NCBI GenBank assembly: GCA_002690445.1
Contig: NZER01000242.1
Coordinates: 1-58,561 of the forward strand
Reading direction: 5' to 3'
Source: Candidatus Pacearchaeota archaeon
Lineage (GTDB): Archaea; Nanoarchaeota; Nanoarchaeia; Pacearchaeales; GW2011-AR1
Length of the DNA: 58,561 bases
Every line of letters begins with the position of its first letter. Positions within the stretch are counted from its first letter, which is position 1. Below the pieces are notes generated by a model. It saw nothing but the letters and a program-made list of their open reading frames with translations, ran no database searches and had not been told where the DNA came from. Position numbers and translations under genes: made by a program. Shown here in pieces: positions 1-58,561 of the stretch.

Positions 1-2
1 CC

Positions 3-1463
3 TACAACAAGGCTCGCCTCGGCCGCAAGTCCAAGCTCGGCTACCACGACGCCTCCGCGCCCATGGCGCAGCGGTGGGGCCAGTACGCTGGCAGGCAGTA
101 CACCTACAAGACCGGCAAGCCCAAGGGCTCCGGCACCCTGATCGTCGAGGGCTTCGCCCACCCGGTGCTGCCGGGCCACCCGATCGTCCGCACCAAGGCC
201 GAGCGTCGCCGTGCAGGCAAGAAGGCTGCCAAGTCCAACGCCTGGATCAAGTTCGTCAAGGCCAACGAGGGCAGCGGCCTCTCCATGAAGCAGCTCTCTG
301 CGACGTACCAGAAGGAGAAGGCCGAGGGCAAGCACCCGACCGTCTGGACGAAGGACAAAGATGGACGCTCGGTGCGCCGCAACCCCCGCCGCCCCAAGAA
401 GGGCACCCCGGCCTACTACCGGGCCAAGCACCAGCTCGCTCAGCAGAACTACGGCGCCCTGGCGCTCGACAACTACGGCGCCCTGGCGCTCGACAACTAC
501 GGCGCTCTCGCACTGGACAACCCTCTCCCTTTCGTCGGGGGCGTGGTCGGCGCTAGCAAGCTCGCCCTGACGGGGCTGGTCGGCGCGCTCGGTCACGCCT
601 ACATCGCCCCCAAGGCAGAGGACCTCATCGAGAAGGTCCCCGTCATCGGCGGGAAGCTTCTGGACCTGGAGGTGCCCGAGGTCATCCCCGTCATCGGCGG
701 GATGTCCCTCACCAGCACCATCGTCGGGATCCTCGCTGGCGCCGCTGTCATCGGAGTCAGCCAGTACGCTGGTCAGCGCTTCGGCATCCCCGCCGTCTCG
801 CTCTACGGCTCCATGCTCGGCACGGGCATCGCCATCGCTGGTCCGGTCGTGGACTACGCCTCCGATCACGGTGACGACGAGGAGGAGGCCCTGGAAGCCG
901 AAGACCTCGCCGGCCTCGCTCTGGAGAACTACGGCGGCCTCGCTCTGGAGAACCAGGGCACCTTCGGTGACGGCATGGCCTACGAGATCGGCTCCATCGT
1001 CCAGGACGATGAGGAGTACGGTCAGGCTTCCCTCGCGGACGCCTACTACTCCGGTGCCGACTTCGGTCTGGGTGAGGGTCAGGCCCTCCTCAATGGCCGC
1101 CGCGCCTTCCGTCGCCGCTTCGGCCGGGCTCCCCACCGCATCGCCCCTCTGGGTGGAAGGCGGGCCGGTGCCTCCCACCTGGCAGGCCGCAAGGGCCACC
1201 GCTGGGGTTGGCTGATCAAGATGCTCGGCTGGGACAACACCCGGAAGCTCGCTGCGATGGCGCCCCAGAAGCGGGTCAACGCCATCAAGCAGCTCCGCGC
1301 GAACGCGCTGGCGACCTTCCAGCAGCTCCACACCGAGGCTGAAGCTTCCAAGCTGGCCGAGCCCGAGCTGTCGCCGGCTCCCGGTGGGGCCGAGGGCGCA
1401 GGTGGCGTCAACGGCGTCTTCGGAGCCTACGGCGCGACCATCTTCGGTGGAGCCGGCCTGTAG
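3..1463 (+). CDS. Repeat-bearing basic/membrane virion-type protein (5' end outside window)
   Basis: The frame is already open at base 3, so the true start lies before the window; the first in-window ATG is at 63. The N-terminal third is basic and carries a VRRNPRR motif plus a short helix-rich segment (WIKFVKANEGSGLSMKQ) like others in this window. Three tandem copies of NYGALALD follow (24-bp DNA repeats, about 448-520), then two or three hydrophobic stretches rich in Gly, Ile and Val, an acidic stretch, a diverged ENYGGLALEN copy and a basic C-terminus. No enzymatic motif is visible. Basic DNA-binding-like and membrane segments, and its place before the candidate capsid gene, suggest a virion protein. 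The function is inferred only. Confidence 0.6.
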   Translation, partial: YNKARLGRKSKLGYHDASAPMAQRWGQYAGRQYTYKTGKPKGSGTLIVEGFAHPVLPGHPIVRTKAERRRAGKKAAKSNAWIKFVKANEGSGLSMKQLSATYQKEKAEGKHPTVWTKDKDGRSVRRNPRRPKKGTPAYYRAKHQLAQQNYGALALDNYGALALDNYGALALDNPLPFVGGVVGASKLALTGLVGALGHAYIAPKAEDLIEKVPVIGGKLLDLEVPEVIPVIGGMSLTSTIVGILAGAAVIGVSQYAGQRFGIPAVSLYGSMLGTGIAIAGPVVDYASDHGDDEEEALEAEDLAGLALENYGGLALENQGTFGDGMAYEIGSIVQDDEEYGQASLADAYYSGADFGLGEGQALLNGRRAFRRRFGRAPHRIAPLGGRRAGASHLAGRKGHRWGWLIKMLGWDNTRKLAAMAPQKRVNAIKQLRANALATFQQLHTEAEASKLAEPELSPAPGGAEGAGGVNGVFGAYGATIFGGAGL

Positions 1464-1464
1464 G

Positions 1465-1520
1465 TCACCCATCCCCCCTTCTCCTTCTTCTCCCCCTTCA
1501 ACCACCTCATCCCCTTTCAA
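1465..1520 (+). other. G-free pyrimidine-rich spacer
   Basis: This stretch between the first gene and the candidate capsid gene contains no G and is almost all C and T. It could be an unstructured 5' leader or a C-rich, G-poor Rho-loading site. It has no hairpin and no recognisable promoter. Confidence 0.4.
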
Positions 1521-1532
1521 GGAACCTTCCAC

Positions 1533-2246
1533 ATGAAGCCCCTCGTCTCCCCCGGTGCCGGCCCGATCCCCGGTGTCCCCCAGCACCAGCCCTCGAACCT
1601 GTTCCGGTTCGGTGAGATCACCCTCTACTCCACCTTCGCGCTCGGCACCGCTGCCGGTCCGGCTGTGGCCAACACCAGCAACCGCCTCTTCGCGACGCCC
1701 CTCGGGCAGACCGGCCAGGGCTTCCCCGCGGCGCTCACCGTCACGGAGACCAACCTGAAGGAAGCCGGGCGCATCCCGTCCGGCCAGGCCTACGACGTGT
1801 TCGGCGTCGCCGGTCAGGTCATGGGATGGAACCAGGCTGCCGACCAGCTCGACCTGCCCTTCGACCAGGGTGGCGCGGCCGGTGGTGTCGCTGCGGCCGG
1901 CTCAGCGCTCATCGCCGACCTCCAGTCCGTCGTGAACAACGGTGTGCTGGTTTGGGACTTCACCCAGACGCAGGTCTTCATCTGCCCCCTGATGCTCGCG
2001 GGTGCGGGCGGTGGCGCGTTCGGTGCCGTCTCCCAGAACGCGGCCGGTGCGAACTCCGGTTCCATGGGCAACGGCAACGGCGGCATCTGGATGTACCGCC
2101 GTCACCCGGTCGCCCTCCCCGGCAATAGCACCTTCGCCGTGCTGCTCCAGTTCGGTTCCCGCGCCTCCGCGCTGGGCGCCGCGCAGGGTGTCGCCATCCG
2201 CGTCGTGCTCCTTGGATACTACAAGAGCGTGATCGAGCTCGGCTAG
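1533..2246 (+). CDS. Candidate capsid/major structural protein
   Basis: This encodes 237 residues without a signal peptide or membrane helix, rich in Gly, Ala, Val and Thr with alternating beta-like segments. An AAGGAA ribosome binding site lies about 9 bases before the ATG. It stands alone between a pyrimidine-only leader and a strong intrinsic terminator, an arrangement typical of highly expressed single structural genes. Segments such as TNLKEAGRIPSGQAYDVFGV and a long Gly-rich loop look like a small jelly-roll coat protein, but no family is recognised with certainty. The related-looking genes at 5314 and 5895 could be the main coat proteins instead. Confidence 0.5.
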   Translation: MKPLVSPGAGPIPGVPQHQPSNLFRFGEITLYSTFALGTAAGPAVANTSNRLFATPLGQTGQGFPAALTVTETNLKEAGRIPSGQAYDVFGVAGQVMGWNQAADQLDLPFDQGGAAGGVAAAGSALIADLQSVVNNGVLVWDFTQTQVFICPLMLAGAGGGAFGAVSQNAAGANSGSMGNGNGGIWMYRRHPVALPGNSTFAVLLQFGSRASALGAAQGVAIRVVLLGYYKSVIELG

Positions 2247-2281
2247 GTCCCTGGAATCCTTCGGGATTCGCCTTCTCGGAG

Positions 2282-2312
2282 AGCCCCCCGGCTTCGGCCT
2301 GGGGGCTTCTTC
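2282..2312 (+). terminator. Intrinsic terminator with UUCG loop
   Basis: A 7-bp stem (AGCCCCC with GGGGGCT) is extended by an inner GGC/GCC helix around a TTCG tetraloop and followed by a short T-rich tail (TCTTC). It sits 36 bases after the stop of the candidate capsid gene and ahead of the HNH gene. Confidence 0.8.
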
Positions 2313-2368
2313 AGGTCCTCTCTTGCTTCCTTCGTGCTCCTGGGATACTCCAAGAACAGGAGAGAAGG

Positions 2369-3412
2369 ATGCACTTGCCCGAACCCCTATGGAATGGGGA
2401 AGAGAACCCTTCTGCCCTCTCCGAGCGGAGGGCTGAGGTCTGGGCCCAGGTCGTGGCGGGGTACTACATCAGCAACCTTGGCAGGTTCTGGCACGGTAGG
2501 CTCCTGCGGGGGTCCATCAGCCAGAACGGCTACCGCGTCTTCACAGTCTTCTCGGGGGGCTCGCGGAAGAGCACGGTTGCTCACCGCATGGTCCTCAAGG
2601 CTTTTGTGGGTCCCCCTCCCACCTCAGAGCACACCGACGCCCGCCACCTGAACGGGGACAAGGCAGACAACCGTCTCTGCAACCTCGCATGGGGCACTCG
2701 GTCCGAGAACATGTTGGACGTGGTGCAGCACCGAAAGGCTGGGCTGGAGCACACCCCCGTCCAGTCTGAAGGTCCGACCTGGTTTAGGGGGTACACCCCC
2801 GACGACTACCTCGTAGGGGTAGGGCTTCAGTTCTTCCACGACAGGAAGCTCACCACAGAGGACCTCTGCCTCTTCTGGCGATGCTCCCGAGACACAGCCC
2901 AGAACATCTTGGGGGGCCGGACTCGGCAGGAGGTGCCCCGCCCAGAGGGCTGGAAGAACAGCTACAGGGAGGGGGAAACTCATCACAAGGCTTCAGTCTC
3001 CGACAAGGACTTGGAGGAGGCCCTGGCCCTCTACACAAGGCACCGCTGGTCAGGAGTTCGGTTCGCCGGGCACCTGGGGATCAAACAGATCACCGCCCAT
3101 TCCATCCTGAAGGGGAGGACCCGAGCATCTGTTCCTCGGCCTCCTGGCTTCCAATATCCCTGGCCGAAGTCCTCCTCTCGCTGGGCTGCGAGGGGAGAAG
3201 CTCACCCGGCAACCGCCTTGACCGAGGAGAAGATCCTGGAAGCCTTCGAGTTGGTCATGAAGGGCAAGATCTCCTCCTATGCAGGCCTCGGGGAGCACCT
3301 CCGGCTTTCCAAGAGCGCGACCCACGCCTTGGTGAAGGGCAAGTCGTGGCCAGGCCTGGACCGCCCGAAGGGCTTGGAGGACCGTCTTCGTGTTCGGAAG
3401 TCTTCGTCGTGA
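2369..3412 (+). CDS. HNH homing endonuclease with NUMOD4-like module
   Basis: This is a free-standing phage endonuclease of 347 residues. A NUMOD4-like segment (GYYISNLGRFW) is followed by an HNH_3 domain (AHRMVLKAFVG, then DARHLNGDKADNRLCNLAWGT with the His and Asn residues of the finger). The C-terminal half holds three copies of a helix-turn-helix-like unit ending in a pattern like ILKGRTRxxVPRPxGF (near residues 180, 260 and 325), probably DNA-recognition repeats. AGGAG precedes the ATG. The stop overlaps the next start as GTGA. Such genes are selfish and interrupt phage operons; here it lies between the capsid-gene terminator and the IbrA/IbrB pair. Confidence 0.85.
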   Translation: MHLPEPLWNGEENPSALSERRAEVWAQVVAGYYISNLGRFWHGRLLRGSISQNGYRVFTVFSGGSRKSTVAHRMVLKAFVGPPPTSEHTDARHLNGDKADNRLCNLAWGTRSENMLDVVQHRKAGLEHTPVQSEGPTWFRGYTPDDYLVGVGLQFFHDRKLTTEDLCLFWRCSRDTAQNILGGRTRQEVPRPEGWKNSYREGETHHKASVSDKDLEEALALYTRHRWSGVRFAGHLGIKQITAHSILKGRTRASVPRPPGFQYPWPKSSSRWAARGEAHPATALTEEKILEAFELVMKGKISSYAGLGEHLRLSKSATHALVKGKSWPGLDRPKGLEDRLRVRKSSS

Positions 3413-4632
3413 GGTCCCGTGACCTCTCCGAGCACAAGGTCCTCTTGGGCGTCGATGTTCTCACAGCTGCCCGCGCTCGGGTTGCCCGACTCTTCGACGA
3501 CTTCGACCACCTCTATGTGGCCCTGAGTGGGGGGAAGGACAGCGGTGTCCTTTTCTGGCTCGCTTACGAGGAGGCTCGGAAGAGGGGGCAGGACCTCCAC
3601 GTCCTCTGCGTAGACCTGGAGGGCCAGTACACGCTCACGATGGACTTCGTGAGGCGCTGCTTCTCCCTCCCTGGAGTCACGGGGCACTGGGTTTGCTTGC
3701 CTCTCAACCTTCGCAACTCCGTCTCCCAGCACCAGCCCTTCTGGCTCTGCTGGAACCCGGATGTGCAGGACCAATGGATCCGAGAGCTGCCCCCCCACCC
3801 TGCCGTGGTGTCCGACGAGAAGTTCTTTCCTTTCTTTCGGAGGGGGATGGAGTTCGAGGAGTTCGTCCCCGAGTACGGGCAATGGACTGCTGACCGAGAA
3901 GGAAGGACGGCCTGCCTGATTGCGATCCGCTCCGACGAGAGTCTCAACCGCTACCGGACCGTGAAGAGTGAAGTGAAGGAGACTTGGGAGGGGCTCTCCT
4001 GGACCACGAGGCTCTCGGACACCCTCTACAACGCCTTCCCGATCTACGACTGGCACACTGAGGACGTCTGGGCCGCCAACGGCCGCTTCGAGTGGGACTA
4101 CAACAGGGTCTACGACTTGATGCACTTGGCTCGGGTGCCCCTCTCCAAGATGCGGCTCTGCCAGCCCTACGGGGACGACCAGCGTCAAGGACTCTGGCTC
4201 TACAAGATCTTGGAGCCAGACACTTGGGCGAAGGTCGTAGCGCGGGTTCAGGGGGCTAACTTCGGGCAGCGCCACTCCACCAAGAAGACCCTCGGGCACA
4301 TCAAGGTGATCCTGCCCGAAGGCCACACCTGGAAGAGCTACAGCCGCTTCATGCTCTCGACCATGCCGCCTCCTCTTGCACGGCACTACAAGGCCAAGAT
4401 CGACCGCTTCGTCTGGTGGTATCGGGAGAAGGAGGGGATCGACCCCCTCCCTGATGCGGCTGATCCAAAGCTGGAGGCGTCTCGGAAGGCTGGGTCCTGG
4501 CGGCGAATCGCGAAGGTCCTGGTCAAGAACGACTACTGGTGCAAGGGCCTGGGCTTTGCTCAGACTAGGAAAGAGCGAGATCGCCAGCTTGCTCTAGCCC
4601 TGGAGTTCATGCTGAAGGAGGGGACCCCATGA
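3409..4632 (+). CDS. IbrA-like PAPS-reductase family (PP-loop) protein
   Basis: This is an adenine-nucleotide alpha-hydrolase-like protein of 407 residues with the PP-loop SGGKDS at about residues 40-45 and an IbrA/DUF3440-like C-terminus (LCQPYGDDQRQGLWLYKI, then the HTWKSYSRFMLS region). The family activates a substrate with ATP; the substrate of phage copies is unknown. The GTG at 3409 overlaps the HNH stop and is preceded by GGAAG. The frame is open back to 2881, but that part only shadows the HNH gene. The gene is coupled by ATGA overlap to the ParB-like gene, the same pairing as E. coli IbrA/IbrB. Roles in DNA modification or transcription control are inference. Confidence 0.8.
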   Translation: MRSRDLSEHKVLLGVDVLTAARARVARLFDDFDHLYVALSGGKDSGVLFWLAYEEARKRGQDLHVLCVDLEGQYTLTMDFVRRCFSLPGVTGHWVCLPLNLRNSVSQHQPFWLCWNPDVQDQWIRELPPHPAVVSDEKFFPFFRRGMEFEEFVPEYGQWTADREGRTACLIAIRSDESLNRYRTVKSEVKETWEGLSWTTRLSDTLYNAFPIYDWHTEDVWAANGRFEWDYNRVYDLMHLARVPLSKMRLCQPYGDDQRQGLWLYKILEPDTWAKVVARVQGANFGQRHSTKKTLGHIKVILPEGHTWKSYSRFMLSTMPPPLARHYKAKIDRFVWWYREKEGIDPLPDAADPKLEASRKAGSWRRIAKVLVKNDYWCKGLGFAQTRKERDRQLALALEFMLKEGTP

Positions 4633-5207
4633 GTGACCTGAAGGGCCGCGTCGAGCAGTACAACCGAGCCGTGCAAGAAGCTGCCTCTCTGATCCCCGAG
4701 ATCGCCGGAAAGCACCCAGCTCTCTGCCCCCAGCTTGTCCCTCTGCAGAGTGTCAAGGGGAACGAGTACAACCCCAACAAGGTCGCTCCTCCCGAGATGA
4801 GGCTCCTTCAGCACTCGATCTCCAGAGACGGCCTCACGATGGCTGTTGTGGTGGCCCCTGATCCCTCCTCTGAGGGCTGCGTCGTGGTGGACGGCTTCCA
4901 TCGGACTACCATCGCCAAGACGAACAGCGGGGTTCGGGAGTCGCTTCGGGGCTACCTTCCAGTAGTGAAGCTGGACAAGGGCGTGGCGGACCTCATGGCT
5001 TCCACTGTGCGGCACAACATGGCCAGGGGCTCTCACCAAGTCGAACTGAGCGCCAAGCTGGTTGGGACCTTGACCAAGCATCACTGGACCAACGAGCGCA
5101 TCGGGGAAGAGTTGGGGATGGACCCGGACGAGGTGCTGAGAATGAAGCAGGTCACGGGCCTCGCCTCGATCTTCGCGGACAAGGAGTTCTCGGAGGCGTG
5201 GGAGTAG
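4629..5207 (+). CDS. IbrB-like ParB-domain protein
   Basis: This 192-residue protein has a ParB/sulfiredoxin-type nucleotide-binding motif (VVVDGFHRTTIAK) after a PxxVKGNEYNPNKV segment, and a C-terminal helix-turn-helix-like region (TNERIGEELGMDPDEVLRMK). The start overlaps the IbrA-like stop as ATGA, so the two are translationally coupled and probably act together, as IbrA and IbrB do. Partitioning is unlikely because there is no ParA nearby. A late-type promoter begins just after its stop. Confidence 0.75.
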   Translation: MSDLKGRVEQYNRAVQEAASLIPEIAGKHPALCPQLVPLQSVKGNEYNPNKVAPPEMRLLQHSISRDGLTMAVVVAPDPSSEGCVVVDGFHRTTIAKTNSGVRESLRGYLPVVKLDKGVADLMASTVRHNMARGSHQVELSAKLVGTLTKHHWTNERIGEELGMDPDEVLRMKQVTGLASIFADKEFSEAWE

Positions 5208-5220
5208 AAGCTCCAGACTT

Positions 5221-5275
5221 GTAGCCCTCCGTCTTCCGCCCCCTCCGTGCTTGAAAGAAGTCGGACCGGTAAGCT
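5221..5275 (+). promoter_or_regulatory. Late-type promoter for the 5314-10534 operon
   Basis: GTAGCCC at 5221-5227 is followed after exactly 40 bases by GGTAAGCT, giving a -10 hexamer TAAGCT at 5270-5275. There is no TTGACA-like -35. The GCTTGAAAG at the middle position resembles the GGCTCGAAGG at the same place in the promoter at 55943-55997. Confidence 0.6.
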
Positions 5276-5313
5276 CTCCAGGTAGCTACCCCTCTGCCTG
5301 CAAGAGGAACCCG

Positions 5314-5880
5314 ATGTCCCACGATCAGCAGCGCCAGACTCTCGTCTCGATGCCCACCTCCGCCCAGTTGGGCGGGCCCGGTGTTCAGCCGTTCGTCCGG
5401 TTCCCCTTCTACCCCACGGCTCCGTGGTACTCGACCGACGTCAACGTCGGCTACCAAGTGCGGATGTACTCCACGGGGATCGTCTCCACCGACGCCGACT
5501 TTGCCGTGAACACGGAGGCGATCCGCACGGTGCAGTTCGACCTGCCCTGCCGGCTCATCGCGATCAACGGGGCGATGACCAACCCCACCGCTGCCGGGGC
5601 TATCGGCACGCTCACCGAGCAGACGATGGGCCTCCACTACCTCTTCCGGTCCGAGTACACGACTGGGGACAGGCTCCAGACGGCGGCCCGCTTGGCGACT
5701 ACAGTGGTGGGCACTGCAGAGAACCCCGGAGAGATCGGAGGCCACGGCTACAACATCGACCAGGGCGCGACGCTGACCGTCGGGCTGACCCCGCTGCTCG
5801 CTGCCGGGCAGGCCGTGGTCCGTATCGACATCACCCTCGTCTGCTTGGAGATGCGCGGCCCTCGGAACTTCTCCTTCTGA
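5314..5880 (+). CDS. Candidate virion coat protein
   Basis: This encodes 188 residues from the ATG at 5314, which has an AGAGGA ribosome binding site five bases upstream. The frame opens earlier (TTG at 5251), but that start lies before the predicted transcript start near 5282. The protein is beta-rich with no membrane helix or signal peptide and is rich in Thr, Ala and Gly. It starts a run of adjacent genes (5895, 6488, 6887) behind one late-type promoter, which supports a structural role. No family is recognised; a jelly-roll coat protein is one possibility. Confidence 0.5.
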   Translation: MSHDQQRQTLVSMPTSAQLGGPGVQPFVRFPFYPTAPWYSTDVNVGYQVRMYSTGIVSTDADFAVNTEAIRTVQFDLPCRLIAINGAMTNPTAAGAIGTLTEQTMGLHYLFRSEYTTGDRLQTAARLATTVVGTAENPGEIGGHGYNIDQGATLTVGLTPLLAAGQAVVRIDITLVCLEMRGPRNFSF

Positions 5881-5894
5881 GCCTGGAGGTCATC

Positions 5895-6488
5895 TTGGGC
5901 CGGGAGGAAAACTACCGAAACCCCTACGGGAGCATCCCTTCCCCTGCTGCGAAGGAGATCCCGAAGACCCTCTGGTACACCCAGCCTGGGATGCAGGTGG
6001 CGTGGCGGGGCCTGCAGAACAGCGTGGACCGGGCGTTCTGGCAGACCCCGACTTTCGACCTGCGGCCTGATCTCCGCTCCGCGCAGAGCATGGCTAAGGC
6101 AGGGGTGCCGATCTGGGACCCCACCGCGCGGCTCTACATCCAGATCTTTGGGCTGACTACCACCCCCGCGACTACAGAGAACTTGAGGCTCGGCTATCGG
6201 GAGCTGGCCAACACGACCTTCGGGGAGATCACTCAGGCCGCCCCGAACCGTGCCGTGGCCAACCCCGGCTTCCCGAACCAGACAGCTCGGGACCCCCTCG
6301 TCTACGTCATCCCTCGGGTGGACATCACTTCCGAGCTGATGATGGGCACCAACCAGCCTGACTCCGCGGTCTTGGTCTTCGAGCCCCTGGGAGAGGGCTA
6401 CCCCGTTCGCTACTGGCGGGTGGAGCTGAGCTGGGAGAACTTGGACGTCGCGGGGCCTGCCATCAGCTTCCAGGCAGCGGTGTACTGA
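5895..6488 (+). CDS. Candidate virion coat protein, TTG start
   Basis: This encodes 197 residues. I chose the TTG at 5895 because a perfect GGAGG lies five bases upstream (5885-5889), just after the previous stop; the frame is open further back only as a shadow of the previous gene. The N-terminus reads MGREENYRNPYG, which carries the NP motif common to this element's structural genes. The rest is beta-rich with no membrane helix and ends in a segment like WENLDVAGPAISFQAAVY. The stop overlaps the next ATG (TGATG). It may form a two-component coat with the 5314 product; this is inference. Confidence 0.5.
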   Translation: MGREENYRNPYGSIPSPAAKEIPKTLWYTQPGMQVAWRGLQNSVDRAFWQTPTFDLRPDLRSAQSMAKAGVPIWDPTARLYIQIFGLTTTPATTENLRLGYRELANTTFGEITQAAPNRAVANPGFPNQTARDPLVYVIPRVDITSELMMGTNQPDSAVLVFEPLGEGYPVRYWRVELSWENLDVAGPAISFQAAVY

Positions 6489-6886
6489 TGCCTCTCGTCC
6501 GAAACACTTCCAGCGGTGCGGAGATTTTCGCCTCGGCCAAGACGGCAAGGAAGTACGAGTTCACTGTGCCTCAAGGAGGGTCGTCGGTCCTCAACGCGAC
6601 CATGCTGCCAGTGACCAACCTGCCCCAGTGCATGTTCTTCTGCCTCATGACGGCGGGGCCGGCCAACTGCACCTTCACCCCTCAGTTCGCCGTGGACAAC
6701 CGCCCTGACGGCGTGGGGGGCATCGAGCCCGACTGGCAGCCGGGGACCATTCCTCAAGTCATCGTGCTGAACGTCCCGATCATCCTCACCCTCCGGCTCA
6801 TCGCGAACATGACTTCGGGGCTCGTCACAGTCCCCGGAGGAGGCGCAGCGGGCACCTTCCGCCTGATCATCTCTGCGAGCCAGTGA
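6488..6886 (+). CDS. Small beta-rich structural protein
   Basis: The 132-residue product is made of short hydrophobic, Thr- and Gly-rich strands. In size and composition it resembles the four small proteins at 18494-19981. It is coupled to both neighbours (TGATG upstream, TGA directly before the next GTG). It is likely a minor virion or spike protein by context; no catalytic motif is seen. Confidence 0.45.
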   Translation: MPLVRNTSSGAEIFASAKTARKYEFTVPQGGSSVLNATMLPVTNLPQCMFFCLMTAGPANCTFTPQFAVDNRPDGVGGIEPDWQPGTIPQVIVLNVPIILTLRLIANMTSGLVTVPGGGAAGTFRLIISASQ

Positions 6887-9800
6887 GTGCAGAAGTTTCG
6901 GCCGGGGCAGCGGGTCTCGTTTCGAGGCCGTAACGGAGTGGTCACTCATGTCGGCCGGACGCCGGGGATGGTGGACGTGCGGTACGGGTCTCTGGAGAAG
7001 AGACACAGGGCTGAAGACCTGAGCCCGATCGCACGGAGGAACTCCGAGGATGCCCAGCTTCAAGCTGCTTCTCGGGCGAGGGCAAAGGCTGAGAGGGAGG
7101 TCGCAGAGTTCCAGGAGTACCTCGCTTGGGAGAAGCTCTACAAGCGCTACCAGGCGGGAGAGCCCGCTCCGGCCAAGCTGAAGAATGCGTTTCTCCAGCT
7201 CAAGGAGATCGAGGCCGAGGAGGGTCGGCTCTCGCCGCAGGACGTTCAGCTCCTCTTCCGTCAGTGGGGCGTGGAGGGTCAGTACGCAGCTTGGAGCGAG
7301 CTGCAAGACTCGCCCAAGAAGGCCCCGAAGATGCACCAGCTTCGGAAGCGGCTGGAGGGCAAGAAGCCGGCTGCGGATGACGCTGCCCTGAAGAAGCGGC
7401 TGCAGCGCCGCGCCCAAGGAGCCCGGAAGAAGGAGCGGGAGGCCCGAGCACAGCTCGACGAGCTTCAGGCCCTCCGAGCCCAAGAGGCAGCAGCTGCCCA
7501 GGCCGAAGCTGCAGCAGAGGCGGCGCGGAAGAAGGCCCAGAGAGAAGACCCGGTCTGGATCGCTGAGCGGGAGCGCCTCCAGCGAGAAGCAGAGGAGGCT
7601 GCTCAGGCCAAGTGGAAGGCCGAGGCCCCTGCCCGAAAGCGGGCCCGCCAGGAAGAAGGGAAGGCCGAACGGAAGAAGAGGAAGAAGCGCCTAGCAGCAG
7701 CCGGTCGAGGGGCGAAGGCGTCCATGCGGCTCGGCCCCACGGCAGGGAAGCAGAAGGAGCCCATTCGGAGGGCTCTCCGCCGCATGTCCACGGCCGACCT
7801 GGGCGAGGGGAAGTTCTTCAGCCTCCCCGACCCGCCGCGCTTCGAGGAGTCACGGCGGGGACACGTCCTCCCCGAGCTGTGTGGCAACCCCTTGGACGGC
7901 ACGATGTACCTCATCGCGCTGCCTCGGGCTCAGCGAGCCCTCGTCCACATCCTCACCGTGGAGGACTGGAAGAAGGCTTTGGTGCTCTGGGGACAGACGG
8001 AAGGGGTTCCCATCCCCAAGGACCCCCGCCAGATCGCGTGGGAAGTCCTCCGTCCTTGGGCTCAGTCTTCCCTCCGTTTCGGTCAAGAGGCTCGGGTGAA
8101 CGTCCGGGGGCTCCAGTGGGTGATGGACCCGGAAGGGGAGGAGCGAGTGCTCGTCCCGTTCAACGAGGAGCAGAAGGCTGCGGTCGAGGCAGGCAAGATG
8201 CCCTCGGAGCAGTCCTTCCGCGTTCGGCCTCGGAAGCGCTCCACGGGCTATCGGGGCCCCGCAGGCATCCACGAGAAGGGAGACCGCAAGGCTCGTATCG
8301 ACCTGCCCTTCGTGCCAGGGAAGCCTAGCCTGAGCGCCTTCTTCTACGAGGTCGAGTCCGGCCAGTACCTGGTCTTCTCGATCGTTCTCCGCAAGGGCCC
8401 CAAGATCGACAAGCTGTGGAAGCACTTTCAGCCTCCCTGGCCGAAGGGCTCGCCGAAGCGCAAGAGTCCTCTCTTCTCGTGGGAGCGGCTGAGCCGTTCG
8501 CTGCAGGCAGGAGAGAAGGCCTTCACATCACCTCCTCTCTGCAAGACGAAGGAGCGAGGAGAGATGATGGAAGAGCTTTGGGCTCTTCGCCGCCCCGTCC
8601 AGGGCATGATCCGAAGCCTCAAGTGGCTCGGCAAGATCGTCGGGCCGGGGGCCATGAAGTCCATCGACTCGACCTCAGCCAAGAGCCTGGCTCGGGCCGG
8701 AGACGTGACTCTCAGGGCTATCGCCGAGTTCACGAACTTCTCCCAGAACGTGGCGCTGACTCTCCGCCGGATCCCCAAGGGCATGGCAGACGTCCACCCG
8801 GAGCAGGTCCTGTTCAGGACTTTCGTGAAGCTCCCCCGGAAGCACGGAGGGCTTCCTGTCAGCAAGATCTGGAGGGCGGCCTCGATCCCACCGGTCCGCC
8901 TGGTGGTGAGGGATCCGGTCAAGCGGGCGCAGCTCTATGGCATCGGGCGGGCGGGCCTGATGGGCCGGGAGGGGATGCCGGAGGACCCGGAGAAGGACCT
9001 TGCCAAGGCCTTTGCCCCCGTCCCCGTGATGACCACGGCCTTGGCCAAGGAAGCGCTGGAAGAACACAAGACCCACATCAAGGTCGAAGTGGACTCTCCT
9101 GAGTTCGAGAAGATCGAGCGGAAGCTGGAGGAAGCTCAGGAGAGGCTGGCCCGAAAGGAGGAGCAGGCCCAACGCGGCAGCAAGAAGGCAGGCTGGGCTG
9201 CTGACGACTTGAAGCGGGAAGTCGAGGCCCTCAAGGTTCGGTTCAAGGGCAGCCTCTGGACGTGGCTCCACGCTGCTCTGGTTGCGGAGAAGAAGAGCCG
9301 GCTCAAGGCAGCAAAGGTTCGCATCCAGCAGCTCAAGGCCCAAGGGGTCTCATTCCAGGCGCTGTCCTCAGAAGACGTGGAGGCTTTGAGGGCAGCTCTT
9401 GCTAGGAGCCCCACGGCCCATGACCTGGCCACCCTCATCGTGCGCCGCCTGAGGAAGACTGGGCTGGAGCCGATCCCGGACAACCAGGTCTCCCGCTACT
9501 TGAGCGACTTGACCGAACAGGCGGCTCCCTTCTTCGACGACGCCCTTGAAGCCAAGATCGTCACGATGAGGTCCTTCCTCCAGAAGAAGGGCATCGAGAA
9601 GGAGAGGAAGGCCCAGGTGAAGCAGGAGCTGAAGGCTTCCGAGCTTCGTTTGAGGAAGCTCTACCTGCTCCGCTGCCTCTTCTACATCTACTACGCCATG
9701 GGCGGGGAGGGCTTGGTCGAGAGCCTGGAGGGCACCGATCGGGCCATGAACCGCGCCCTGCGGGACATGGGCCAGTTGCCCGGAGAGGTCAAGCGGGAGG

Positions 9801-10534
9801 GAGCCCCCCTGACCGACTTCGGGGACGCGACCTTCTACTACACCTTCAACCCGGCTTTGGCCTACATCACCAAGGTCTGGTGGATGTCCCCCGGTCCTTG
9901 GGTTCGCAGCAAGGAGGGCCTCGCTCCGGGGGCTCTCCAGCGCTTCCAAGACGTGGACGCCATCGGCCGTTACGGCTGGTCCCTTCAACTCATGTACCAG
10001 GAGGGGCTCCACAAGCGCTCCTTGGAGAAGACGATGGCTCGGGTTGAGGGGCGGCTTGACCCAACTGAAGTCCTCGGGGAGATGAAGAGGTCCATGACCG
10101 AGGCGGCTCGCAGGAAGGGCCGCAAGCTGACCGACGACGAGCGGCTCGACGCTCAAGAGGCGGGGGCTGCCCGATCTTCTTGGGAGTACAAGGCCTTCGT
10201 GAGTGGAGGAGCCCGAAGGCACGGAGCGCGGGATGCTCACGCCTTCCGGCAGTCCCCCCGCAGGTACCTCTCCGACTCCCGACAGAAGGCTGAAGAGGCT
10301 CTGATCACGCAGGTTCAGGCCAAGGTCCCGTCTTCGGACCAGATGGAGCGCCTCGCTCTCCAGGCTCCGCCCTACACGACCGAGACTCTCTACGGGAGCG
10401 TCCGGAGCACCCACGAGCCCCCAGGCTCTTCACTTGCAGCACTCGAACATGTTCGAGAGGATTCCCAGTACCTCCTCCGTCTTATAGAACGGAGAATGAA
10501 GCAGCTTGGTTCCTCGAACGGGGACGAGGGCTGA
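6887..10534 (+). CDS. Large coiled-coil virion-type protein
   Basis: This 1215-residue protein starts at a GTG directly after the previous stop. Residues 1-50 look like a small beta domain (GQRVSFRGRNGVVTHVG) followed by SPIARRN. From about residue 60 to 290 the chain is highly charged, rich in Ala, Lys, Arg and Glu, and predicted coiled coil. A mixed region follows, then a second coiled coil at about residues 720-800, and a helical C-terminal third. It has no Walker, nuclease or lytic motif and no signal peptide. It is the largest gene of the structural operon. An internal scaffold, an ejection protein or a tape-measure-like role are all possible. Confidence 0.5.
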   Translation: MQKFRPGQRVSFRGRNGVVTHVGRTPGMVDVRYGSLEKRHRAEDLSPIARRNSEDAQLQAASRARAKAEREVAEFQEYLAWEKLYKRYQAGEPAPAKLKNAFLQLKEIEAEEGRLSPQDVQLLFRQWGVEGQYAAWSELQDSPKKAPKMHQLRKRLEGKKPAADDAALKKRLQRRAQGARKKEREARAQLDELQALRAQEAAAAQAEAAAEAARKKAQREDPVWIAERERLQREAEEAAQAKWKAEAPARKRARQEEGKAERKKRKKRLAAAGRGAKASMRLGPTAGKQKEPIRRALRRMSTADLGEGKFFSLPDPPRFEESRRGHVLPELCGNPLDGTMYLIALPRAQRALVHILTVEDWKKALVLWGQTEGVPIPKDPRQIAWEVLRPWAQSSLRFGQEARVNVRGLQWVMDPEGEERVLVPFNEEQKAAVEAGKMPSEQSFRVRPRKRSTGYRGPAGIHEKGDRKARIDLPFVPGKPSLSAFFYEVESGQYLVFSIVLRKGPKIDKLWKHFQPPWPKGSPKRKSPLFSWERLSRSLQAGEKAFTSPPLCKTKERGEMMEELWALRRPVQGMIRSLKWLGKIVGPGAMKSIDSTSAKSLARAGDVTLRAIAEFTNFSQNVALTLRRIPKGMADVHPEQVLFRTFVKLPRKHGGLPVSKIWRAASIPPVRLVVRDPVKRAQLYGIGRAGLMGREGMPEDPEKDLAKAFAPVPVMTTALAKEALEEHKTHIKVEVDSPEFEKIERKLEEAQERLARKEEQAQRGSKKAGWAADDLKREVEALKVRFKGSLWTWLHAALVAEKKSRLKAAKVRIQQLKAQGVSFQALSSEDVEALRAALARSPTAHDLATLIVRRLRKTGLEPIPDNQVSRYLSDLTEQAAPFFDDALEAKIVTMRSFLQKKGIEKERKAQVKQELKASELRLRKLYLLRCLFYIYYAMGGEGLVESLEGTDRAMNRALRDMGQLPGEVKREGAPLTDFGDATFYYTFNPALAYITKVWWMSPGPWVRSKEGLAPGALQRFQDVDAIGRYGWSLQLMYQEGLHKRSLEKTMARVEGRLDPTEVLGEMKRSMTEAARRKGRKLTDDERLDAQEAGAARSSWEYKAFVSGGARRHGARDAHAFRQSPRRYLSDSRQKAEEALITQVQAKVPSSDQMERLALQAPPYTTETLYGSVRSTHEPPGSSLAALEHVREDSQYLLRLIERRMKQLGSSNGDEG

Positions 10535-10553
10535 CCCTCCCCAGGAGTACTCC

Positions 10554-11423
10554 ATGGATCTTGGCACGGTCTTCAGCGGCCTCACCTTCACCGACCCCGG
10601 TGACCTGGGTGATCTCGGGGACTACGGGGCGACCAAGCGCAGGAAGAAGCGCAAGGCTCGGCGCAAGTCCCGGAAGGCCCGCCGGAAGTCTCGCCGCTCG
10701 ACGCGCAAGGCGCTTCGAGAGGAGCGGGCTGGCCTGAAGGGCAAGGAGAAGCGCAAGGCCCGCCGCGCTGACCGAAAGTCGATCCGCAAGACCCGCCGCG
10801 CTGACCGCAAGGCAGCCAAGGCCCAGCGGAAGGTCGGGACGGCTCAGAAGAAGCACGAGCAGGTTCACAGGGCGAGGGACGGCACCCTCCTCCTCACCCC
10901 CTCGCAGACTGCCAAGATTCTCAAGCGTCACGGCAAGAAGCAGAAGTTCTCTGGCCCCTTGCTGGTCGGGCAGGGCCACCTGCGGAATGAGAGGGTCTAC
11001 TTCCTGAAGGGGCGCTCGGTTTCGAAGCGCTACTGGAAGAAGCGCGGCCAGCGTGTCGGCACTGCCCAGCGGAAGCAGCAGTTCGACGTGTCCATGCCGA
11101 CCACGGCTGGAGGCTGGTCCGAAGAGGCAGCGCTTGCTGCTGAGTCCGGGTACGACCAGGAGTTCGAGGCGAGCCCCGCGTCCGAGGCCATCGACAGCTC
11201 TGCCTACTGGACCGGTGGCGGTGGCGGAGGCGGCAGTATGGAGCCCTACTCCTCCGAGGCCCCCGCTGAAGCCCTGGACGAAGAGGACTACGAAGAGGAC
11301 TACGAAGAGGAGGGCCCCAACGTGGCTCTCATTGGGGGTGGAATCGCCGTCCTGCTCCTCGGTGGAATCGGCTTCTACCTCTACAAGCGCAAGAAGGCTG
11401 AAGAAGAGGCTCTTGCCCCCTGA
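10554..11423 (+). CDS. Arg/Lys-rich protein with acidic linker and C-terminal membrane helix
   Basis: This encodes 289 residues; the ATG at 10554 has AGGAG six bases upstream. After a short D/G/Y-rich start (GDLGDLGDYG), residues 20-110 are almost entirely Lys, Arg and Ala and probably bind nucleic acid. A Gly-rich stretch, an acidic DEEDYEEDYEEE tract and one membrane helix (VALIGGGIAVLLLGGIGFYL) followed by YKRKK end the protein. The layout would tether DNA to a membrane, as expected for a nucleoid protein of a membrane-containing virion. That role is inference. Confidence 0.55.
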   Translation: MDLGTVFSGLTFTDPGDLGDLGDYGATKRRKKRKARRKSRKARRKSRRSTRKALREERAGLKGKEKRKARRADRKSIRKTRRADRKAAKAQRKVGTAQKKHEQVHRARDGTLLLTPSQTAKILKRHGKKQKFSGPLLVGQGHLRNERVYFLKGRSVSKRYWKKRGQRVGTAQRKQQFDVSMPTTAGGWSEEAALAAESGYDQEFEASPASEAIDSSAYWTGGGGGGGSMEPYSSEAPAEALDEEDYEEDYEEEGPNVALIGGGIAVLLLGGIGFYLYKRKKAEEEALAP

Positions 11424-11440
11424 CCCCCAGGAGATCGACC

Positions 11441-12064
11441 ATGTCCTACGGTGACTACGGTGACTACAGTGACTACGGATTCTACCGAGAAAACCCCCGC
11501 CAGGCTCGTCGCCGTCGGAAGGCCAAGAAGAAGGTCAAGCGCCTGCTTCGGAAGTCCAAGCTGCAGGCCCGCAGGGCCCAGCGGAAGGCGCTCCAAGCCC
11601 CCAAGCCGATCCACCATCAGGCCCTGCTTGCTGCCCACGTGAAGGCAGGTCGAGGGGCGGCCAAGCTTGGCCGGAAGGCTGCCCGGCGGGCTGGGAAGAC
11701 TCGCCACAAGGCCGCTCGCCGCCAGATCAAGGCCCAGCGGGCGATGGCTCAGTGGGCGATGGAAAACTACGGTGCTGGTGACTACGGAGTCTACGGGGGC
11801 TACGGGAACATCGGCTACGACACCTACGGGGCAGCCCAGCTTCGGGCTGCTCAGATCGTCGGCGAGGCCTCGAAGAAGCCTGTCGTCGGCGAGGCCCCGA
11901 AGAAGCCTGGCAAGAGGAAGCGTGGAGGACGGGTGCCCCTCGCTGCGCTCCAGAAGCGCTACCGTCGGTGTGTGCAGGCTCAGGGGGCTGACAAGCCCAG
12001 GTGCCACGCCATCAAGGCTAGGATCGGCAGGACCCTCGCCCGCAAGGCCCGTGGGGGCCAGTAG
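11441..12064 (+). CDS. Basic protein with YG-rich repeats
   Basis: The 207-residue product begins MSYGDYGDYSDYGFYRENP, then has a Lys/Arg/Ala-rich region of about 75 residues. A second Tyr/Gly segment (ENYGAGDYGVYGGYG) and a basic C-terminus with two cysteines follow. EASKKPVVG / EAPKKPGKR is a short internal repeat. No membrane helix is seen. AGGAG precedes the ATG. It lies between two basic proteins that have membrane anchors, so a role in genome condensation is likely but inferred. Confidence 0.5.
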   Translation: MSYGDYGDYSDYGFYRENPRQARRRRKAKKKVKRLLRKSKLQARRAQRKALQAPKPIHHQALLAAHVKAGRGAAKLGRKAARRAGKTRHKAARRQIKAQRAMAQWAMENYGAGDYGVYGGYGNIGYDTYGAAQLRAAQIVGEASKKPVVGEAPKKPGKRKRGGRVPLAALQKRYRRCVQAQGADKPRCHAIKARIGRTLARKARGGQ

Positions 12065-12067
12065 CTC

Positions 12068-12556
12068 TTGTCCTCCGACTACGGCATCCTTGGCCTCTCC
12101 AAAGCCGAGCGGCGTGACCGAAAGCGCCGCCAAGCTGCCCGAAAGCTCAGGCGCTACAAGAAGTGCGTCTCCAAGAAGGGAGCCGACCACAGGAGGTGCA
12201 AGAAGATCCTCTCCCGAGCGGAGAGGAAGCTCCTGAAGGCCGAGACCCTTGAGAAGAAGCTGCAAGCGAAGGGCAAGGGTGAGGCCGAAGTCTTCCAGCC
12301 GTCCACGGGGGCTAGCCTCCTCGCGTCTTCTCCTGTGGCTGCTGCCTCAAGCAGGGTCGCTGCTGTGCCCGAGGACGTCTACCTGGAGGACTACTCCTAC
12401 GAAGAGGACGACCTCCCCGCCCAGGAGGACGCCGGCGTGAGTCCCATAGTCCTCGCTCTCGGGGGGCTTGCTGTGGTGGCAGTCGGAGGCTTTCTGATCT
12501 ACTCCCTGACCAAGCCGTCCAAGAAGAAGAGGAACAAGGTCCAGGCTGCTGCCTGA
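12068..12556 (+). CDS. Basic protein with C-terminal membrane helix, TTG start
   Basis: This 162-residue protein starts at a TTG four bases after the previous stop and begins MSSDYGILGL. It has the same plan as the 10554 product: a Lys/Arg-rich N-terminal half with two cysteines, a flexible Ala/Ser middle, an acidic Asp/Glu/Tyr tract, one membrane helix at about residues 125-148 and a basic tail. It probably derives from the same ancestor as the 10554 protein. The ribosome binding site is weak. Confidence 0.5.
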   Translation: MSSDYGILGLSKAERRDRKRRQAARKLRRYKKCVSKKGADHRRCKKILSRAERKLLKAETLEKKLQAKGKGEAEVFQPSTGASLLASSPVAAASSRVAAVPEDVYLEDYSYEEDDLPAQEDAGVSPIVLALGGLAVVAVGGFLIYSLTKPSKKKRNKVQAAA

Positions 12557-12563
12557 AGACCTT

Positions 12564-12953
12564 TCAGACCTCCAGCGGCTCACCTAGGACCAACACGATC
12601 GGGGGCCTGGGCTTGAACTTCTTGCGGAGGAGGCATCCCCACTCCGGCCAGAGGGCCAGGCCCATCTCGATAGCCATATGAATGGCCTCCTGGTCCTCTG
12701 CCTTCAGCGTTCGGGGGAAGGCCTGGTTCTCGGGGTTGAGCCCATCCGAGATGAAGAAGACGTTGTCGTGGGCACGGACCAGGGTGGCCCACTTGGAGTT
12801 CTCCAGCCGGGAGTTGTAGGCGCCGGTGTCTAGGGCCTCTTCCCCTAGACGGTCGAGGCAGACGGCGACGACTTGGCTGGAATGGACGGCAGGAAGAACC
12901 CGATCTCGGCTGTCCACCGCGATCGAGGGGTGAACCAGGAGGCTGTCGAGCAT
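12564..12953 (-). CDS. Uncharacterised protein downstream of helicase
   Basis: This encodes 129 residues with a mixed alpha/beta pattern and no membrane helix or clear motif. It follows the helicase by 28 bases on the same strand, so it is probably cotranscribed, and ends eight bases from the convergent structural operon. I do not recognise a family. Confidence 0.5.
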   Translation of the reverse strand: MLDSLLVHPSIAVDSRDRVLPAVHSSQVVAVCLDRLGEEALDTGAYNSRLENSKWATLVRAHDNVFFISDGLNPENQAFPRTLKAEDQEAIHMAIEMGLALWPEWGCLLRKKFKPRPPIVLVLGEPLEV

Positions 12954-12981
12954 GAGAAGTTTTCTCCTGACTCAGGGTACA

Positions 12982-14583
12982 TCACCCCCTCACCCTGTGC
13001 AGCCTCCGGCGGGCGGCCCGTTCATTTCTCGCGGACAGTCGGCGCCCTACGATGATCTTGACGTCCTTGCATACCCGCACAGCCTTGAACTCCCTGGGGC
13101 GGAAGACCTCGATGGGATGGACGATGAGCCTGAAGCGGCCGGGGAGGTCTTCCCTCCGGGTTGGGGAGTAGCCGTGCATCCGGCACCAAGAGGCAGCTGA
13201 TCGCGTCTTCCAGCGCTTCCCGCTGAAGACTATGGCATGGGTGCTTCCCGGCCGAGGCAAGGGCGGGAGGGGGTCTCCGCGCCCCAAAGACGTGATGGAG
13301 GGGGGCCTCTCAGCGACGAAGGTGTCCCAGGACCTCACCACCTCCTGGACGTTGGAGTGGGCCGTCTCAGCAGTGTCCTCCAAGCCGATAGCTTGTCGGA
13401 TCAGGCGCCTCTTGCCTCGGACGATGACGTCGAGGCGGTCGTCGATCGTCCCCGCTGCATGGAGGTACCAGATGGTCGTCCTGTGCCTCTGGCCGATGCG
13501 CCGGATGCGGTCTTCAGCCTGCTCCTCGTCGGCTGACGTGAAGAAGCGCTCCACGAAGAGCAGATGCCTCGCAGCGTGGAGGGTGATCCCAGTAGCTCCT
13601 GCCTTCGTGCAGACGATGACCGGATACTGGTTCTTCTGGAAGCGGTCGATGTACTTCTGCCGCTTCTTGGGGGCAGTCTTCCCCTCGATGATGGCATGGC
13701 GTACCCGCTGGGCCCTCAAGGACTTGGTCAACCTCTTGAGCACGACTTGGTGCTCAACAAAGACCACGACCGGCTCCCCGATCCTCACGGCCCGTGCAAC
13801 CCAGTCAGCTGCTGCCGGAGCCTTGGCCTCCCCGACCAGGCGTCGGAGGTAGCCCATCTTGGTGAACGCTTCGGCAGCGAGGGCCCGCTCGACAACAGCC
13901 TCGGCCATCCCCTCTCCCAGCCCCCGCTCCTTCTCCTTGCGGAGCCAACCCTCGAAGTCATCCACGGCCCGGTCGTACTCGACCTGAGCCCTCTCTCGGA
14001 GCTTGACGTAGAGGGTGGAGCGCTGCTTGGGGGGGATCTCCGGGGCGACGTCTTCCAAGAGGCGCCGGATCATCGGCGGGGGGGCTCCATAGAGGGCCCG
14101 GAGAGCCCCCAACTCGTCTTCGGAGTTGATCACGGGGGTGCCGGTCAGCAGAAGAAGTCCCTTCTTGCCCCGACTCAGCCTGTAGAGGGCCTGACTCCTC
14201 AAGGCCTCGGGATTCTTGCAGAAATGGGCTTCATCTCCAATGATAGAGCGCAGGTGCATGGAGTGAAATTCCATCTCTCGGGGGTCCAGGAGGGCCCAGC
14301 TCGTGATGAAGACGTTGGCCCTCCGGTCCAGCGGCGTGCTCATGTCTTCGACTACTTGAGTCGTCAGTCCGGGAGCCCAAGCTCTGAACTCCCTGCGCCA
14401 GTTGTAGGTCACCGAGGCGGGAGCCACGACAAGAGCTGGCAGGCTCCACCGGCCGGTCTCCAGGAGGGCGACGATGGCTAGAATTGTCTTTCCCGTGCCT
14501 TGGCCCGAAGCCACGATCACTCGGAGGTTGTTCCTCTTGATGAGGTTGACGTCCTCTCTCTGAAAGGGCCGAAGCCGGCGCAT
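12982..14583 (-). CDS. SNF2-family DNA helicase/translocase
   Basis: This is a 533-residue superfamily 2 ATPase. Motif I is SGQGTGKT (about residues 26-33), Walker B is DEAH (117-120), motif III is LTGTP (146-150), and the second RecA-like lobe carries AGATGI and the motif VI region EDRIRRIGQ. The ATG at 14583 is preferred over the longer open frame because it leaves a 93-base divergent spacer to the gene at 14677 and has GGAG just upstream. The C-terminus is short and basic. It has no intein, unlike the larger SNF2-type protein at 51772. A role in replication or recombination is likely. Confidence 0.85.
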   Translation of the reverse strand: MRRLRPFQREDVNLIKRNNLRVIVASGQGTGKTILAIVALLETGRWSLPALVVAPASVTYNWRREFRAWAPGLTTQVVEDMSTPLDRRANVFITSWALLDPREMEFHSMHLRSIIGDEAHFCKNPEALRSQALYRLSRGKKGLLLLTGTPVINSEDELGALRALYGAPPPMIRRLLEDVAPEIPPKQRSTLYVKLRERAQVEYDRAVDDFEGWLRKEKERGLGEGMAEAVVERALAAEAFTKMGYLRRLVGEAKAPAAADWVARAVRIGEPVVVFVEHQVVLKRLTKSLRAQRVRHAIIEGKTAPKKRQKYIDRFQKNQYPVIVCTKAGATGITLHAARHLLFVERFFTSADEEQAEDRIRRIGQRHRTTIWYLHAAGTIDDRLDVIVRGKRRLIRQAIGLEDTAETAHSNVQEVVRSWDTFVAERPPSITSLGRGDPLPPLPRPGSTHAIVFSGKRWKTRSAASWCRMHGYSPTRREDLPGRFRLIVHPIEVFRPREFKAVRVCKDVKIIVGRRLSARNERAARRRLHRVRG

Positions 14584-14676
14584 CGCTCTCCGGGTGCAGC
14601 ACTCGATCCTCTTGCAAGCTAACCGCTCGTGACGGTTGACAAGCTCCGAGCGGCTCCTTCGGGGTAGAAGAAAGAA

Positions 14677-14958
14677 GTGAGCCGAAGCCGCCGGAATCCG
14701 AGGGGGCTTCCTGCTAGGGCCCAAGGCGCGACCATCGTGCTTGTCGGGAAGCACGGGAAGCACACCCACCTCTACAACCCCCACACGGGCCTCCATGCTT
14801 GCAAGAGCGGCCTGAACGCGGGTCGAGGCGGGCCCAGCGGAGCTGTTCCTGAACTGTTCGAGAGCGGGGCCACCGAAATCACCTGCTACCGCTGTGCCAA
14901 GCTGGCCTCCCTCAACATGAAGCGCTTCGGAACGCCCATCCCCCAAGAGGGGAGCTAA
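14677..14958 (+). CDS. Small zinc-finger-like RRNP protein
   Basis: The 93-residue product starts at a GTG and begins with RSRRNPRG. HTGLHAC near residue 40 and CYRC near residue 70 suggest a single zinc site. The stop overlaps the next ATG (TAATG). The upstream spacer 14584-14676 serves two divergent genes and contains a poor copy of the late promoter pattern (GCAGCAC-N40-GCTC). Confidence 0.5.
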   Translation: MSRSRRNPRGLPARAQGATIVLVGKHGKHTHLYNPHTGLHACKSGLNAGRGGPSGAVPELFESGATEITCYRCAKLASLNMKRFGTPIPQEGS

Positions 14959-17360
14959 TGGCTAAGAAGAAGCTGAAGCGGCAGTCCTTCGCCTGCTCCG
15001 ACCCTCCCCTCGAAGACCCTCTAGAGTCCTGCGCGGAGTTCGGGCCTAGCTACGACCCCTCCAAGCTGCCCCCCGTGGGCTGGATCCACACTGGAAGCTG
15101 GGATGCCCAGTGGATGCCTGCGATCACGAAGGAGGTGGAAGAGTACTTGGGTCTGGAGACGGGAAGCTTGGCTCTCTCGACAAGGCTTGTCTCCCTGGTA
15201 GCTGAAAGGCTGGAAGCCAGTGACATCAACAAGATCCTCGACGACGCCAAGATCCCTCCGATTCGAGGGGACCTCGACGCGCTCCTCCAAGAGGGGACAG
15301 TTCGAGACCTCCTCCCTCCCCGGCCTCAGCACCTCAAGGCCAAACGGAAGGCTCAGGAGCGCCGCCGCTATCGGAAGAAGGTGGCCGAGTGCGAGGAGCT
15401 AACAGTCGGGGACTACCTGGAGCGGGGCTCACCCTTCCGGCGAGCAGGATGCAAGCGAGAACAGCACCTCATGCTCCCGAAGGGGCGGCTGGGGTTCAAG
15501 TCGAAGGGCCGAAAGAAGTCCGACTGGAAGCGCCATGACAAGACCAAGAGGACGGAGGAGCGGTGGACGAGAGACCTCCCTTACCTTGACGCCCGAACCC
15601 AGGGCCCAGCTGCAGTCGATGCAGCCAAAGAGCGCAGCCTGGAAGGCATGGAAGAGAGAATCCGCGAGGGCTTGAAGAGCTGGGGTAGGACCTTCGGCCG
15701 CCTCGCCCAGGCTCCTGACGTGCTTCGCATCCCCGTGAACCCCGACAAGCTCATCGCAGCCGGGGTTCCCAAGAGGGCGGCCAAGATCCTCTCCCACGCT
15801 CTGGGGGGAGAGAGTGTCCCCCTGCGCCATCCCCGCAGCTCCATGCTGGGGCGAGTCTCCCGAATCCTGGGCGGTGCTCCTCTCGTGTTCCCCACGGACG
15901 ACTGGAAGGAGGCCGAGCCCTTCTTCAGCCTCACAGGAGTCTCTCTCCGGAGCGTTCGCGGGGAAGAAGCTCGGGGGGTTCGGGCTTTCATCGGCCAGTG
16001 GAAGAAGAGAGGCCGGCTGCCCCTCTTGGGTGCAGCCTTCAGGCAAGGAGGTCGAGTCATCCCTCTTGAGCTGGAGAGCCGCCAAGACTTCCAGGCCCGG
16101 CTGGAAGGCCTCGGGCCGGGCGAGTCGGTCCTCCTGGTTCTTGGCACCAGCGAGGATCACGTGCAGCTTGAGTTGCAGCACTCCGTCTTGGTGGGCCCTC
16201 AAGGCTCGGGGCCCCTGCCTGACTACACTACGCTCCGAGGATTCTCCCTCGAAGAGCTTCCTGCCATCTTGGCTCGGAAGGTCATCTCTCCACGACGCAA
16301 GCGCAAGGGCCGCCGAGCCCAACCCCTCAAGGCGAAGAAGAACCCCGTGGCCACCTTGACCTTGACCCCCGAAGTGCAGCGCATGGAGCCTGGTTCCTGG
16401 CTGCCCTACACGCTGGGAGCGAAGGTGGTCCCGGGCAACCCAGACGCCTCCGTCGGGAAGGTGGTCTACCGGAGCATGAAGAAGGGCGCTCAGCCCAAGG
16501 TCGTCTCCGCCCGCCGCCTCGCTTCCTGGTTGAAGGTCGCCCAGTACGGCCGCCGGATCAGCGTCGATGCGAAAGGAAGGAAGGCCAAGCCTCCCATCCC
16601 CGCGCTCGAAGAAGCAGCTTCTCTCAACCCCTCTCGCAGGAACCCTCAGATGGCCCGCAAGAAGTACCCTGTCTACCACTCCGAGACTTTGTCTGGAGAC
16701 CCCACCCTGAACAAGCTCACCGACTGGTACTACCCCGGCACGATCTGGGACTGGTATGAAGAGGGCGAGTACGGGCCGTACAACGTCTCGGTGCCGGTCA
16801 ACCGCCGGAACCCCCGCAAGGGGATGAGCCCTGCCGCGAGGGCTCGTGTCAGCCGCGTCATGAAGCGGGCTCAGGCCATCATCGTTCAGCAGGGCTGCTC
16901 GATGAGCAAGGCCATGAAGCAGGCTTGGGCTGAGGAGAAGGGCTTGAAGGCTGCGGCCAACCCCCGGAAGTACAAGAGCCACTCCACCTCCGTCCACCGC
17001 TACAAGGACTCCGGTCACTCTGCTCGCGCGAAGCAGGCCATGCGCCTCAAGCATGAGCGGGGGATCTCCTTGAAGGAGGCGTGGGCCATCGTCAAGAGCG
17101 GCAAGGCCAACCCCCGCCCGAGCCGGGTGAAGGGCCAGCCCTACTGGCCTCGGCACAACGAGTATGCACAGAGCATCGACCGCTACGGCCAGTTCACCTC
17201 GACGCCTTTGCCCCCGAACCGCCGGAACCCCGGCCACATGATCGGGCGCTTCCCCCAGCCCTGTCCGGTCTGTGGAACCAGCATGAAGGGCCAGCCCATC
17301 GTTCAGGTCGGTCGGGGCCCTCGGGGCGGCAAGAAGATGGCCCACGCCAACTGCGCGTAG
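14958..17360 (+). CDS. Large basic multi-segment RRNP protein
   Basis: This is an 800-residue, very basic protein. The N-terminal 450 residues are mixed and unrecognised. From about residue 455 the chain is broken into short segments by NP motifs: KKNP, SLNP, SRRNP, NRRNP, AANP, KANP and NRRNP. Two segments share the pattern KxxGxSxKxAxxxW (SMSKAMKQAWAEEKG and GISLKEAWAIVKSG), a small helical module seen in other genes here. The C-terminus has a zinc-finger-like CPVCG with a final cysteine. The regular NP spacing could mark proteolytic processing sites or basic linkers; a virion or DNA-packaging role is inferred. Confidence 0.5.
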   Translation: MAKKKLKRQSFACSDPPLEDPLESCAEFGPSYDPSKLPPVGWIHTGSWDAQWMPAITKEVEEYLGLETGSLALSTRLVSLVAERLEASDINKILDDAKIPPIRGDLDALLQEGTVRDLLPPRPQHLKAKRKAQERRRYRKKVAECEELTVGDYLERGSPFRRAGCKREQHLMLPKGRLGFKSKGRKKSDWKRHDKTKRTEERWTRDLPYLDARTQGPAAVDAAKERSLEGMEERIREGLKSWGRTFGRLAQAPDVLRIPVNPDKLIAAGVPKRAAKILSHALGGESVPLRHPRSSMLGRVSRILGGAPLVFPTDDWKEAEPFFSLTGVSLRSVRGEEARGVRAFIGQWKKRGRLPLLGAAFRQGGRVIPLELESRQDFQARLEGLGPGESVLLVLGTSEDHVQLELQHSVLVGPQGSGPLPDYTTLRGFSLEELPAILARKVISPRRKRKGRRAQPLKAKKNPVATLTLTPEVQRMEPGSWLPYTLGAKVVPGNPDASVGKVVYRSMKKGAQPKVVSARRLASWLKVAQYGRRISVDAKGRKAKPPIPALEEAASLNPSRRNPQMARKKYPVYHSETLSGDPTLNKLTDWYYPGTIWDWYEEGEYGPYNVSVPVNRRNPRKGMSPAARARVSRVMKRAQAIIVQQGCSMSKAMKQAWAEEKGLKAAANPRKYKSHSTSVHRYKDSGHSARAKQAMRLKHERGISLKEAWAIVKSGKANPRPSRVKGQPYWPRHNEYAQSIDRYGQFTSTPLPPNRRNPGHMIGRFPQPCPVCGTSMKGQPIVQVGRGPRGGKKMAHANCA

Positions 17361-17381
17361 GCACGTCGAGCTGGACCTCAG

Positions 17382-17828
17382 CTAGTACCCGAGGTGGGAG
17401 GGCCTGAAGGCCGTCCCGCAGCAGGTGCTCTGCACCGTGTCCTTGTCGTAGTGCAGCGGCATCCCCCAGACTGCGTGGGCGATGGCGTCGGCCCGCAGCT
17501 CTCCCAGCTCCTGTCTGGGGAGGGCCACGCCGCGCCTCATCGCCCAGTTGTCGAGCCACTTGGGGTTGTGGAGGAGGTCCACCACATGCCCCAACTCGTG
17601 CCGGATGATCCCGTCCTGTCGAGTCTGGGGGGAGTGAAGCAGCTTGGCCGAGAGTCGGATGTGGCAGGTGTCCCAGGTGGGGTTCTTGTGGTTGATGAAG
17701 GTGACCCCGAATCCGCGCCTGGTGCGGAAGTGAGTGTAGGGCCCGACGTCCCAGCTCAGGGGGAAGGAGCCCCCCAGCACGTGCTCGGCCTCCCGCTGCC
17801 GGAGGTCAGCCAGCTCTCCCAGGGTCAC
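17382..17828 (-). CDS. Zincin metallopeptidase (HELGH)
   Basis: This 148-residue protein contains IRHELGHVVDLL, a HExxH zinc site, with a downstream LGELRADAIAHAVWG segment that can supply the third ligand as in many minimal zincins. It has no signal peptide or membrane helix, so it should act in the cytoplasm or inside the virion. It lies at the end of a late operon of structural genes and overlaps the upstream gene by four bases. A maturation protease for the NP-rich proteins is an appealing but untested idea. Confidence 0.7.
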   Translation of the reverse strand: MTLGELADLRQREAEHVLGGSFPLSWDVGPYTHFRTRRGFGVTFINHKNPTWDTCHIRLSAKLLHSPQTRQDGIIRHELGHVVDLLHNPKWLDNWAMRRGVALPRQELGELRADAIAHAVWGMPLHYDKDTVQSTCCGTAFRPSHLGY

Positions 17829-18115
17829 GCAGACTCCTGAAAGGAGAGGCCAGAGAGGAGGTTGTCCAGCTCCCTGTCCAACTCGTCCTCGACGAAGTCG
17901 TCCTCCTCCGGCTCCCGTTCAGCCTGGAAGGTAGAAAAGTGGGTGTAGATGAGAGCCGCGCCTAGAGCCATGAGGGCTGCTCGGGTGAGCCCCGAGCCGG
18001 GGAACTTGTAGCCCGAGTAGAGCAGAGCAGGCCCCGCCACGACTGCTGTGGCTGCTCGAAGAGTCTGATCCCGCGTCTTGACGTGCTTCGGGTTGACCCT
18101 CATGAGATTCTTCAC
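17825..18115 (-). CDS. Small membrane protein with NP motif
   Basis: The 96-residue product begins MKNLMRVNPKHV and has one or two hydrophobic segments between about residues 20 and 60, followed by an acidic C-terminal tail (EREPEEDDFVEDELDREL). It overlaps the metallopeptidase start by four bases. It is probably a virion membrane protein by context. Confidence 0.5.
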   Translation of the reverse strand: MKNLMRVNPKHVKTRDQTLRAATAVVAGPALLYSGYKFPGSGLTRAALMALGAALIYTHFSTFQAEREPEEDDFVEDELDRELDNLLSGLSFQESA

Positions 18116-18124
18116 GAAGGCTCC

Positions 18125-18484
18125 CTACAGCTTGGACTTGACGAGCGCTCTGAGCCGGAGGTCCCATCCCTTCTTGGCGGCAAAGTAGCCGAGCGCAGCA
18201 GCAGCTCCCAACCACAAGAGCTGGCTCGTGTCGATGTAGACCGGGTTGTCCTCGGCGTACTCCAAGCCGGCCAGGGGGCGGTCGCCTTGGTGCCGAGGGT
18301 AGCGGTAGGGCTGGAAGCTCGCCGATCCAGGAGGCAGGAACTCCGGGGCGAACTGGCCCTGGGGCCAGAACCCGAAGGCCTCGTTGGGGACAGGACCTCC
18401 AGTCGGGCCGATCGGCCGGGGGTAGGGCAGGTAGCCAGGGATCCGCTGCTGCGGGACGGGGTAGTCGTGCGGGTTGTAGCTCAT
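18125..18484 (-). CDS. Pro/Tyr-rich protein with C-terminal membrane helix
   Basis: This encodes 119 residues. The first 80 are rich in Pro, Tyr, Gly and Phe; one hydrophobic helix (LLWLGAAAALGYFAA) near residue 95 is followed by a basic tail. It sits in the late operon between membrane and beta-rich proteins. No family is recognised. Confidence 0.5.
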   Translation of the reverse strand: MSYNPHDYPVPQQRIPGYLPYPRPIGPTGGPVPNEAFGFWPQGQFAPEFLPPGSASFQPYRYPRHQGDRPLAGLEYAEDNPVYIDTSQLLWLGAAAALGYFAAKKGWDLRLRALVKSKL

Positions 18485-18493
18485 GGTCCTCTC

Positions 18494-18853
18494 CTACAAC
18501 GTCCAGCAGTACAGGGTAGCGTCCACAGCGTTGGCGTCGTCGATAGCGAAGACGATGGTACCCCCTCGCGCCACCACCATCTGAGCATCATCCACAGTGT
18601 CGAGGGCGTTCTGCCCGAGCCTCATGAGGTCGCCCTCGTCCGGCGGGTTCGGTGTGACCTTGGTGATGCAGACGGTGGCTGCATTGGAGACGGTGACCGT
18701 GTTCGCCCCCACACCAGGGTCGACGCGCTGGAAGACCTTGAGGTCGAACATGCGGAGCTGGCGCGTGGCAGTGTAGGTCCGTGCCGCCGCTGCTGTGGCG
18801 TTGCTGAAGTTCGGCAGGTCGATTGCCAGCACGTTGCAGATCTGAGTCGCCAT
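18494..18853 (-). CDS. Small beta-rich structural protein 4 of 4
   Basis: This 119-residue product belongs to a run of four consecutive genes of nearly equal size on the same strand. It has a strand-rich pattern, conserved-looking GANTVTVSNAATV, and hydrophobic C-terminal strands ending CWTL. It is a likely distant paralogue of its three neighbours and a probable minor capsid or spike subunit. The similarity is in pattern, not in strong identity. Confidence 0.5.
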   Translation of the reverse strand: MATQICNVLAIDLPNFSNATAAAARTYTATRQLRMFDLKVFQRVDPGVGANTVTVSNAATVCITKVTPNPPDEGDLMRLGQNALDTVDDAQMVVARGGTIVFAIDDANAVDATLYCWTL

Positions 18854-18862
18854 CAGGTCACC

Positions 18863-19210
18863 TCACGCCGGGAACCCAAGGGTCGGGTAGATGTAGGCGT
18901 AGGCCTCGTAGTTCAGGGTCGCCGCAGAGTTGTTGAAGGTGAGCACGTCCCCCGCCACCAGGGCCTTCTGAGCGGTGACCCAGTTGTCGCCCGTGGCTGA
19001 GCGGACGGCTCGGGTGTCGGTGCTAGCAGGGTTCAGCGCCCCGGAGATGGCAGCAGCGCCGTTCTGGGCGGTGATCGTCCCTGCGAGGCCGTTGGTGGCA
19101 ATGACCACCAAGTCGTAGACGATGCCGGCTCGGTTGATGGTGTAGGTCTGGTCGTCGCCCGTGCCGACGGCCCGGACAGCGATCACGTTGTTGACGGACT
19201 GGATGGCCAT
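18863..19210 (-). CDS. Small beta-rich structural protein 3 of 4
   Basis: The 115-residue product has the pattern YTINRAGIVYDLVVIATN, then TITAQNGAAAISG, and LVAGDVLTFNNSAATLNYEA near the end. A GD turn followed by strands recurs in the 19214 and 19601 proteins. The genes are nine and three bases from their neighbours, so they share one transcript. Confidence 0.5.
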   Translation of the reverse strand: MAIQSVNNVIAVRAVGTGDDQTYTINRAGIVYDLVVIATNGLAGTITAQNGAAAISGALNPASTDTRAVRSATGDNWVTAQKALVAGDVLTFNNSAATLNYEAYAYIYPTLGFPA

Positions 19211-19213
19211 GAG

Positions 19214-19573
19214 CTACCCCGCGATCCAGGTGGTGGGCAGGACCTCAACGATCACGTCAGCCTGGGGGGCGTTGTCCACGACCATACGCATCGTGTCCCC
19301 GGTCGCGTACTGACGCTGAGCTGCGACCAGCTCGCCGGTGTACTCGATGTCGCTGATGGTGTCGACAGCCAGGACCTCACAGGCGTTGCTGAAGACGAGC
19401 GGCGTCGCTGCGGTGGAGCGCTGCAGCGTCGCTGTCGCAGCCCCTACCGTCACGTTGGTAGCACCGATCACGTCGAGCACCAGCCAACCCCGCGTACACA
19501 CGAAGTCGAATGGGCCAGCCGTGCCATCCAGGTTGAAGCGGAAGGCATGGAGATCGTTCATCACGCCAGCCAT
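19214..19573 (-). CDS. Small beta-rich structural protein 2 of 4
   Basis: The 119-residue product has the strand pattern of the group, with VTVGAATATLQRST in the middle and YATGDTMRMVVDN before the last strands. It is likely a paralogue of its neighbours. No signal peptide or membrane helix is seen. Confidence 0.5.
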   Translation of the reverse strand: MAGVMNDLHAFRFNLDGTAGPFDFVCTRGWLVLDVIGATNVTVGAATATLQRSTAATPLVFSNACEVLAVDTISDIEYTGELVAAQRQYATGDTMRMVVDNAPQADVIVEVLPTTWIAG

Positions 19574-19600
19574 GCAGAACCTCCTCGGTCAGTAGGGGGA

Positions 19601-19981
19601 TCAGGTGACGGCGATGGCCTCGCCGAGACCGTTGGCGACGCAGTGCAGCATCACGGGCGTGACGGTGGCATCACCGGCGGTGACGACCACGGCAGCCCCG
19701 AGCGCGACGTTGGCGTTGGCCGCGATGATGTTGACGTTGGACATGCCCTGGGAGTCCGCCTGGGCCTCGATGACGGCGGCGCCGGCCACGGGAGGAGCGG
19801 CGGTCGTGCCCGTGAAGGCGGTCCCGGCGTTGGTGATGGTCAGCGTCGACGCGGCAGCCGCCGTGTTCTGCGCCGTCACCGCCACGACCGTGAAGGCGCG
19901 GGGGGCGGTGAAGGTGGACCCGGCCGACGTGTCGCCGGTGACGGTGATGATGAAGGCCGAGGAGACGGCGGCGGTAGCCAT
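19601..19981 (-). CDS. Small beta-rich structural protein 1 of 4
   Basis: This 126-residue protein, first in its operon, is extremely rich in Ala, Thr and Val (over half the residues), with FTVVAVTAQN, STLTITNAGTAF and NVALGAAVVVTAGDATV strands. Low-complexity beta proteins of this kind are common as small capsid decoration or spike proteins. A late-type promoter lies 82-136 bases upstream. Confidence 0.5.
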   Translation of the reverse strand: MATAAVSSAFIITVTGDTSAGSTFTAPRAFTVVAVTAQNTAAAASTLTITNAGTAFTGTTAAPPVAGAAVIEAQADSQGMSNVNIIAANANVALGAAVVVTAGDATVTPVMLHCVANGLGEAIAVT

Positions 19982-20062
19982 GTGGGAACTCCGGTTGCAG
20001 TCCTAAGGAGTAGGGATTGGACCCAGGTGAGACTGCTGACTGATGCCTGGCGTCCAGATGAA

Positions 20063-20117
20063 GAAGTAGCACAGGTCCCGAGTCCTTGGGCCCCCTCCGC
20101 TCATCTCCAAGTGCTAC
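20063..20117 (-). promoter_or_regulatory. Late-type promoter for the 19981-17382 operon
   Basis: On the minus strand GTAGCAC (20117-20111) is followed by exactly 40 bases and GCTACTTC; the -10 hexamer is TACTTC (20068-20063). A GGCCCAAGGA lies in between. The downstream arm reads GTGCTAC, so the site is also a long inverted repeat. Confidence 0.65.
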
Positions 20118-20131
20118 ACCCGAACCCGAGG

Positions 20132-20629
20132 CTACCACCAGGGGTTGCGAGCAGCGAGACAGGAGATCCCGCCCGCCTGCAGGAGGATGTGGCGAGCCCT
20201 CTGCTGAGCTGCTGGGCCCTTCGAGTAGAGGGAGCCAGAACCGTGGACCAGCACGCCCTCCGCCTTCATCGCCGCGATCACAGCGGCAGCCCGAGGCTCA
20301 GTCAGCCCCACGGACAGGAAGGCCTGCTTGTACTTCTCCTTCTCGAAGTCATTGATGTGCGGGCAGATCTGGACCATCACCTTCCACCCGCCGATGGACT
20401 TCGCGATCTTCGCGTAGGAGTCGGTGTAGCGGCGGCCCTTCTTCTTCTTGGCTGCTTCCTGCGCCTTTCGGGGCTTCCGAGACCTCCGAGGCTTCTCGCT
20501 GGCAGGCATCCGGCCCATCGCCTGCTGGTAAGCGACCAGCTCCTCCATGTCGTCGAAGGGGATGCCGTCCACGACCTTCGGCCAGGCCATGTTGCGGCGG
20601 GCGAGAGCTTCCTTGAGGTAGATGGGCAT
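20132..20629 (-). CDS. Basic protein ending in RNPWW
   Basis: This encodes 165 residues from the ATG at 20629, which has GGAGA upstream; the longer open frame only shadows the 20659 gene. A basic centre (KPRRSRKPRKAQEAAKKKKGRRYTD, about residues 48-72) is followed by a helical domain and the C-terminus AARNPWW. The 29318 protein ends in a similar VKNPWGGR. It is the last gene of the operon starting at 22462. Function unknown. Confidence 0.5.
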   Translation of the reverse strand: MPIYLKEALARRNMAWPKVVDGIPFDDMEELVAYQQAMGRMPASEKPRRSRKPRKAQEAAKKKKGRRYTDSYAKIAKSIGGWKVMVQICPHINDFEKEKYKQAFLSVGLTEPRAAAVIAAMKAEGVLVHGSGSLYSKGPAAQQRARHILLQAGGISCLAARNPWW

Positions 20630-20658
20630 GGGTCGTTTCTCCAAGCTCCAAGGTAGTC

Positions 20659-21132
20659 CTACCCGAGGGCTTCGACCAGGAAGTCGTGGGTCGCCTTGGC
20701 GATCCCGGGTGCTACGGACTCCCTGTTCCCTGCGACGTTCAACACTCGGACGTCGTAGTGCTTGAGCCAGCCTTGAAAGGCAGGGACGTGGGAGGACAGG
20801 TCTCTCGGGAAGTACGTCGCGAGGAGGGTGAACGTGGGCTTCCCGAGGCTCGCGGCTGCGCGGAGGGTCAAGCGGCTTCCTGGACTGGCTGTGTTGCCGA
20901 TGAGCAAAGTGCCGTTCGAGCCAACGATGTTCGCTCTCGTCCTCGGAGGGTAGCCTCGGGCTGGGTGCTCCTTGAGTCCGAGTGCTCGAAGCTCGGACTC
21001 CATTGGCCCCCGCTCCGTCCTCCACCCCCGAGGAGCCCAACCCCCTGTAGCAATGCCCAGGGTCAACCCGGCTGCCAGTCCTCCTTGATCAGCTCCGGTC
21101 TGCCCACCCGAGACGATCTTGACGACTGGCAT
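20659..21132 (-). CDS. cpYpsA/SLOG-type nucleotide-binding protein
   Basis: This 157-residue protein starts with the hallmark IVSGGQTGADQGGL (about residues 6-19), followed by GWAPRGWRTERG and a Rossmann-like middle (GTLLIGNT, SPGSRLTL). This matches the family annotated as putative molybdenum carrier (cpYpsA), part of the SLOG superfamily that binds nucleotides or nucleotide-derived ligands. The phage role is unknown. It is cotranscribed with small membrane proteins from the late promoter near 22470. Confidence 0.8.
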   Translation of the reverse strand: MPVVKIVSGGQTGADQGGLAAGLTLGIATGGWAPRGWRTERGPMESELRALGLKEHPARGYPPRTRANIVGSNGTLLIGNTASPGSRLTLRAAASLGKPTFTLLATYFPRDLSSHVPAFQGWLKHYDVRVLNVAGNRESVAPGIAKATHDFLVEALG

Positions 21133-21136
21133 ACTC

Positions 21137-21580
21137 CTACTCCTTCCCGACCTCCTGTAGCATCACTTCCAGGAAGGAGCACCCGCTTGGGTACAGCCCC
21201 ACGTAAGCCGAGATGGGGGGCATCCCTTCCAAGAGCCCCAGCTCCTCCAAGGCCCTTCGGTCAGAGGCGTAGCAGGTGAGAACCTCCCCCTCGACCTCTA
21301 CGCCAGGGATGAAGCTCTCAGGAGCCCCGGACGTCTCGTACCACTCGATAGGCGGTTGCTCCCACCCAGCAGGGGCCTCTCCGTTCTTCAGCCGAGTCAA
21401 GTCGGCGAGGAACGCGAGGAAGGCTTGCTCCAGCCGAGCCTCCTCAGCTGCCATCGCGACGAGGAAGTCGATCTGCTCAGCGACCTGCTCCTGGGTCTCG
21501 TACTGCTGCTCGTACTGCTCTCTCGTGAGCACAGCGTTCTCGTCTTCGGCCACAGCAAGAGCCCAGAGGAAGAGGAGCAT
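21137..21580 (-). CDS. Small secreted or lipoprotein-like protein
   Basis: The 147-residue product begins MLLFLWALAVAEDENAV, a short signal-like hydrophobic start, followed by a Glu/Gln-rich helical region (about residues 20-70) and a mixed C-terminus with two cysteines. The start overlaps the stop of the upstream gene. A lysis accessory (spanin-like) or virion envelope protein is possible; neither is proven. Confidence 0.45.
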   Translation of the reverse strand: MLLFLWALAVAEDENAVLTREQYEQQYETQEQVAEQIDFLVAMAAEEARLEQAFLAFLADLTRLKNGEAPAGWEQPPIEWYETSGAPESFIPGVEVEGEVLTCYASDRRALEELGLLEGMPPISAYVGLYPSGCSFLEVMLQEVGKE

Positions 21581-21891
21581 CAGTTGGCGACCGACTCAAG
21601 GACTTGACGCCGGAAGGTCTTGTTCTCCTCCTTCTCTTCGTCGAAGTCCGAGACCAGTCGGTCCAGGGTTGCCTGCATCTTGATCAGCTTGGCCTGGCCC
21701 TCCAAGGCTTCCTTCCCCCGAGCCTCTTCGATGGCCACGACTCGGCTCTCAAGAGCTTCCAGTCTCTCGTGGTCGGACCAGATCAGGGCCATCCGGGCAG
21801 ATAGGGCGATCAGGCCCGTGGCCAAGAGGCCCTGAAGGATGTTCCAGACCCACTTGGGGATGTAGAAACCGCCTTGGGCCGTTTCAGGCAT
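21580..21891 (-). CDS. Single-pass membrane coiled-coil protein
   Basis: This encodes 103 residues. One membrane helix at about residues 12-33 (VWNILQGLLATGLIALSARM) is followed by a charged coiled coil to the end. The topology resembles phage holin-associated or inner-membrane spanin-like proteins. It overlaps both neighbours by a few bases. Confidence 0.5.
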   Translation of the reverse strand: MPETAQGGFYIPKWVWNILQGLLATGLIALSARMALIWSDHERLEALESRVVAIEEARGKEALEGQAKLIKMQATLDRLVSDFDEEKEENKTFRRQVLESVAN

Positions 21892-22462
21892 CGCTGCTCT
21901 CTTCGCCTTCGATGGGAGGAGCCTCTGACGGGGGCTTGAGGGACTTCTTCAAGTGTTTCTTGAAGACCTCCCAGCCGCCAATCGCGGCCATGCCCATCGC
22001 CAGGCCGCTGAGGCCAGCGTTGAGGAGGTCTGCTCCGAGGTAGAGGGCCGCCGCCAGCTCGCCCACGACAGCCACAGCGATGACCGCGTAGGGGAGGTGC
22101 TTCTTCGGCACGCCGTCCCAGAGGAACCGGCGGATCGCGAAGATCAGCAGGGTCAAAGCCAGGGCTCCAGCGGCTGCCCAGTTGCCTGTCTGGACTGCCT
22201 CTACGAGGAGCTGGAAGGTCCCCACGGCTTCCTGGAGGTCTTCGGGCTCGATCTCGGAAGGGGCTGGCGGCTCGGCGTCGGGAGCTTCCTCGCTCTCCTC
22301 TCCCGGCTGCTCCTCTTCGGGCTGCTCTTCGGCAGGAGCCTCCTCCGCAGGGGCTTCCTCGACCGGAGCTTCCCCTTCGACCTCCTCGACAGCTTCAGGT
22401 TCGACAGGGGCTTCAGGCGCGGGGTCCTGAGCCAAGACGAGGGAGAGGAAGACCCAGAACAT
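21884..22462 (-). CDS. Multi-span membrane protein with acidic proline-rich N-terminus
   Basis: This 192-residue protein begins MFWVFLSLVLAQDP, a short signal-like sequence, followed by about 60 residues of mostly Glu, Pro and Ala. Two or three membrane helices follow (WAAAGALALTLLIFAI, YAVIAVAVVGELAAALYLG, AGLSGLAMGMAAIGG) and a basic/acidic tail. The predicted late promoter places the transcription start at or next to the A of its ATG, so the mRNA may be leaderless. Holin or virion membrane protein are possible roles. Confidence 0.5.
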   Translation of the reverse strand: MFWVFLSLVLAQDPAPEAPVEPEAVEEVEGEAPVEEAPAEEAPAEEQPEEEQPGEESEEAPDAEPPAPSEIEPEDLQEAVGTFQLLVEAVQTGNWAAAGALALTLLIFAIRRFLWDGVPKKHLPYAVIAVAVVGELAAALYLGADLLNAGLSGLAMGMAAIGGWEVFKKHLKKSLKPPSEAPPIEGEESSDA

Positions 22463-22468
22463 CGGCCG

Positions 22469-22523
22469 ACAGTAGCTCAGGGGAAGGCCTCGGACCCTGT
22501 AAGAACCTCGCTTTCCGTGCTAC
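22469..22523 (-). promoter_or_regulatory. Late-type promoter, predicted leaderless
   Basis: GTAGCAC (22523-22517), exactly 40 bases, then GCTACTGT with -10 hexamer TACTGT (22474-22469). GGTCCGAGG lies at the mid position. With a start seven bases after the hexamer, +1 falls at 22462, the A of the ATG. Confidence 0.65.
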
Positions 22524-22529
22524 ATCCGA

Positions 22530-22541
22530 TGTCAACCGGCA
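22530..22541 (+). promoter_or_regulatory. Dyad operator candidate
   Basis: TGTCAACCGGCA matches the recurrent TGNCA-N2-TGNCA dyad with one mismatch. It lies 15 bases before the coiled-coil gene at 22556. Confidence 0.4.
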
Positions 22542-22555
22542 CGTAGAGGGCTTGC

Positions 22556-23005
22556 ATGAGCGACTTCACTCGGGAAGAGCAGGCCGAAATCCAGATGCTC
22601 ACCCAGCTCACCAACGGGATGAACCCCCAAGGTGGGCGCGTGGCGATGCCAGACCGGATGGAGGCCGCCAAGCGGCTTCGAGAGATCATGGAGGCCCGGA
22701 AGGCTGAAGTTCGGCGGCGAGAAGAGACAGACCGAGAGCATGGGCTGAAGTTCGAGCAGCAAGCTCATGGGCAGTCGATGGACCAGAACCGGCTGATGCT
22801 GGAGGCGGAGCTGGAGAGGCGAAAGCTCGATCAGGAGGACGAGCGGATCGAGGTGGCGAAGGCCGAGGTCATCGTCCGGGCTCTGGAGGCCGCTGCCCGA
22901 AACCCCGAGCTGACGCAGCTCACTCAGGTGGTGAGCGAGATGAGCTACCGCCTGCTGGGAGGGGAGGGGGTCCCCGCGCTGGAAGACAAGTCAGGTGGGG
23001 ACTGA
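22556..23005 (+). CDS. Coiled-coil protein
   Basis: This encodes 149 residues, charged and helical throughout (MEAAKRLREIMEARKAEVRRRE and a second Glu/Arg-rich block), without membrane helix or enzymatic motif. It is divergent from the late operon at 22462 and convergent with the ParA operon. Its upstream region has a dyad operator of the replication-gene type. Confidence 0.5.
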   Translation: MSDFTREEQAEIQMLTQLTNGMNPQGGRVAMPDRMEAAKRLREIMEARKAEVRRREETDREHGLKFEQQAHGQSMDQNRLMLEAELERRKLDQEDERIEVAKAEVIVRALEAAARNPELTQLTQVVSEMSYRLLGGEGVPALEDKSGGD

Positions 23006-23006
23006 G

Positions 23007-23690
23007 TCAGGGCGTAGTGCCTGGAATCTGGTCTCCGTCCTCGTCATAGGACAAGTTGACTAGCGCCTCGAACTTGGTTCCCGCTTCCGGGGTAGGGAGC
23101 TTGCGCCACTCGCGCCCCACAGCGGCGACGCCGTAGAGGTTCTTCACCAAACGAGGATCTTCGCCGTAGCGCTCCAAGTAGACACAGGATCTCACGATTC
23201 CCAGCAATCGACAGGCCCTTGAGACGTCCAGCAACGAAGTGTACCTGCCGTTCGTGGAGAGAGGCGAGGAGAGCTGGAACAGGAGGGGCGTAGAGGAAGG
23301 GACTCGGGTGGGCGTAGAGGGCGGAGCCCTCTTTTCTCCCCTGACAGGAGAGGGCGGAGGACGTCGATCCAGGAGCGCCCTAATCTCCCGAACGGTCTGC
23401 TCGGCGTCGGCGCTGCTTCCCATGGCCTCTCGCATCGTCTCCACGGCGGTGCGGTGGTCGAGGAGGTCCGGCCTCAAGTGGATGCCGCTTTTGACCATGG
23501 CCTCTCGCAGCCCCCTGCAGGCCTTGGCCACCTTCTCTGGATCGCGGCAGCGGGGTTCCAGGTCCAATAGCACCGTCGTCGCTCCCCTTAGCTCAGGCGC
23601 TTCACTGACATAGGAGAGGGCCAGCGGTGCCAGGGCCCACACCAGCAGCTCTACCTCCCTTCGCGGGTTGCTTGGGGGGCCGGTCTTCAT
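23007..23690 (-). CDS. Probable partner of ParA
   Basis: This 227-residue protein has a helical N-terminus beginning TGPPSNPRREVELL, a Pro/Ser-rich linker near residues 110-140 and a C-terminal domain with short strands. It overlaps the ParA stop by four bases, so the two are cotranslated. Position suggests a centromere-binding or adaptor protein, but no ParB motif (DGxxR) or clear helix-turn-helix is seen. Confidence 0.45.
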   Translation of the reverse strand: MKTGPPSNPRREVELLVWALAPLALSYVSEAPELRGATTVLLDLEPRCRDPEKVAKACRGLREAMVKSGIHLRPDLLDHRTAVETMREAMGSSADAEQTVREIRALLDRRPPPSPVRGEKRAPPSTPTRVPSSTPLLFQLSSPLSTNGRYTSLLDVSRACRLLGIVRSCVYLERYGEDPRLVKNLYGVAAVGREWRKLPTPEAGTKFEALVNLSYDEDGDQIPGTTP

Positions 23691-24736
23691 GATGCTGCCC
23701 CCAAGATTGCCCGCGTCTTGGCCAAGAGGGCCTGGCCTTGAGTCACACCCCGATCCTCCTTCGTCACCAGAGAGGAGACCTTCGACCCGAGAGCATCCAA
23801 ATCCACCTTGCCCTCGAAAAGCAGGGTGGAGAGCGGCGTGGCCGGATGGGAGATGCGGTCCATGAAGGCGGCGTGGAGAGTCCTGTACTCGTTTCTGGTC
23901 TTCGTGAGCATCCCCTGGTAGACCATCCGGTCCGTGTCAGCGCGAGGCACCGTCCCCGACTGGTAGATGACCGGACGGAGGAAGTGACCGGGGAAGACCT
24001 GGCACAACAGGGGGTACCAGTCGGCGTTCCTGACGCCTTCCGGCCCGTAGGGGATAGCCAGCCGATTCTTCTCCAACCGAGAGGAGTAGAGGGTCACGTC
24101 CAGGGGGCCGAGGCCGTGGGCCACCCGGAACCCGTGGTTGTCCCTCACACGCTTGAGAACCTGAACCGCTCCCTCCACGGCACGAAGCCCATCGACAGGG
24201 ATCAGCAGGTGGTCCGCCGCGTTCAGGGCGAGGGAGCCTGGCATGGAGGCGATGGCAGGCGAGGTGTCGACGAAGATGAAGTTGAAGTAGGGCCGAAGGA
24301 CGTCGAAGGCCTGCTTCAGCCGCAGAGACACTTCGGGACCACTGTACCGCGCTGCTCGCTCCAGCTGAGCCATCGTGTCGTCCAGCTTGTAATAGCCCGG
24401 AACGAGATAGAGCTTCGGCCCGAAGTGCTTGAACTTGAACCAGGTGATCTGCCGCTTGATCGTCTCGGGATTCCAGGGGTCAAGAGCGCTCTCCTCCAAA
24501 GCACCCGCGATGTTGCCGGAGAAGCGAGCAGAGTTGTGCCTCAAGAGGCCCGAGAGGTTCATCTGGGTGTCGGCATCGACGAAGAGGTTGCGGTTCCCGG
24601 CCTTGGCCGACTCACAGCCGATCATGTAGCAGGAGGTGGTCTTGCAGGACCCCCCCTTGTGGTTGAGGACGACGATGACACGACCTCTCTCTCCTCTCTT
24701 GTTGGTGGGCAGGCGTCGAGTAGGCAGAGCTGACAT
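23687..24736 (-). CDS. parA: ParA-like partition ATPase
   Basis: This encodes 349 residues with a deviant Walker A motif HKGGSCKTT (about residues 26-34), the A' motif VDADTQMNLSGLL, and Walker B IFVDTSPA followed by DHLLIPVDGL. It binds ATP and probably segregates an extrachromosomal or prophage-plasmid form, or positions virion or replication components. The ATG is at 24736 with GAGAGG upstream. A perfect TGCCA-N2-TGGCA palindrome lies 26-37 bases before the start, as expected for an autoregulated partition operon. Confidence 0.85.
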   Translation of the reverse strand: MSALPTRRLPTNKRGERGRVIVVLNHKGGSCKTTSCYMIGCESAKAGNRNLFVDADTQMNLSGLLRHNSARFSGNIAGALEESALDPWNPETIKRQITWFKFKHFGPKLYLVPGYYKLDDTMAQLERAARYSGPEVSLRLKQAFDVLRPYFNFIFVDTSPAIASMPGSLALNAADHLLIPVDGLRAVEGAVQVLKRVRDNHGFRVAHGLGPLDVTLYSSRLEKNRLAIPYGPEGVRNADWYPLLCQVFPGHFLRPVIYQSGTVPRADTDRMVYQGMLTKTRNEYRTLHAAFMDRISHPATPLSTLLFEGKVDLDALGSKVSSLVTKEDRGVTQGQALLAKTRAILGAAS

Positions 24737-24761
24737 GGCAGCCTCTCAGGCATGGGGTGAG

Positions 24762-24773
24762 TGCCAACTGGCA
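24762..24773 (-). promoter_or_regulatory. Perfect dyad operator upstream of parA
   Basis: The top strand reads TGCCA-AC-TGGCA, the best copy of the recurring dyad. An A/T-richer stretch with TTGACG and ATAAGG lies just upstream on the minus strand, so the operator would overlap the transcription start. Confidence 0.55.
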
Positions 24774-24849
24774 TAAACCCCTTATTCCTGATTTCCGCCC
24801 CCCGTCAAGCCAGAAATGGGGCCTTCTCCCCCAAAACCAGAACATTCAG

Positions 24850-24866
24850 GCCCAATAGGGCCCGTA
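24850..24866 (-). terminator. Short hairpin after nuclease gene
   Basis: GGCCC and GGGCC arms around AATA form a 5-bp stem about 10-25 bases after the nuclease stop at 24877. The following bases are only weakly T-rich, so terminator function is uncertain. Confidence 0.35.
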
Positions 24867-24876
24867 TTCTCTTTTC

Positions 24877-25332
24877 TTATCCCACTGAGTCCACGATGGC
24901 CTGAAGCATCGCCTCGGTCCACTCGGGCTTGGCGCCCCCGTCGTAGGAGTTGGCGTAGCCCATCTCGATCATCTGGTCGCCTAGTGAGACCCCGTCGATG
25001 TAGAGAGCTGCCAGGTAGCGCCCATACTTCTCGCTGCTCTTGACCTTGTGAGTCTTGATCAGGAGGTCCACGTCAGTGAGGCGGGCTCGAAGCCAGTCAC
25101 GGACGATCAGCCCTGCCTTCTTGTGCAGAGCCCGTAGAGCATCGTCTGGAATCGAGCGGCGGGTGGGACGCACTTCGGGCGTGTCGATGCCATTGACACG
25201 AAAAGCTGAGGGCTTGGGGTAGTCCAAGGCACGGTTGAAGCCCAGGTCCACGAGGAGCTTCACTGAGTCCCCGTCGTAGGCTTCTTCCGTTGCCTTGGCC
25301 GAGTAGCAATAGGGCTCGAAGGGGGTAGGCAG
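24877..25332 (-). CDS. Staphylococcal-nuclease-like (thermonuclease) protein, CTG start
   Basis: This encodes 151 residues of the SNase fold: AYDGDSVKLLVDLGF, RVNGIDTPEVR and a later SSEKYGRYLAALYIDG with typical Asp, Arg and Glu positions. No ATG, GTG or TTG fits. The chosen CTG at 25332 has AAGGAG six bases upstream and lies 16 bases after the predicted transcription start of a late-type promoter. The longer upstream frame would begin before that promoter. There is no signal peptide, so it would act on intracellular DNA or RNA. Confidence 0.65.
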   Translation of the reverse strand: MPTPFEPYCYSAKATEEAYDGDSVKLLVDLGFNRALDYPKPSAFRVNGIDTPEVRPTRRSIPDDALRALHKKAGLIVRDWLRARLTDVDLLIKTHKVKSSEKYGRYLAALYIDGVSLGDQMIEMGYANSYDGGAKPEWTEAMLQAIVDSVG

Positions 25333-25354
25333 GGGAAGCTCCTTCTGAGCGTCC

Positions 25355-25409
25355 AGAGTAGCCCAGTCGGAAGCAAGAGTAAGGGGGGCGCTCTGAGCCC
25401 AAGTGCTAC
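25355..25409 (-). promoter_or_regulatory. Late-type promoter for the nuclease gene
   Basis: GTAGCAC (25409-25403), exactly 40 bases, then GCTACTCT with -10 hexamer TACTCT (25360-25355). The GGCCCGAGG-like middle element is not evident here. Confidence 0.6.
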
Positions 25410-25903
25410 TCGGGGTGCTGGGGAAGCAAGGAGGCCAGTTCCTTCCACCCCGCCTGGCGCAGCTTGTGGATGCGAGCCTTCTCCAGATCCCCCACAGCCC
25501 TCCCCTCTCGCTCGCGTAGATCGGACAGAACACTCAGAAGGTTCAAGGCCTTCGATTCCTTGGCAGGGGGAAGGCCCGAATCCCCGAACCTCAAGTCGAA
25601 ACGCCACAAGAGGCTGTCAAGCCACTCCCGAACCTCCTCCGAAGGAGCCACAGCAATCCCCCACAGGCAAGCAGCTGCCTCTGCCTTGCCTCGCGTGATC
25701 TCGTGTGCCTTGACCTCTTCGACCAAGGTCGCCACGTGGTCCTCCGTGACCCGTGCGATGCACTTCCCGGCCACCCCCGGAGAGACAAGCCGGAAGAGGG
25801 ACACACCTGCTGTGATCAAGCTCAAGAGGCCAAAGACAGGAAAGGGAAGCGGGCCGCAGAACTCTTCCAAGAGTTCACGCCGGGATTCCTTGCACTTAGC
25901 CAC
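25406..25903 (-). CDS. Uncharacterised helical protein
   Basis: This 165-residue protein starts at a GTG. Residues 18-50 include a hydrophobic segment (FPVFGLLSLITAGVSLF) that might be membrane-associated; the remainder is helical and charged. It lies in the operon with the ParB-like and excisionase-like genes. No family recognised. Confidence 0.45.
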   Translation of the reverse strand: MAKCKESRRELLEEFCGPLPFPVFGLLSLITAGVSLFRLVSPGVAGKCIARVTEDHVATLVEEVKAHEITRGKAEAAACLWGIAVAPSEEVREWLDSLLWRFDLRFGDSGLPPAKESKALNLLSVLSDLREREGRAVGDLEKARIHKLRQAGWKELASLLPQHPE

Positions 25904-25924
25904 AGTTTCCTCCTCCCCCGAAGA

Positions 25925-26860
25925 CTATCCCACCTCGTAAAGCTTGAGGAGTCCCTTCCTGTCCAGCCTCCTGATCTCGGGGACGTTTCCCCCCTTGGGG
26001 GCTTGGATCTTGCGGAGAGTTCGGCCCTCGTGGAAGGCGTTCCAGGCGAGGACCATGTAGTTGTAGGTCTGAACCTGAGTCAAGCGGCCCTCCCGAACAC
26101 TCTTGAAGTGGCGGTGCTTCGTCAGCTTGTTCCTGAGCCGAAGCCTGGAGTCGTTCATCCCCATCCCAGCCCCTGAGCTGACTGCGTCCATGAACAGCTG
26201 CCCCTTGGACGGATCGGTCAGAAGGAACAGGAAGAAGAGAGCAGACACGACGCCAAGACTTCCCGTGACATCTCGCAGGGCCCGATCGGCACAGCAACGG
26301 TTCACCACATCTCGGAGGGTGGGGAAGACCTTCAAGAGCTGGAACCCCTCGTACTGGCTGGGACTCCCTTCAGCGCGGACAGCAGCGGGGCCCAAGAGAG
26401 CCAAGTATGTCCATCTCACGGCCGTAGCCAAGACCTTCGCGTTCCGCTCACCCCTGATGGCCAAGTTCTGCCCGAGGTTGCGCTTCCTCACCTCGTCAGT
26501 CGCGGGCATCACCTCCTTGTAGGGAAGTCCTGCCGTGACCAGGATCTTGAGGGTCACTCCCTCTTCAGCCTGGGCAGTCATCCGGTGCAGCCCGTCGAAG
26601 GCGCGTCCTTCTTCATCAAAGCCATAGCCCTGATGGGTCGTCACGAACTCTCCCCGCCGCATCCAACCCCGAATGACCCTGACCCTGTTCGTGCTGATCG
26701 TGCGGTTCGGGGGGCGGTTGGGGTCCTGAGCCCACGTAGCAGCCAAAGCAGGGGTGACCTTCACCACTCCCGCATAGACGCCGGGCTGACCCAGCAGCGG
26801 GCAAAGGTCCTGAAGGGTGAGCCCCTCGGGGATGCAGGTCGGGACAGGTCGGTTCATCAC
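25925..26860 (-). CDS. ParB/Srx-like nucleotide-binding protein
   Basis: This 311-residue protein contains FDGLHRMTAQAEEG (about residue 87), the DGxHR signature of ParB/Srx-fold phage proteins, preceded by RTISTNRVRVIRGWMRRGEF. A helical C-terminal two-thirds follows. It starts at a GTG (or the ATG three bases later) overlapping the upstream stop as GTGA. It is one of three ParB-fold genes here. Such phage proteins may regulate transcription or hydrolyse CTP; the role here is unknown. Confidence 0.65.
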   Translation of the reverse strand: MMNRPVPTCIPEGLTLQDLCPLLGQPGVYAGVVKVTPALAATWAQDPNRPPNRTISTNRVRVIRGWMRRGEFVTTHQGYGFDEEGRAFDGLHRMTAQAEEGVTLKILVTAGLPYKEVMPATDEVRKRNLGQNLAIRGERNAKVLATAVRWTYLALLGPAAVRAEGSPSQYEGFQLLKVFPTLRDVVNRCCADRALRDVTGSLGVVSALFFLFLLTDPSKGQLFMDAVSSGAGMGMNDSRLRLRNKLTKHRHFKSVREGRLTQVQTYNYMVLAWNAFHEGRTLRKIQAPKGGNVPEIRRLDRKGLLKLYEVG

Positions 26861-27297
26861 TCTTCCTCCTCAGAAGTTCTTTCTCGGTGTGCGTCACAGA
26901 GGTCTTGGGCTCTGACTGCAAGCTGCCTCTCGTAGAGGCCGGCCTTGCTCAAGATCCAGGTCCCCTTCAACTTGCCCCGAGCGCCGCAGGAGAAGCACTT
27001 GATCTCGTAGCCGCCGGCCCACATACCGTTGGGTGCATCAACCAGGGGGCTTCCACACCCGCCGCACATGAGAACTGTGGCAGGGTGCTCCTGCGGCCTG
27101 GCTCCCTGCTCCTTCTCTTCTGCCCAGGAGACAAGAGACTCCTCTCGAAAAAGGACTCGCCTCCCGACCTTCAGGTAGGGGACCTTTCCTTGTCGATACC
27201 AGGTCTTCAGGGTCTCGGGGGAGACGCACAGCAGCTTGGCCGCTGTCTTCACATCGCAGAGACGAGCACGGGAGTGTTCCCAAGGGGGTTGAGGCAA
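26857..27297 (-). CDS. Excisionase-like helix-turn-helix plus zinc ribbon
   Basis: The 146-residue product has a MerR/excisionase-type HTH near the N-terminus (VKTAAKLLCVSPETLKTWYRQ, then GKVPYLKVGRRVLFREESLVSW) and a C-terminal zinc ribbon (CGGCGSPL and CFSCGARG). The TTG at 27297 is tentative. It lies just downstream of the integrase gene, as expected for a recombination directionality factor or a lysogeny regulator. Its promoter overlaps a dyad operator. Confidence 0.65.
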   Translation of the reverse strand: MPQPPWEHSRARLCDVKTAAKLLCVSPETLKTWYRQGKVPYLKVGRRVLFREESLVSWAEEKEQGARPQEHPATVLMCGGCGSPLVDAPNGMWAGGYEIKCFSCGARGKLKGTWILSKAGLYERQLAVRAQDLCDAHRERTSEEEE

Positions 27298-27324
27298 GAG
27301 GCACCATCACGGGGTGTGCCATCT

Positions 27325-27353
27325 GTCGTAGCAAGGCAGCGGAATGCCGTCAA
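27325..27353 (-). promoter_or_regulatory. Early-type promoter with operator (excisionase-like gene)
   Basis: TTGACG (27353-27348), 17-base spacer, then GC-TACGAC (-10 hexamer 27330-27325). The dyad operator copy TGCCATCTGTCG at 27317-27328 overlaps the -10. Confidence 0.55.
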
Positions 27354-27422
27354 CCTACTCACTCCCAGGAACACTCTCCTCATCCCCCCTCACCCCTTAT
27401 GGCCCCTCCTTTTGGACCCCCC

Positions 27423-28418
27423 TCACCCCTTCTTGGCGTCCAGCTGCCTGCGGCGGCGGTCAGCCGCAGTCTCCTTCCTCGCACCCAAGTTGTCCAGGGC
27501 TTCGCTGACCACGTTGACGACCTCTCGCTTCATCTCCTCATCTGGGTGGGCGTAGCGCTGCATGGTTGCCAGATCTGAGTGCCCCAGGACGGCCATCGCT
27601 GTGAAGACGTTGATGTTCTCCTTGACCGTCATCGTCGCGAACTGGTGACGAAGTCGATGCGGGATGACTTCCTCCAGGCCCTCTACGGTCTGGATCTCAC
27701 CCCTGACGACGGCTCTCACCTGTGCAGGGGAGAGGTCAGGTCGGGTGCTGCCGGGGAGGCCCAAGCAGGGGTTGGGGAACAAGTAGCCGTCGGCTTCGGC
27801 TTCCTCGTAGAAGGGCCTGAGCAGGTCGATGGCGTCTTCTGAGAGGGGCACGAGCCGACGCTTGTCCCCCTTGCCGACTACGTCGAGAGTCCAAGTGCCC
27901 ATCGAGACAACGACATCCTCTCTCTTCACGCCGCACGCCTCAGAAATCCGGAGCCCCGTGAGGGGCAGGAGGAGCAGCACTGCCCGGATCTGGGGGTGCG
28001 TGGGGAGGTCCCAGACCGTCTGGATGTAGAGGGTGTACTGGGCAGCCGTGAGGGCGGCCCGGCTCTCCCCCTTCTTCCCGTGGGCTGCAGAGGTGAGCTT
28101 CTTCCCCGCGAACTCGGCCACCGCCTCCTCGTAGGTCAGCAGCTCTCCCGTGTGCTCGTGGTGCTGCCAGCGGAGGTAGTAGGTGACCGCGCTTCGCAGG
28201 ACCCCGATGGTCGTTCGAGCAGCCCTCGTCTTCTTGCACTGCAGCTCCTTCGAGCGCGAGGAGAGCCAGTCCACCGGAGCCTTCTTGGACCTCTCCATCG
28301 CGCGGATGGTCATGAGGTACTTCTTCTCTGTAGAGGCCCCGACTTGGATGCCCTGCTCCTCGCGGAGGAGCGTGAAGAACCCCGAGATCGGATGCGGCGG
28401 GGGCGTCGGGCGGGGCAC
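27423..28418 (-). CDS. int: Tyrosine recombinase (integrase)
   Basis: This 331-residue XerC/D-type recombinase has an N-terminal SAM-like core-binding domain (EKKYLMTIRAMERSKK) and a catalytic domain. The active-site residues are visible: Arg in LTGLRISEACG, His and Arg in IPHRLRHQFA, His in LGHSDLATMQRYAH, with the Tyr in RYAHP. The start is a GTG at 28418. A 9-8-9 inverted repeat lies 59-84 bases upstream, a strong candidate att core. It implies integration or resolution of genome multimers. Confidence 0.9.
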   Translation of the reverse strand: MPRPTPPPHPISGFFTLLREEQGIQVGASTEKKYLMTIRAMERSKKAPVDWLSSRSKELQCKKTRAARTTIGVLRSAVTYYLRWQHHEHTGELLTYEEAVAEFAGKKLTSAAHGKKGESRAALTAAQYTLYIQTVWDLPTHPQIRAVLLLLPLTGLRISEACGVKREDVVVSMGTWTLDVVGKGDKRRLVPLSEDAIDLLRPFYEEAEADGYLFPNPCLGLPGSTRPDLSPAQVRAVVRGEIQTVEGLEEVIPHRLRHQFATMTVKENINVFTAMAVLGHSDLATMQRYAHPDEEMKREVVNVVSEALDNLGARKETAADRRRRQLDAKKG

Positions 28419-28426
28419 GGGAGCAG

Positions 28427-28557
28427 TTTAACGGAAACGGGGGTGAGGTTGAGCCCCTCTTGGGATAACGGAAAGATAATGGAAATCACCTCCTTTCCAT
28501 TACCTTCATGTAAGCGGCTGAAATCACTGGTTTTTGCCCGTTTCCAAGCGTTTCCGG
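28427..28557. repeat. Integrase-adjacent repeats with candidate att core
   Basis: A perfect inverted repeat TAATGGAAA (28477-28485), 8-base spacer, TTTCCATTA (28494-28502) resembles the core of tyrosine recombinase sites. It is flanked by AACGGAAA direct repeats (28430, 28467) and inverted CGTTTCC copies (28539, 28549), which may be arm-type sites. The region is A/T-rich compared with its surroundings. From about 28557 to 28604 it becomes a GCGC-rich stretch with no gene. Confidence 0.5.
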
Positions 28558-28604
28558 CCCCGCGCGCATCGCGCGAGCATCTGCGCGGACGCGCGAGGGC
28601 GAGG

Positions 28605-28826
28605 CTACCCCCCCAGGGCAGCCCAAAGCTCCTTGCTCCGCCTCTCAGCCTCTTGCTGCCAATAGGCAGCATTGTCTCTGAGGTGAGAGTTGGCCTCACG
28701 AAGCTCCTCCAGGAGAGCCAAGGCTTCCTTCCGGTCCTCGGCCGGGCAGATGTGGCGGCGGAGGAGCCGGGCCAGCTTGTCGATGTCAGGACAGGTGTGA
28801 GCGACAGGAATAGGCTTCTTGCCCAT
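28605..28826 (-). CDS. Small helical phage protein
   Basis: The 73-residue product (start MGKKPIPVAHTCPDIDKL) is helical with a coiled-coil-like LALLEELREANSHLRDNA, a pattern common in small uncharacterised phage proteins. Its ATG shares the palindrome CATG with the divergent ATG at 28825. Confidence 0.5.
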   Translation of the reverse strand: MGKKPIPVAHTCPDIDKLARLLRRHICPAEDRKEALALLEELREANSHLRDNAAYWQQEAERRSKELWAALGG

Positions 28827-29301
28827 GAGCGGAGACCCTCGACTGGACTTCTGGGACGAAGAGATGCCCACGGGAGACTTCACCTCTCCGGGGGAGATCG
28901 ACCAGCTCATTCTCTACATCGAAGGCCTGAAGCCCAGGAAAGTCTTGGACCTGGGGATCGGGGACGGGCGCGTGGTGCTGGCATTTGCCCGAGCTTGGCC
29001 TGGAGTGACTGTCGTAGGCGTGGAGCACCACAGCTCCCGAGTCCAGCACGTCCTTCATGCAGCCACGGCAGAAGGCCTGGAGAATGTCGAGCTTCACCAC
29101 GCCGACGCGAGGTTCTGGCTGATGGAGAGGATCGACGTGGTCTTCGCCCACCAAATCACGGCAGTGACCTTGCCTCAAGCCTACCTCCCCGGCCAGACCC
29201 TGATCACGACCTACCCACTTCATCGCTTCGACAAGGAGCGGTTCGAGGTGGCCGACGAGCTGCTGGGCAACGCCCACACCTTCTGGGTCTACAAGTTCTG
29301 A
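28825..29301 (+). CDS. SAM-dependent methyltransferase-like protein
   Basis: This encodes 158 residues with a class I Rossmann methyltransferase pattern: VLDLGIGDGRVVLAFA (motif I), VVGVEHHSSRV, NVELHHADARFW and a short C-terminus. No NPPY-type base-modification motif is visible, so the target is unknown. The ATG at 28825 overlaps the divergent start; an internal ATG at 28864 is an alternative. The protein is shorter than most DNA methyltransferases. Confidence 0.65.
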   Translation: MSGDPRLDFWDEEMPTGDFTSPGEIDQLILYIEGLKPRKVLDLGIGDGRVVLAFARAWPGVTVVGVEHHSSRVQHVLHAATAEGLENVELHHADARFWLMERIDVVFAHQITAVTLPQAYLPGQTLITTYPLHRFDKERFEVADELLGNAHTFWVYKF

Positions 29302-29317
29302 GGGTCGACCTTCCCGC

Positions 29318-30274
29318 TCACCGCCCACCCCAGGGGTTCTTCACGGCCACCGTCATCTTCAACCCGTGAGGCTTGTACCTCTTTTGGATCTTGCGGAGCC
29401 CCTTGATGAACTCTGGCGTATCCACCCCCCACTCTGACCAGCCCTTCTTGGTGCGGGTGTCACGGCTGCGGTACAGCTCCGCCTTGATGATCTTGCGATC
29501 GTCGTCCCAGTCGAACATGCCGCTGGAGTGGATGAACTCGCTGCCGGGGTAGGTGTGCCCCAAGCTGTCGGTCGTGGACGGGAAGAGCTTGTCAGCAAGC
29601 TTGTAGATGTCCATCAGGGCCACGCCCACGACTCCCTTGGCGATCTGAGCCCTCTTCTTGACGTGAGCCTTCTTCTGGGCCCAATCAGCCCGAGCCTGCT
29701 TTGGGGAGCGGCCCTTCGCCCTCTGCTGGGCGTAGTAGGCACGGTAGGCACTCGCCTTCTCGGAGGGGTTCTTCTGAACGACTTCTTCTTCTTCGACAGG
29801 AACGGACCAGGCCCTGTAGCGAGCCCAGATCCTGTTCTGGGCCTCCGTCGAAGCCTCTTCCCGGGAGGCAGCCCTGACGGTCATAGGGACTCGGGTCCCC
29901 ATCCCATCGTTCAGCAGCATGACGAAGCGCCAGGTCGGGTTCCTCCGGGCAGACCGGGGGTTCTTCTTGGCCTTCTTGCTCCGCTTCCACAGCCGGTGGC
30001 TGATGATCATCGCCTTGTTGTGGTCCAGCGCGTAGCGCCCAGTGTCCTCTGAGCCTTGATAGACGTGGTACCGGACTTGGCCGGACCCCCGCTGGACCTG
30101 AGGAACGATCCGGAAGCCAGGAGCAGCGTCCACTCGGACCTGGCGCTCGGCCTGACGGCCCCAGCCACGCTTGGGGTGCTTCTTCTGGTAGCCTTCCCAC
30201 CGGCTCTCGTCCAGAGGTTTCAGACGGCGGAGCGGGTGGTCCGGCGGGTTGATCTTGACTTTGTAGACAGACAT
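29318..30274 (-). CDS. Basic RRNP virion-type protein
   Basis: This 318-residue, strongly basic protein has NP motifs at KKNP, ARRNP, QKNP and the C-terminal VKNP, and a KGRSPKQARADWAQKK module like those of the 14958 protein. A hydrophobic patch (AKGVVGVALMDIYKLA) lies near residue 220. The start is the ATG at 30274; the longer frame begins before the predicted transcript. It has its own late-type promoter. Structural or packaging role by analogy within this window only. Confidence 0.5.
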   Translation of the reverse strand: MSVYKVKINPPDHPLRRLKPLDESRWEGYQKKHPKRGWGRQAERQVRVDAAPGFRIVPQVQRGSGQVRYHVYQGSEDTGRYALDHNKAMIISHRLWKRSKKAKKNPRSARRNPTWRFVMLLNDGMGTRVPMTVRAASREEASTEAQNRIWARYRAWSVPVEEEEVVQKNPSEKASAYRAYYAQQRAKGRSPKQARADWAQKKAHVKKRAQIAKGVVGVALMDIYKLADKLFPSTTDSLGHTYPGSEFIHSSGMFDWDDDRKIIKAELYRSRDTRTKKGWSEWGVDTPEFIKGLRKIQKRYKPHGLKMTVAVKNPWGGR

Positions 30275-30294
30275 GGAAGGCTCTCCGAGAAGCC

Positions 30295-30349
30295 ACCGTA
30301 CCCTGTGGCACCCCGTAGGGCCGTGAGATCCTGACCCTTCGAGTGCCAC
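30295..30349 (-). promoter_or_regulatory. Late-type promoter, interleaved (minus)
   Basis: GTGGCAC (30349-30343), exactly 40 bases, then GGTACGGT with -10 hexamer TACGGT (30300-30295); GGCCCTACGG at the middle position. It drives the 29318-30274 gene and interlocks with the plus-strand copy at 30305-30359. Confidence 0.55.
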
Positions 30350-30359
30350 GAGCTACTCT
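30305..30359 (+). promoter_or_regulatory. Late-type promoter, interleaved (plus), predicted leaderless
   Basis: GTGGCAC (30305-30311), exactly 40 bases, then GCTACTCT with -10 hexamer TACTCT (30354-30359). The predicted +1 is 30366, the A of the ATG of the next gene. Confidence 0.6.
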
Positions 30360-30365
30360 GAAGCC

Positions 30366-31127
30366 ATGCGACGCAAGACCCGCCGAAACCCACCGGGGGA
30401 CGACCCGAAGATCACCCTGACAGCTTTCATCAGCTCTCGGGGAGACATGGCTTGGCTGCGGCGGAAGATCCAAGCAGCTCCACCCTCCTTTGACAAGGAA
30501 GATCTGTTCCAGCAGACCGAACTTTTCCTCTACGAGATGGTCAGCAGGGGCGCTGTGTCCTTGCCGAGGCTGCGGGTCTCCCGCTGGAAGGAGCTGTCCC
30601 TTCTTGCCCTCGCCCAGGCGAAGAAGGCTCTGAGGTCCGACGCTTACTTCAAGGAAGTGCCGATCACTGTGGGAGTAGCCGGCTCGGAGAAGGAGCTGAC
30701 GGAACACCCAGCAGTGAGAAGAAAGGCAGCAGAAGAGTGGACTCCTTCCGAAGAGAAGGTGGAGGTCGCCCGAAGGCTGCCCTCTCTCCTCGACCACCTC
30801 GACCAAGCGAGAGGAACACAGCGCGTCGTCTTGCTCCTCTACTTCGCGGATGTCTGGGCCGGGTCGAACAGCATCTCAGCCTCCCTGCAAGCTGACGGGT
30901 ATCTAGTCCGGGCAAGGAAGCTCGAAGACGCGGTGGAGGAAGCGGAGAGCTACCTCCCCTACAACGCCGTCGAACTGGCCGGCCCCTATGGGTACTCTGC
31001 TTTTGACATCCAGCGAACTGTGGGAGCCGACTTGGCGGCCATCAACGAGTACGTCGCAGGTGTTCAGGACCTGTTCTCTCAGGACATCAAGGCCGTGCGA
31101 GCGTCTCCCTGGGCGCGGCCCCGTTGA
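30366..31127 (+). CDS. Uncharacterised RRNP protein with helical core
   Basis: The 253-residue product begins RRKTRRNPPGDD and then is mostly helical. The middle (DLFQQTELFLYEM, then RLPSLLDHLDQARGTQRVVLLLYFADVW) vaguely recalls sigma-factor region 2 and 4 helices, but the match is too weak to assign. It is monocistronic, with a predicted leaderless mRNA, and its 3' end overlaps the convergent gene at 31087 by 41 bases. Confidence 0.45.
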   Translation: MRRKTRRNPPGDDPKITLTAFISSRGDMAWLRRKIQAAPPSFDKEDLFQQTELFLYEMVSRGAVSLPRLRVSRWKELSLLALAQAKKALRSDAYFKEVPITVGVAGSEKELTEHPAVRRKAAEEWTPSEEKVEVARRLPSLLDHLDQARGTQRVVLLLYFADVWAGSNSISASLQADGYLVRARKLEDAVEEAESYLPYNAVELAGPYGYSAFDIQRTVGADLAAINEYVAGVQDLFSQDIKAVRASPWARPR

Positions 31128-31413
31128 CCTCCACACCGTTGATCTTCGCGCTGTTGAGGCCCTGAGCCGCACGGAGTTTCATCAGCTCCAATAGGAGCGG
31201 CCGGAGCCAACCCCAAAGCCTTGGGCTCACTTCGATCACATCCCAGGGGTTGACCCGCTCCCCCCGAATGGAGTCCTTCAAGATGACTCTCAACCCGTTG
31301 TCAACAGAGAGAAGACCGAGGCCTAGAGCCCCCAAAAGTTCTTGGTCCTCTTCGACCGCCCTCTGAAAGAAATCCTTGCCAAGAGCCCTCGCCTTCTTGT
31401 ACCTGCACAACAC
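31087..31413 (-). CDS. Uncharacterised small protein
   Basis: The 108-residue product starts at the GTG at 31413, chosen because GGGAG lies six bases upstream and the predicted promoter is at 31464-31492. The sequence has a helical N-terminus and a WDVIEVSPRLWGWLRPLL segment. The longer upstream frame antisense to 31512 is not supported. Confidence 0.4.
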   Translation of the reverse strand: MLCRYKKARALGKDFFQRAVEEDQELLGALGLGLLSVDNGLRVILKDSIRGERVNPWDVIEVSPRLWGWLRPLLLELMKLRAAQGLNSAKINGVEVNGAAPRETLARP

Positions 31414-31463
31414 CCTCAACTCCCGCTCTGCGTGGGCCTCACCATGCCCTCGAAGCCCCCTTG

Positions 31464-31492
31464 TGATACCACACGAGAGCGCCAAATGACAA
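31464..31492 (-). promoter_or_regulatory. Early-type promoter with operator
   Basis: TTGTCA (31492-31487), 17 bases, GTATCA (31469-31464). The dyad copy CGCCAAATGACA (31480-31491) overlaps the -35 and lies between divergent genes. Confidence 0.45.
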
Positions 31493-31511
31493 TCACTGAA
31501 GGTGCCTTTCT

Positions 31512-31994
31512 GTGAACGAGAAGCTGCTGCTGCGGTACTTGAAGGTGAAGGCGCTTGCAGAGGGCGGTGATGGGGGAGAACGGGAGGTTGCGAAGAAGAT
31601 TCTTCGCCGTTTGGAAGAGAAACACCCAGGCATTGAAGCCGCAGCTTCTGCTTGCCAAACGGCGCGCGAGGCGTCCCCTCCACAAAGTGACGGAGGGCCA
31701 AGACCCGCCCGAACGGGGAACTGGGAGCAGATCTTCCGCTACGCAGCTGGGTTCTACTCAGCAGTCCGAGAGACTGTTGAGGACATCACAGATGCCTACT
31801 ACGGCAAGGAGCTGGCCGAAGTTGACGTGGGGATCGACGGCTACAGCCGAAGCGGCTCCGTCTTTGTCCGGCTAAAGTTCCCCTTCGACGTCGTGACAGA
31901 AGCCAGGAGCCTCAACCCTCCCCAAAAAGAAGCTTTCAGGCAGGCTCTCCATGACCGGCTGGAAGAGTACCTGGACGCGATCCTGGAGGAGTAG
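31512..31994 (+). CDS. DUF2786-like protein
   Basis: This 160-residue protein (GTG start) begins with a helical segment (LKVKALAEGGDGGEREVAKKILRRLEEKHPGI) like the N-terminus of the DUF2786 family found in phages and bacteria, then a linker and a C-terminal alpha/beta domain. Function unknown. The late promoter for the lysis genes starts at its 3' end. Confidence 0.55.
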   Translation: MNEKLLLRYLKVKALAEGGDGGEREVAKKILRRLEEKHPGIEAAASACQTAREASPPQSDGGPRPARTGNWEQIFRYAAGFYSAVRETVEDITDAYYGKELAEVDVGIDGYSRSGSVFVRLKFPFDVVTEARSLNPPQKEAFRQALHDRLEEYLDAILEE

Positions 31995-32044
31995 CACTCC
32001 GATGGTCCTCCCCCACCGGCCGAGGGCTGCAGTAGGACTACTTT
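31991..32044 (+). promoter_or_regulatory. Late-type promoter for the lysis cassette
   Basis: GTAGCAC (31991-31997), 39 bases, then ACTACTTT with -10 hexamer TACTTT (32039-32044); GGCCGAGGG at the middle position. Spacing is one base shorter than in the others. Confidence 0.55.
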
Positions 32045-32070
32045 GAAGAGTTGTAGAGGGACCTCCCCGA

Positions 32071-32475
32071 ATGGACCCGACCGAGATCGCTGCCCATCCC
32101 GGCACCATCGAAACAGTCTATGCCGTGCTGGCTGCGGCCGGCGCTCTTGTCACAGGTGCCGGAGGGACCATCCTCGCTTTCCTCAAGCTCGGGGCGAAAG
32201 CTCCAAGCAAAGGGGCAGGCTCGGAAGGCCTGGTTGGGGCCCAGAAGCAGATTGCCAATCTAGCTGACATTGTGAGGCTCTCCTCCGAGCTACACTCCAA
32301 GCTGCTCGACCCAGAAATTGAAGTTCAACGCCGCCTCATGACTGCTCAGATGACTCGCATTGAAGAGGTGCAGAAGCAGATCAAGGCCGACATCGACGCG
32401 ATCACCCGGGGGACCACCAACAACGCAGAGGCGATCGAAGTCATGGCTCGCCGCCTCAAGGAGCTGTCCCAGTGA
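32071..32475 (+). CDS. Holin-like membrane protein
   Basis: The 134-residue product has one N-terminal membrane helix (TVYAVLAAAGALVTGAGGTILAFLKLG, about residues 14-40) followed by a charged, coiled-coil C-terminal domain. It is the first gene of an operon ending in an endolysin. The topology resembles single-pass holins and pinholin regulators, but a virion membrane protein cannot be excluded. Confidence 0.55.
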   Translation: MDPTEIAAHPGTIETVYAVLAAAGALVTGAGGTILAFLKLGAKAPSKGAGSEGLVGAQKQIANLADIVRLSSELHSKLLDPEIEVQRRLMTAQMTRIEEVQKQIKADIDAITRGTTNNAEAIEVMARRLKELSQ

Positions 32476-32717
32476 GCACACAGGAAGCGCCCCTCCCCGT
32501 GGCCCCCCGCCTTGCATGTCAAGAGGCTGCTGACGCCTCCGTGAGAACTCTAGCTCTGGTACGCCGTCTCTTCGGCACGAGACTGCCAGGCAGCGACGAG
32601 TGGGAGGGGGACGACCCCTCACTCATCCGGAACTTGGAGAACGGCTCCAGGACCAAACTGCGAGAGGGGCTTCGGGCAGCCGGGTTTCACACTTTGAAGT
32701 TGGAAGAATCGAGTTAG
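32472..32717 (+). CDS. Small uncharacterised protein
   Basis: This encodes 81 residues from a GTG that overlaps the previous stop (GTGA). It is helical, without a membrane segment. It belongs to the lysis operon by spacing. Confidence 0.45.
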   Translation: MSTQEAPLPVAPRLACQEAADASVRTLALVRRLFGTRLPGSDEWEGDDPSLIRNLENGSRTKLREGLRAAGFHTLKLEESS

Positions 32718-32749
32718 CCTTTTGGCATACTTCCCCACAAGGTGACTCC

Positions 32750-33133
32750 ATGCTCCTCGCCGAAGACCCCTCAGAGCTGAGCGAAGAAGCCAAGGAGGTC
32801 GCACTCGAAGCGGCTCACGAAGCCATCCACGAGCTGCAAGCCGATGGCCTGAGCGAGGACGAAGCCCAGGACCTGCTCGTCCAGATCCTCGACGGCGTGT
32901 TGGCTTGGAGGCTCTTCCTCCAGGAGCCCCTCGCTTCCGCCCTCGAAATCGCAGATGGCCCGGCCATCTCCTTGGCCCTGGAGAAGGTGCTCCCTCACCT
33001 CAAGCGCGACCCTGACAAGATCGAGACCCGTGCAGCGGAAGCCGAGGAGAAGGGACGGCACAAGGTGGCAGAGCGCCGGCGCCGACGAGCAGCCCGAGTT
33101 CGGGAACGCCTGGCCGAGAAGGCTGAGGGGTGA
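32750..33133 (+). CDS. Helical protein with basic C-terminus
   Basis: The 127-residue product (ATG at 32750, after AAGGTGA) has an acidic helical first half and a basic end (ERRRRRAARVRERLAEK). It overlaps the endolysin start by four bases. Role in lysis unknown. Confidence 0.45.
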   Translation: MLLAEDPSELSEEAKEVALEAAHEAIHELQADGLSEDEAQDLLVQILDGVLAWRLFLQEPLASALEIADGPAISLALEKVLPHLKRDPDKIETRAAEAEEKGRHKVAERRRRRAARVRERLAEKAEG

Positions 33134-33936
33134 GCAGCCCCGTCCTGAAGAGGGGCAGCAAGGGAGTCGATGTCACCTACCTGCAGCAGCGCCTGGTCCG
33201 ACATGGACACTCCTGCGATATCGACGGCATCTTCGGCAAGGGCACGAAGACTGCTGTCAAGCAGTTCCAAGCCTCCCGGAACCTGACTCCAGACGGCGTC
33301 GTCGGCAAGAACACCTGGGCAGCCCTCAACGGGGAGGGAGAGGGAAGCGACGACATCCAGACGGAGAAGCCGCAGTCGGAGAAGGACAAGCTCATCGCCC
33401 TCATCCCCCCAGACATCGGACGTCGAGAGTCAGTCCTCATGTCAGCCGTCGCTGACCTCGGCAAGAGCGAGGCAGGCAGCTCCAACTTCAGCGACGAGAT
33501 CGCTCATCTGGTCGATGGCTACAACGAGTACTGGGGCATCCAGGCCAACAGCCACTACGCGTGGTGTGGGATGGCTTGCAGCTCCTGGATCGGCATCGGC
33601 TTGGGCAAAGGCTCCGAGTCCAAGAGCATGAACTGGCTCGCCACTCCGATGAAGAAGTTCTTCGGGGGAGCCGCCCAGTACGAGGCCTGGGGTCAGGACG
33701 AAGGGAAGTGGGCCGAGGAGACCGAGGTGGCTCCTGCAGGGGCTGTCTTCACCATGGCTAGGGGCGGCTCCAGCTCGGACCCCTCGCAGACGGCGAAGGC
33801 AGGGCATGCAGGCCTAGTCATCTGCGACAACGGCGACGGCACCATCACCACCATCGAAGGGAACACTTCGAATAGCGTGAAGAGTTACACCCGCAAGAAG
33901 TCAGACCTTCACGGCTTCGTCTGCTGGTGGGTCTGA
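33130..33936 (+). CDS. Endolysin: PG-binding domain plus CHAP-like amidase/peptidase
   Basis: This 268-residue enzyme has a peptidoglycan-binding domain (VLKRGSKGVDVTYLQQRLV ... WAALNG, residues 4-67) and a CHAP-like C-terminal domain with Cys in AWCGMACSSW (C146) and His in AGHAGLVIC (H226). It should cut peptide or amide bonds in the cell wall. There is no signal peptide, so release would need the holin upstream. The GTG start overlaps the previous stop (GTGA). Confidence 0.8.
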   Translation: MSSPVLKRGSKGVDVTYLQQRLVRHGHSCDIDGIFGKGTKTAVKQFQASRNLTPDGVVGKNTWAALNGEGEGSDDIQTEKPQSEKDKLIALIPPDIGRRESVLMSAVADLGKSEAGSSNFSDEIAHLVDGYNEYWGIQANSHYAWCGMACSSWIGIGLGKGSESKSMNWLATPMKKFFGGAAQYEAWGQDEGKWAEETEVAPAGAVFTMARGGSSSDPSQTAKAGHAGLVICDNGDGTITTIEGNTSNSVKSYTRKKSDLHGFVCWWV

Positions 33937-33937
33937 C

Positions 33938-34327
33938 CTAGAAGAGGTTCGAGCCTCGGCCCTGCAAGTAGGTGATGTTCACCTGCAGGTTGACTCCTGC
34001 CTCTGCCAAGAGGTAAAGGTTTGCCTCCCCTGCTTGAGAGAGAGACGGCCGGTCGCCCAAGTACCCCACCTCGTAGGTGATGCTGGACGACGTCGGGAGC
34101 ACCATGCAGTTCGCCAGCACCATCTCGGCAGGGTTGACCTCCTCCGTTCGCCAGAACTTGAGCAGGACGCGACTGTTGGCGTCCATGTTGTAGACGACCA
34201 AGGTTCGGCAGTTGTCTGGTGCTCCTTGAGCCCCCGCCCCATAGGCGATGTCGTCCACCGGAACGATCGTCGTCGCGTCGGGCAGGGTCAGCGTGAAGCC
34301 GATTCCGGGAAGGAAAGAGACAGACAT
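33938..34327 (-). CDS. Small beta-rich structural-type protein
   Basis: This encodes 129 residues, beta-rich with no membrane helix, similar in size and texture to the small proteins at 6488 and 18494-19981. It follows the Rad50-like gene by five bases, an unusual place for a virion protein. No family recognised. Confidence 0.4.
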   Translation of the reverse strand: MSVSFLPGIGFTLTLPDATTIVPVDDIAYGAGAQGAPDNCRTLVVYNMDANSRVLLKFWRTEEVNPAEMVLANCMVLPTSSSITYEVGYLGDRPSLSQAGEANLYLLAEAGVNLQVNITYLQGRGSNLF

Positions 34328-34332
34328 CGGAT

Positions 34333-35913
34333 TCAGACCTCGATGATGCTCCAGCCCTCAGGGGTCCTGGAAGGGACCACCGTGCTCATCAGGATCACCT
34401 GATCCGGGGCTCCGGTAAGGGCAGTCATCACGTCAGCTAGGGTATCCGGGTCCCAGCCCCTGTCTTCCGGCTCCAGAATGGACGGAGTGCTACCGTCCGA
34501 AAGGTCACTCTCGAACGAGAGGACAGCTAGGAGGACCCGTGCCGTCTCTGCTCCCGAGAGAGAAGTGTGGATCCTGCCATCCCTCTCCAGGCCCACGCGG
34601 CCCGCTTCAAGGTCCACAGAGAAGACTTCTCCTCCCGGAAGGAAGTCGGTGACTCCAGCCTCGAAAGCCTCCTTGCGCTGAAGGAGAAGCTCCTTCCCCT
34701 CAGACTCCCACGTCCGACCCAAAGCAGCGTGGAGGTCTGCCACAGCGCGATCGCTGGCGACCTCCTTGCGGAGGGCCTCCGCTTGACTCCAGACCCTCTT
34801 GTTGGCGTCGTGCGTGGCGAGCCGAGCCTTGACAGTCGAATGTTCTTCCATGACGGGGCCAACGTCCGCGACCTGTGCCTTCCTGTAAGCCTCTGCCAGC
34901 TGCTCGATCTCAGCCCTCCCCCGGCTGTACTGAGCTTGAAGCCTCTGGCGTGACGAGGTGTGGCCGAGCTTGGAGAGAACCCCGGCCCATCGGTCGAAGG
35001 CTCTCTGGATCTCTGCGCCCTTCCTCAGACAGACGTAACAGACATCATGGCCGAGCTGGACAAGATGCGCCCTTGTCAGGGCGTGAGCCTTGACAGCAAT
35101 GTCTGCAGTCTCGGCCTCTCCGGGCTCTGCTTCAGGCAGCTCCGTGATCTGGTCCTCCACTTGCTCCAAGACGCCTGCGAGACTCACGATCTTCTCTCGA
35201 AGCTGCTGGTGTTCAGCAGACGACATGATGTTCGGCGCGTGAGCCTGGCTCCAGAGGACCTCGCCTCTCTCCTGCAGTTCCTCCACCTCCTTGGCTGAGA
35301 GGGGCAGAGGGACTCCCTCAACCAGCCTGTCGATGGTCTTCTCCTTCCGAGTCGCCCCTGCCCGAAGGTTTCGGGCAGAGCCCTTGAGGGCTGCTGCCAG
35401 CTCTACCGGAGCGCGCTCGGAGAACTCTCGGAGGACTTCCTTCGCGTCCTCTTGTAGCAGGGGAGGAAGAAGCTCGACGAGGTCCTTCTGGGAGAGAGAG
35501 GAGCCCACCTTCTTCTCCAACCACGCCCGGATCTTCTTGTCGTCACCGGACAAGAGCGCCCTGATCGACTGGAAGGGGTAGTGGATCCTGTAGGGCCGCT
35601 CCTTGGTGGTGGCCTTCGGCTTGGAGAAGCCCCTGCCCTTCTTCTTTGAGGCCCAGGTGAAGAGCACGCCGTCTGACATCTCCACCTCGGCTTGGAGGGG
35701 AGCCCCAACAGGAAAGAGACGAGCGATGGCTGCCGTGGTCGCCACCCCGTCCCTCCCTTCCTGATCGTCAACGTAGCCAGCCGTTCCCAGCTTGAGAGCC
35801 TGGAGGACGGCTGTCTTCCCTGCCCCGTTGGGCCCCACGAGAACCGTCTTCGGCCCCAACTTCACGTCCACCCCTCCCTTGAGAGGAGACTTGACTCTTG
35901 CGGCGTAGATCAT
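34333..35913 (-). CDS. Rad50/SbcC/RecF-like ATPase
   Basis: The 526-residue protein has Walker A GPNGAGKT (about residues 28-35), a coiled-coil middle broken by a zinc-hook-like CYVC (near residue 295), an ABC signature region SLSGAETARVLLAVLSF and an acidic Walker B-like segment (PSILEPEDRGWD). This is the layout of short SbcC/gp46-type SMC ATPases that process DNA ends with a nuclease partner. The likely partner here is an exonuclease encoded elsewhere in the block. Confidence 0.75.
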   Translation of the reverse strand: MIYAARVKSPLKGGVDVKLGPKTVLVGPNGAGKTAVLQALKLGTAGYVDDQEGRDGVATTAAIARLFPVGAPLQAEVEMSDGVLFTWASKKKGRGFSKPKATTKERPYRIHYPFQSIRALLSGDDKKIRAWLEKKVGSSLSQKDLVELLPPLLQEDAKEVLREFSERAPVELAAALKGSARNLRAGATRKEKTIDRLVEGVPLPLSAKEVEELQERGEVLWSQAHAPNIMSSAEHQQLREKIVSLAGVLEQVEDQITELPEAEPGEAETADIAVKAHALTRAHLVQLGHDVCYVCLRKGAEIQRAFDRWAGVLSKLGHTSSRQRLQAQYSRGRAEIEQLAEAYRKAQVADVGPVMEEHSTVKARLATHDANKRVWSQAEALRKEVASDRAVADLHAALGRTWESEGKELLLQRKEAFEAGVTDFLPGGEVFSVDLEAGRVGLERDGRIHTSLSGAETARVLLAVLSFESDLSDGSTPSILEPEDRGWDPDTLADVMTALTGAPDQVILMSTVVPSRTPEGWSIIEV

Positions 35914-36137
35914 GAGGCGCAGTGCTCCGCATAGAGCTTGTTCAGCTCCGTGAGGTCACTGGACTGTTGGGGTTCGCTCTCCCCCTTCGCCCAGCGGTAG
36001 ATGGTCCGCCGAGAGACCCTCTGGCCCAAAGCCTCGCTGATCTCAGTTGCTGACATCTTGGCATCGCCCATCAGCTTCAAGACCATCGTTCGGGCCGTGG
36101 TGTCCTCGGCAGTCTGATGATTGTCGGTGTCGTTCAT
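35910..36137 (-). CDS. Small helix-turn-helix regulator
   Basis: The 75-residue product contains a clear HTH (SATEISEALGQRVSRRTIYRWAKG, residues 29-52), the fold of phage Cro/transposase-type DNA-binding proteins. The ATG has GGAGGG upstream. It overlaps both neighbours. It is the best small candidate for the repressor of the dyad operators, by inference only. Confidence 0.6.
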   Translation of the reverse strand: MNDTDNHQTAEDTTARTMVLKLMGDAKMSATEISEALGQRVSRRTIYRWAKGESEPQQSSDLTELNKLYAEHCAS

Positions 36138-36565
36138 GGTGAACCCTCCTCGGGAACAAGCTGCCACTCTCCTGCTTCCTGCTCCATGCCCTTGACCTTT
36201 CTGAGGTCCGGGCCCTTGAGCCAGAAGACCGGCTTGTGAACATCTAGGGCCAAAGACACGACCTTCGCCGTCCCTCGGCCCACCCTTCCCTTGGCCAGGA
36301 TCACGAACCCCTGAAAGTAGGGCTGTCGGTCCCGGTAGCTTCGCCCCGTCACGGCCTCCAGCGCCCAAGAATCCCAGTCGCCGCAGGCAGCAAATCGGGA
36401 GTCGTACCAAGAGAGGCTGTCCACCAGGTGTAGCTGGCTGTTCTTGGCCGCAGCCCTCACGGCCTTGAGACCAGTCGCCACCTCCTCCTCTCCGACCCCC
36501 CGAGGGAAGAAGACTAGAAGAGACAGCCGCTCTGCTGGACGCGGGGCTCCCATGCCATCTGTCAT
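36134..36565 (-). CDS. Rossmann-like uncharacterised protein
   Basis: This 143-residue product (ATG overlapping the upstream stop as ATGA) has strands LSLLVFFPRG and FVILAKGRVGRGTAKVVSLAL, then DVHKPVFWLKG, a layout recalling SLOG/LOG-type nucleotide-binding folds. No catalytic residues can be assigned. A perfect dyad copy TGCCA-TC-TGTCA sits over its first codons. Confidence 0.45.
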   Translation of the reverse strand: MTDGMGAPRPAERLSLLVFFPRGVGEEEVATGLKAVRAAAKNSQLHLVDSLSWYDSRFAACGDWDSWALEAVTGRSYRDRQPYFQGFVILAKGRVGRGTAKVVSLALDVHKPVFWLKGPDLRKVKGMEQEAGEWQLVPEEGSP

Positions 36566-36900
36566 AGCTGAAACCGTGACGCCCGGCAAACTCTCTTTCG
36601 CTTCTCCGGGAGTCCCAGAGCAGTCTGCAACCCTTCATGATCATTCGCCCTTCGTGAAGCCAAGAGGGAGGATCGGATGAGACGAGCGACCTCATCCATG
36701 CACGCCGCATCCTTCTCTCGGAAGTGCTCCTCAGTGGGCCCCGAAATCCTCTCTGAAAGAGCCACAAGGCGGGCCCGAACCATGAGCTGGTCCCGGCCTT
36801 TCAACTCCCCGTCCAACATGGACGCAAGGTTTCTCAGTTCGGCCCGAGCCGCCTGGCTTCTCGTGGCTCCAGCCTCTCGGGCGCTGTCGTAGCTGTTCAC
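36562..36900 (-). CDS. Helical protein downstream of polymerase
   Basis: The 112-residue product starts at a GTG directly after the polymerase stop. It is entirely helical and charged with no motif. Likely cotranslated with the polymerase. Confidence 0.5.
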   Translation of the reverse strand: MNSYDSAREAGATRSQAARAELRNLASMLDGELKGRDQLMVRARLVALSERISGPTEEHFREKDAACMDEVARLIRSSLLASRRANDHEGLQTALGLPEKRKRVCRASRFQL

Positions 36901-39900
36901 TCAGACCTCCTTCCAAGTGTGGCCCACGTCTGCACTGGCGCTGAAGACGACGCCAGGGAGGTTGGGGTGGATCTGATTCATGCACTCCTCCAAGAGGCCC
37001 GCGACCTCTTGGGCTGCGTCTTCTGGGCACTCCACGACGATGCTGTCGTGGCACTGGTTGATGATCCCCGTGCCAGGCCCCCACCGATGCAGAGGGATGG
37101 CTTCGTGGAGCTGTATGAGAGCCTTGTTCATCAGAGCAGCAGCGCTGGATTGGACAGGAAAATTGACGATCTGGCAGGGGTCCTCCCCGTCTAGGAAGTC
37201 CCTCCGCCTGCCTCCCACGGGCTCACGAAGGAAGTCCTGGGCCCGAAAGGTCTGGATCTCCTTCGCCCAGCCCGACTCGAACTCGGGGGCCCCCTTCAGC
37301 CAGTTGTCCCGCATCTTTCGGTACCTCCGAAGAGGCATCAAGGCGTAGGGAAGGTCTGTAGTCCCATCGTTTCGGGGCTTCCCGTCAGGCCTCTTGGCTG
37401 GGATCTCAGTGGAGCACATCGCCTTGTGCCCGGTCTCCACGGAGCCCATGTACTGGCTGAGGTACTGGACGACCTTCGCCAGGTTCCTCATCTCTGTCGC
37501 ATCTGAGGAAGCGCCCTTGAGGAAGACCCCGTTCTTGTCGAAGCACTTGCCTACTAGCTTCCCGGGCCGTGCAAACTGCTCGGGTGAGAGGCCAGCGGCG
37601 CTGCAGAACGCGGCACCGAAGCACGAGAAGGCCGTCATCGAGTGAGGGTCCTTCCCCTCGATGAAGGCGTCGAGGTACAGCCGAACCTTCCACAAGGCAG
37701 CAGCGATACGCAGCTCCAGCTGGTCCATGTCGGCCCCGACGAGAACGTGCCCGGGGGCTGCCGTGACCATGCCCCTCATCGCCGATGGAAAGTTCATGGC
37801 ATTGATGGGCTTGGAGCTGGACAATCGGCCGGTGACAGGAATATGAGCTGACCAGCCGGGGTGCATCCTCCCTGTCAAGGGGTTCACGATGCCCTGCTTC
37901 TTCTCGCCGTACTTCTCGCGGGTCTCCTTATCGACCCAATCATCGTCCTCGTCCCAGCCGAGGTCCGCTTCCATGTCCCAGGGGCGAAGCTTTACAACGT
38001 AGGTGCCAAGGACCTTCAGCGCCTTGCGGTACCGACGGAGGAGCTTGATCAGCTCCCTCTGGTCCTTCGGGACGGTCTTCAAGGTCAGGAGAGTGCGAAG
38101 GATGAGGTCTCCGGTCGAGCGATCCCCGGAGGAGGTCATCGTGTCCTTCTCCTTGAGGTCCGTCGCGTCGATATGCGAGTCGAGACCCCACTTTTCGAAG
38201 AGCACGTCGCGAAGCTGGTAGACCGAGCCCGGATTGAACTTGGGCATCCCCAGGAAGTCGCGAATGTCGGTCAGGAGCTTGTAGCGGACCGCGAGAAGTT
38301 TCTTCTCCTCCTTCAGCCGCTTCTCCTGATCCACGTACATCCCCACGGTGTGCATGTCGCCACAGATCTGCTGCATCTTCTGGTCGGACTGCCAGACCCC
38401 CACCTGGTCTCGAAGGGCAACCTGCTCCACCAGGGGAGGAAGGACACGGGCCGTAATGGCGACGTCTTTGACGCAGTTGTGGACGCACCCGTAGGGTGTG
38501 AAGAAGTTGTGGTTGTCCTCCACGTCGATGCAGTAGCGGCGCTGCGCCTTGTACTTCTGCGTCCTCTTCGATTCGTCCGACCCCCCCGGCTCATGCACGT
38601 AGGCCTCAACGCTGACTACGGTTCGGCAGGAGGCTCTCGCCCCCACACGGACCGGAACGTAGTCCACCTCGGCGTAGTGAGGGTAGTCTCGAAGCCGAGG
38701 GAGCTTGTATCGAGCACCCGAAGGGACGAAGGGGGCGATTTCCAAGGCCAGCTTGCGGGAGGCGATCGTCCCCAGCCGGATCACGTTGTCTGCCCCGGCA
38801 CAGGTCGAGCCGTAGCGCTCCCGGAACCACCCCACAGCCGCGTCGATATCCTCCCGAGGAAAGCCTTGAAGGTTGAGCACGAGGGTCTCGTCCCGCACGA
38901 GACGTCCCCCCCTCGACCCGTTGTTCTGGGGGTCCGGCTGGTACTTCTGTACGCACCCATCGTCGACGAGCAGCCACGCAAGGCCACGCGGCCCCAACTG
39001 GTCCAGGGCCTCCAGGGGAAGACGCTTCTTGCCGTCTCGGTAGACGAGGTCGTAGAGGCGCTTGAGCTGCCGCAGGTTCCTCGACCGAAAGGGTGCAGCC
39101 AGGCCTGCTCTCCCAGAGCGACCGTTGATCACGACGTCACGACCCGGCTGCACAGGGAGTGCCAGGAGCCACGGCAGCTCGGAGAGCTTCCAGGCCGTGA
39201 AGCCTGACTTCTGCGAGTGGGCTCCGCCCAGGGCAGCAGAACGAGCCTCTTGCGGCCGATCCCGGAAGGCAGGAGAGAGCACCAGGCTGCTGTCGCCTAG
39301 CACAGTCCCAAGGATGGCCTTCCTCTCGTCCTCTGAGAGCTGGTGCTCCCTGTCGAAGAGCAGGTCCCCGGGCTTCAGGTCTTGGGCCTCCACCTCTCCC
39401 CCAGGTCCGATGAGGCGGTGGTCAGGCGTGCAGATGAGCCCCCGGTGCGCGTCCCGCTGACCTGCGACCTTCACCCGGAGCCAAGTGACCTCGGGGTCCT
39501 TGTTGTAGTGCCAGCCTGTGACCTGCTTCCACTCCAGAAGACCGTCTACTTGGGCTGAAAGGACCTTCCCGGCCCACCTGTTGCGGACGATCTCCTCGAT
39601 GGGCTTGTTCCCCTCCTCAGTCACGACAGGAGTGCCCTCGAACAGGCAGTACTCGTGAAGCTCTTCGTCAGACTCACCCCCCAGAGCCAACTTGTTCCCT
39701 TCACGGCCGCATTTCCAGCTCGGAGCGTCCGTGTAGAGGCTGGCCACGAAGCTCAGGCTGTGAGGCAGCTCCGACTCGACGTTGCGGTGCAGGAGCATCG
39801 TGTCCAGGACTGGCTGTGGGTCGACCCCCATCTGGTTCTGGAGCACCAAGCGGTCGTAGTAGCCCGCGTTGTGCCCAGCCTTGACGATGTTCGGGTCCGA

Positions 39901-40926
39901 GAAGAACTGGACGAGGAGGGCTCCGACAGTGAACGCCTCGATGCCGGTGTAGTAGTCCAGGAAGAGCCCCTCCTGGTCCTTCGGTCGGGTGTTGGAGCGG
40001 AAGCCTACCGACATGACCTCATCTCCGTCTCCGATGGCGATGCACCGGATGTGAGCCGTGAGGCACTCGATCCCGTCCGTCTCGATGTCGAAGGTGTAGA
40101 TGCGGTCCGGGTCCGAGAGGAACCGCCGGAGGGTGTCCGGTCCTGGGTTGTAAACAGCTTTCGGAGGGACCCACTCCGTGAGCCCTCGAAACCACTTGAC
40201 CGCCTTGAGCACGTCGTTGCGGAAGGCCCGAGTCCACCGAGGCATCCTCAAGACGAAAGCGGGGTGGATGGTAGGCATGACCCGGATCGTGTAGGTGCGC
40301 GTGATCCACTCCTCAAAGGCGTTCCACCACTCCGTGCTGCCGGCCCCGTAGGTGGCCTCGACCCACGGCTCCGCCGCGTCGAACTCACCACCCAGGTCGG
40401 CGCGAGAGGCTACGCCGGCAGGAAGTCGAGTCAGCTCCATCAGGCCGCCCCGTACCGCCAGGATGCTGGACTGTGCCCCACTGACCGCTGTGGTCCCGGT
40501 CTTCCCGAGCGTGATGAAGTCCTTGAAGGGAGTCAGCTCGTTGTCCAGTCGGGGCCGACAGCACTCCAGGGGGGTCTTGATCAGCTCAGCCGGACGGTCC
40601 TCCTCCTTGGCCGCCTTCGCCTCTTGCTTGTTCCACCTGCTGATCTTCATCAGCAGCTTCTTCAGCTCATTGTTGGGAGGTCTGCAATTAATGGCATTTG
40701 ACAAGTGCAGGTCGTTCCTGCGGAGCCCAGCCATGCGCGCGGCCTTCATGAACTCGTTGCCGGAAGGCCCAACGAGAGGGCGGCCGTACTTCTCCTCTTG
40801 CTCGCCCGGAGCTTCAGCCACCACAGCGATCTTGGCGGACGGGTAGGTCTCGGGGGGAACGACCTTACAGCCTTCCAGAGGGCACTCAGAGCAGAGCGCC
40901 CCGTGCGTCCTGGGGTCGTAGCTCAC
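36901..40926 (-). CDS. UDG-like/DNA polymerase I fusion interrupted by an intein
   Basis: This encodes 1341 residues including an intein (427-817). Residues 1-250 match the family 4 uracil-DNA glycosylase-like N-terminus of SPO1-type polymerases: CSECPLEGC, AEAPGEQEEKYGRPLVGPSG and NAINCRPP. The 3'-5' exonuclease follows: Exo I FDIETDG, Exo II GHNAGYYD and Exo III Y/CVKD, the last split by the intein. The polymerase domain has motif A DMDQLELRIAA, a motif B region KVVQYLSQYMG and motif C QCHDSIVV. It starts at a GTG. It is the replicative polymerase of the element. A dyad operator copy lies inside its coding sequence. Confidence 0.9.
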   Translation of the reverse strand: MSYDPRTHGALCSECPLEGCKVVPPETYPSAKIAVVAEAPGEQEEKYGRPLVGPSGNEFMKAARMAGLRRNDLHLSNAINCRPPNNELKKLLMKISRWNKQEAKAAKEEDRPAELIKTPLECCRPRLDNELTPFKDFITLGKTGTTAVSGAQSSILAVRGGLMELTRLPAGVASRADLGGEFDAAEPWVEATYGAGSTEWWNAFEEWITRTYTIRVMPTIHPAFVLRMPRWTRAFRNDVLKAVKWFRGLTEWVPPKAVYNPGPDTLRRFLSDPDRIYTFDIETDGIECLTAHIRCIAIGDGDEVMSVGFRSNTRPKDQEGLFLDYYTGIEAFTVGALLVQFFSDPNIVKAGHNAGYYDRLVLQNQMGVDPQPVLDTMLLHRNVESELPHSLSFVASLYTDAPSWKCGREGNKLALGGESDEELHEYCLFEGTPVVTEEGNKPIEEIVRNRWAGKVLSAQVDGLLEWKQVTGWHYNKDPEVTWLRVKVAGQRDAHRGLICTPDHRLIGPGGEVEAQDLKPGDLLFDREHQLSEDERKAILGTVLGDSSLVLSPAFRDRPQEARSAALGGAHSQKSGFTAWKLSELPWLLALPVQPGRDVVINGRSGRAGLAAPFRSRNLRQLKRLYDLVYRDGKKRLPLEALDQLGPRGLAWLLVDDGCVQKYQPDPQNNGSRGGRLVRDETLVLNLQGFPREDIDAAVGWFRERYGSTCAGADNVIRLGTIASRKLALEIAPFVPSGARYKLPRLRDYPHYAEVDYVPVRVGARASCRTVVSVEAYVHEPGGSDESKRTQKYKAQRRYCIDVEDNHNFFTPYGCVHNCVKDVAITARVLPPLVEQVALRDQVGVWQSDQKMQQICGDMHTVGMYVDQEKRLKEEKKLLAVRYKLLTDIRDFLGMPKFNPGSVYQLRDVLFEKWGLDSHIDATDLKEKDTMTSSGDRSTGDLILRTLLTLKTVPKDQRELIKLLRRYRKALKVLGTYVVKLRPWDMEADLGWDEDDDWVDKETREKYGEKKQGIVNPLTGRMHPGWSAHIPVTGRLSSSKPINAMNFPSAMRGMVTAAPGHVLVGADMDQLELRIAAALWKVRLYLDAFIEGKDPHSMTAFSCFGAAFCSAAGLSPEQFARPGKLVGKCFDKNGVFLKGASSDATEMRNLAKVVQYLSQYMGSVETGHKAMCSTEIPAKRPDGKPRNDGTTDLPYALMPLRRYRKMRDNWLKGAPEFESGWAKEIQTFRAQDFLREPVGGRRRDFLDGEDPCQIVNFPVQSSAAALMNKALIQLHEAIPLHRWGPGTGIINQCHDSIVVECPEDAAQEVAGLLEECMNQIHPNLPGVVFSASADVGHTWKEV
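38476..39648 (-). other. LAGLIDADG intein in the DNA polymerase (Exo III site)
   Basis: The intein spans 391 residues from Cys427 (CLFEGTPVV) to Asn817 (FFTPYGCVHN), with Cys as the +1 residue. Block B is ICTPDHRL, and two LAGLIDADG-like helices are visible (AILGTVLGDSS and LAWLLVDDG). It splits Exo III between Tyr and Cys of YCVKD, so splicing is needed for proofreading. Confidence 0.9.
40692..40703 (-). promoter_or_regulatory. Dyad operator copy inside the polymerase gene
   Basis: TGGCA-TT-TGACA matches the dyad exactly. It lies in codons for LSNAINC that use A/T-ending codons, unusual for this GC-rich gene. Confidence 0.4.
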
Positions 40927-40937
40927 AGGCCCGACGT

Positions 40938-41285
40938 CTACTCTGGCTGGGAAGGGATCAGGCCCGTCAGGTCGAGCTGGGAAGACTCCGTGTCGTCAGC
41001 CTGCTCTTCCCCACTCTTGAGCAAGGCCAGCTCCTCTTCCAGCTCCTTGATGCGAGCCTGCTGAGCCCGCATGGTCTTGGCACACTGGGCGATCTGGCCC
41101 ATGGGCATCGCACCGGGGACTTCCAGAGGCATCCCTGAAGAGAGCATCTGGAGAGCCCCGTCTGCGAAGGCCTCGATGGTCTCCTCGCTGAAAGGCTTGA
41201 CATCATCGAGCGTCTTGGGCTGACCGAGAAGCTGGCCCCCCATGAGCTGTCGGGAGTTGATGGGCTTTCCGTCAGGTCCGAACAT
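40938..41285 (-). CDS. Uncharacterised protein upstream of polymerase
   Basis: The 115-residue product has a flexible N-terminus (GPDGKPINSRQLMGG), a helical core and a coiled coil (QQARIKELEEELALLKSG) near the C-terminus. It is 11 bases from the polymerase gene. A replication accessory role is possible by context. Confidence 0.45.
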   Translation of the reverse strand: MFGPDGKPINSRQLMGGQLLGQPKTLDDVKPFSEETIEAFADGALQMLSSGMPLEVPGAMPMGQIAQCAKTMRAQQARIKELEEELALLKSGEEQADDTESSQLDLTGLIPSQPE

Positions 41286-41394
41286 CGTGGCTGTCTCCAG
41301 GGGGAAAAGAGTGCTCGTCTCTCCGAGCTGTCACGCCTTGTTGGCCAGGCAGGGAAGGGGGGCCCTTGGCGGGTCGGCGTTCACCTGGTAGGGA

Positions 41395-42039
41395 CTAGTT
41401 GACGCCCAGCCGGGTCAAGAGAGCCGACTTCTTGGTGGCGTTGCCAGCCTCGGCGCTGTTGCTGCCGAGAGCCGAGGTGGACTCCTCGATGGCCGCCGAG
41501 GGGGTCTCGCCGAGGGCCGAGCCGATGCCGCCCGTGGGGGCCTTCGTCGGGGTCGCACCGCCGCTCATCTCGAAGCTCTGCTTCTGCTGCGTCCACTCCA
41601 TCGGAGCGAGGAAGTCGATGTCCTCGTACTTCACGCCGTTCTCTTCGTCCTTCGCAGTGAAGAAGATGTGAGCGACCCGGTCCTTGAAAGAACCGACGCC
41701 GAGCCGGACGGAGCCAGCGTCGAGCTGGGCAGGAGTGTAGCCGGAAGACTCGGCGAGGCCGCGCCAGTAGTAGCGCACCTTGTCGTCGTCGCCCTGAGGC
41801 TTGTTGAAGCCGGTGGTGCGGATGGCACCGGCGAAGGGGCCCTCAGCGACCTGGCACTTGATGACGACCCGGTTCGGGTTGCGGTCGGGGTTGACGTACA
41901 AGTCCGCGAGCTTGATCTTGTAGTACCCGGTCGGCAGGATGTTCCCGCCCTTCCCGGTCGGAGCGACGAGGCCGCTCAGGTTGACATCGAAGTCCCAGTC
42001 ACGCAGGACGTTGACCTCGGTCGTGTCGGTGTTCGACAT
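41395..42039 (-). CDS. DUF669-like ssDNA-binding protein
   Basis: The 214-residue protein has an OB-like beta-rich domain (LPTGYYKIKLADLYVN, VIKCQVAEGPFAGA, VRYYWRGL) and a disordered Ala/Ser/Gly-rich C-terminus. This is the pattern of DUF669 proteins, which act as phage single-stranded DNA-binding proteins and sit beside Sak4-type recombinases, as here. The ATG has GAGGAAGAGG upstream. Confidence 0.65.
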   Translation of the reverse strand: MSNTDTTEVNVLRDWDFDVNLSGLVAPTGKGGNILPTGYYKIKLADLYVNPDRNPNRVVIKCQVAEGPFAGAIRTTGFNKPQGDDDKVRYYWRGLAESSGYTPAQLDAGSVRLGVGSFKDRVAHIFFTAKDEENGVKYEDIDFLAPMEWTQQKQSFEMSGGATPTKAPTGGIGSALGETPSAAIEESTSALGSNSAEAGNATKKSALLTRLGVN

Positions 42040-42110
42040 GATCCTCTTCCTCTTTGGTTGCCCTCTCAGGCAGTGGTTGCCCCCGAAGGAGCGGGTGGTT
42101 GGTTCCCCTG

Positions 42111-42995
42111 TCAGAGCAGGGAGGTCTGGTTGACGTCGTAGAAGCTCAGGGCGCGAGTCGCCAACGCCCATCGGATAGTGCTCCGGTCCAGAGCATCTCT
42201 CAGCGTCCAGCGGGCTGCTGCCACGGGCATACCCGACTTGAGCAGCTTGCTATACACCTCGTTGGCCGAGGCTGCCAAGTTGTCCTGCATCCCCGAGAAG
42301 TGGTCCGCAAGGGCAGAAACCACTTCTTCCTGATCCGGGAGGTCCGGGTGCCGGACGATCTCCAGCCCAGCTGCACGGAGGATCTCGGCCAAGTTCATCG
42401 GGGCGGGATCGGCCTGCTGCGCGACGTTGAAGCGGTCCTTCATGACCCACGAGGGGTCCAGGGAGCAGCGGTAGACGGCCGGCCACGGCTGGCGGCGAGG
42501 GTCATGGGAGGCCCGGAGGACGAGATCACACATCGCCGGGATCTGCTCAGGAAGCCGGCCGGAGAGCATCGGGCCGCCCCGAATCGGAATCCCCCGAGCG
42601 TTCGTCTTGGGCGGCTGCTCCCAAGCGTTCATCACGACCGAGACCTTCGCGTAGCGAGCCGTGTCACGGAAGTCGAGCGCGATGTCCCGTAGGGCCCCCC
42701 AAAGCTGGAAGCCCGACTTCTTCTTCTCCAAGCGAGAGAAGGTCTGCTCAGCCATGAAGGAGAAGTCGTCGATGACCAGCCAGTCGAACTTCCCGCTCAC
42801 GTCTCGAATGAGCTTGGTAGCCGCCTCGATGGTGTCCACCCGAGTCGTCGCGGGCATGTAGCCGCAGACCGACTTGATGGAGTTGAGGGCTCCCGGAGCT
42901 GCTGCGAAGAGCGCTCTCGGGAAGCTGTAGCCTTGCTCTGTGGTTTTCCCGATCCCAGAAGGGCCGTAGGTCAGGACCACTGTGCTTTCAGGCAT
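42111..42995 (-). CDS. Sak4-like RecA-fold ATPase
   Basis: The 294-residue protein has Walker A GPSGIGKTT (residues 11-19) and Walker B WLVIDDFSF, with no helicase motifs. With the DUF669-like neighbour this matches phage Sak4/AAA_24 single-strand annealing or recombination mediators. Its promoter (TTGACA-N17-TATGAG) overlaps a dyad operator. Confidence 0.75.
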   Translation of the reverse strand: MPESTVVLTYGPSGIGKTTEQGYSFPRALFAAAPGALNSIKSVCGYMPATTRVDTIEAATKLIRDVSGKFDWLVIDDFSFMAEQTFSRLEKKKSGFQLWGALRDIALDFRDTARYAKVSVVMNAWEQPPKTNARGIPIRGGPMLSGRLPEQIPAMCDLVLRASHDPRRQPWPAVYRCSLDPSWVMKDRFNVAQQADPAPMNLAEILRAAGLEIVRHPDLPDQEEVVSALADHFSGMQDNLAASANEVYSKLLKSGMPVAAARWTLRDALDRSTIRWALATRALSFYDVNQTSLL

Positions 42996-43024
42996 TCCCC
43001 TTGTTCCTCCTCATCCTCGACGTC

Positions 43025-43053
43025 CTCATATGAGGGGCCCTGGGCCGTGTCAA
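43025..43053 (-). promoter_or_regulatory. Early-type promoter of the Sak4-like gene
   Basis: TTGACA (43053-43048), 17 bases, TATGAG (43030-43025), close to the sigma-70 consensus. The dyad copy TGTCAACTGGCG (43048-43059) covers the -35. Confidence 0.65.
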
Positions 43054-43063
43054 CTGGCGCAGC

Positions 43064-43387
43064 TCAAACCCCCCTGACTCCACGCTCGATCCCCTCGAAG
43101 AGGGCCTGAGCAATCACGCCAGAAGTGACCTGATCGCTCGTCGGGGGGTTCTGGACCCACTCCACGTAGTCTCGGATTCGATCCAGTAGGACCTCCGGCC
43201 CCACAGCGCAGGCAGTCTTTTGGACGGCCTGCTCTTCAAGGGCGGCCACCCTGTCCTCCAAGACCTCGTTCTGGCTCCGAAGGTCCTCGCACTCGAACTC
43301 CTTCTCGTAGAGTTCAACATCGAGGCGCCGGTTCTCCTCGTACAGCTCCTCCACCTTCGCCCGAAGCTTCTCTTCAGTGCTCCTCAT
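43064..43387 (-). CDS. Coiled-coil protein
   Basis: The 107-residue product is a Glu-rich coiled coil over residues 5-55, followed by a short helical domain. It is transcribed from a TTGACA promoter with an overlapping dyad. Function unknown. Confidence 0.5.
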   Translation of the reverse strand: MRSTEEKLRAKVEELYEENRRLDVELYEKEFECEDLRSQNEVLEDRVAALEEQAVQKTACAVGPEVLLDRIRDYVEWVQNPPTSDQVTSGVIAQALFEGIERGVRGV

Positions 43388-43412
43388 CGACTCGCTCCTC
43401 GTCCTCCCGAGC

Positions 43413-43447
43413 TACATGCCTCGGCATTGAAGGCGTGTCAAGTGGCA
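43413..43447 (-). promoter_or_regulatory. Early-type promoter and exact dyad operator
   Basis: TTGACA (43441-43436), 17 bases, CATGTA (43418-43413). TGTCA-AG-TGGCA (43436-43447) is an exact dyad match. The late promoter of the divergent gene starts 17 bases away. Confidence 0.6.
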
Positions 43448-43463
43448 CGGAGAAGGAGACCTT

Positions 43464-43518
43464 GTAGCACTTGGAATCCCCTCCTGAGAGGGCCCGAGGA
43501 GCCCCCCTCCGCTAACCT
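43464..43518 (+). promoter_or_regulatory. Late-type promoter of the beta-rich protein gene
   Basis: GTAGCAC (43464-43470), exactly 40 bases, then GCTAACCT with -10 hexamer TAACCT (43513-43518). GGCCCGAGG lies at the middle position. The ATG is 25 bases after the predicted start. Confidence 0.7.
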
Positions 43519-43549
43519 CAGGCCGTAAGAACTCTCTCTGGGAGCCCCC

Positions 43550-44167
43550 ATGGCCGTCATTCTTCAGTCCGCCGCCAGTCCGGGCACCGCTGCCTGGACC
43601 GATCAAGACAGCATCGTCGTCGGAGCCCTGGACACCACCGACAACGCTGCTGGCAACACCGCCAGTGTCAACATCAACACCGGCAACGCGACCGGGGGCA
43701 GCTCCGGAAGCATCAACATCGTCTCCGGCACTGCTACTAGCGTTCGAGGCCACGTCAACGTCTCGGGTCTCCGGACCATCGCCACCGTTACTGCTCCTGC
43801 CCTCACGGGAGCGACAGCCCTGGTCTTGGCCGACTCGGGCGGGGTCTTCAACATCGACCAGGACGCAGCTTTCGACATCGACCTGCCGAGCCCAACCCCA
43901 GGAGCGGGGCTCCGCTTCACGTTCTTCTTGACCGACGCGGGGACGAATGACGTCACCCTCACGGTCCTCGGGGGCGCAGCCACGTTCGTGGGCGTCATCG
44001 TGAACGACGTCACCAGCGTGATCCCCGCTACGGGAACCACCTTGACCTTCGCGGACGGGACGGCTGCTGTGGGGGACTGCATCGAGGTCTGGTCGATCTC
44101 CACCACCCTCTATGGGGTCCGGGCCGTCACCTCGGCTGCCGGGGGCATCACTGCCACCACCCCCTAG
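43550..44167 (+). CDS. Beta-rich spike/fibre-like protein
   Basis: The 205-residue product has short repeated beta segments (NTASVNINTGN, GSINIVSGTAT, GHVNVSG) like a small beta-helix or knob shaft, then Ala/Thr/Val-rich strands. It is the only late gene in the middle of the replication block and has its own promoter. A host-contact spike is plausible. Its stop shares CTAG with the convergent gene. Confidence 0.5.
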   Translation: MAVILQSAASPGTAAWTDQDSIVVGALDTTDNAAGNTASVNINTGNATGGSSGSINIVSGTATSVRGHVNVSGLRTIATVTAPALTGATALVLADSGGVFNIDQDAAFDIDLPSPTPGAGLRFTFFLTDAGTNDVTLTVLGGAATFVGVIVNDVTSVIPATGTTLTFADGTAAVGDCIEVWSISTTLYGVRAVTSAAGGITATTP

Positions 44168-44553
44168 CTCTTGAGCCGGATGACCCACTTGCAGCGCTTG
44201 CAGTAGGGCGGGTCGAAGCCGCCAAACATGTGCGCCGCTTCTGGATGGAGAGGCACTCCACAGCGCAGGCAGGCCACAACCAAGCCCACCCCACAGGGCT
44301 TGCCCGTGTCTGCACAGATGGCTTCCTCGAACTCGAAGCCTCGGGCCCAAGCAGCCTCCGAGTCGGCTTCTGACAGGACCAAGCGGTGAGGGATCCACTG
44401 GACAGGGAAGGGCACCACCTTCGGGCGATCAGGCTTTCCTGGGACCTCCCACTGGTTCGTCCCTGAGCGGAAGGCCCGGTAGCGCCTCCACCAGTCCGGA
44501 ACAGGAGAGAAGAAGGCCCTCCACTTGAGAAGCAGGTTCTTCAAGAGCTTCAT
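44164..44553 (-). CDS. Zinc-finger-like protein
   Basis: The 129-residue product (ATG at 44553) has a basic helical start, then CADTG, CLRCGVPL and a final CKRCKW, which could hold one or two zinc ions. The stop shares CTAG with the convergent gene. Function unknown. Confidence 0.5.
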   Translation of the reverse strand: MKLLKNLLLKWRAFFSPVPDWWRRYRAFRSGTNQWEVPGKPDRPKVVPFPVQWIPHRLVLSEADSEAAWARGFEFEEAICADTGKPCGVGLVVACLRCGVPLHPEAAHMFGGFDPPYCKRCKWVIRLKS

Positions 44554-45038
44554 GGCAGCAACTTCTCCCTCAAGCGAGCCCAAGCCGTCGCCTTCCTGCG
44601 AAGACGCACAGCTCCTGTGACGTTCCTCTCCAAGTACCATCGGAAGTCCGGATCAACCTTCCTCATCTGGGAGAAGAACTTTTTCCAGGTGAAGTGGGGG
44701 TTCATGGAAGGAATGGCAAGGAGCCCTTCCACGATCTTGGGCCAGAGGAGGCGGAACTCCTCTTCTGTGACACGCTCCTTCCCCACACCAGGCTCCCCGT
44801 AGGAGCAGCCCAAGCGGAGGGCGCCCAAACGAGCAGCATGGGAGGAGTGCAGGCACCACGGAGCCTCCTTGAAGCGCCCCTCGTAGACGGAGCAAGCAGG
44901 AAGACCGTCCTCCTCGCCCAAGAAGACGCAGTGTAGGTCTTGCAAGACGATCTGGCGCCCCCCCTCGATCTCCACGGCAGCGTGGCAAGAGACTCCGCAG
45001 CGCTGGCACTTGGCCTCGTGCTCGGGAGTGTCAGTCAT
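44550..45038 (-). CDS. YkgJ-like cysteine cluster protein
   Basis: The 162-residue protein has CQRCGVSC near residue 10, LHCVFL, ACSVYEGRF, WCLHSS and a later LGCSYG, the cysteine layout of YkgJ-type zinc or iron chelating proteins. The ATG at 45038 overlaps the next gene by eight bases. Function in phages unknown. Confidence 0.65.
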   Translation of the reverse strand: MTDTPEHEAKCQRCGVSCHAAVEIEGGRQIVLQDLHCVFLGEEDGLPACSVYEGRFKEAPWCLHSSHAARLGALRLGCSYGEPGVGKERVTEEEFRLLWPKIVEGLLAIPSMNPHFTWKKFFSQMRKVDPDFRWYLERNVTGAVRLRRKATAWARLREKLLP

Positions 45039-47121
45039 CCCAGGCCCAGGCTCCGCCCTTCTTGGCCCCAGGACCGAAGCGGCACTGGTCGATGTAATCA
45101 CAAGCGCCGTAGCGCGTGAAGCAGACCAACTCGCTCATCGCCTTCGGCCACTCCTCCACGGAGCGGTTCTCCTTCTTGGCCTTCTGGATGGCCAGCTCGA
45201 TGTCGATCGCGCGGCGAACAAACTGCCTCTCCAGGAGGGGACGCCGAGGGAGGGGCGTCCGCTCGAACTTCATGCCCTTCCCCGCCCCCGCGTGCTGGAT
45301 GAGGTTGACCTTCATCCCGGCCAAGCGAGGGTGCTTCTGACGAACCAAGAACTCGTAGCCGAGGAGCTGTCCGGAGACGGCGAAATACTCCTTGTGGCGG
45401 GTGGTCAGCCTGGCACTAGTGTTGTGAGTCACCACGCAGTCCCCGGTCAGGAAGGTGTGGGACCCCGGCACCTCGATGTCGTAGCAGCGCTCCTGACCGA
45501 CCAGGAGGTTGCTCTTGACCTCGACCCATCTCAGCCCGCTCTCCAGCCGGGGATTCCGCTTCCTCCCCCGGCCTGGATAGTCGTGCGCGGGGAACGCAGC
45601 CTTCTCTCTGAACTGCCGGGCCCCTCCGAAGTGAGCGGAGAGAAGCTCGGAGAATCCCTCCAGCACCCGGCCGCTTCGAGTCTTGCGCCCTCCTTCGACG
45701 GAGACGGGACAGTCGATCTCTTCGGCCAGGGCCAGCCGGACGAACCGCTCCTTGCTCTCCCGCCCCACCACGACCGTCTGGTAGTAGGGGGCCTTTGAAA
45801 CCGTGGACTCGACCACGTTGCTCAGGATTCCGAGCTGGAGGAGCAGGTGACGGACACCCTCGGCGAGGGACCGAGAACGGCTGCTGTAGATGATGCGGAG
45901 AGGGCGGGTGCCGCTCTTGCGGGCCGTCCCCAGATAGGCCGAGCCGTCGCCTTCCCACAGGCTGCCGAGAAGAAGACCTGCCTGCCGTCGGCTCAGGGCG
46001 AGCAGTTCTCGGGGAAAGACCTTGTCCACGGAGAGCTTCTCGTGGATGCCAAGAGCCTCGACGAAGGCTCTTGCCTTCCCCCCCGTGTGCAAGTGGATGG
46101 TCCTCGGGTCCGAAGCCCAAGAGTCGCCAAGGGCGCTCAAGGAAGACGAGATGTACCTCTGGATACGGGGGTCCGTTGCCGTGATGCGGTACGTGTCCTT
46201 GGCCTTCTTCTTCCGGCTGCCGTCCGAGAGCGCCAGCCCAAGGACCCGAAGCACCGCGTCGGGAATGTCTTTCTCGGGAAGGTCCGGGGGCGGAGCCACG
46301 GCCACCCAGTCCCCGACCTTCACGTCCTTGGCCTGCTTCCAGCCCTCTTCCGTCAGGAGCGGGTGGCGGTAGCCGTACCCTTCGGCCGTGCCATCGAAGA
46401 GGCCGATGGAGTAGACGTCTTGGATTCCTGCGTCGACGGGGCACAGGGCTCCGGCCCACACCGTCTGCTCCGCCTCTTCGTCCCAGGCACAGCATTTCCA
46501 GCCTTGACCACGCTCGACCAGCTCGCCGACCGTGATAGGACCCCCGGGAGTGAGGACTTTCGTGTCTGATTTCAGGCACTTATGGTCTTCAGCCCATAGC
46601 TGACCCCCGAGGTCCTCGTACATGAGGTCGATCCGCCCCGTGAGGCGGAACAGAGCAGGGTCGATGTGAGGGGCTCCCAGCAGCTCCAAGGCTCGATGCC
46701 CCCCGGCTGAGTCGAGGAGGTTCCCATCGAAGAGGGTCTCCACGGCCACGATCCGCCGACTTCGGATGTCGCCGAAGTAGGTCCTCCGGTAAGCCGAGTA
46801 GGTCTCGACGACGTTCTCCACATGGCGGTCCTGCTTCTGCAGCTCAGCCACAAGCTGCACGGCTTCGACAGGAGCCATGAACTCGTTGGGGTTCTTGCCC
46901 TCCTGCTCCATCTTCATCCGGCTGTAGTGCTGGGCCAGGGCCAGGTGAACCAAGGAGCCGATAGCCAAGGCTGGGCGGCCTGAGATGTCCTTCTTAGGGC
47001 CATCTTCGTAGCCCCAAGCGTACTTCTGGAGGCACTCGGCGGCCATCTGGAGTCGGTGCCAGCCTCGGGGGCTCGGGCCGGTGAAGATGACGAGGGGGTC
47101 CTCGACGTGGAGGTGGCTCAT
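45031..47121 (-). CDS. PD-(D/E)xK (Cas4/RecB-like) nuclease interrupted by an intein
   Basis: This encodes 696 residues, of which 182-567 are an intein. The extein, about 310 residues, looks like the phage RecB/Cas4 family: SPRGWHRLQMAAECLQKYAWGY, ALAIGSLVHLALAQHY, RLTGRIDLMYED and EDHK/TSARLTT. The motifs Asp in GRIDLMY and E-x-K in AEDHK form the active site. The ATG at 47121 is chosen over the longer frame. It probably resects DNA ends for recombination or replication with the nearby Sak4 protein. Confidence 0.85.
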   Translation of the reverse strand: MSHLHVEDPLVIFTGPSPRGWHRLQMAAECLQKYAWGYEDGPKKDISGRPALAIGSLVHLALAQHYSRMKMEQEGKNPNEFMAPVEAVQLVAELQKQDRHVENVVETYSAYRRTYFGDIRSRRIVAVETLFDGNLLDSAGGHRALELLGAPHIDPALFRLTGRIDLMYEDLGGQLWAEDHKCLKSDTKVLTPGGPITVGELVERGQGWKCCAWDEEAEQTVWAGALCPVDAGIQDVYSIGLFDGTAEGYGYRHPLLTEEGWKQAKDVKVGDWVAVAPPPDLPEKDIPDAVLRVLGLALSDGSRKKKAKDTYRITATDPRIQRYISSSLSALGDSWASDPRTIHLHTGGKARAFVEALGIHEKLSVDKVFPRELLALSRRQAGLLLGSLWEGDGSAYLGTARKSGTRPLRIIYSSRSRSLAEGVRHLLLQLGILSNVVESTVSKAPYYQTVVVGRESKERFVRLALAEEIDCPVSVEGGRKTRSGRVLEGFSELLSAHFGGARQFREKAAFPAHDYPGRGRKRNPRLESGLRWVEVKSNLLVGQERCYDIEVPGSHTFLTGDCVVTHNTSARLTTRHKEYFAVSGQLLGYEFLVRQKHPRLAGMKVNLIQHAGAGKGMKFERTPLPRRPLLERQFVRRAIDIELAIQKAKKENRSVEEWPKAMSELVCFTRYGACDYIDQCRFGPGAKKGGAWAWDD
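45421..46578 (-). other. LAGLIDADG intein in the RecB-like nuclease
   Basis: The 386-residue intein runs from Cys182 (CLKSDTKVLTPGG) to Asn567 (FLTGDCVVTHN), with Thr as the +1 residue. Two LAGLIDADG-like helices are present (VLRVLGLALSDGS and AGLLLGSLWEGDGS). It sits immediately after the catalytic Lys of EDHK. Confidence 0.9.
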
Positions 47122-47321
47122 GCCTTCTCCCCGGCGGCACAGATCTCGTCGGCCCGGAGGAGAACCTCCTTCTCGCGGGCCTCCTCCAAGTTCTGGGCGA
47201 CCGTGCCGCCCTCGTGCTGGAGGTAGAGGTTGTCCCCGCCGACGGAGTTGGGCCACTCGTACCAGGTCCAGCCAGGCAGCTCGCGACAGGGGAAGCTCAT
47301 GCGGCAGCAGGGACAGCTCAC
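47118..47321 (-). CDS. Small zinc-finger protein
   Basis: This 67-residue product starts at the GTG at 47321, which overlaps the upstream stop (GTGA) with GGAGA upstream. CPCCRMSFPC near the N-terminus suggests a zinc knuckle. Coupled to the nuclease gene. Confidence 0.5.
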   Translation of the reverse strand: MSCPCCRMSFPCRELPGWTWYEWPNSVGGDNLYLQHEGGTVAQNLEEAREKEVLLRADEICAAGEKA

Positions 47322-48019
47322 GGACTTCTCCACATGTCGAGCACCGGACGGGGGATCACCACCTGCTGACCCTTCCGGTTCTTCACCTCGCCTCCCCCCC
47401 ATGCCCTTTCCCAGAGGTCAAGAATCCGCTTCACATCCCCCACGCAGTAACCGATGACCTGACCCCTCTGCCCTGCCTGCCAACGGATGGGAGCTTCCTC
47501 ACCAGGCATCGACTTGGCAGATTCCCTCCCGAACGTCGCGCAGTAGGTCGACTCCAAGCTCCACCCGGACCGGACGTTGACCTTCGCGGTCGGCTTGTAC
47601 CCGACCAGCTCGGGGTAGTTGTTGGGCACGCCCCGAGAGAGAACCCCGGTGAGGTAGTCCAGGCCCAGGCCCTTCTTCTCGGCAAGGGCGTAGAGGCCCA
47701 ACACGGCCGAGAGGTCCAAGCGCTTGCCATGCCCCAAGCACTCCTCCCATAGGGGGAACTGGGCGTAGATCAGTGGGTCGTCGCAACCAAGGCCGTTCCA
47801 AGTGAGGAAGACTTCATGCTGAAGCACGTGGTGAGCGAACTGCTTCCAGACGTTGGCCCCCTCGGAAGGGATCCAAACCCGAGGCTCCACCTCTTGGTTC
47901 GACCAGGAGCACAGGACGCCCACCCCGCACTCCGTCTGCCTTCGCCAGTCATTGTTCGGCAACGGCCGGGCGAACTCCAAGTCGTAGGCAATGACCTTCG
48001 GGTCTGCAGCGGCTGGCAC
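47318..48019 (-). CDS. DEDDy 3'-5' exonuclease (RNase H fold)
   Basis: The 233-residue protein has Exo I AYDLEFAR (Asp and Glu, about residues 12-16), an Exo II-like TWNGLGCDDPLIY and an Exo III-like YCVGDVKRILDL. This is the DnaQ/DEDDy layout without a polymerase domain. It starts at a GTG with AGGAG upstream. It may support proofreading or recombination. Confidence 0.7.
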   Translation of the reverse strand: MPAAADPKVIAYDLEFARPLPNNDWRRQTECGVGVLCSWSNQEVEPRVWIPSEGANVWKQFAHHVLQHEVFLTWNGLGCDDPLIYAQFPLWEECLGHGKRLDLSAVLGLYALAEKKGLGLDYLTGVLSRGVPNNYPELVGYKPTAKVNVRSGWSLESTYCATFGRESAKSMPGEEAPIRWQAGQRGQVIGYCVGDVKRILDLWERAWGGGEVKNRKGQQVVIPRPVLDMWRSP

Positions 48020-48061
48020 TTTGGGGGCTCCTCAACCTCCTGAACTGCTTAGCGCGACAAG

Positions 48062-48073
48062 TGCCATTCGTCC
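48062..48073 (-). promoter_or_regulatory. Degenerate dyad and promoter upstream of the exonuclease
   Basis: On the minus strand GGGACG and GC-TAAGCA are 17 bases apart. The dyad copy TGCCATTCGTCC matches eight of ten positions. Confidence 0.35.
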
Positions 48074-48127
48074 CCTCAACTCCTACTCCCTGTAGGGGAG
48101 CAGAAGAAGAGGGGGCCCCACTGCCCC

Positions 48128-49108
48128 TCACTCCTCCGTCACCATGAGAGACCCTTCCTGAACGACCACCCTCTTGAAGGTGACTGCCCCGTCAGAGTTC
48201 ACAGTCAGCGCTGCGATGCCCGCCGCCCTCATCTCTGCCAGCACTAGGGCAATGGCCGACTTGAGGTTGGAGTCCCAAGTCTCGGGAGCAGCTGGCTTGG
48301 ATGGAGCAGTCTTCAGCGGTGGGGGTGGTGGAGGAGTCGGCCGAGGCTTGGGAGCAGCCTTCTGCACGGGGGCCCGCTCCTTGGCTGCTGCCTTCCGCTT
48401 CCGCGCCCGCACCTTCTCTTTGTAGGCCCGAGCGATCCTCTCGCTCTCCTTCTTGACCAGCCTCTTCGCCGTCTCCTCGTCAGGGACGACCCCGTTGCCC
48501 CAGAGGATCTCCATGGCTTTTTCGTCGGTCACGACGAAACCCAGTTTGCGGACACCCCCTCGGATGGGAGAGGTGTAGCCCCAAGTGATCTGGGCCTTCG
48601 GGGTCTTCTGGTGGATGTGACCCCGAATCGAGCCTCCCCGCAGCGTCTTCATGGCTTGCCTCCAGAGAGCGAAGCCCTCTGCCCCCTCCTCTCCCCTCGA
48701 AGCCGCGAGGGCCTTCACCCAGGGACCTGCCTCCTCTCGGTGGAGGAAAGATCCGTAGACGCCTAGCTTTTCGCTGAGAGCCGAGACAGCTTGGGCCGAG
48801 GTCTTCATCTCTACTGCAGGGAGGACCTCCTCTGTGCCCCTCAGCTCCCCTTCAATGCGAAGGACAGCCTTCTCGATCTCCTTGACCCCGTTGGCCAGGA
48901 TGACCCGCTTGCCCATCTTCTTCTTGGCATCCATCGCCCGGTCGTAGCCTCCATGGGCGATGGAAGCAGGCCGGCAGACGATGAGGTCCAACCCCGGCGG
49001 GATTTGGGTCGGGTTGCCCCCGAGCATGTTGACCTTGTGCCCGAGCTTCCTCAGAGCAGCGGCATGGTTCTTGGCGTGACTCTTGTTGCTGATGATGCCG
49101 ATGTTCAC
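48128..49108 (-). CDS. Rossmann-like protein with basic Pro-rich linker
   Basis: The 326-residue product starts at the GTG at 49108 (AGGAGGAA upstream). The N-terminus (NIGIISNKSHAKNHAAALRKLG ... IVCRPASIAHGGYD) looks like a Rossmann-type domain; a basic helical part, a Lys/Pro-rich linker (near residues 240-275) and a small C-terminal domain follow. No catalytic motif recognised. Confidence 0.5.
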   Translation of the reverse strand: MNIGIISNKSHAKNHAAALRKLGHKVNMLGGNPTQIPPGLDLIVCRPASIAHGGYDRAMDAKKKMGKRVILANGVKEIEKAVLRIEGELRGTEEVLPAVEMKTSAQAVSALSEKLGVYGSFLHREEAGPWVKALAASRGEEGAEGFALWRQAMKTLRGGSIRGHIHQKTPKAQITWGYTSPIRGGVRKLGFVVTDEKAMEILWGNGVVPDEETAKRLVKKESERIARAYKEKVRARKRKAAAKERAPVQKAAPKPRPTPPPPPPLKTAPSKPAAPETWDSNLKSAIALVLAEMRAAGIAALTVNSDGAVTFKRVVVQEGSLMVTEE

Positions 49109-49509
49109 GGCTTCCTCCTCTTCCTCTTTTTGGTTGTCCTCTCCCGGAGAGCCAAAAGCTCTCGCGTGACTCTTGTTGCTGCCTCGCTTCCGTTGTGCTT
49201 GTCGGGATGGGTCAAGGAGATGGCCCTCTTCAAAAGACCTCCCGGCAGTTCGGGGAGGAGCTTCTGCCGTCCACTTGCCTTTGCCAAAGCCTTCTCGGCC
49301 TCCTGAACCCGAAGCTCTGCTCCCAAGAGCCGCTCTTGGGCCCACAGGAAGGCGAGGTCACCCCAAAGCACCTTGTAGCCCTTGCCCACTTTGAAGCAGA
49401 GGGGGCAGAGCCTCTCGTAGCTCTCGCGGCGAGGGAAGGGGTGACCGCAGTCTTGGCAAGTCCCTTCCCCCCAACCAGCGACTTCCTGGCGATGATCGGC
49501 TCGGGACAC
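49105..49509 (-). CDS. Zinc ribbon plus J-domain-like protein
   Basis: The 134-residue protein has CQDCG and CPLCFKVG in the first 40 residues and a C-terminal helix pair with HPDKHNG, the HPD loop of DnaJ. It starts at a GTG directly after the ParB-like stop. It may recruit host DnaK to the replication complex; this is inference. Confidence 0.6.
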   Translation of the reverse strand: MSRADHRQEVAGWGEGTCQDCGHPFPRRESYERLCPLCFKVGKGYKVLWGDLAFLWAQERLLGAELRVQEAEKALAKASGRQKLLPELPGGLLKRAISLTHPDKHNGSEAATRVTRELLALRERTTKKRKRRKP

Positions 49510-50355
49510 CTACTGGTTGATCTCCTCGTCCACCTTCCAGGTGAAGTCATCCAGCCAGTGCCCCTTTGGAGCAGATCCAGTGAGGATCCAGTTGAGGGCC
49601 TCCTGATCCTCCTGAGCCAGCTCCTCGAAGGCCGCCGTCTTGATGGCCTTCCGAAGCCAGCTCTTCTTGACACCCGGATGCTCCTTCCCAGACTCCTTCT
49701 TCTTCTCGGGCTTGGGGGTGGTCCGGTTGTCCTTCGTCCCGTCCGACTTCGTAGCCGGAGGGGCTGAGAGGATCTGGTCGAGCGTCTCGATCTGCTTCTG
49801 CCGACTCTTGCCCGCCAACTCGATGCCGACCGCTGCGCTGATGCTGCCAGCCTCGATGGCCTCGTGGATCTTGGGGTCAGCTGAGAGCAGCTTCATCCAG
49901 TTGTCAATGGTCTTGGTGGAGCGCCCGAAAGCGAGAGCCACCTCTTCCTTGTCCCCCACAGTGTCGAGCAGCCGCGAGGCCTTCCGAGCCTTTCCCAAGA
50001 CCCCGTCATCCTTGCGGATTTCGTTGGCAGACACCATGATGCCCCCCACTCGGGCGTCGTCAGCGCTGACCTCGATGCAAGGGACCTTCGTGGCATACTC
50101 CCCCGCTTTCGCTTGCCGCTGAGCAGCAACTCGGGCCGCCTTGACCCTCTGCCGGCCATCCACCACAAAGGCCTTCCCAGCCTCGTAGCGGATGATGATC
50201 GGCTGCTGGAGGCCATAGACCATGATGTTCCGCACCATGGCCTCGTCCACCTCCCACTCGGCCCGCTCGTCAGCCAAAGGGCTGTTTTCATCCTCGACGT
50301 CCAGCCCCACGATCAGCAGGGCCTTGGGGTCCAGGTACTTCACCTCTCGTGCCAT
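49510..50355 (-). CDS. ParB-family protein
   Basis: The 281-residue protein has a ParB nucleotide-binding motif (VVDGRQRVKAAR, near residue 66), a following NEIRKDD segment, an HTH (EEVALAFGRSTKTIDNWMKLL, about residues 136-156) and a Lys-rich linker. It is full-length ParB-like, unlike the other two ParB-fold genes here. It is far from parA and lies among replication genes, so a regulatory or replication role is also possible. Confidence 0.75.
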   Translation of the reverse strand: MAREVKYLDPKALLIVGLDVEDENSPLADERAEWEVDEAMVRNIMVYGLQQPIIIRYEAGKAFVVDGRQRVKAARVAAQRQAKAGEYATKVPCIEVSADDARVGGIMVSANEIRKDDGVLGKARKASRLLDTVGDKEEVALAFGRSTKTIDNWMKLLSADPKIHEAIEAGSISAAVGIELAGKSRQKQIETLDQILSAPPATKSDGTKDNRTTPKPEKKKESGKEHPGVKKSWLRKAIKTAAFEELAQEDQEALNWILTGSAPKGHWLDDFTWKVDEEINQ

Positions 50356-50397
50356 TTTCTACTCCTTGCCCCCCCCGTCCTCGCGAGGGGCGAGAAG

Positions 50398-50432
50398 AAG
50401 TTAGCAAGGTTTTCGGCAAGTGTCAAATGGCG
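50398..50432 (-). promoter_or_regulatory. Early-type promoter and operator of the ParB-like gene
   Basis: TTGACA (50426-50421), 17 bases, GC-TAACTT (-10 hexamer 50403-50398). The dyad copy TGTCAAATGGCG (50421-50432) covers the -35. Confidence 0.6.
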
Positions 50433-50519
50433 AACCTGAAAAGACGAGTGCCGCGCCAGGAAGCAGCTTCTTGACCCTTGGTTATCCTGCCTCCCTCTTG
50501 AAGTCCCACTCGCGGTACT

Positions 50520-50990
50520 TCATGGCTTCGCTCCTGTAAGCTCGGCCAAGTCTGCCCGTGCTCGCTCTAGAGAGCGCTGTAGCTTCTTCACAGCCTTCGC
50601 ATCGTTCCAGCCGTTCTTGACCATCTCTCTGAGTTGCCCCCCGAGGTGGTCCACGGTGCCCTGAAGAGCCTGGATGCGGCGGGCGCGGGCCACTTGGATA
50701 GACAGCCCCCGAACCTGCTTCTCCAGCTCCTGGATCTCAGGGTCCACCTTGCACGCTCCCTTGTAGGCATCCCAGGCTCTCTTGCCCTTCTTGCACCGCG
50801 CCCCGTGATTCGCCGTGGGGCGGCCGGCTGGCCTCTCAGGGCTCATCGCCACCAGGGTGACGCAGGGGTCCCCCGGCTCTGCTCCACACTTGGAGCACCA
50901 AGACTCCAGGATGAAGTTGTCGAGCGTCTCCATCTCGTGGGCCTGCATGAGCCACCGGAGAGGGTCGTTCCAAGACTTCGGCCAGCCCAT
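50520..50990 (-). CDS. Zinc-finger and coiled-coil phage protein
   Basis: The 156-residue product (ATG at 50990, GGAAGG upstream, TAATG overlap with the HNH stop) has a CSKCGAEPGDPC finger, a second partial finger (ARCKKGKRAW) and a coiled-coil C-terminus. Such fingers are common in small phage DNA-binding proteins. Function unknown. Confidence 0.55.
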   Translation of the reverse strand: MGWPKSWNDPLRWLMQAHEMETLDNFILESWCSKCGAEPGDPCVTLVAMSPERPAGRPTANHGARCKKGKRAWDAYKGACKVDPEIQELEKQVRGLSIQVARARRIQALQGTVDHLGGQLREMVKNGWNDAKAVKKLQRSLERARADLAELTGAKP

Positions 50991-51739
50991 TATCCCTTCC
51001 TTCTCCCCCTCTGGTGCTTCTCCTTGAGCGGACCACCCACATGGGCCCAGGTTTGGCCCAAGAGGAGTCTGCTGAGGGCACTCACCGAGACGCCATGCTC
51101 CTTCGCGAAGGCCGTGAGCGTGCATCCCCCCTCAGCATAGGCCTCTCGGATGCGGAGCACCTTCTCATCGGTCAGCTTTGCCGTTCCCGACCGCTCCCCC
51201 CGACAGACAGACCCTGAGGGCATCTTAAACCCACGGCGGATCTTCTCTGGATGCCGAGCCGTCCAGTGGTCTTCCCCGCGAGCCAGGGCCCACGGCTTGG
51301 TCCGCGAGCCATGTCGCTCCCCCCGAGCCAGGCGGTCTGGTCGAGTTCGGGCACCGTTGCGGTCCCCTCGCGCCAACTTTTCCGGGTTGGTCCTTGCGTA
51401 GTGGTCATCCCCGGAGGGGACGTAGCCCCGGCCTTTGGCCCACTTGTCCTTCATGTTGTCCGCGTAGGTGCCCAGCTTGAGGTGAGCCGGATTGACACAA
51501 GGAGGGTTGTCGCAGGTGTGCATGATGCAGGGCCTCTTCCCTTCGATCTCGGAAGGCATCGGACCGTTCTCCAAGATCCAGACCACCTGATGAGCAGTGC
51601 GGGATCGGCTCTGGTAGGAAAGACAGCCGTAGCCTCCAGAAATGGTGCTCCCGACCCACGGCCAGCACTCGTCGGGACCCCCCTGCTGGGACCGCTCTCG
51701 GATCACCTGCCTCACCTCTTCGTCTGTGCGCCGCTTCAT
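50990..51739 (-). CDS. HNH homing endonuclease with RP-x-LARGE repeats
   Basis: This 249-residue endonuclease has an HNH_3 core (CIMHTCDNPPCVNPAHLKLGT) followed by four 15-residue repeats of the form ARTxPxxLARGExx (about residues 110-170), a short finger-like CRGERSG and a C-terminal HTH (TLTAFAKEHGVSVSALSRLL). The ATG at 51739 has AGGA upstream. It sits between the helicase and the zinc-finger gene and is probably selfish. Confidence 0.85.
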   Translation of the reverse strand: MKRRTDEEVRQVIRERSQQGGPDECWPWVGSTISGGYGCLSYQSRSRTAHQVVWILENGPMPSEIEGKRPCIMHTCDNPPCVNPAHLKLGTYADNMKDKWAKGRGYVPSGDDHYARTNPEKLARGDRNGARTRPDRLARGERHGSRTKPWALARGEDHWTARHPEKIRRGFKMPSGSVCRGERSGTAKLTDEKVLRIREAYAEGGCTLTAFAKEHGVSVSALSRLLLGQTWAHVGGPLKEKHQRGRRKG

Positions 51740-51771
51740 CAAATCATCCTAAGACCTATTCCCCCACAAGA

Positions 51772-54700
51772 CTACGTGAAATCTAGGTCTGCGAGGACGG
51801 AAGCGGCAAAATCTTCGTCGCTCTCGTTGGGGTCGAGACCCGCCAGCACGTCCTTCGCCTCGCCCAGCTCCGTGTCTCGGGCGACCTTCTCCACCGCAGG
51901 GAGCTTGTCGATGAGGATGGCAGCCATGTGCTCGTCTACCGTGCCCTCGGCGATGATGTAGTAGATGATCACGGGCCTCTTCGTGCTAGCCCGGTGGAAG
52001 CGGCCCTCGGCCTGACGAAGGACCCCCGGCGTGTAGGGGATCATCACGAAGAGAGCTGCGTCAGTGTCATCTATGTTGATCGATTCCCCGAAAGCTTGCA
52101 TGGTCCCGACGAGCACACAGGAGCCCCGGTAGGCCATGTAGTCCTGAACGATCTGGTCGCGGACCTTCTGGCTCTGCCCCCCGTGAGCGGCCCAGACCTT
52201 GATGTTGCCTTTCTTCACTGCAGAACAAGAGCTGACGCTCTTCCCCAGCTTCTCGCAGTCCCTGCGGCGGCCTGTGAAGCAGACGACCTTCTGACCGCTT
52301 CGGACGTGGTCCTCCACGATCCCGATGACTGCGGTCCTCTTGCGAGAAGCCGCCTCTGCCAAACTGACCTCCAGGAGAGCTGTAGCCCCCCTCTTTGCCG
52401 CATCCTTGCGCTCCTTCGCAAACCCCCCGGCAGGCCGGCACTGGTCTTCAGGAGCGACGTAGACGGACTGCCTCCTCTTCGGAGGGAGATGAGCGTGAGT
52501 CTCGGCGTAGGTCAAGACGTGAGCGACGGGCCCCAGCCGGAGGTTCAGCTCTTCGAGGTTGGACGCTCCGGTCGTGTCATACCCCCCGTAGATTCCCGGC
52601 TTCCTGTTCGCGTGGCGGTTCTCCCACGTAGTCTTGTTCCCCCACGAGTTCGGCTCGACGATGTCCAGCTGGCTCCACAGGTCCCGCACGCGGTCCTGAA
52701 TGGGCGTGGCCGTTGTCCCTACCCTTTTGGAGACGCAGCGAGCCAGATCTGCAGCGGCTGAGGCTCGGTTGAGGACCGGAAGAAACATCTTCCTCCCTTC
52801 TTCGGTCTGCTTGACGAAGCCCCCCTTCTTCTTGGCCTCCCTCTCCTGCTCCCGAAAGGCCTTGGCGATCTGCTCCACTGAGCCGTCAGGCTCGGAAATA
52901 GGCAGTACTTCCCAGCGCTTGGACCCTTTTCCCTGGTGACAGTTGGAAACCAAGACCCCCTCTACGAAGTAGTTGTGGTTCCCCTCAACCTCAAGATCGT
53001 AGAGGTGATCTTCTTCACCACTCCCCCCAAGTCCTCCTGAACCTGCCGGTTCGTGAACCTCAACACCGAAAACCCGAGAGCCTGAAGCACTGCATCCTTC
53101 TTCCTGTCCTGGGCCCGGCGGGAGGGGGAGTTGTGAGACCCCCCGTCGATCTCCACCGCCAGCTTGAGGTGGAGGTCCCCCAGATCCACCTTGTAGTGGA
53201 ACGGAGGAGGGGGGGAGAACCGAGAACGGAGACTGGGGGGCACCCGCACCGTAAAGGGGCGGAGCCCCGTCTCGGCCGCCACCAGACCCTCGCACTCCGT
53301 CAAGCCAGTACCGTTCCCTCCCCTCACTTTGGGAGAGTGCCCCATCGCTTTCAAGATCCGACTCACCTTCTCCCTTGTAGAGGGGTCGTGCATGGGATTG
53401 GACTCTCTCATCCTCCTCCGAGAAGCCTCGATGACTTCCGGCCGAGAAAGGGGGTTCTCCCCTGACTCTTGCCGGGAAGCCTGTACCGCCCTCCCCCCAC
53501 GCCTGCAAGCCTCCAAGCCCCGCTCCGTCTGGACCCTCCACTTGGCGGAGCAGGAGGGCCCACAGAACCTCTTCGTGCGAGCTTGAGGAGCCTCGAACTC
53601 CTTGCGGCACCAGGCACACTTGCGCCTCTCCACCACCTGCCGCTTCGCCCCCCGATGGGCTGCCCCTCCACAGCTTCGAGAGCAGAACCTCGGATTCGGC
53701 CTGTCCGCTCTCCGTTTCCGCTGGAAGACCTCCCCGCAGTGGCAGCAAGTGATGGTGAGCACGGAGGAGCCCCGCTTGGACATAGCCTTCCTCCAAGGTC
53801 CAGACTTCGTGGTTGGGGGTGCAGATGAACCCACCTTCTTCATGGCTTACCCTGATGAGGAGCCTCCCGCTACCCGAAGACTTGATGGAGCGAAGAACTC
53901 CCTTCCACTCCAGCTGACCCCCAGGCTGGGATCGAGAGAGGACCTCATCTCCAACCTCGATCTCCTTGATGGGCCTCTCCCCCTCCCGAGTCCTGACCTT
54001 CTGAGAGCCGGGGAAGCACTCATCAACAAGCAGAGCCCCCGCCGCAGACTTCTTCAAGACAGGCAAGTGGGTAACCAGGGCCTCCCAACCCACGATCACT
54101 ACAGCCCGACGGCAGTGAGCCGAGCACTCGTCCAGGTAGTCCTTCAAGCTGGAGCCCTTCTTCACGAGAACCCCGTGCTTGGCCTTTGCAGCCTTCCACT
54201 CCTCCGCGACGAGAGCCGCCTTGCCCAGCTTGGGCATCCTCTTCTTGAAGAAGTCCACCCAGGTCTCTCCCTGAACGGTCATCAAACCTCGACGCTCCCC
54301 CTCCGGTCGGATCACGTAGGGCTTGATGTATGTGAACCTCTCGATCTCTCGGGCGAACTGCAGCCGGGCGGAAGCTCGGGTCACCACGATGACCCCTCCA
54401 GGAGCCGCCAGGGAGGCCAGAAGCCCCGTGAGAGTCTTGCCGCTGTTGTGGACGACGAAGCCGTTGGCAACGTAGTTGTTGTGCGGAGACTTCATGGTCA
54501 AGTCGAAGGTGGGCTTCAGCCCGAGCCGTTCGATGCTCTCAACCACGTCCTCCTCGGCGTTGATAGCCGCGTTCTTCCCTCCTCGGACGACAAGCGTGTC
54601 CCCCTCCTTCAAGTCCTTCAGCTCCTTCCAACCTCCCTCTGGGGCCAAGAAGCGGTGCTCGGCAGTGGCCTCTACCGCCCGGCCTCCCCGGGTGTGGAGT

Positions 54701-55296
54701 CGAAAGACCTCCTTCTCTCCCGTAGGGAAGGCTGCTTCCACTTCGTTGAGCAAAATGTAGCCGCCCTTGAGGCACTGAACTCGGGTCGGGATCGCCGGAT
54801 CCCAGCGGTAGCCCTTGCCCCACCGCCCAGACTCCCCTCCATTGAAGGAGTGAACCAGCTTCGACAGGGTAGTCTGGAAGCTCTTTCCAGCCCGGTTGAC
54901 TGTGAGAAGAGTGTCTCCAGCCAAGCACCCCGTGGAATGCCAGTAGTGGACCCCGGCCCGCGTCCACCCGAAGGCCACCGCGTCCTTCTGGTACTCGGTG
55001 AGGAAGCCGTCGAGCACGAAGCTCCTGACCTCCTTCCCTTCCCGAAGCAGGCTCTCCACTTCTGCCCAGGAGGTCTCGGGGGGAGGTCGGACTTGCCACT
55101 TAGCGAAGGCCAGCTGGACCCCGTGTAGCTCGGCCAGGGCAGCAACAACCTTCACGGCGTTCCCTGGGACGTTCCACCCGGCTCCTCGCGGCTTGACTCC
55201 GGGGATCTTCGCCAGCTCAACTTGGAAGACCTCGACCCCCGGATGGGGCTTGAACCCCACATGAGCATAGGGGGCCATGATCTGCCAGTTGTTCAC
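51772..55296 (-). CDS. SNF2-type helicase carrying two inteins
   Basis: This encodes 1174 residues with two inteins (124-284 and 427-785). The extein is a SNF2-like superfamily 2 helicase of about 650 residues: Walker A HSTG/SGKT, Walker B DE/CH, TATPIQDR (motif III), and a C-terminal lobe with FTGRRRDCEKLG, TMQAFGESINI and the motif VI region GRFHRASTKRP. The GTG at 55296 has GGGAG six bases upstream. Both ATPase motifs are split, so two splicing events are needed for activity. A second gene is nested in the larger intein. Confidence 0.9.
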   Translation of the reverse strand: MNNWQIMAPYAHVGFKPHPGVEVFQVELAKIPGVKPRGAGWNVPGNAVKVVAALAELHGVQLAFAKWQVRPPPETSWAEVESLLREGKEVRSFVLDGFLTEYQKDAVAFGWTRAGVHYWHSTGCLAGDTLLTVNRAGKSFQTTLSKLVHSFNGGESGRWGKGYRWDPAIPTRVQCLKGGYILLNEVEAAFPTGEKEVFRLHTRGGRAVEATAEHRFLAPEGGWKELKDLKEGDTLVVRGGKNAAINAEEDVVESIERLGLKPTFDLTMKSPHNNYVANGFVVHNSGKTLTGLLASLAAPGGVIVVTRASARLQFAREIERFTYIKPYVIRPEGERRGLMTVQGETWVDFFKKRMPKLGKAALVAEEWKAAKAKHGVLVKKGSSLKDYLDECSAHCRRAVVIVGWEALVTHLPVLKKSAAGALLVDECFPGSQKVRTREGERPIKEIEVGDEVLSRSQPGGQLEWKGVLRSIKSSGSGRLLIRVSHEEGGFICTPNHEVWTLEEGYVQAGLLRAHHHLLPLRGGLPAETESGQAESEVLLSKLWRGSPSGGEAAGGGEAQVCLVPQGVRGSSSSHEEVLWALLLRQVEGPDGAGLGGLQAWGEGGTGFPARVRGEPPFSAGSHRGFSEEDERVQSHARPLYKGEGESDLESDGALSQSEGRERYWLDGVRGSGGGRDGAPPLYGAGAPQSPFSVLPPSSVPLQGGSGGPPPQAGGGDRRGVSQLPLPPGPGQEEGCSASGSRVFGVEVHEPAGSGGLGGSGEEDHLYDLEVEGNHNYFVEGVLVSNCHQGKGSKRWEVLPISEPDGSVEQIAKAFREQEREAKKKGGFVKQTEEGRKMFLPVLNRASAAADLARCVSKRVGTTATPIQDRVRDLWSQLDIVEPNSWGNKTTWENRHANRKPGIYGGYDTTGASNLEELNLRLGPVAHVLTYAETHAHLPPKRRQSVYVAPEDQCRPAGGFAKERKDAAKRGATALLEVSLAEAASRKRTAVIGIVEDHVRSGQKVVCFTGRRRDCEKLGKSVSSCSAVKKGNIKVWAAHGGQSQKVRDQIVQDYMAYRGSCVLVGTMQAFGESINIDDTDAALFVMIPYTPGVLRQAEGRFHRASTKRPVIIYYIIAEGTVDEHMAAILIDKLPAVEKVARDTELGEAKDVLAGLDPNESDEDFAASVLADLDFT
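52942..54018 (-). other. Intein 2 of the helicase (Walker B) with out-of-frame insert
   Basis: The 359-residue intein runs from Cys427 (CFPGSQKVRTREGERP) to Asn785 (YFVEGVLVSN), with Cys as the +1 residue. Block B is ICTPNHEVW and block F/G is YDLEVEGNHNYFVEG. Between them about 270 residues are low-complexity Ser, Gly, Glu and Pro, because that DNA encodes an endonuclease in another frame. It splits the DECH box. Confidence 0.9.
52962..53783 (-). CDS. EDxHD/DUF559-type homing endonuclease nested out of frame in intein 2
   Basis: The 273-residue product lies wholly inside intein 2, in the +1 frame relative to it. The ATG at 53783 has GGAGG six bases upstream and a TAG stop at 52962. It has two zinc-finger-like units (CCHCGEVF ... 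CSRSC and CAWCRKEF ... CGPSC), a NUMOD3-like basic stretch (ESNPMHDPSTREKVSRIL) and a Vsr/DUF559 fold: AVEIDGGSH, then DRKKDAVLQALGFSVLRFTNRQV. These are the E-D-x-H-D residues of EDxHD homing nucleases. It would be translated on its own. Confidence 0.85.
   Translation of the reverse strand: MSKRGSSVLTITCCHCGEVFQRKRRADRPNPRFCSRSCGGAAHRGAKRQVVERRKCAWCRKEFEAPQARTKRFCGPSCSAKWRVQTERGLEACRRGGRAVQASRQESGENPLSRPEVIEASRRRMRESNPMHDPSTREKVSRILKAMGHSPKVRGGNGTGLTECEGLVAAETGLRPFTVRVPPSLRSRFSPPPPFHYKVDLGDLHLKLAVEIDGGSHNSPSRRAQDRKKDAVLQALGFSVLRFTNRQVQEDLGGVVKKITSTILRLRGTTTTS
54445..54927 (-). other. Mini-intein 1 of the helicase (Walker A)
   Basis: This 161-residue intein runs from Cys124 (CLAGDTLLTVNRAGK) to Asn284 (YVANGFVVHN), with Ser as the +1 residue. 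Block B is VEATAEHRF. It has no endonuclease domain. It splits the Walker A sequence STG/SGKT. Confidence 0.9.
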
Positions 55297-55331
55297 CTGC
55301 TGCTCCCTTCCAGCCCTCGCGGGGCCCCACG

Positions 55332-55368
55332 TGCCAGATGACATACCCAACCGAGTGCCATCTGTCCA
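55332..55368 (-). promoter_or_regulatory. Early-type promoter with double operator (helicase)
   Basis: TGGACA (55368-55363), 17 bases, TATGTC (55345-55340). Two dyad copies, TGCCATCTGTCC (55356-55367) and TGCCAGATGACA (55332-55343), cover the -35 and the -10. Confidence 0.6.
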
Positions 55369-55405
55369 GAAGAGGGACTCAGCCGCAGAGATGAATCAAT
55401 ATGTC

Positions 55406-55918
55406 TTATGCACTCCGCCCTGAGACGATGATGTCGTAGGTGACCCCGTTGGCCAAGTCCGTGTTGATGATCCGGACGCTGTCGCTCACCCCGGGAGTGA
55501 CAGTCTGAGCCTCGTCCGACCACTGGCAGTAGGCTCCGCTGGGGACGATCACGACCTGATCGCTCGCATCGACAAAGAGCCAGAGGAAGGGGTTCGCAGC
55601 TGCAGGACCGAAGCGGAGGGTTCGGGTAGCAGCCGTCGTCTCCCGGTTGCGGATGGCGATCATCGTCACCTCAACGAAGTTCACGGCGTTGCCGAAAGCA
55701 TCGGTGAGCCCTCCTCCGTTGAGGTCGATGGTGTCGGTTGCCCCGGCCACCACCGTCCGGCGATCAGACCAGACAAGGTCGTTCTGGCCCGCGAGAAGCC
55801 CGTCCGTCCAAGAATACACGGGCCGCATCGCGTCATAGATCGTCCCCGAGCGGTTCTCTGGGGTGTCCAGCGTCTCAGCGACCGCGACGATGATAGTGGC
55901 AGATCCAGAGGTGGCCAT
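55406..55918 (-). CDS. Beta-rich structural protein
   Basis: The 170-residue product is beta-rich with hydrophobic short strands (TIIVAVAETLDTP, TMIAIRNRETTA, LWLFVDASDQVVIVP) and no membrane helix. It has its own late-type promoter and is alone in its transcription unit. Likely a virion protein; no family recognised. Confidence 0.5.
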   Translation of the reverse strand: MATSGSATIIVAVAETLDTPENRSGTIYDAMRPVYSWTDGLLAGQNDLVWSDRRTVVAGATDTIDLNGGGLTDAFGNAVNFVEVTMIAIRNRETTAATRTLRFGPAAANPFLWLFVDASDQVVIVPSGAYCQWSDEAQTVTPGVSDSVRIINTDLANGVTYDIIVSGRSA

Positions 55919-55942
55919 GAGAGGAGACTCCTTCGAGAAGAG

Positions 55943-55997
55943 AGCTTAGCTGAGGGCCTTCCTTCGAGCCCCTGGCTGCTCCCAGCTTCGGTGCTAC
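55943..55997 (-). promoter_or_regulatory. Late-type promoter of the 55406-55918 gene
   Basis: GTAGCAC (55997-55991), exactly 40 bases, then GCTAAGCT with -10 hexamer TAAGCT (55948-55943); GGCTCGAAGG at the middle position. A GGAG ribosome binding site precedes the ATG. Confidence 0.65.
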
Positions 55998-56479
55998 GTG
56001 ACTCCTGGAGCCTTCACAGGAAGGTACTCCCTCCCCATCCTCCGCGCGACCTCCCCGACCGCGTCGAGGTTCTCGTCCAGGTCGTCGTAGAAGACCACCT
56101 TGCCGACGGAGGGGTAGCGAAGAAGCCACTTCTGCACAGCAGCAGCCTTGTAGAGGGGGGTAGGGCGGGGAGGAAAGAGGGGCTTGAGTTGCTCCACGGC
56201 GAAGCGGATATCTGCGGACCTCAACATGGCTCGGATGACGGAGGCCATCTCACTGTGCTGGGGGCGACCTGTGAGGAGAACGGCTCGAACGCGGGGGTCC
56301 ATCACCGACTTCCTCGCCTCCAGAACGGTGCCCAAAATCCACTTGGTGTCGAAGCCCGGAGGCCCATAGCCCTGCAAGCTCTGAGCGGAGTACCACCAAG
56401 AGGGGCGATCTACCTGAAGGCGCGGGCTGTCGTAGAGGGTGCCGTCCAGATCATAGACGTGGAGCTGAAGGGGGTTCAC
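55994..56479 (-). CDS. HAD-superfamily phosphatase
   Basis: The 161-residue protein has motif I DLDGTLYD, motif II LLTGRP and motif III/IV FYDDLDENLD, the signature of HAD phosphatases and phage-type polynucleotide phosphatases. The GTG overlaps the upstream stop (GTGA). A nucleotide or nucleic-acid end-repair role is possible. Confidence 0.75.
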   Translation of the reverse strand: MNPLQLHVYDLDGTLYDSPRLQVDRPSWWYSAQSLQGYGPPGFDTKWILGTVLEARKSVMDPRVRAVLLTGRPQHSEMASVIRAMLRSADIRFAVEQLKPLFPPRPTPLYKAAAVQKWLLRYPSVGKVVFYDDLDENLDAVGEVARRMGREYLPVKAPGVT

Positions 56480-56733
56480 GCTAGCCCAGAGAGCTGGCTG
56501 GGGCCCAAGAGGTTCTGCAAGGAAGGAACCAGCCGCGCCTTCACCTTGGTCCCGGCAAGCCGGGGGGGAGCCTTGATCTCGACCAGCACAGGAATGGACA
56601 TGTCCTCTTGAACGACTCCTCCCCCCAGAACACGGTAGGTGAGGGCCTCCCCCACCTCAAAGCCCAGGTTTTCATCAAACACCAGGTCGTACTCCCCGGA
56701 GGCGATCACCTTGTCGATGTCATAGACGGCCAT
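56476..56733 (-). CDS. Small uncharacterised protein
   Basis: This encodes 85 residues with an acidic N-terminus and a short beta-rich middle. It overlaps the HAD gene by four bases and follows the M15 peptidase. Function unknown. Confidence 0.45.
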   Translation of the reverse strand: MAVYDIDKVIASGEYDLVFDENLGFEVGEALTYRVLGGGVVQEDMSIPVLVEIKAPPRLAGTKVKARLVPSLQNLLGPSQLSGLA

Positions 56734-56742
56734 CTCCCTCCC

Positions 56743-57423
56743 CTAACCCAGTCCTCCAGCTGCCCTCTTCCTGGACCTCTGCCTCTTCACACCCCGATTG
56801 ATCCAGTAGAGCGCGGTCAGGCTGAGGCCCACAGTGACCACCACCGTTGCCCAGGCAGCCCCCGCAGTCTGCAAGGGGCGGTGGTAGGCGTAAAGGGCAG
56901 CCATCTTGGCCGTCTCGGCAGCCGTCGGGGCCCACGGGATGTAGACGCCGCCTTCCTTGGTGGCTTGGAGGAACTCTCCCCGAGCCTCCCAGCGGGGGCA
57001 GTTGGAAGCCCCTGATGGGCAGATGCCGATGTGGATGTGAGTCGTGTCGGTGTACCAGATGACCTGATCCAGCTCCGGGAACCGAGCCCGATTCTCATAG
57101 AACCAGGCCGCCACATCTTTGTTGGAGACTCCGCCCTCGGGCACAAAGTCCACGGCAAGCCCGTTGGGGTGCTGGCTGCTGGAAGAGCCTCCCACTGCCG
57201 CGTTCACTTCGGGCGACCTGTACGCTGAGGTCACCGTGAGCTTGAAGGGAAGGTCTCCCAAGAAGTCCGAGAGGCGGCTCAGGTTGGCTTTGTGAGCAGA
57301 CGAGGTCGGCTGGTTCGACAGCCCCTTCCTCGAAGCCGTCGCGCTTACGGTGAGCTTGGACAGGGGGTAGGACGAGGACCACCCGTAGTCGCCGTAGCTG
57401 TGCTCGCTGGGCTGAAACCTCAT
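56743..57423 (-). CDS. M15-type peptidoglycan peptidase with C-terminal membrane helix
   Basis: This 226-residue protein begins with HSYGDYGWSS, sharing the YG motif of the 11441 protein. A peptidase M15 domain follows, with zinc-ligand candidates His85 and Asp92 (SSQHPNGLAVDF) and His131 (THIHIG). The C-terminus has one membrane helix (ATVVVTVGLSLTALYWI) and a basic tail. The anchor suggests a virion-borne entry lysin rather than a soluble endolysin. The ATG overlaps the upstream stop (TGATG). Confidence 0.8.
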   Translation of the reverse strand: MRFQPSEHSYGDYGWSSSYPLSKLTVSATASRKGLSNQPTSSAHKANLSRLSDFLGDLPFKLTVTSAYRSPEVNAAVGGSSSSQHPNGLAVDFVPEGGVSNKDVAAWFYENRARFPELDQVIWYTDTTHIHIGICPSGASNCPRWEARGEFLQATKEGGVYIPWAPTAAETAKMAALYAYHRPLQTAGAAWATVVVTVGLSLTALYWINRGVKRQRSRKRAAGGLG

Positions 57424-57641
57424 CACTGCTCCTCCCACTCCTCTACGAGAAGGTAGTTGCGGGCGTTGTAGAGGACCGTGCTCACGCCGAAGAAGGCCAG
57501 GACGGCAGCCGCCGGACCCCGAGGCATCTTCGCCGCCCCGTAGACCATGAGCGGTCCGATCAGGAAGACGTCGAGCAGACGAACCCGCTGGGTCTTGACC
57601 AGCGGCTCGTTCCAGCAGACGACCTCTCCGCGCTCTGGCAT
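57423..57641 (-). CDS. Small membrane protein
   Basis: The 72-residue product has one or two hydrophobic segments (LLDVFLIGPLMVYGAA and AAAVLAFFGVSTVLY) and an acidic end. It overlaps the M15 peptidase start. Likely a virion membrane protein. Confidence 0.5.
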   Translation of the reverse strand: MPERGEVVCWNEPLVKTQRVRLLDVFLIGPLMVYGAAKMPRGPAAAVLAFFGVSTVLYNARNYLLVEEWEEQ

Positions 57642-57644
57642 CTC

Positions 57645-58220
57645 CTACTCCTTCCCGCCTACGGCTTTGGCCAGCTTGTACGCGAAAGCTCCTGCCATCG
57701 TGACTCCGATGCCTCCGATGAGCCTTCGTCCGTAGCTCCACTTGGGCACGAATGCCTTGAGGATGAGAGGAGTGATCACGAAGGTAGGCAGGGCCAGGAT
57801 GCCCACAAGAACCGGGATGCCGATAGCCAAGGCAGCTCCGGGGAGCGCCGGGTTGACGTGGAAGGACGAAGCAGGGGGCACGACGACGCGGACGCCAGGG
57901 TGCATCGAGTAGGCATCGAAGCCGACCATGCCCGGTCCTGGCATCCCTGTCGCGCCGGGCAGCCCCTGTGAGTGCTGCGGCATCACCTTCCGGTCTCGGA
58001 GGATGGCCCACTGAGTCGCCGTGTTGCCGTGCATCCGCTTGAACTGGATTCTCCTCCCCGGAACGAGGGGCCCCTTGATCTTCACCAGCTCAGGAACCCG
58101 GCCCGCGAGGTAGCCCCAGTGCCAGCCGTCGGGGCTCATGCCGCGCTCGCCTGCGATGGTGACGTAGTACTGGCCTGTTGCAGGCCCAGCTCCGGCGCGG
58201 ACTCCTGGGTTGCGGGTCAT
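57645..58220 (-). CDS. Membrane protein with N-terminal NP motif
   Basis: The 191-residue product starts MTRNPGVRAG, has a soluble N-terminal domain of about 120 residues, then two or three hydrophobic segments (AALAIGIPVLVGILALPTFV and RLIGGIGVTMAGAFAYKL). The combination of an NP motif and membrane helices fits this element's virion-type proteins. Confidence 0.5.
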   Translation of the reverse strand: MTRNPGVRAGAGPATGQYYVTIAGERGMSPDGWHWGYLAGRVPELVKIKGPLVPGRRIQFKRMHGNTATQWAILRDRKVMPQHSQGLPGATGMPGPGMVGFDAYSMHPGVRVVVPPASSFHVNPALPGAALAIGIPVLVGILALPTFVITPLILKAFVPKWSYGRRLIGGIGVTMAGAFAYKLAKAVGGKE

Positions 58221-58227
58221 CTGCTTC

Positions 58228-58560
58228 TCACGGCCACTGGTACTTGTCGCTCACCACCGCGTAGAGCTTGCCGCCCTCACGGTAGATGTCGTAGGCGCTG
58301 CGGTCGCTGCGGTCCTTCGATGCCCGAAGAGCGACCCACTTGGCCGTTCTCGGAGGCGCTGCCACGACCAGGGCCGACTTCTTCCCCCGAACAGGCTGAG
58401 AGAAGTACACCCGGCGCGGGTTCTCCTTGAAGAACTCCTCGGCCCCTTCGTGGTACATGAAGTCCGCGAAGGGGTCTTCGCGCTCCTGCTCGGTGTACCA
58501 GGCGATCCACTCGGGCTCTCCGGCCTCTCCAACCACCATCTCGGCCTTCTGCTCTCGAAG
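58228..58560 (-). CDS. Uncharacterised protein (5' end outside window)
   Basis: The frame is open through the right edge; an in-window ATG at 58539 is possible but residues upstream (REQKAE) look coding. The visible part has KENPRRVYF near the middle and a mixed alpha/beta pattern. No family recognised. Confidence 0.5.
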   Translation of the reverse strand, partial: LREQKAEMVVGEAGEPEWIAWYTEQEREDPFADFMYHEGAEEFFKENPRRVYFSQPVRGKKSALVVAAPPRTAKWVALRASKDRSDRSAYDIYREGGKLYAVVSDKYQWP

Positions 58561-58561
58561 C

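Follow-up and report, generated by a model that had tools for sequence, protein, structure and literature searches.

In textbook inteins the homing nuclease is a domain of the spliced protein. The locus described here raises the question of whether a nuclease gene lying within an intein in a different reading frame is a genuine gene, and whether it could serve that intein as its homing endonuclease. It lies in the window, by which we mean the whole stretch of 58,561 nucleotides that was analysed, a phage-like contig with matches to an integrase, an endolysin, a DNA polymerase and a Sak4-like protein. An earlier note had described one of the two inteins of a helicase as open in two frames between blocks B and F, and all the elements it named, from the open reading frame and its coordinates to the motifs, are present. 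The helicase gene and its inteins are arranged as follows (carets here and below mark intein boundaries or insertion sites).

51772..55350, minus strand: open reading frame of an SNF2-type helicase, 1192 amino acids from a TTG start, with Pfam SNF2-rel_dom and Helicase_C matches and two inteins
54445..54927, minus strand: intein 1, short (161 residues), at the P-loop (..TG^C...HN^SGKT)
52942..54018, minus strand: intein 2, 359 residues, inserted at DE^CHQ of the Walker B/DExH motif and matched by the intein_Nterm and intein_Cterm models
53734..54018, minus strand: N-terminal splicing region of intein 2 (residues 1-95), with Cys1 and the TPNH block B
53083..53733, minus strand: overprinted linker of intein 2 (residues 96-312), in the intein frame of low confidence, mostly without secondary structure and with almost no excess conservation
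53035..53079, minus strand: dual-coded intein beta strand and the part that follows it (residues ~314-328), overlapping nuclease LGFSVLRFTNRQVQE
52942..53016, minus strand: C-terminal splicing region of intein 2 (blocks F/G, EEDHLYDLEVEGNHNYFVEGVLVSN), overlapped by the nuclease C-terminus down to 52962

Intein 2 has a cysteine at position 1, TPNH in block B, a terminal asparagine and a cysteine at +1, as inteins do; its penultimate residue is serine and not the usual histidine, as in 19 of the 89 non-redundant related loci introduced below (histidine in 69, glycine in one). In a structural model of modest overall confidence (pTM 0.49) a Hint domain is built from the N-terminal ~95 residues and the C-terminal strands, ~215 residues of low confidence lying between them. 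The block-mean predicted pLDDT is 91-97 through residue 90 and the structures most similar to the model are mini-inteins and further Hint domains; the two halves are predicted to form a Hint fold. Pfam gave no nuclease match in the intein frame, and the linker there is modelled with low confidence; the frame of intein 1, compared with the nuclease families, gave no match either. Intein 2 resembles conventional homing inteins, for example those with LAGLIDADG nucleases, in its Hint domain, in the nuclease between blocks B and F, in the conserved site and in its presence or absence among alleles. Unlike in those inteins, the nuclease is encoded by a gene of its own at +1 and does not form part of the intein polypeptide, and the intein's own frame holds a low-confidence linker. 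Elsewhere in the window, the open reading frame of a family A DNA polymerase (36901-40926) has an in-frame LAGLIDADG_2 domain and an intein block-B-like sequence, and is probably a conventional homing intein on the same contig as the nested one. Directly downstream of the helicase lies an HNH_3 plus HTH-like gene (50990-51742), possibly a free-standing homing endonuclease.

The gene read in the other frame of intein 2 has these parts.

52962..53783, minus strand: EDxHD/DUF559-type nuclease gene in the +1 frame of intein 2, ATG to TAG, 273 amino acids
53790..53794, minus strand: GGAGG Shine-Dalgarno motif, written in intein codons for LEEG
53664..53750, minus strand: nuclease zinc-finger unit 1 (C13/C16...C34/C38), kept in Vibrio phage relatives and missing from several others
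53544..53627, minus strand: nuclease zinc-finger unit 2 (C56/C59...C74/C78), each cysteine in at least 90% of 56 sequences
53034..53204, minus strand: core of the nuclease catalytic domain (YKVD...EIDGGSH...D..K...GFSVLRFTN)

The identity of the product, first recognised from the sequence alone, is borne out by a profile search (Pfam DUF559, E=1.9e-13), and D200, E211, D213, H217, D226 and K229 are invariant in an alignment of 56 nuclease sequences. The model made from this alignment has a mean pLDDT of 90.5 and a modest pTM of 0.56, and its top Foldseek matches are the endonuclease-like protein 3hrl and I-Bth0305I (3r3p). For the C-terminal domain, 3hrl gives a profile E-value of 2.6e-13 and a Foldseek E-value of 1.9e-3, the best although weak, and I-Bth0305I gives a profile E-value of 0.0023 and a Foldseek probability of 1.00 (E 0.034). 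The catalytic domain is thus related to that of I-Bth0305I and other EDxHD/Vsr-like homing endonucleases of introns or free-standing genes; unlike in that group, the host element is an intein and the nuclease has N-terminal zinc-finger units. Both of the zinc-finger units named in the earlier note are present, and the coordinates uphold its claim that the ribosome binding site, start and stop all lie inside the intein: the ATG occupies 53781-53783, 6 nt from the GGAGG, and the TAG 52962-52964. A further in-frame ATG upstream at 53843 has no Shine-Dalgarno motif, which makes 53783 the likelier start. A scan for promoters and terminators found none, and no promoter-like site near the nuclease gene. 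The end of the gene is dual-coded, specifying the most conserved strand and the C-terminal helix of the nuclease and, in the other frame, the intein strand before block F and block F itself; the overlap with blocks F and G that had been noticed is real and takes in this strand as well.

Based on these features and on the comparisons that follow, we propose, with a probability of about 0.88, that intein 2 carries a complete EDxHD-type (DUF559) nuclease gene at +1 that is translated separately and acts as its homing endonuclease.

Is this layout peculiar to the window? A tblastn search of 50,697 phage records gave 55 with a nuclease match, and among the 19 plasmid records that tblastn turned up, coverage of the query stayed below 80% throughout; a viral scan started from the single window nuclease found nothing. 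Four Vibrio phage loci (L001-L004) have, without exception, the nuclease at +1 of a helicase intein that sits at a DE^CHH site and is open throughout. Their nucleases are 32-34% identical to that of the window, their GC content is 46-50%, their helicase belongs to a different family from the window's and their annotation mentions the helicase only. Three mycobacteriophage matches (L005-L007) are remote and lie outside any intein. Profile scans of viral and genome collections, each limited to at most the best 80 loci, brought the number of loci to 186, or 187 with the window, some contigs occurring more than once. Each intein half was searched for on its own among stop-to-stop fragments, and a locus with a closed intein frame would therefore have been detected. 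In 115 of the 187 both halves lie in one open frame with the nuclease at +1, and loci with both halves in one frame, the nuclease at +1 and the intein frame closed number none (open, 115/115). In 11 others only the N half was recognised, and in all 11 the frame is open to an HN^S C-terminus. The remainder comprises three loci with the nuclease in frame and one with an in-frame N half (L020-L023), two that are not open, their N half at +1 and their C half in a different frame (L024, L025), one in which only the C half was recognised (L135) and 54 without recognised halves, one of which (L126) proved on inspection to be nested as well and truncated where its contig ends. Relatives with the nuclease in the intein frame, by which the earlier note proposed to check its reading, thus amount to four of 187, remote homologues on similar contigs, against 115 at +1.

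The possibility that sequencing or assembly indels have shifted an in-frame nuclease out of its frame could account for one isolated case, and the in-frame remote relatives do exist; as the identical offset and the open second frame recur in phage isolates and in many independent assemblies, its probability is negligible. The 115 loci yield non-redundant sets of 89 at less than 90% nuclease identity and 56 at less than 50%, and together with the 11 N-only loci they yield 100 at less than 90%. Among the 89, Cys1 is found in all, the insertion site is DE(x0-4)^C in 88, the +1 residue is cysteine in 86 and serine in three, and TxxH is present in 82. Among the host proteins that match Pfam families are those of the SNF2, ResIII/DEAD and clamp-loader types. 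Nested inteins are also seen in bacterial assemblies, among them Desmonostoc (L119), Azospirillum (L117), Longilinea (L110) and other bacterial contigs. The nested layout is an old and widespread arrangement and not one local to the phage of the window.

An open second frame over a nuclease gene could in principle arise by chance, and we therefore counted intein-frame stops after shuffling synonymous codons within each nuclease. For the window nuclease (254 profile-matched codons) 8.5 stops are expected on average and the frame was open in none of 1000 shuffles. Over the nucleases of the 89 loci the intein frame has 0 stops where 811 are expected, whereas the third frame, open in none, has 1346 against 1262. 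Although the 89 were drawn from a class defined as open, this selection removed no locus, because no two-sided +1 locus was closed. The avoidance is visible in codon choice, as two-fold codons standing before AA, AG or GA codons take C 694 times and T never, compared with 1164 and 1580 elsewhere. Twelve further loci (the 11 N-only loci and L126) again have 0 intein-frame stops, with 79.2 expected. The corresponding +1-type frame has 32 stops (32.2 expected) in the in-frame relative L020, 30 (26.9) in the control L124, 31 (29.5) and 2 (6.7) in the free-standing L017 and L138, and 122 (159.9) in 46 short free DUF559 genes; a mild deficit of such stops is generic among DUF559 genes, and their complete absence is not. 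Chance as the cause of the open intein frame is excluded, ruled out by 0 against 811 stops in the 89 loci.

The same counts bear on a reading in which the open frame is accidental and the intein is split, its halves being separate proteins around a free-standing nuclease gene. Dassa et al. are said to have described in 2009 fractured genes and split inteins with EDxHD genes between the halves. What that reported arrangement and ours have in common is an EDxHD-family gene between two intein halves, and two of our loci (L024, L025) show the split layout: the related nuclease is a separate gene between the halves, the N half stops and the C half lies in another frame. Here, unlike in split inteins, a single frame spans both halves and the nuclease gene, intein 2 being one open frame and its halves not on separate ORFs. 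With no stops where 811 (89 loci) and 79.2 (12 more) are expected, and with all 115 two-sided +1 loci open, we consider a split intein very improbable.

How the nuclease would be translated is a separate matter. A start codon near the nuclease N-terminus is found in 89/89 loci, the best candidate being ATG in 72, and a Shine-Dalgarno motif of at least 4 nt precedes the candidate start in 68. Motifs of at least 5 nt stand before 38 of 160 N-terminal ATGs, compared with 26 of 538 internal ATGs and 3 of 107 ATGs in other frames. A programmed +1 frameshift that fuses the nuclease to the N-terminal intein half, leaving it without a start of its own, would fit the offset of +1 in 115/115 two-sided nested loci, as one recoding rule would produce it, and also the 21 of 89 loci without a motif of at least 4 nt. 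We regard such frameshifting as unlikely in view of the start codon in every locus, the enrichment of Shine-Dalgarno motifs at those ATGs and the distance over which the nuclease frame is open ahead of the matched domain, which varies from 1 to 114 codons across loci. More likely the nuclease is produced as a protein of its own, which would spread the intein independently of its splicing.

Selection differs between the two frames along the intein. Over the nuclease core the pooled dNN/dSN of four independent pairs is 0.13, purifying selection on the +1 product such as the earlier note had looked for, and the pooled intein-frame dNN/dNS is 0.61, ranging from 0.41 to 2.13 by pair set. In the intein N domain the pooled intein-frame ratio is 0.26, with 0.84 for the nuclease frame as control. 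We further compared intein-frame conservation in the 56 sequences with a null in which the nuclease protein is fixed and stops are avoided, judging it from nuclease residue 55 onward, earlier residues being too gapped. The mean z is 0.16, 0.61 and 0.21 for nuclease residues 55-109, 110-159 and 160-229, and 5.6 and 6.3 for residues 230-249 and 250-272, with peaks of up to 25.8 at the intein strand RV..VE and of 22.0 at the block F tyrosine. Conservation of the intein frame beyond what the nuclease imposes is seen almost exclusively in the C-terminal splicing part. Common descent could contribute to this excess; the linker serves as an internal control. The linker is hardly a folded domain in its own right with both frames functional over their full length. 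Its length, its presence in nearly all nested loci and the pooled ratio of 0.61, below 1, would suit such a domain; since the three mean z values over the linker are low, with two columns above 4, and its predicted confidence is low, we give this idea very little weight. The ~215-residue linker appears to be selected mainly to stay open, and the overprinted linker of the earlier note does behave, by stop counts, model and conservation, as filler required to stay open. The first observation is confirmed in full and the core of its interpretation is supported.

The helicase gene of the Vibrio phage locus L002 matches 116 Vibrio phage records, and six of the matches, 60 of which were listed, were examined. 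Two of these (234P10 and 1.024.O) have an intact DECHH site without an intein. In the other four (K389, K459, PS65A.1 and 13VV501A) the site of the L002 intein is occupied by an intein of 143-150 residues that lacks a nuclease, so that one Vibrio phage site shows the empty, the mini-intein and the nested state. The Vibrio mini-inteins could be independent arrivals instead of nuclease losses. In PS65A.1 (L187) and 13VV501A (L191), and also in L274, the same host gene carries an additional intein-like insertion close to its P-loop.

A scan that was seeded by the intein N domains of nested loci, and was therefore blind to the nuclease, returned a +1 nuclease match in 76 of its best 80 loci, no EDxHD-type match in three and one locus cut by the contig end; given the seeding from nested loci and the repeated contigs, which overlap the earlier ones, 76/80 should not be read as a frequency in the population. 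Shortened forms account for five of the 76. Two (L200, L218) are without much of the nuclease, and three (L216, L233, L256) are inteins of 142-146 residues in which the +1 nuclease is reduced to about its last 40 codons; these three are apparently leftovers of nuclease deletion. Retention of the last ~40 nuclease codons in them is expected if the intein needs those codons.

In a tree with 31 of 62 inner branches open and the bootstrap not settled, L017 and L138, both free-standing, are placed beside relatives of the nested kind (96/81 and 99/91), which suggests escape from the nested state; as the origin of the layout, invasion of a mini-intein and another route both fit the tree. In L017 (4174-5400) the free-standing nuclease lies directly upstream of a helicase whose frame is interrupted near the DE/HH motif, possibly by an assembly error or as a scar of cutting. 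Nuclease distances correlate with intein distances (Mantel r 0.50, null maximum 0.13) and with extein distances (0.54, null maximum 0.10), and with r so similar for the two, joint transfer is not separated from vertical descent.

The architecture, its conservation, the pattern of selection and the allelic states can be read directly from the sequences, and from them we infer that the nuclease is translated from an internal start, that it cuts and homes, that the intein splices, and in which direction the following cycle runs. The host-frame protein would splice itself out as a normal intein does, its halves joined by a long disordered linker. This linker is the nuclease gene read in another frame, where selection acts mainly against stop codons. 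The nuclease, translated from its internal start, would cut an allele with uninterrupted Walker B codons, and repair of the cut allele would copy in the whole intein. Later deletion of the nuclease would leave a mini-intein.

A second system came to light through one of the three loci without an EDxHD-type match. In L268 the large subunit of a terminase contains an intein of 309 residues, and the +2 frame of this intein holds a nuclease (4282-4875) that matches HNH_3 at 3.7e-18. The same +2 layout is seen in three viral contigs (L273-L275) and in the isolate phages TJE1 (L276), Highwayman (L277) and LS06-2018-MD07 (L278), which were chosen because the nuclease match fell in the terminase gene and whose annotation mentions terminase only. 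A fourth viral-contig locus belongs to a contig already counted. Over the nucleases of these seven loci there are 0 host-frame stops with 15.1 expected, and the third frame is closed; single loci are not all significant, the probability of no stop ranging from 0.0003 or less to 0.30. All seven nucleases match HNH_3 and have Cys-rich tails. For every one of the seven host ORFs, one or more intein or Hint models score above their curated cut-offs, and six of the ORFs, L273 being the exception, match a terminase model. L279 of Sphaerotilus phage SN1, the eighth relative examined, is free-standing.

Out-of-frame nucleases have been met before outside inteins. PMC3943268, in the text accessible to us, speaks of intein nucleases as translated free-standing from an intron or fused with the intein. 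The accessible part of PMC11855218 describes the ShiLan insertion, an HNH nuclease out of frame in a methylase gene, in the third frame and without splicing motifs, which its authors regard as neither an intein nor an intron, and PMC12613952, likewise seen in part, announces a genome in which an HNH lies out of frame within a methylase. These two were the nearest matches in the literature searched, to which bioRxiv and most subscription papers do not belong and in whose accessible text no intein with a nuclease in a different frame is described. Judged by the same part of PMC11855218, ShiLan is like the window in that the nuclease is hidden out of frame and the host gene stays open, and unlike it in that ShiLan has an HNH nuclease in the third frame and no splicing domain, where the window has a Hint intein with a DUF559/EDxHD-type nuclease at +1. 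The HNH terminase-type inteins share features of ShiLan, as described there, and of the EDxHD nested inteins.

We think it fairly probable that overprinted homing inteins are a third widespread intein architecture besides the in-frame and the split one, an overlapping gene pair in which the nuclease is freed from splicing and C-terminal codons lock the two genes together, with at least two origins, one EDxHD-type at +1 in the Walker B sites of many NTPases and the other HNH at +2 in phage terminase inteins. With splicing and homing laid down as two overlapping genes, each could evolve or decay alone, except in the shared C-terminal stretch. Empty site, nested, shortened, nuclease remnant, free-standing and split are the states seen of the proposed intein life cycle, and the loci form a large natural data set for the evolution of overlapping genes. 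The arrangement explains some of the long featureless stretches within phage ORFs, and it exposes unannotated nuclease genes in the seven isolate-phage loci with a nested nuclease that were examined.
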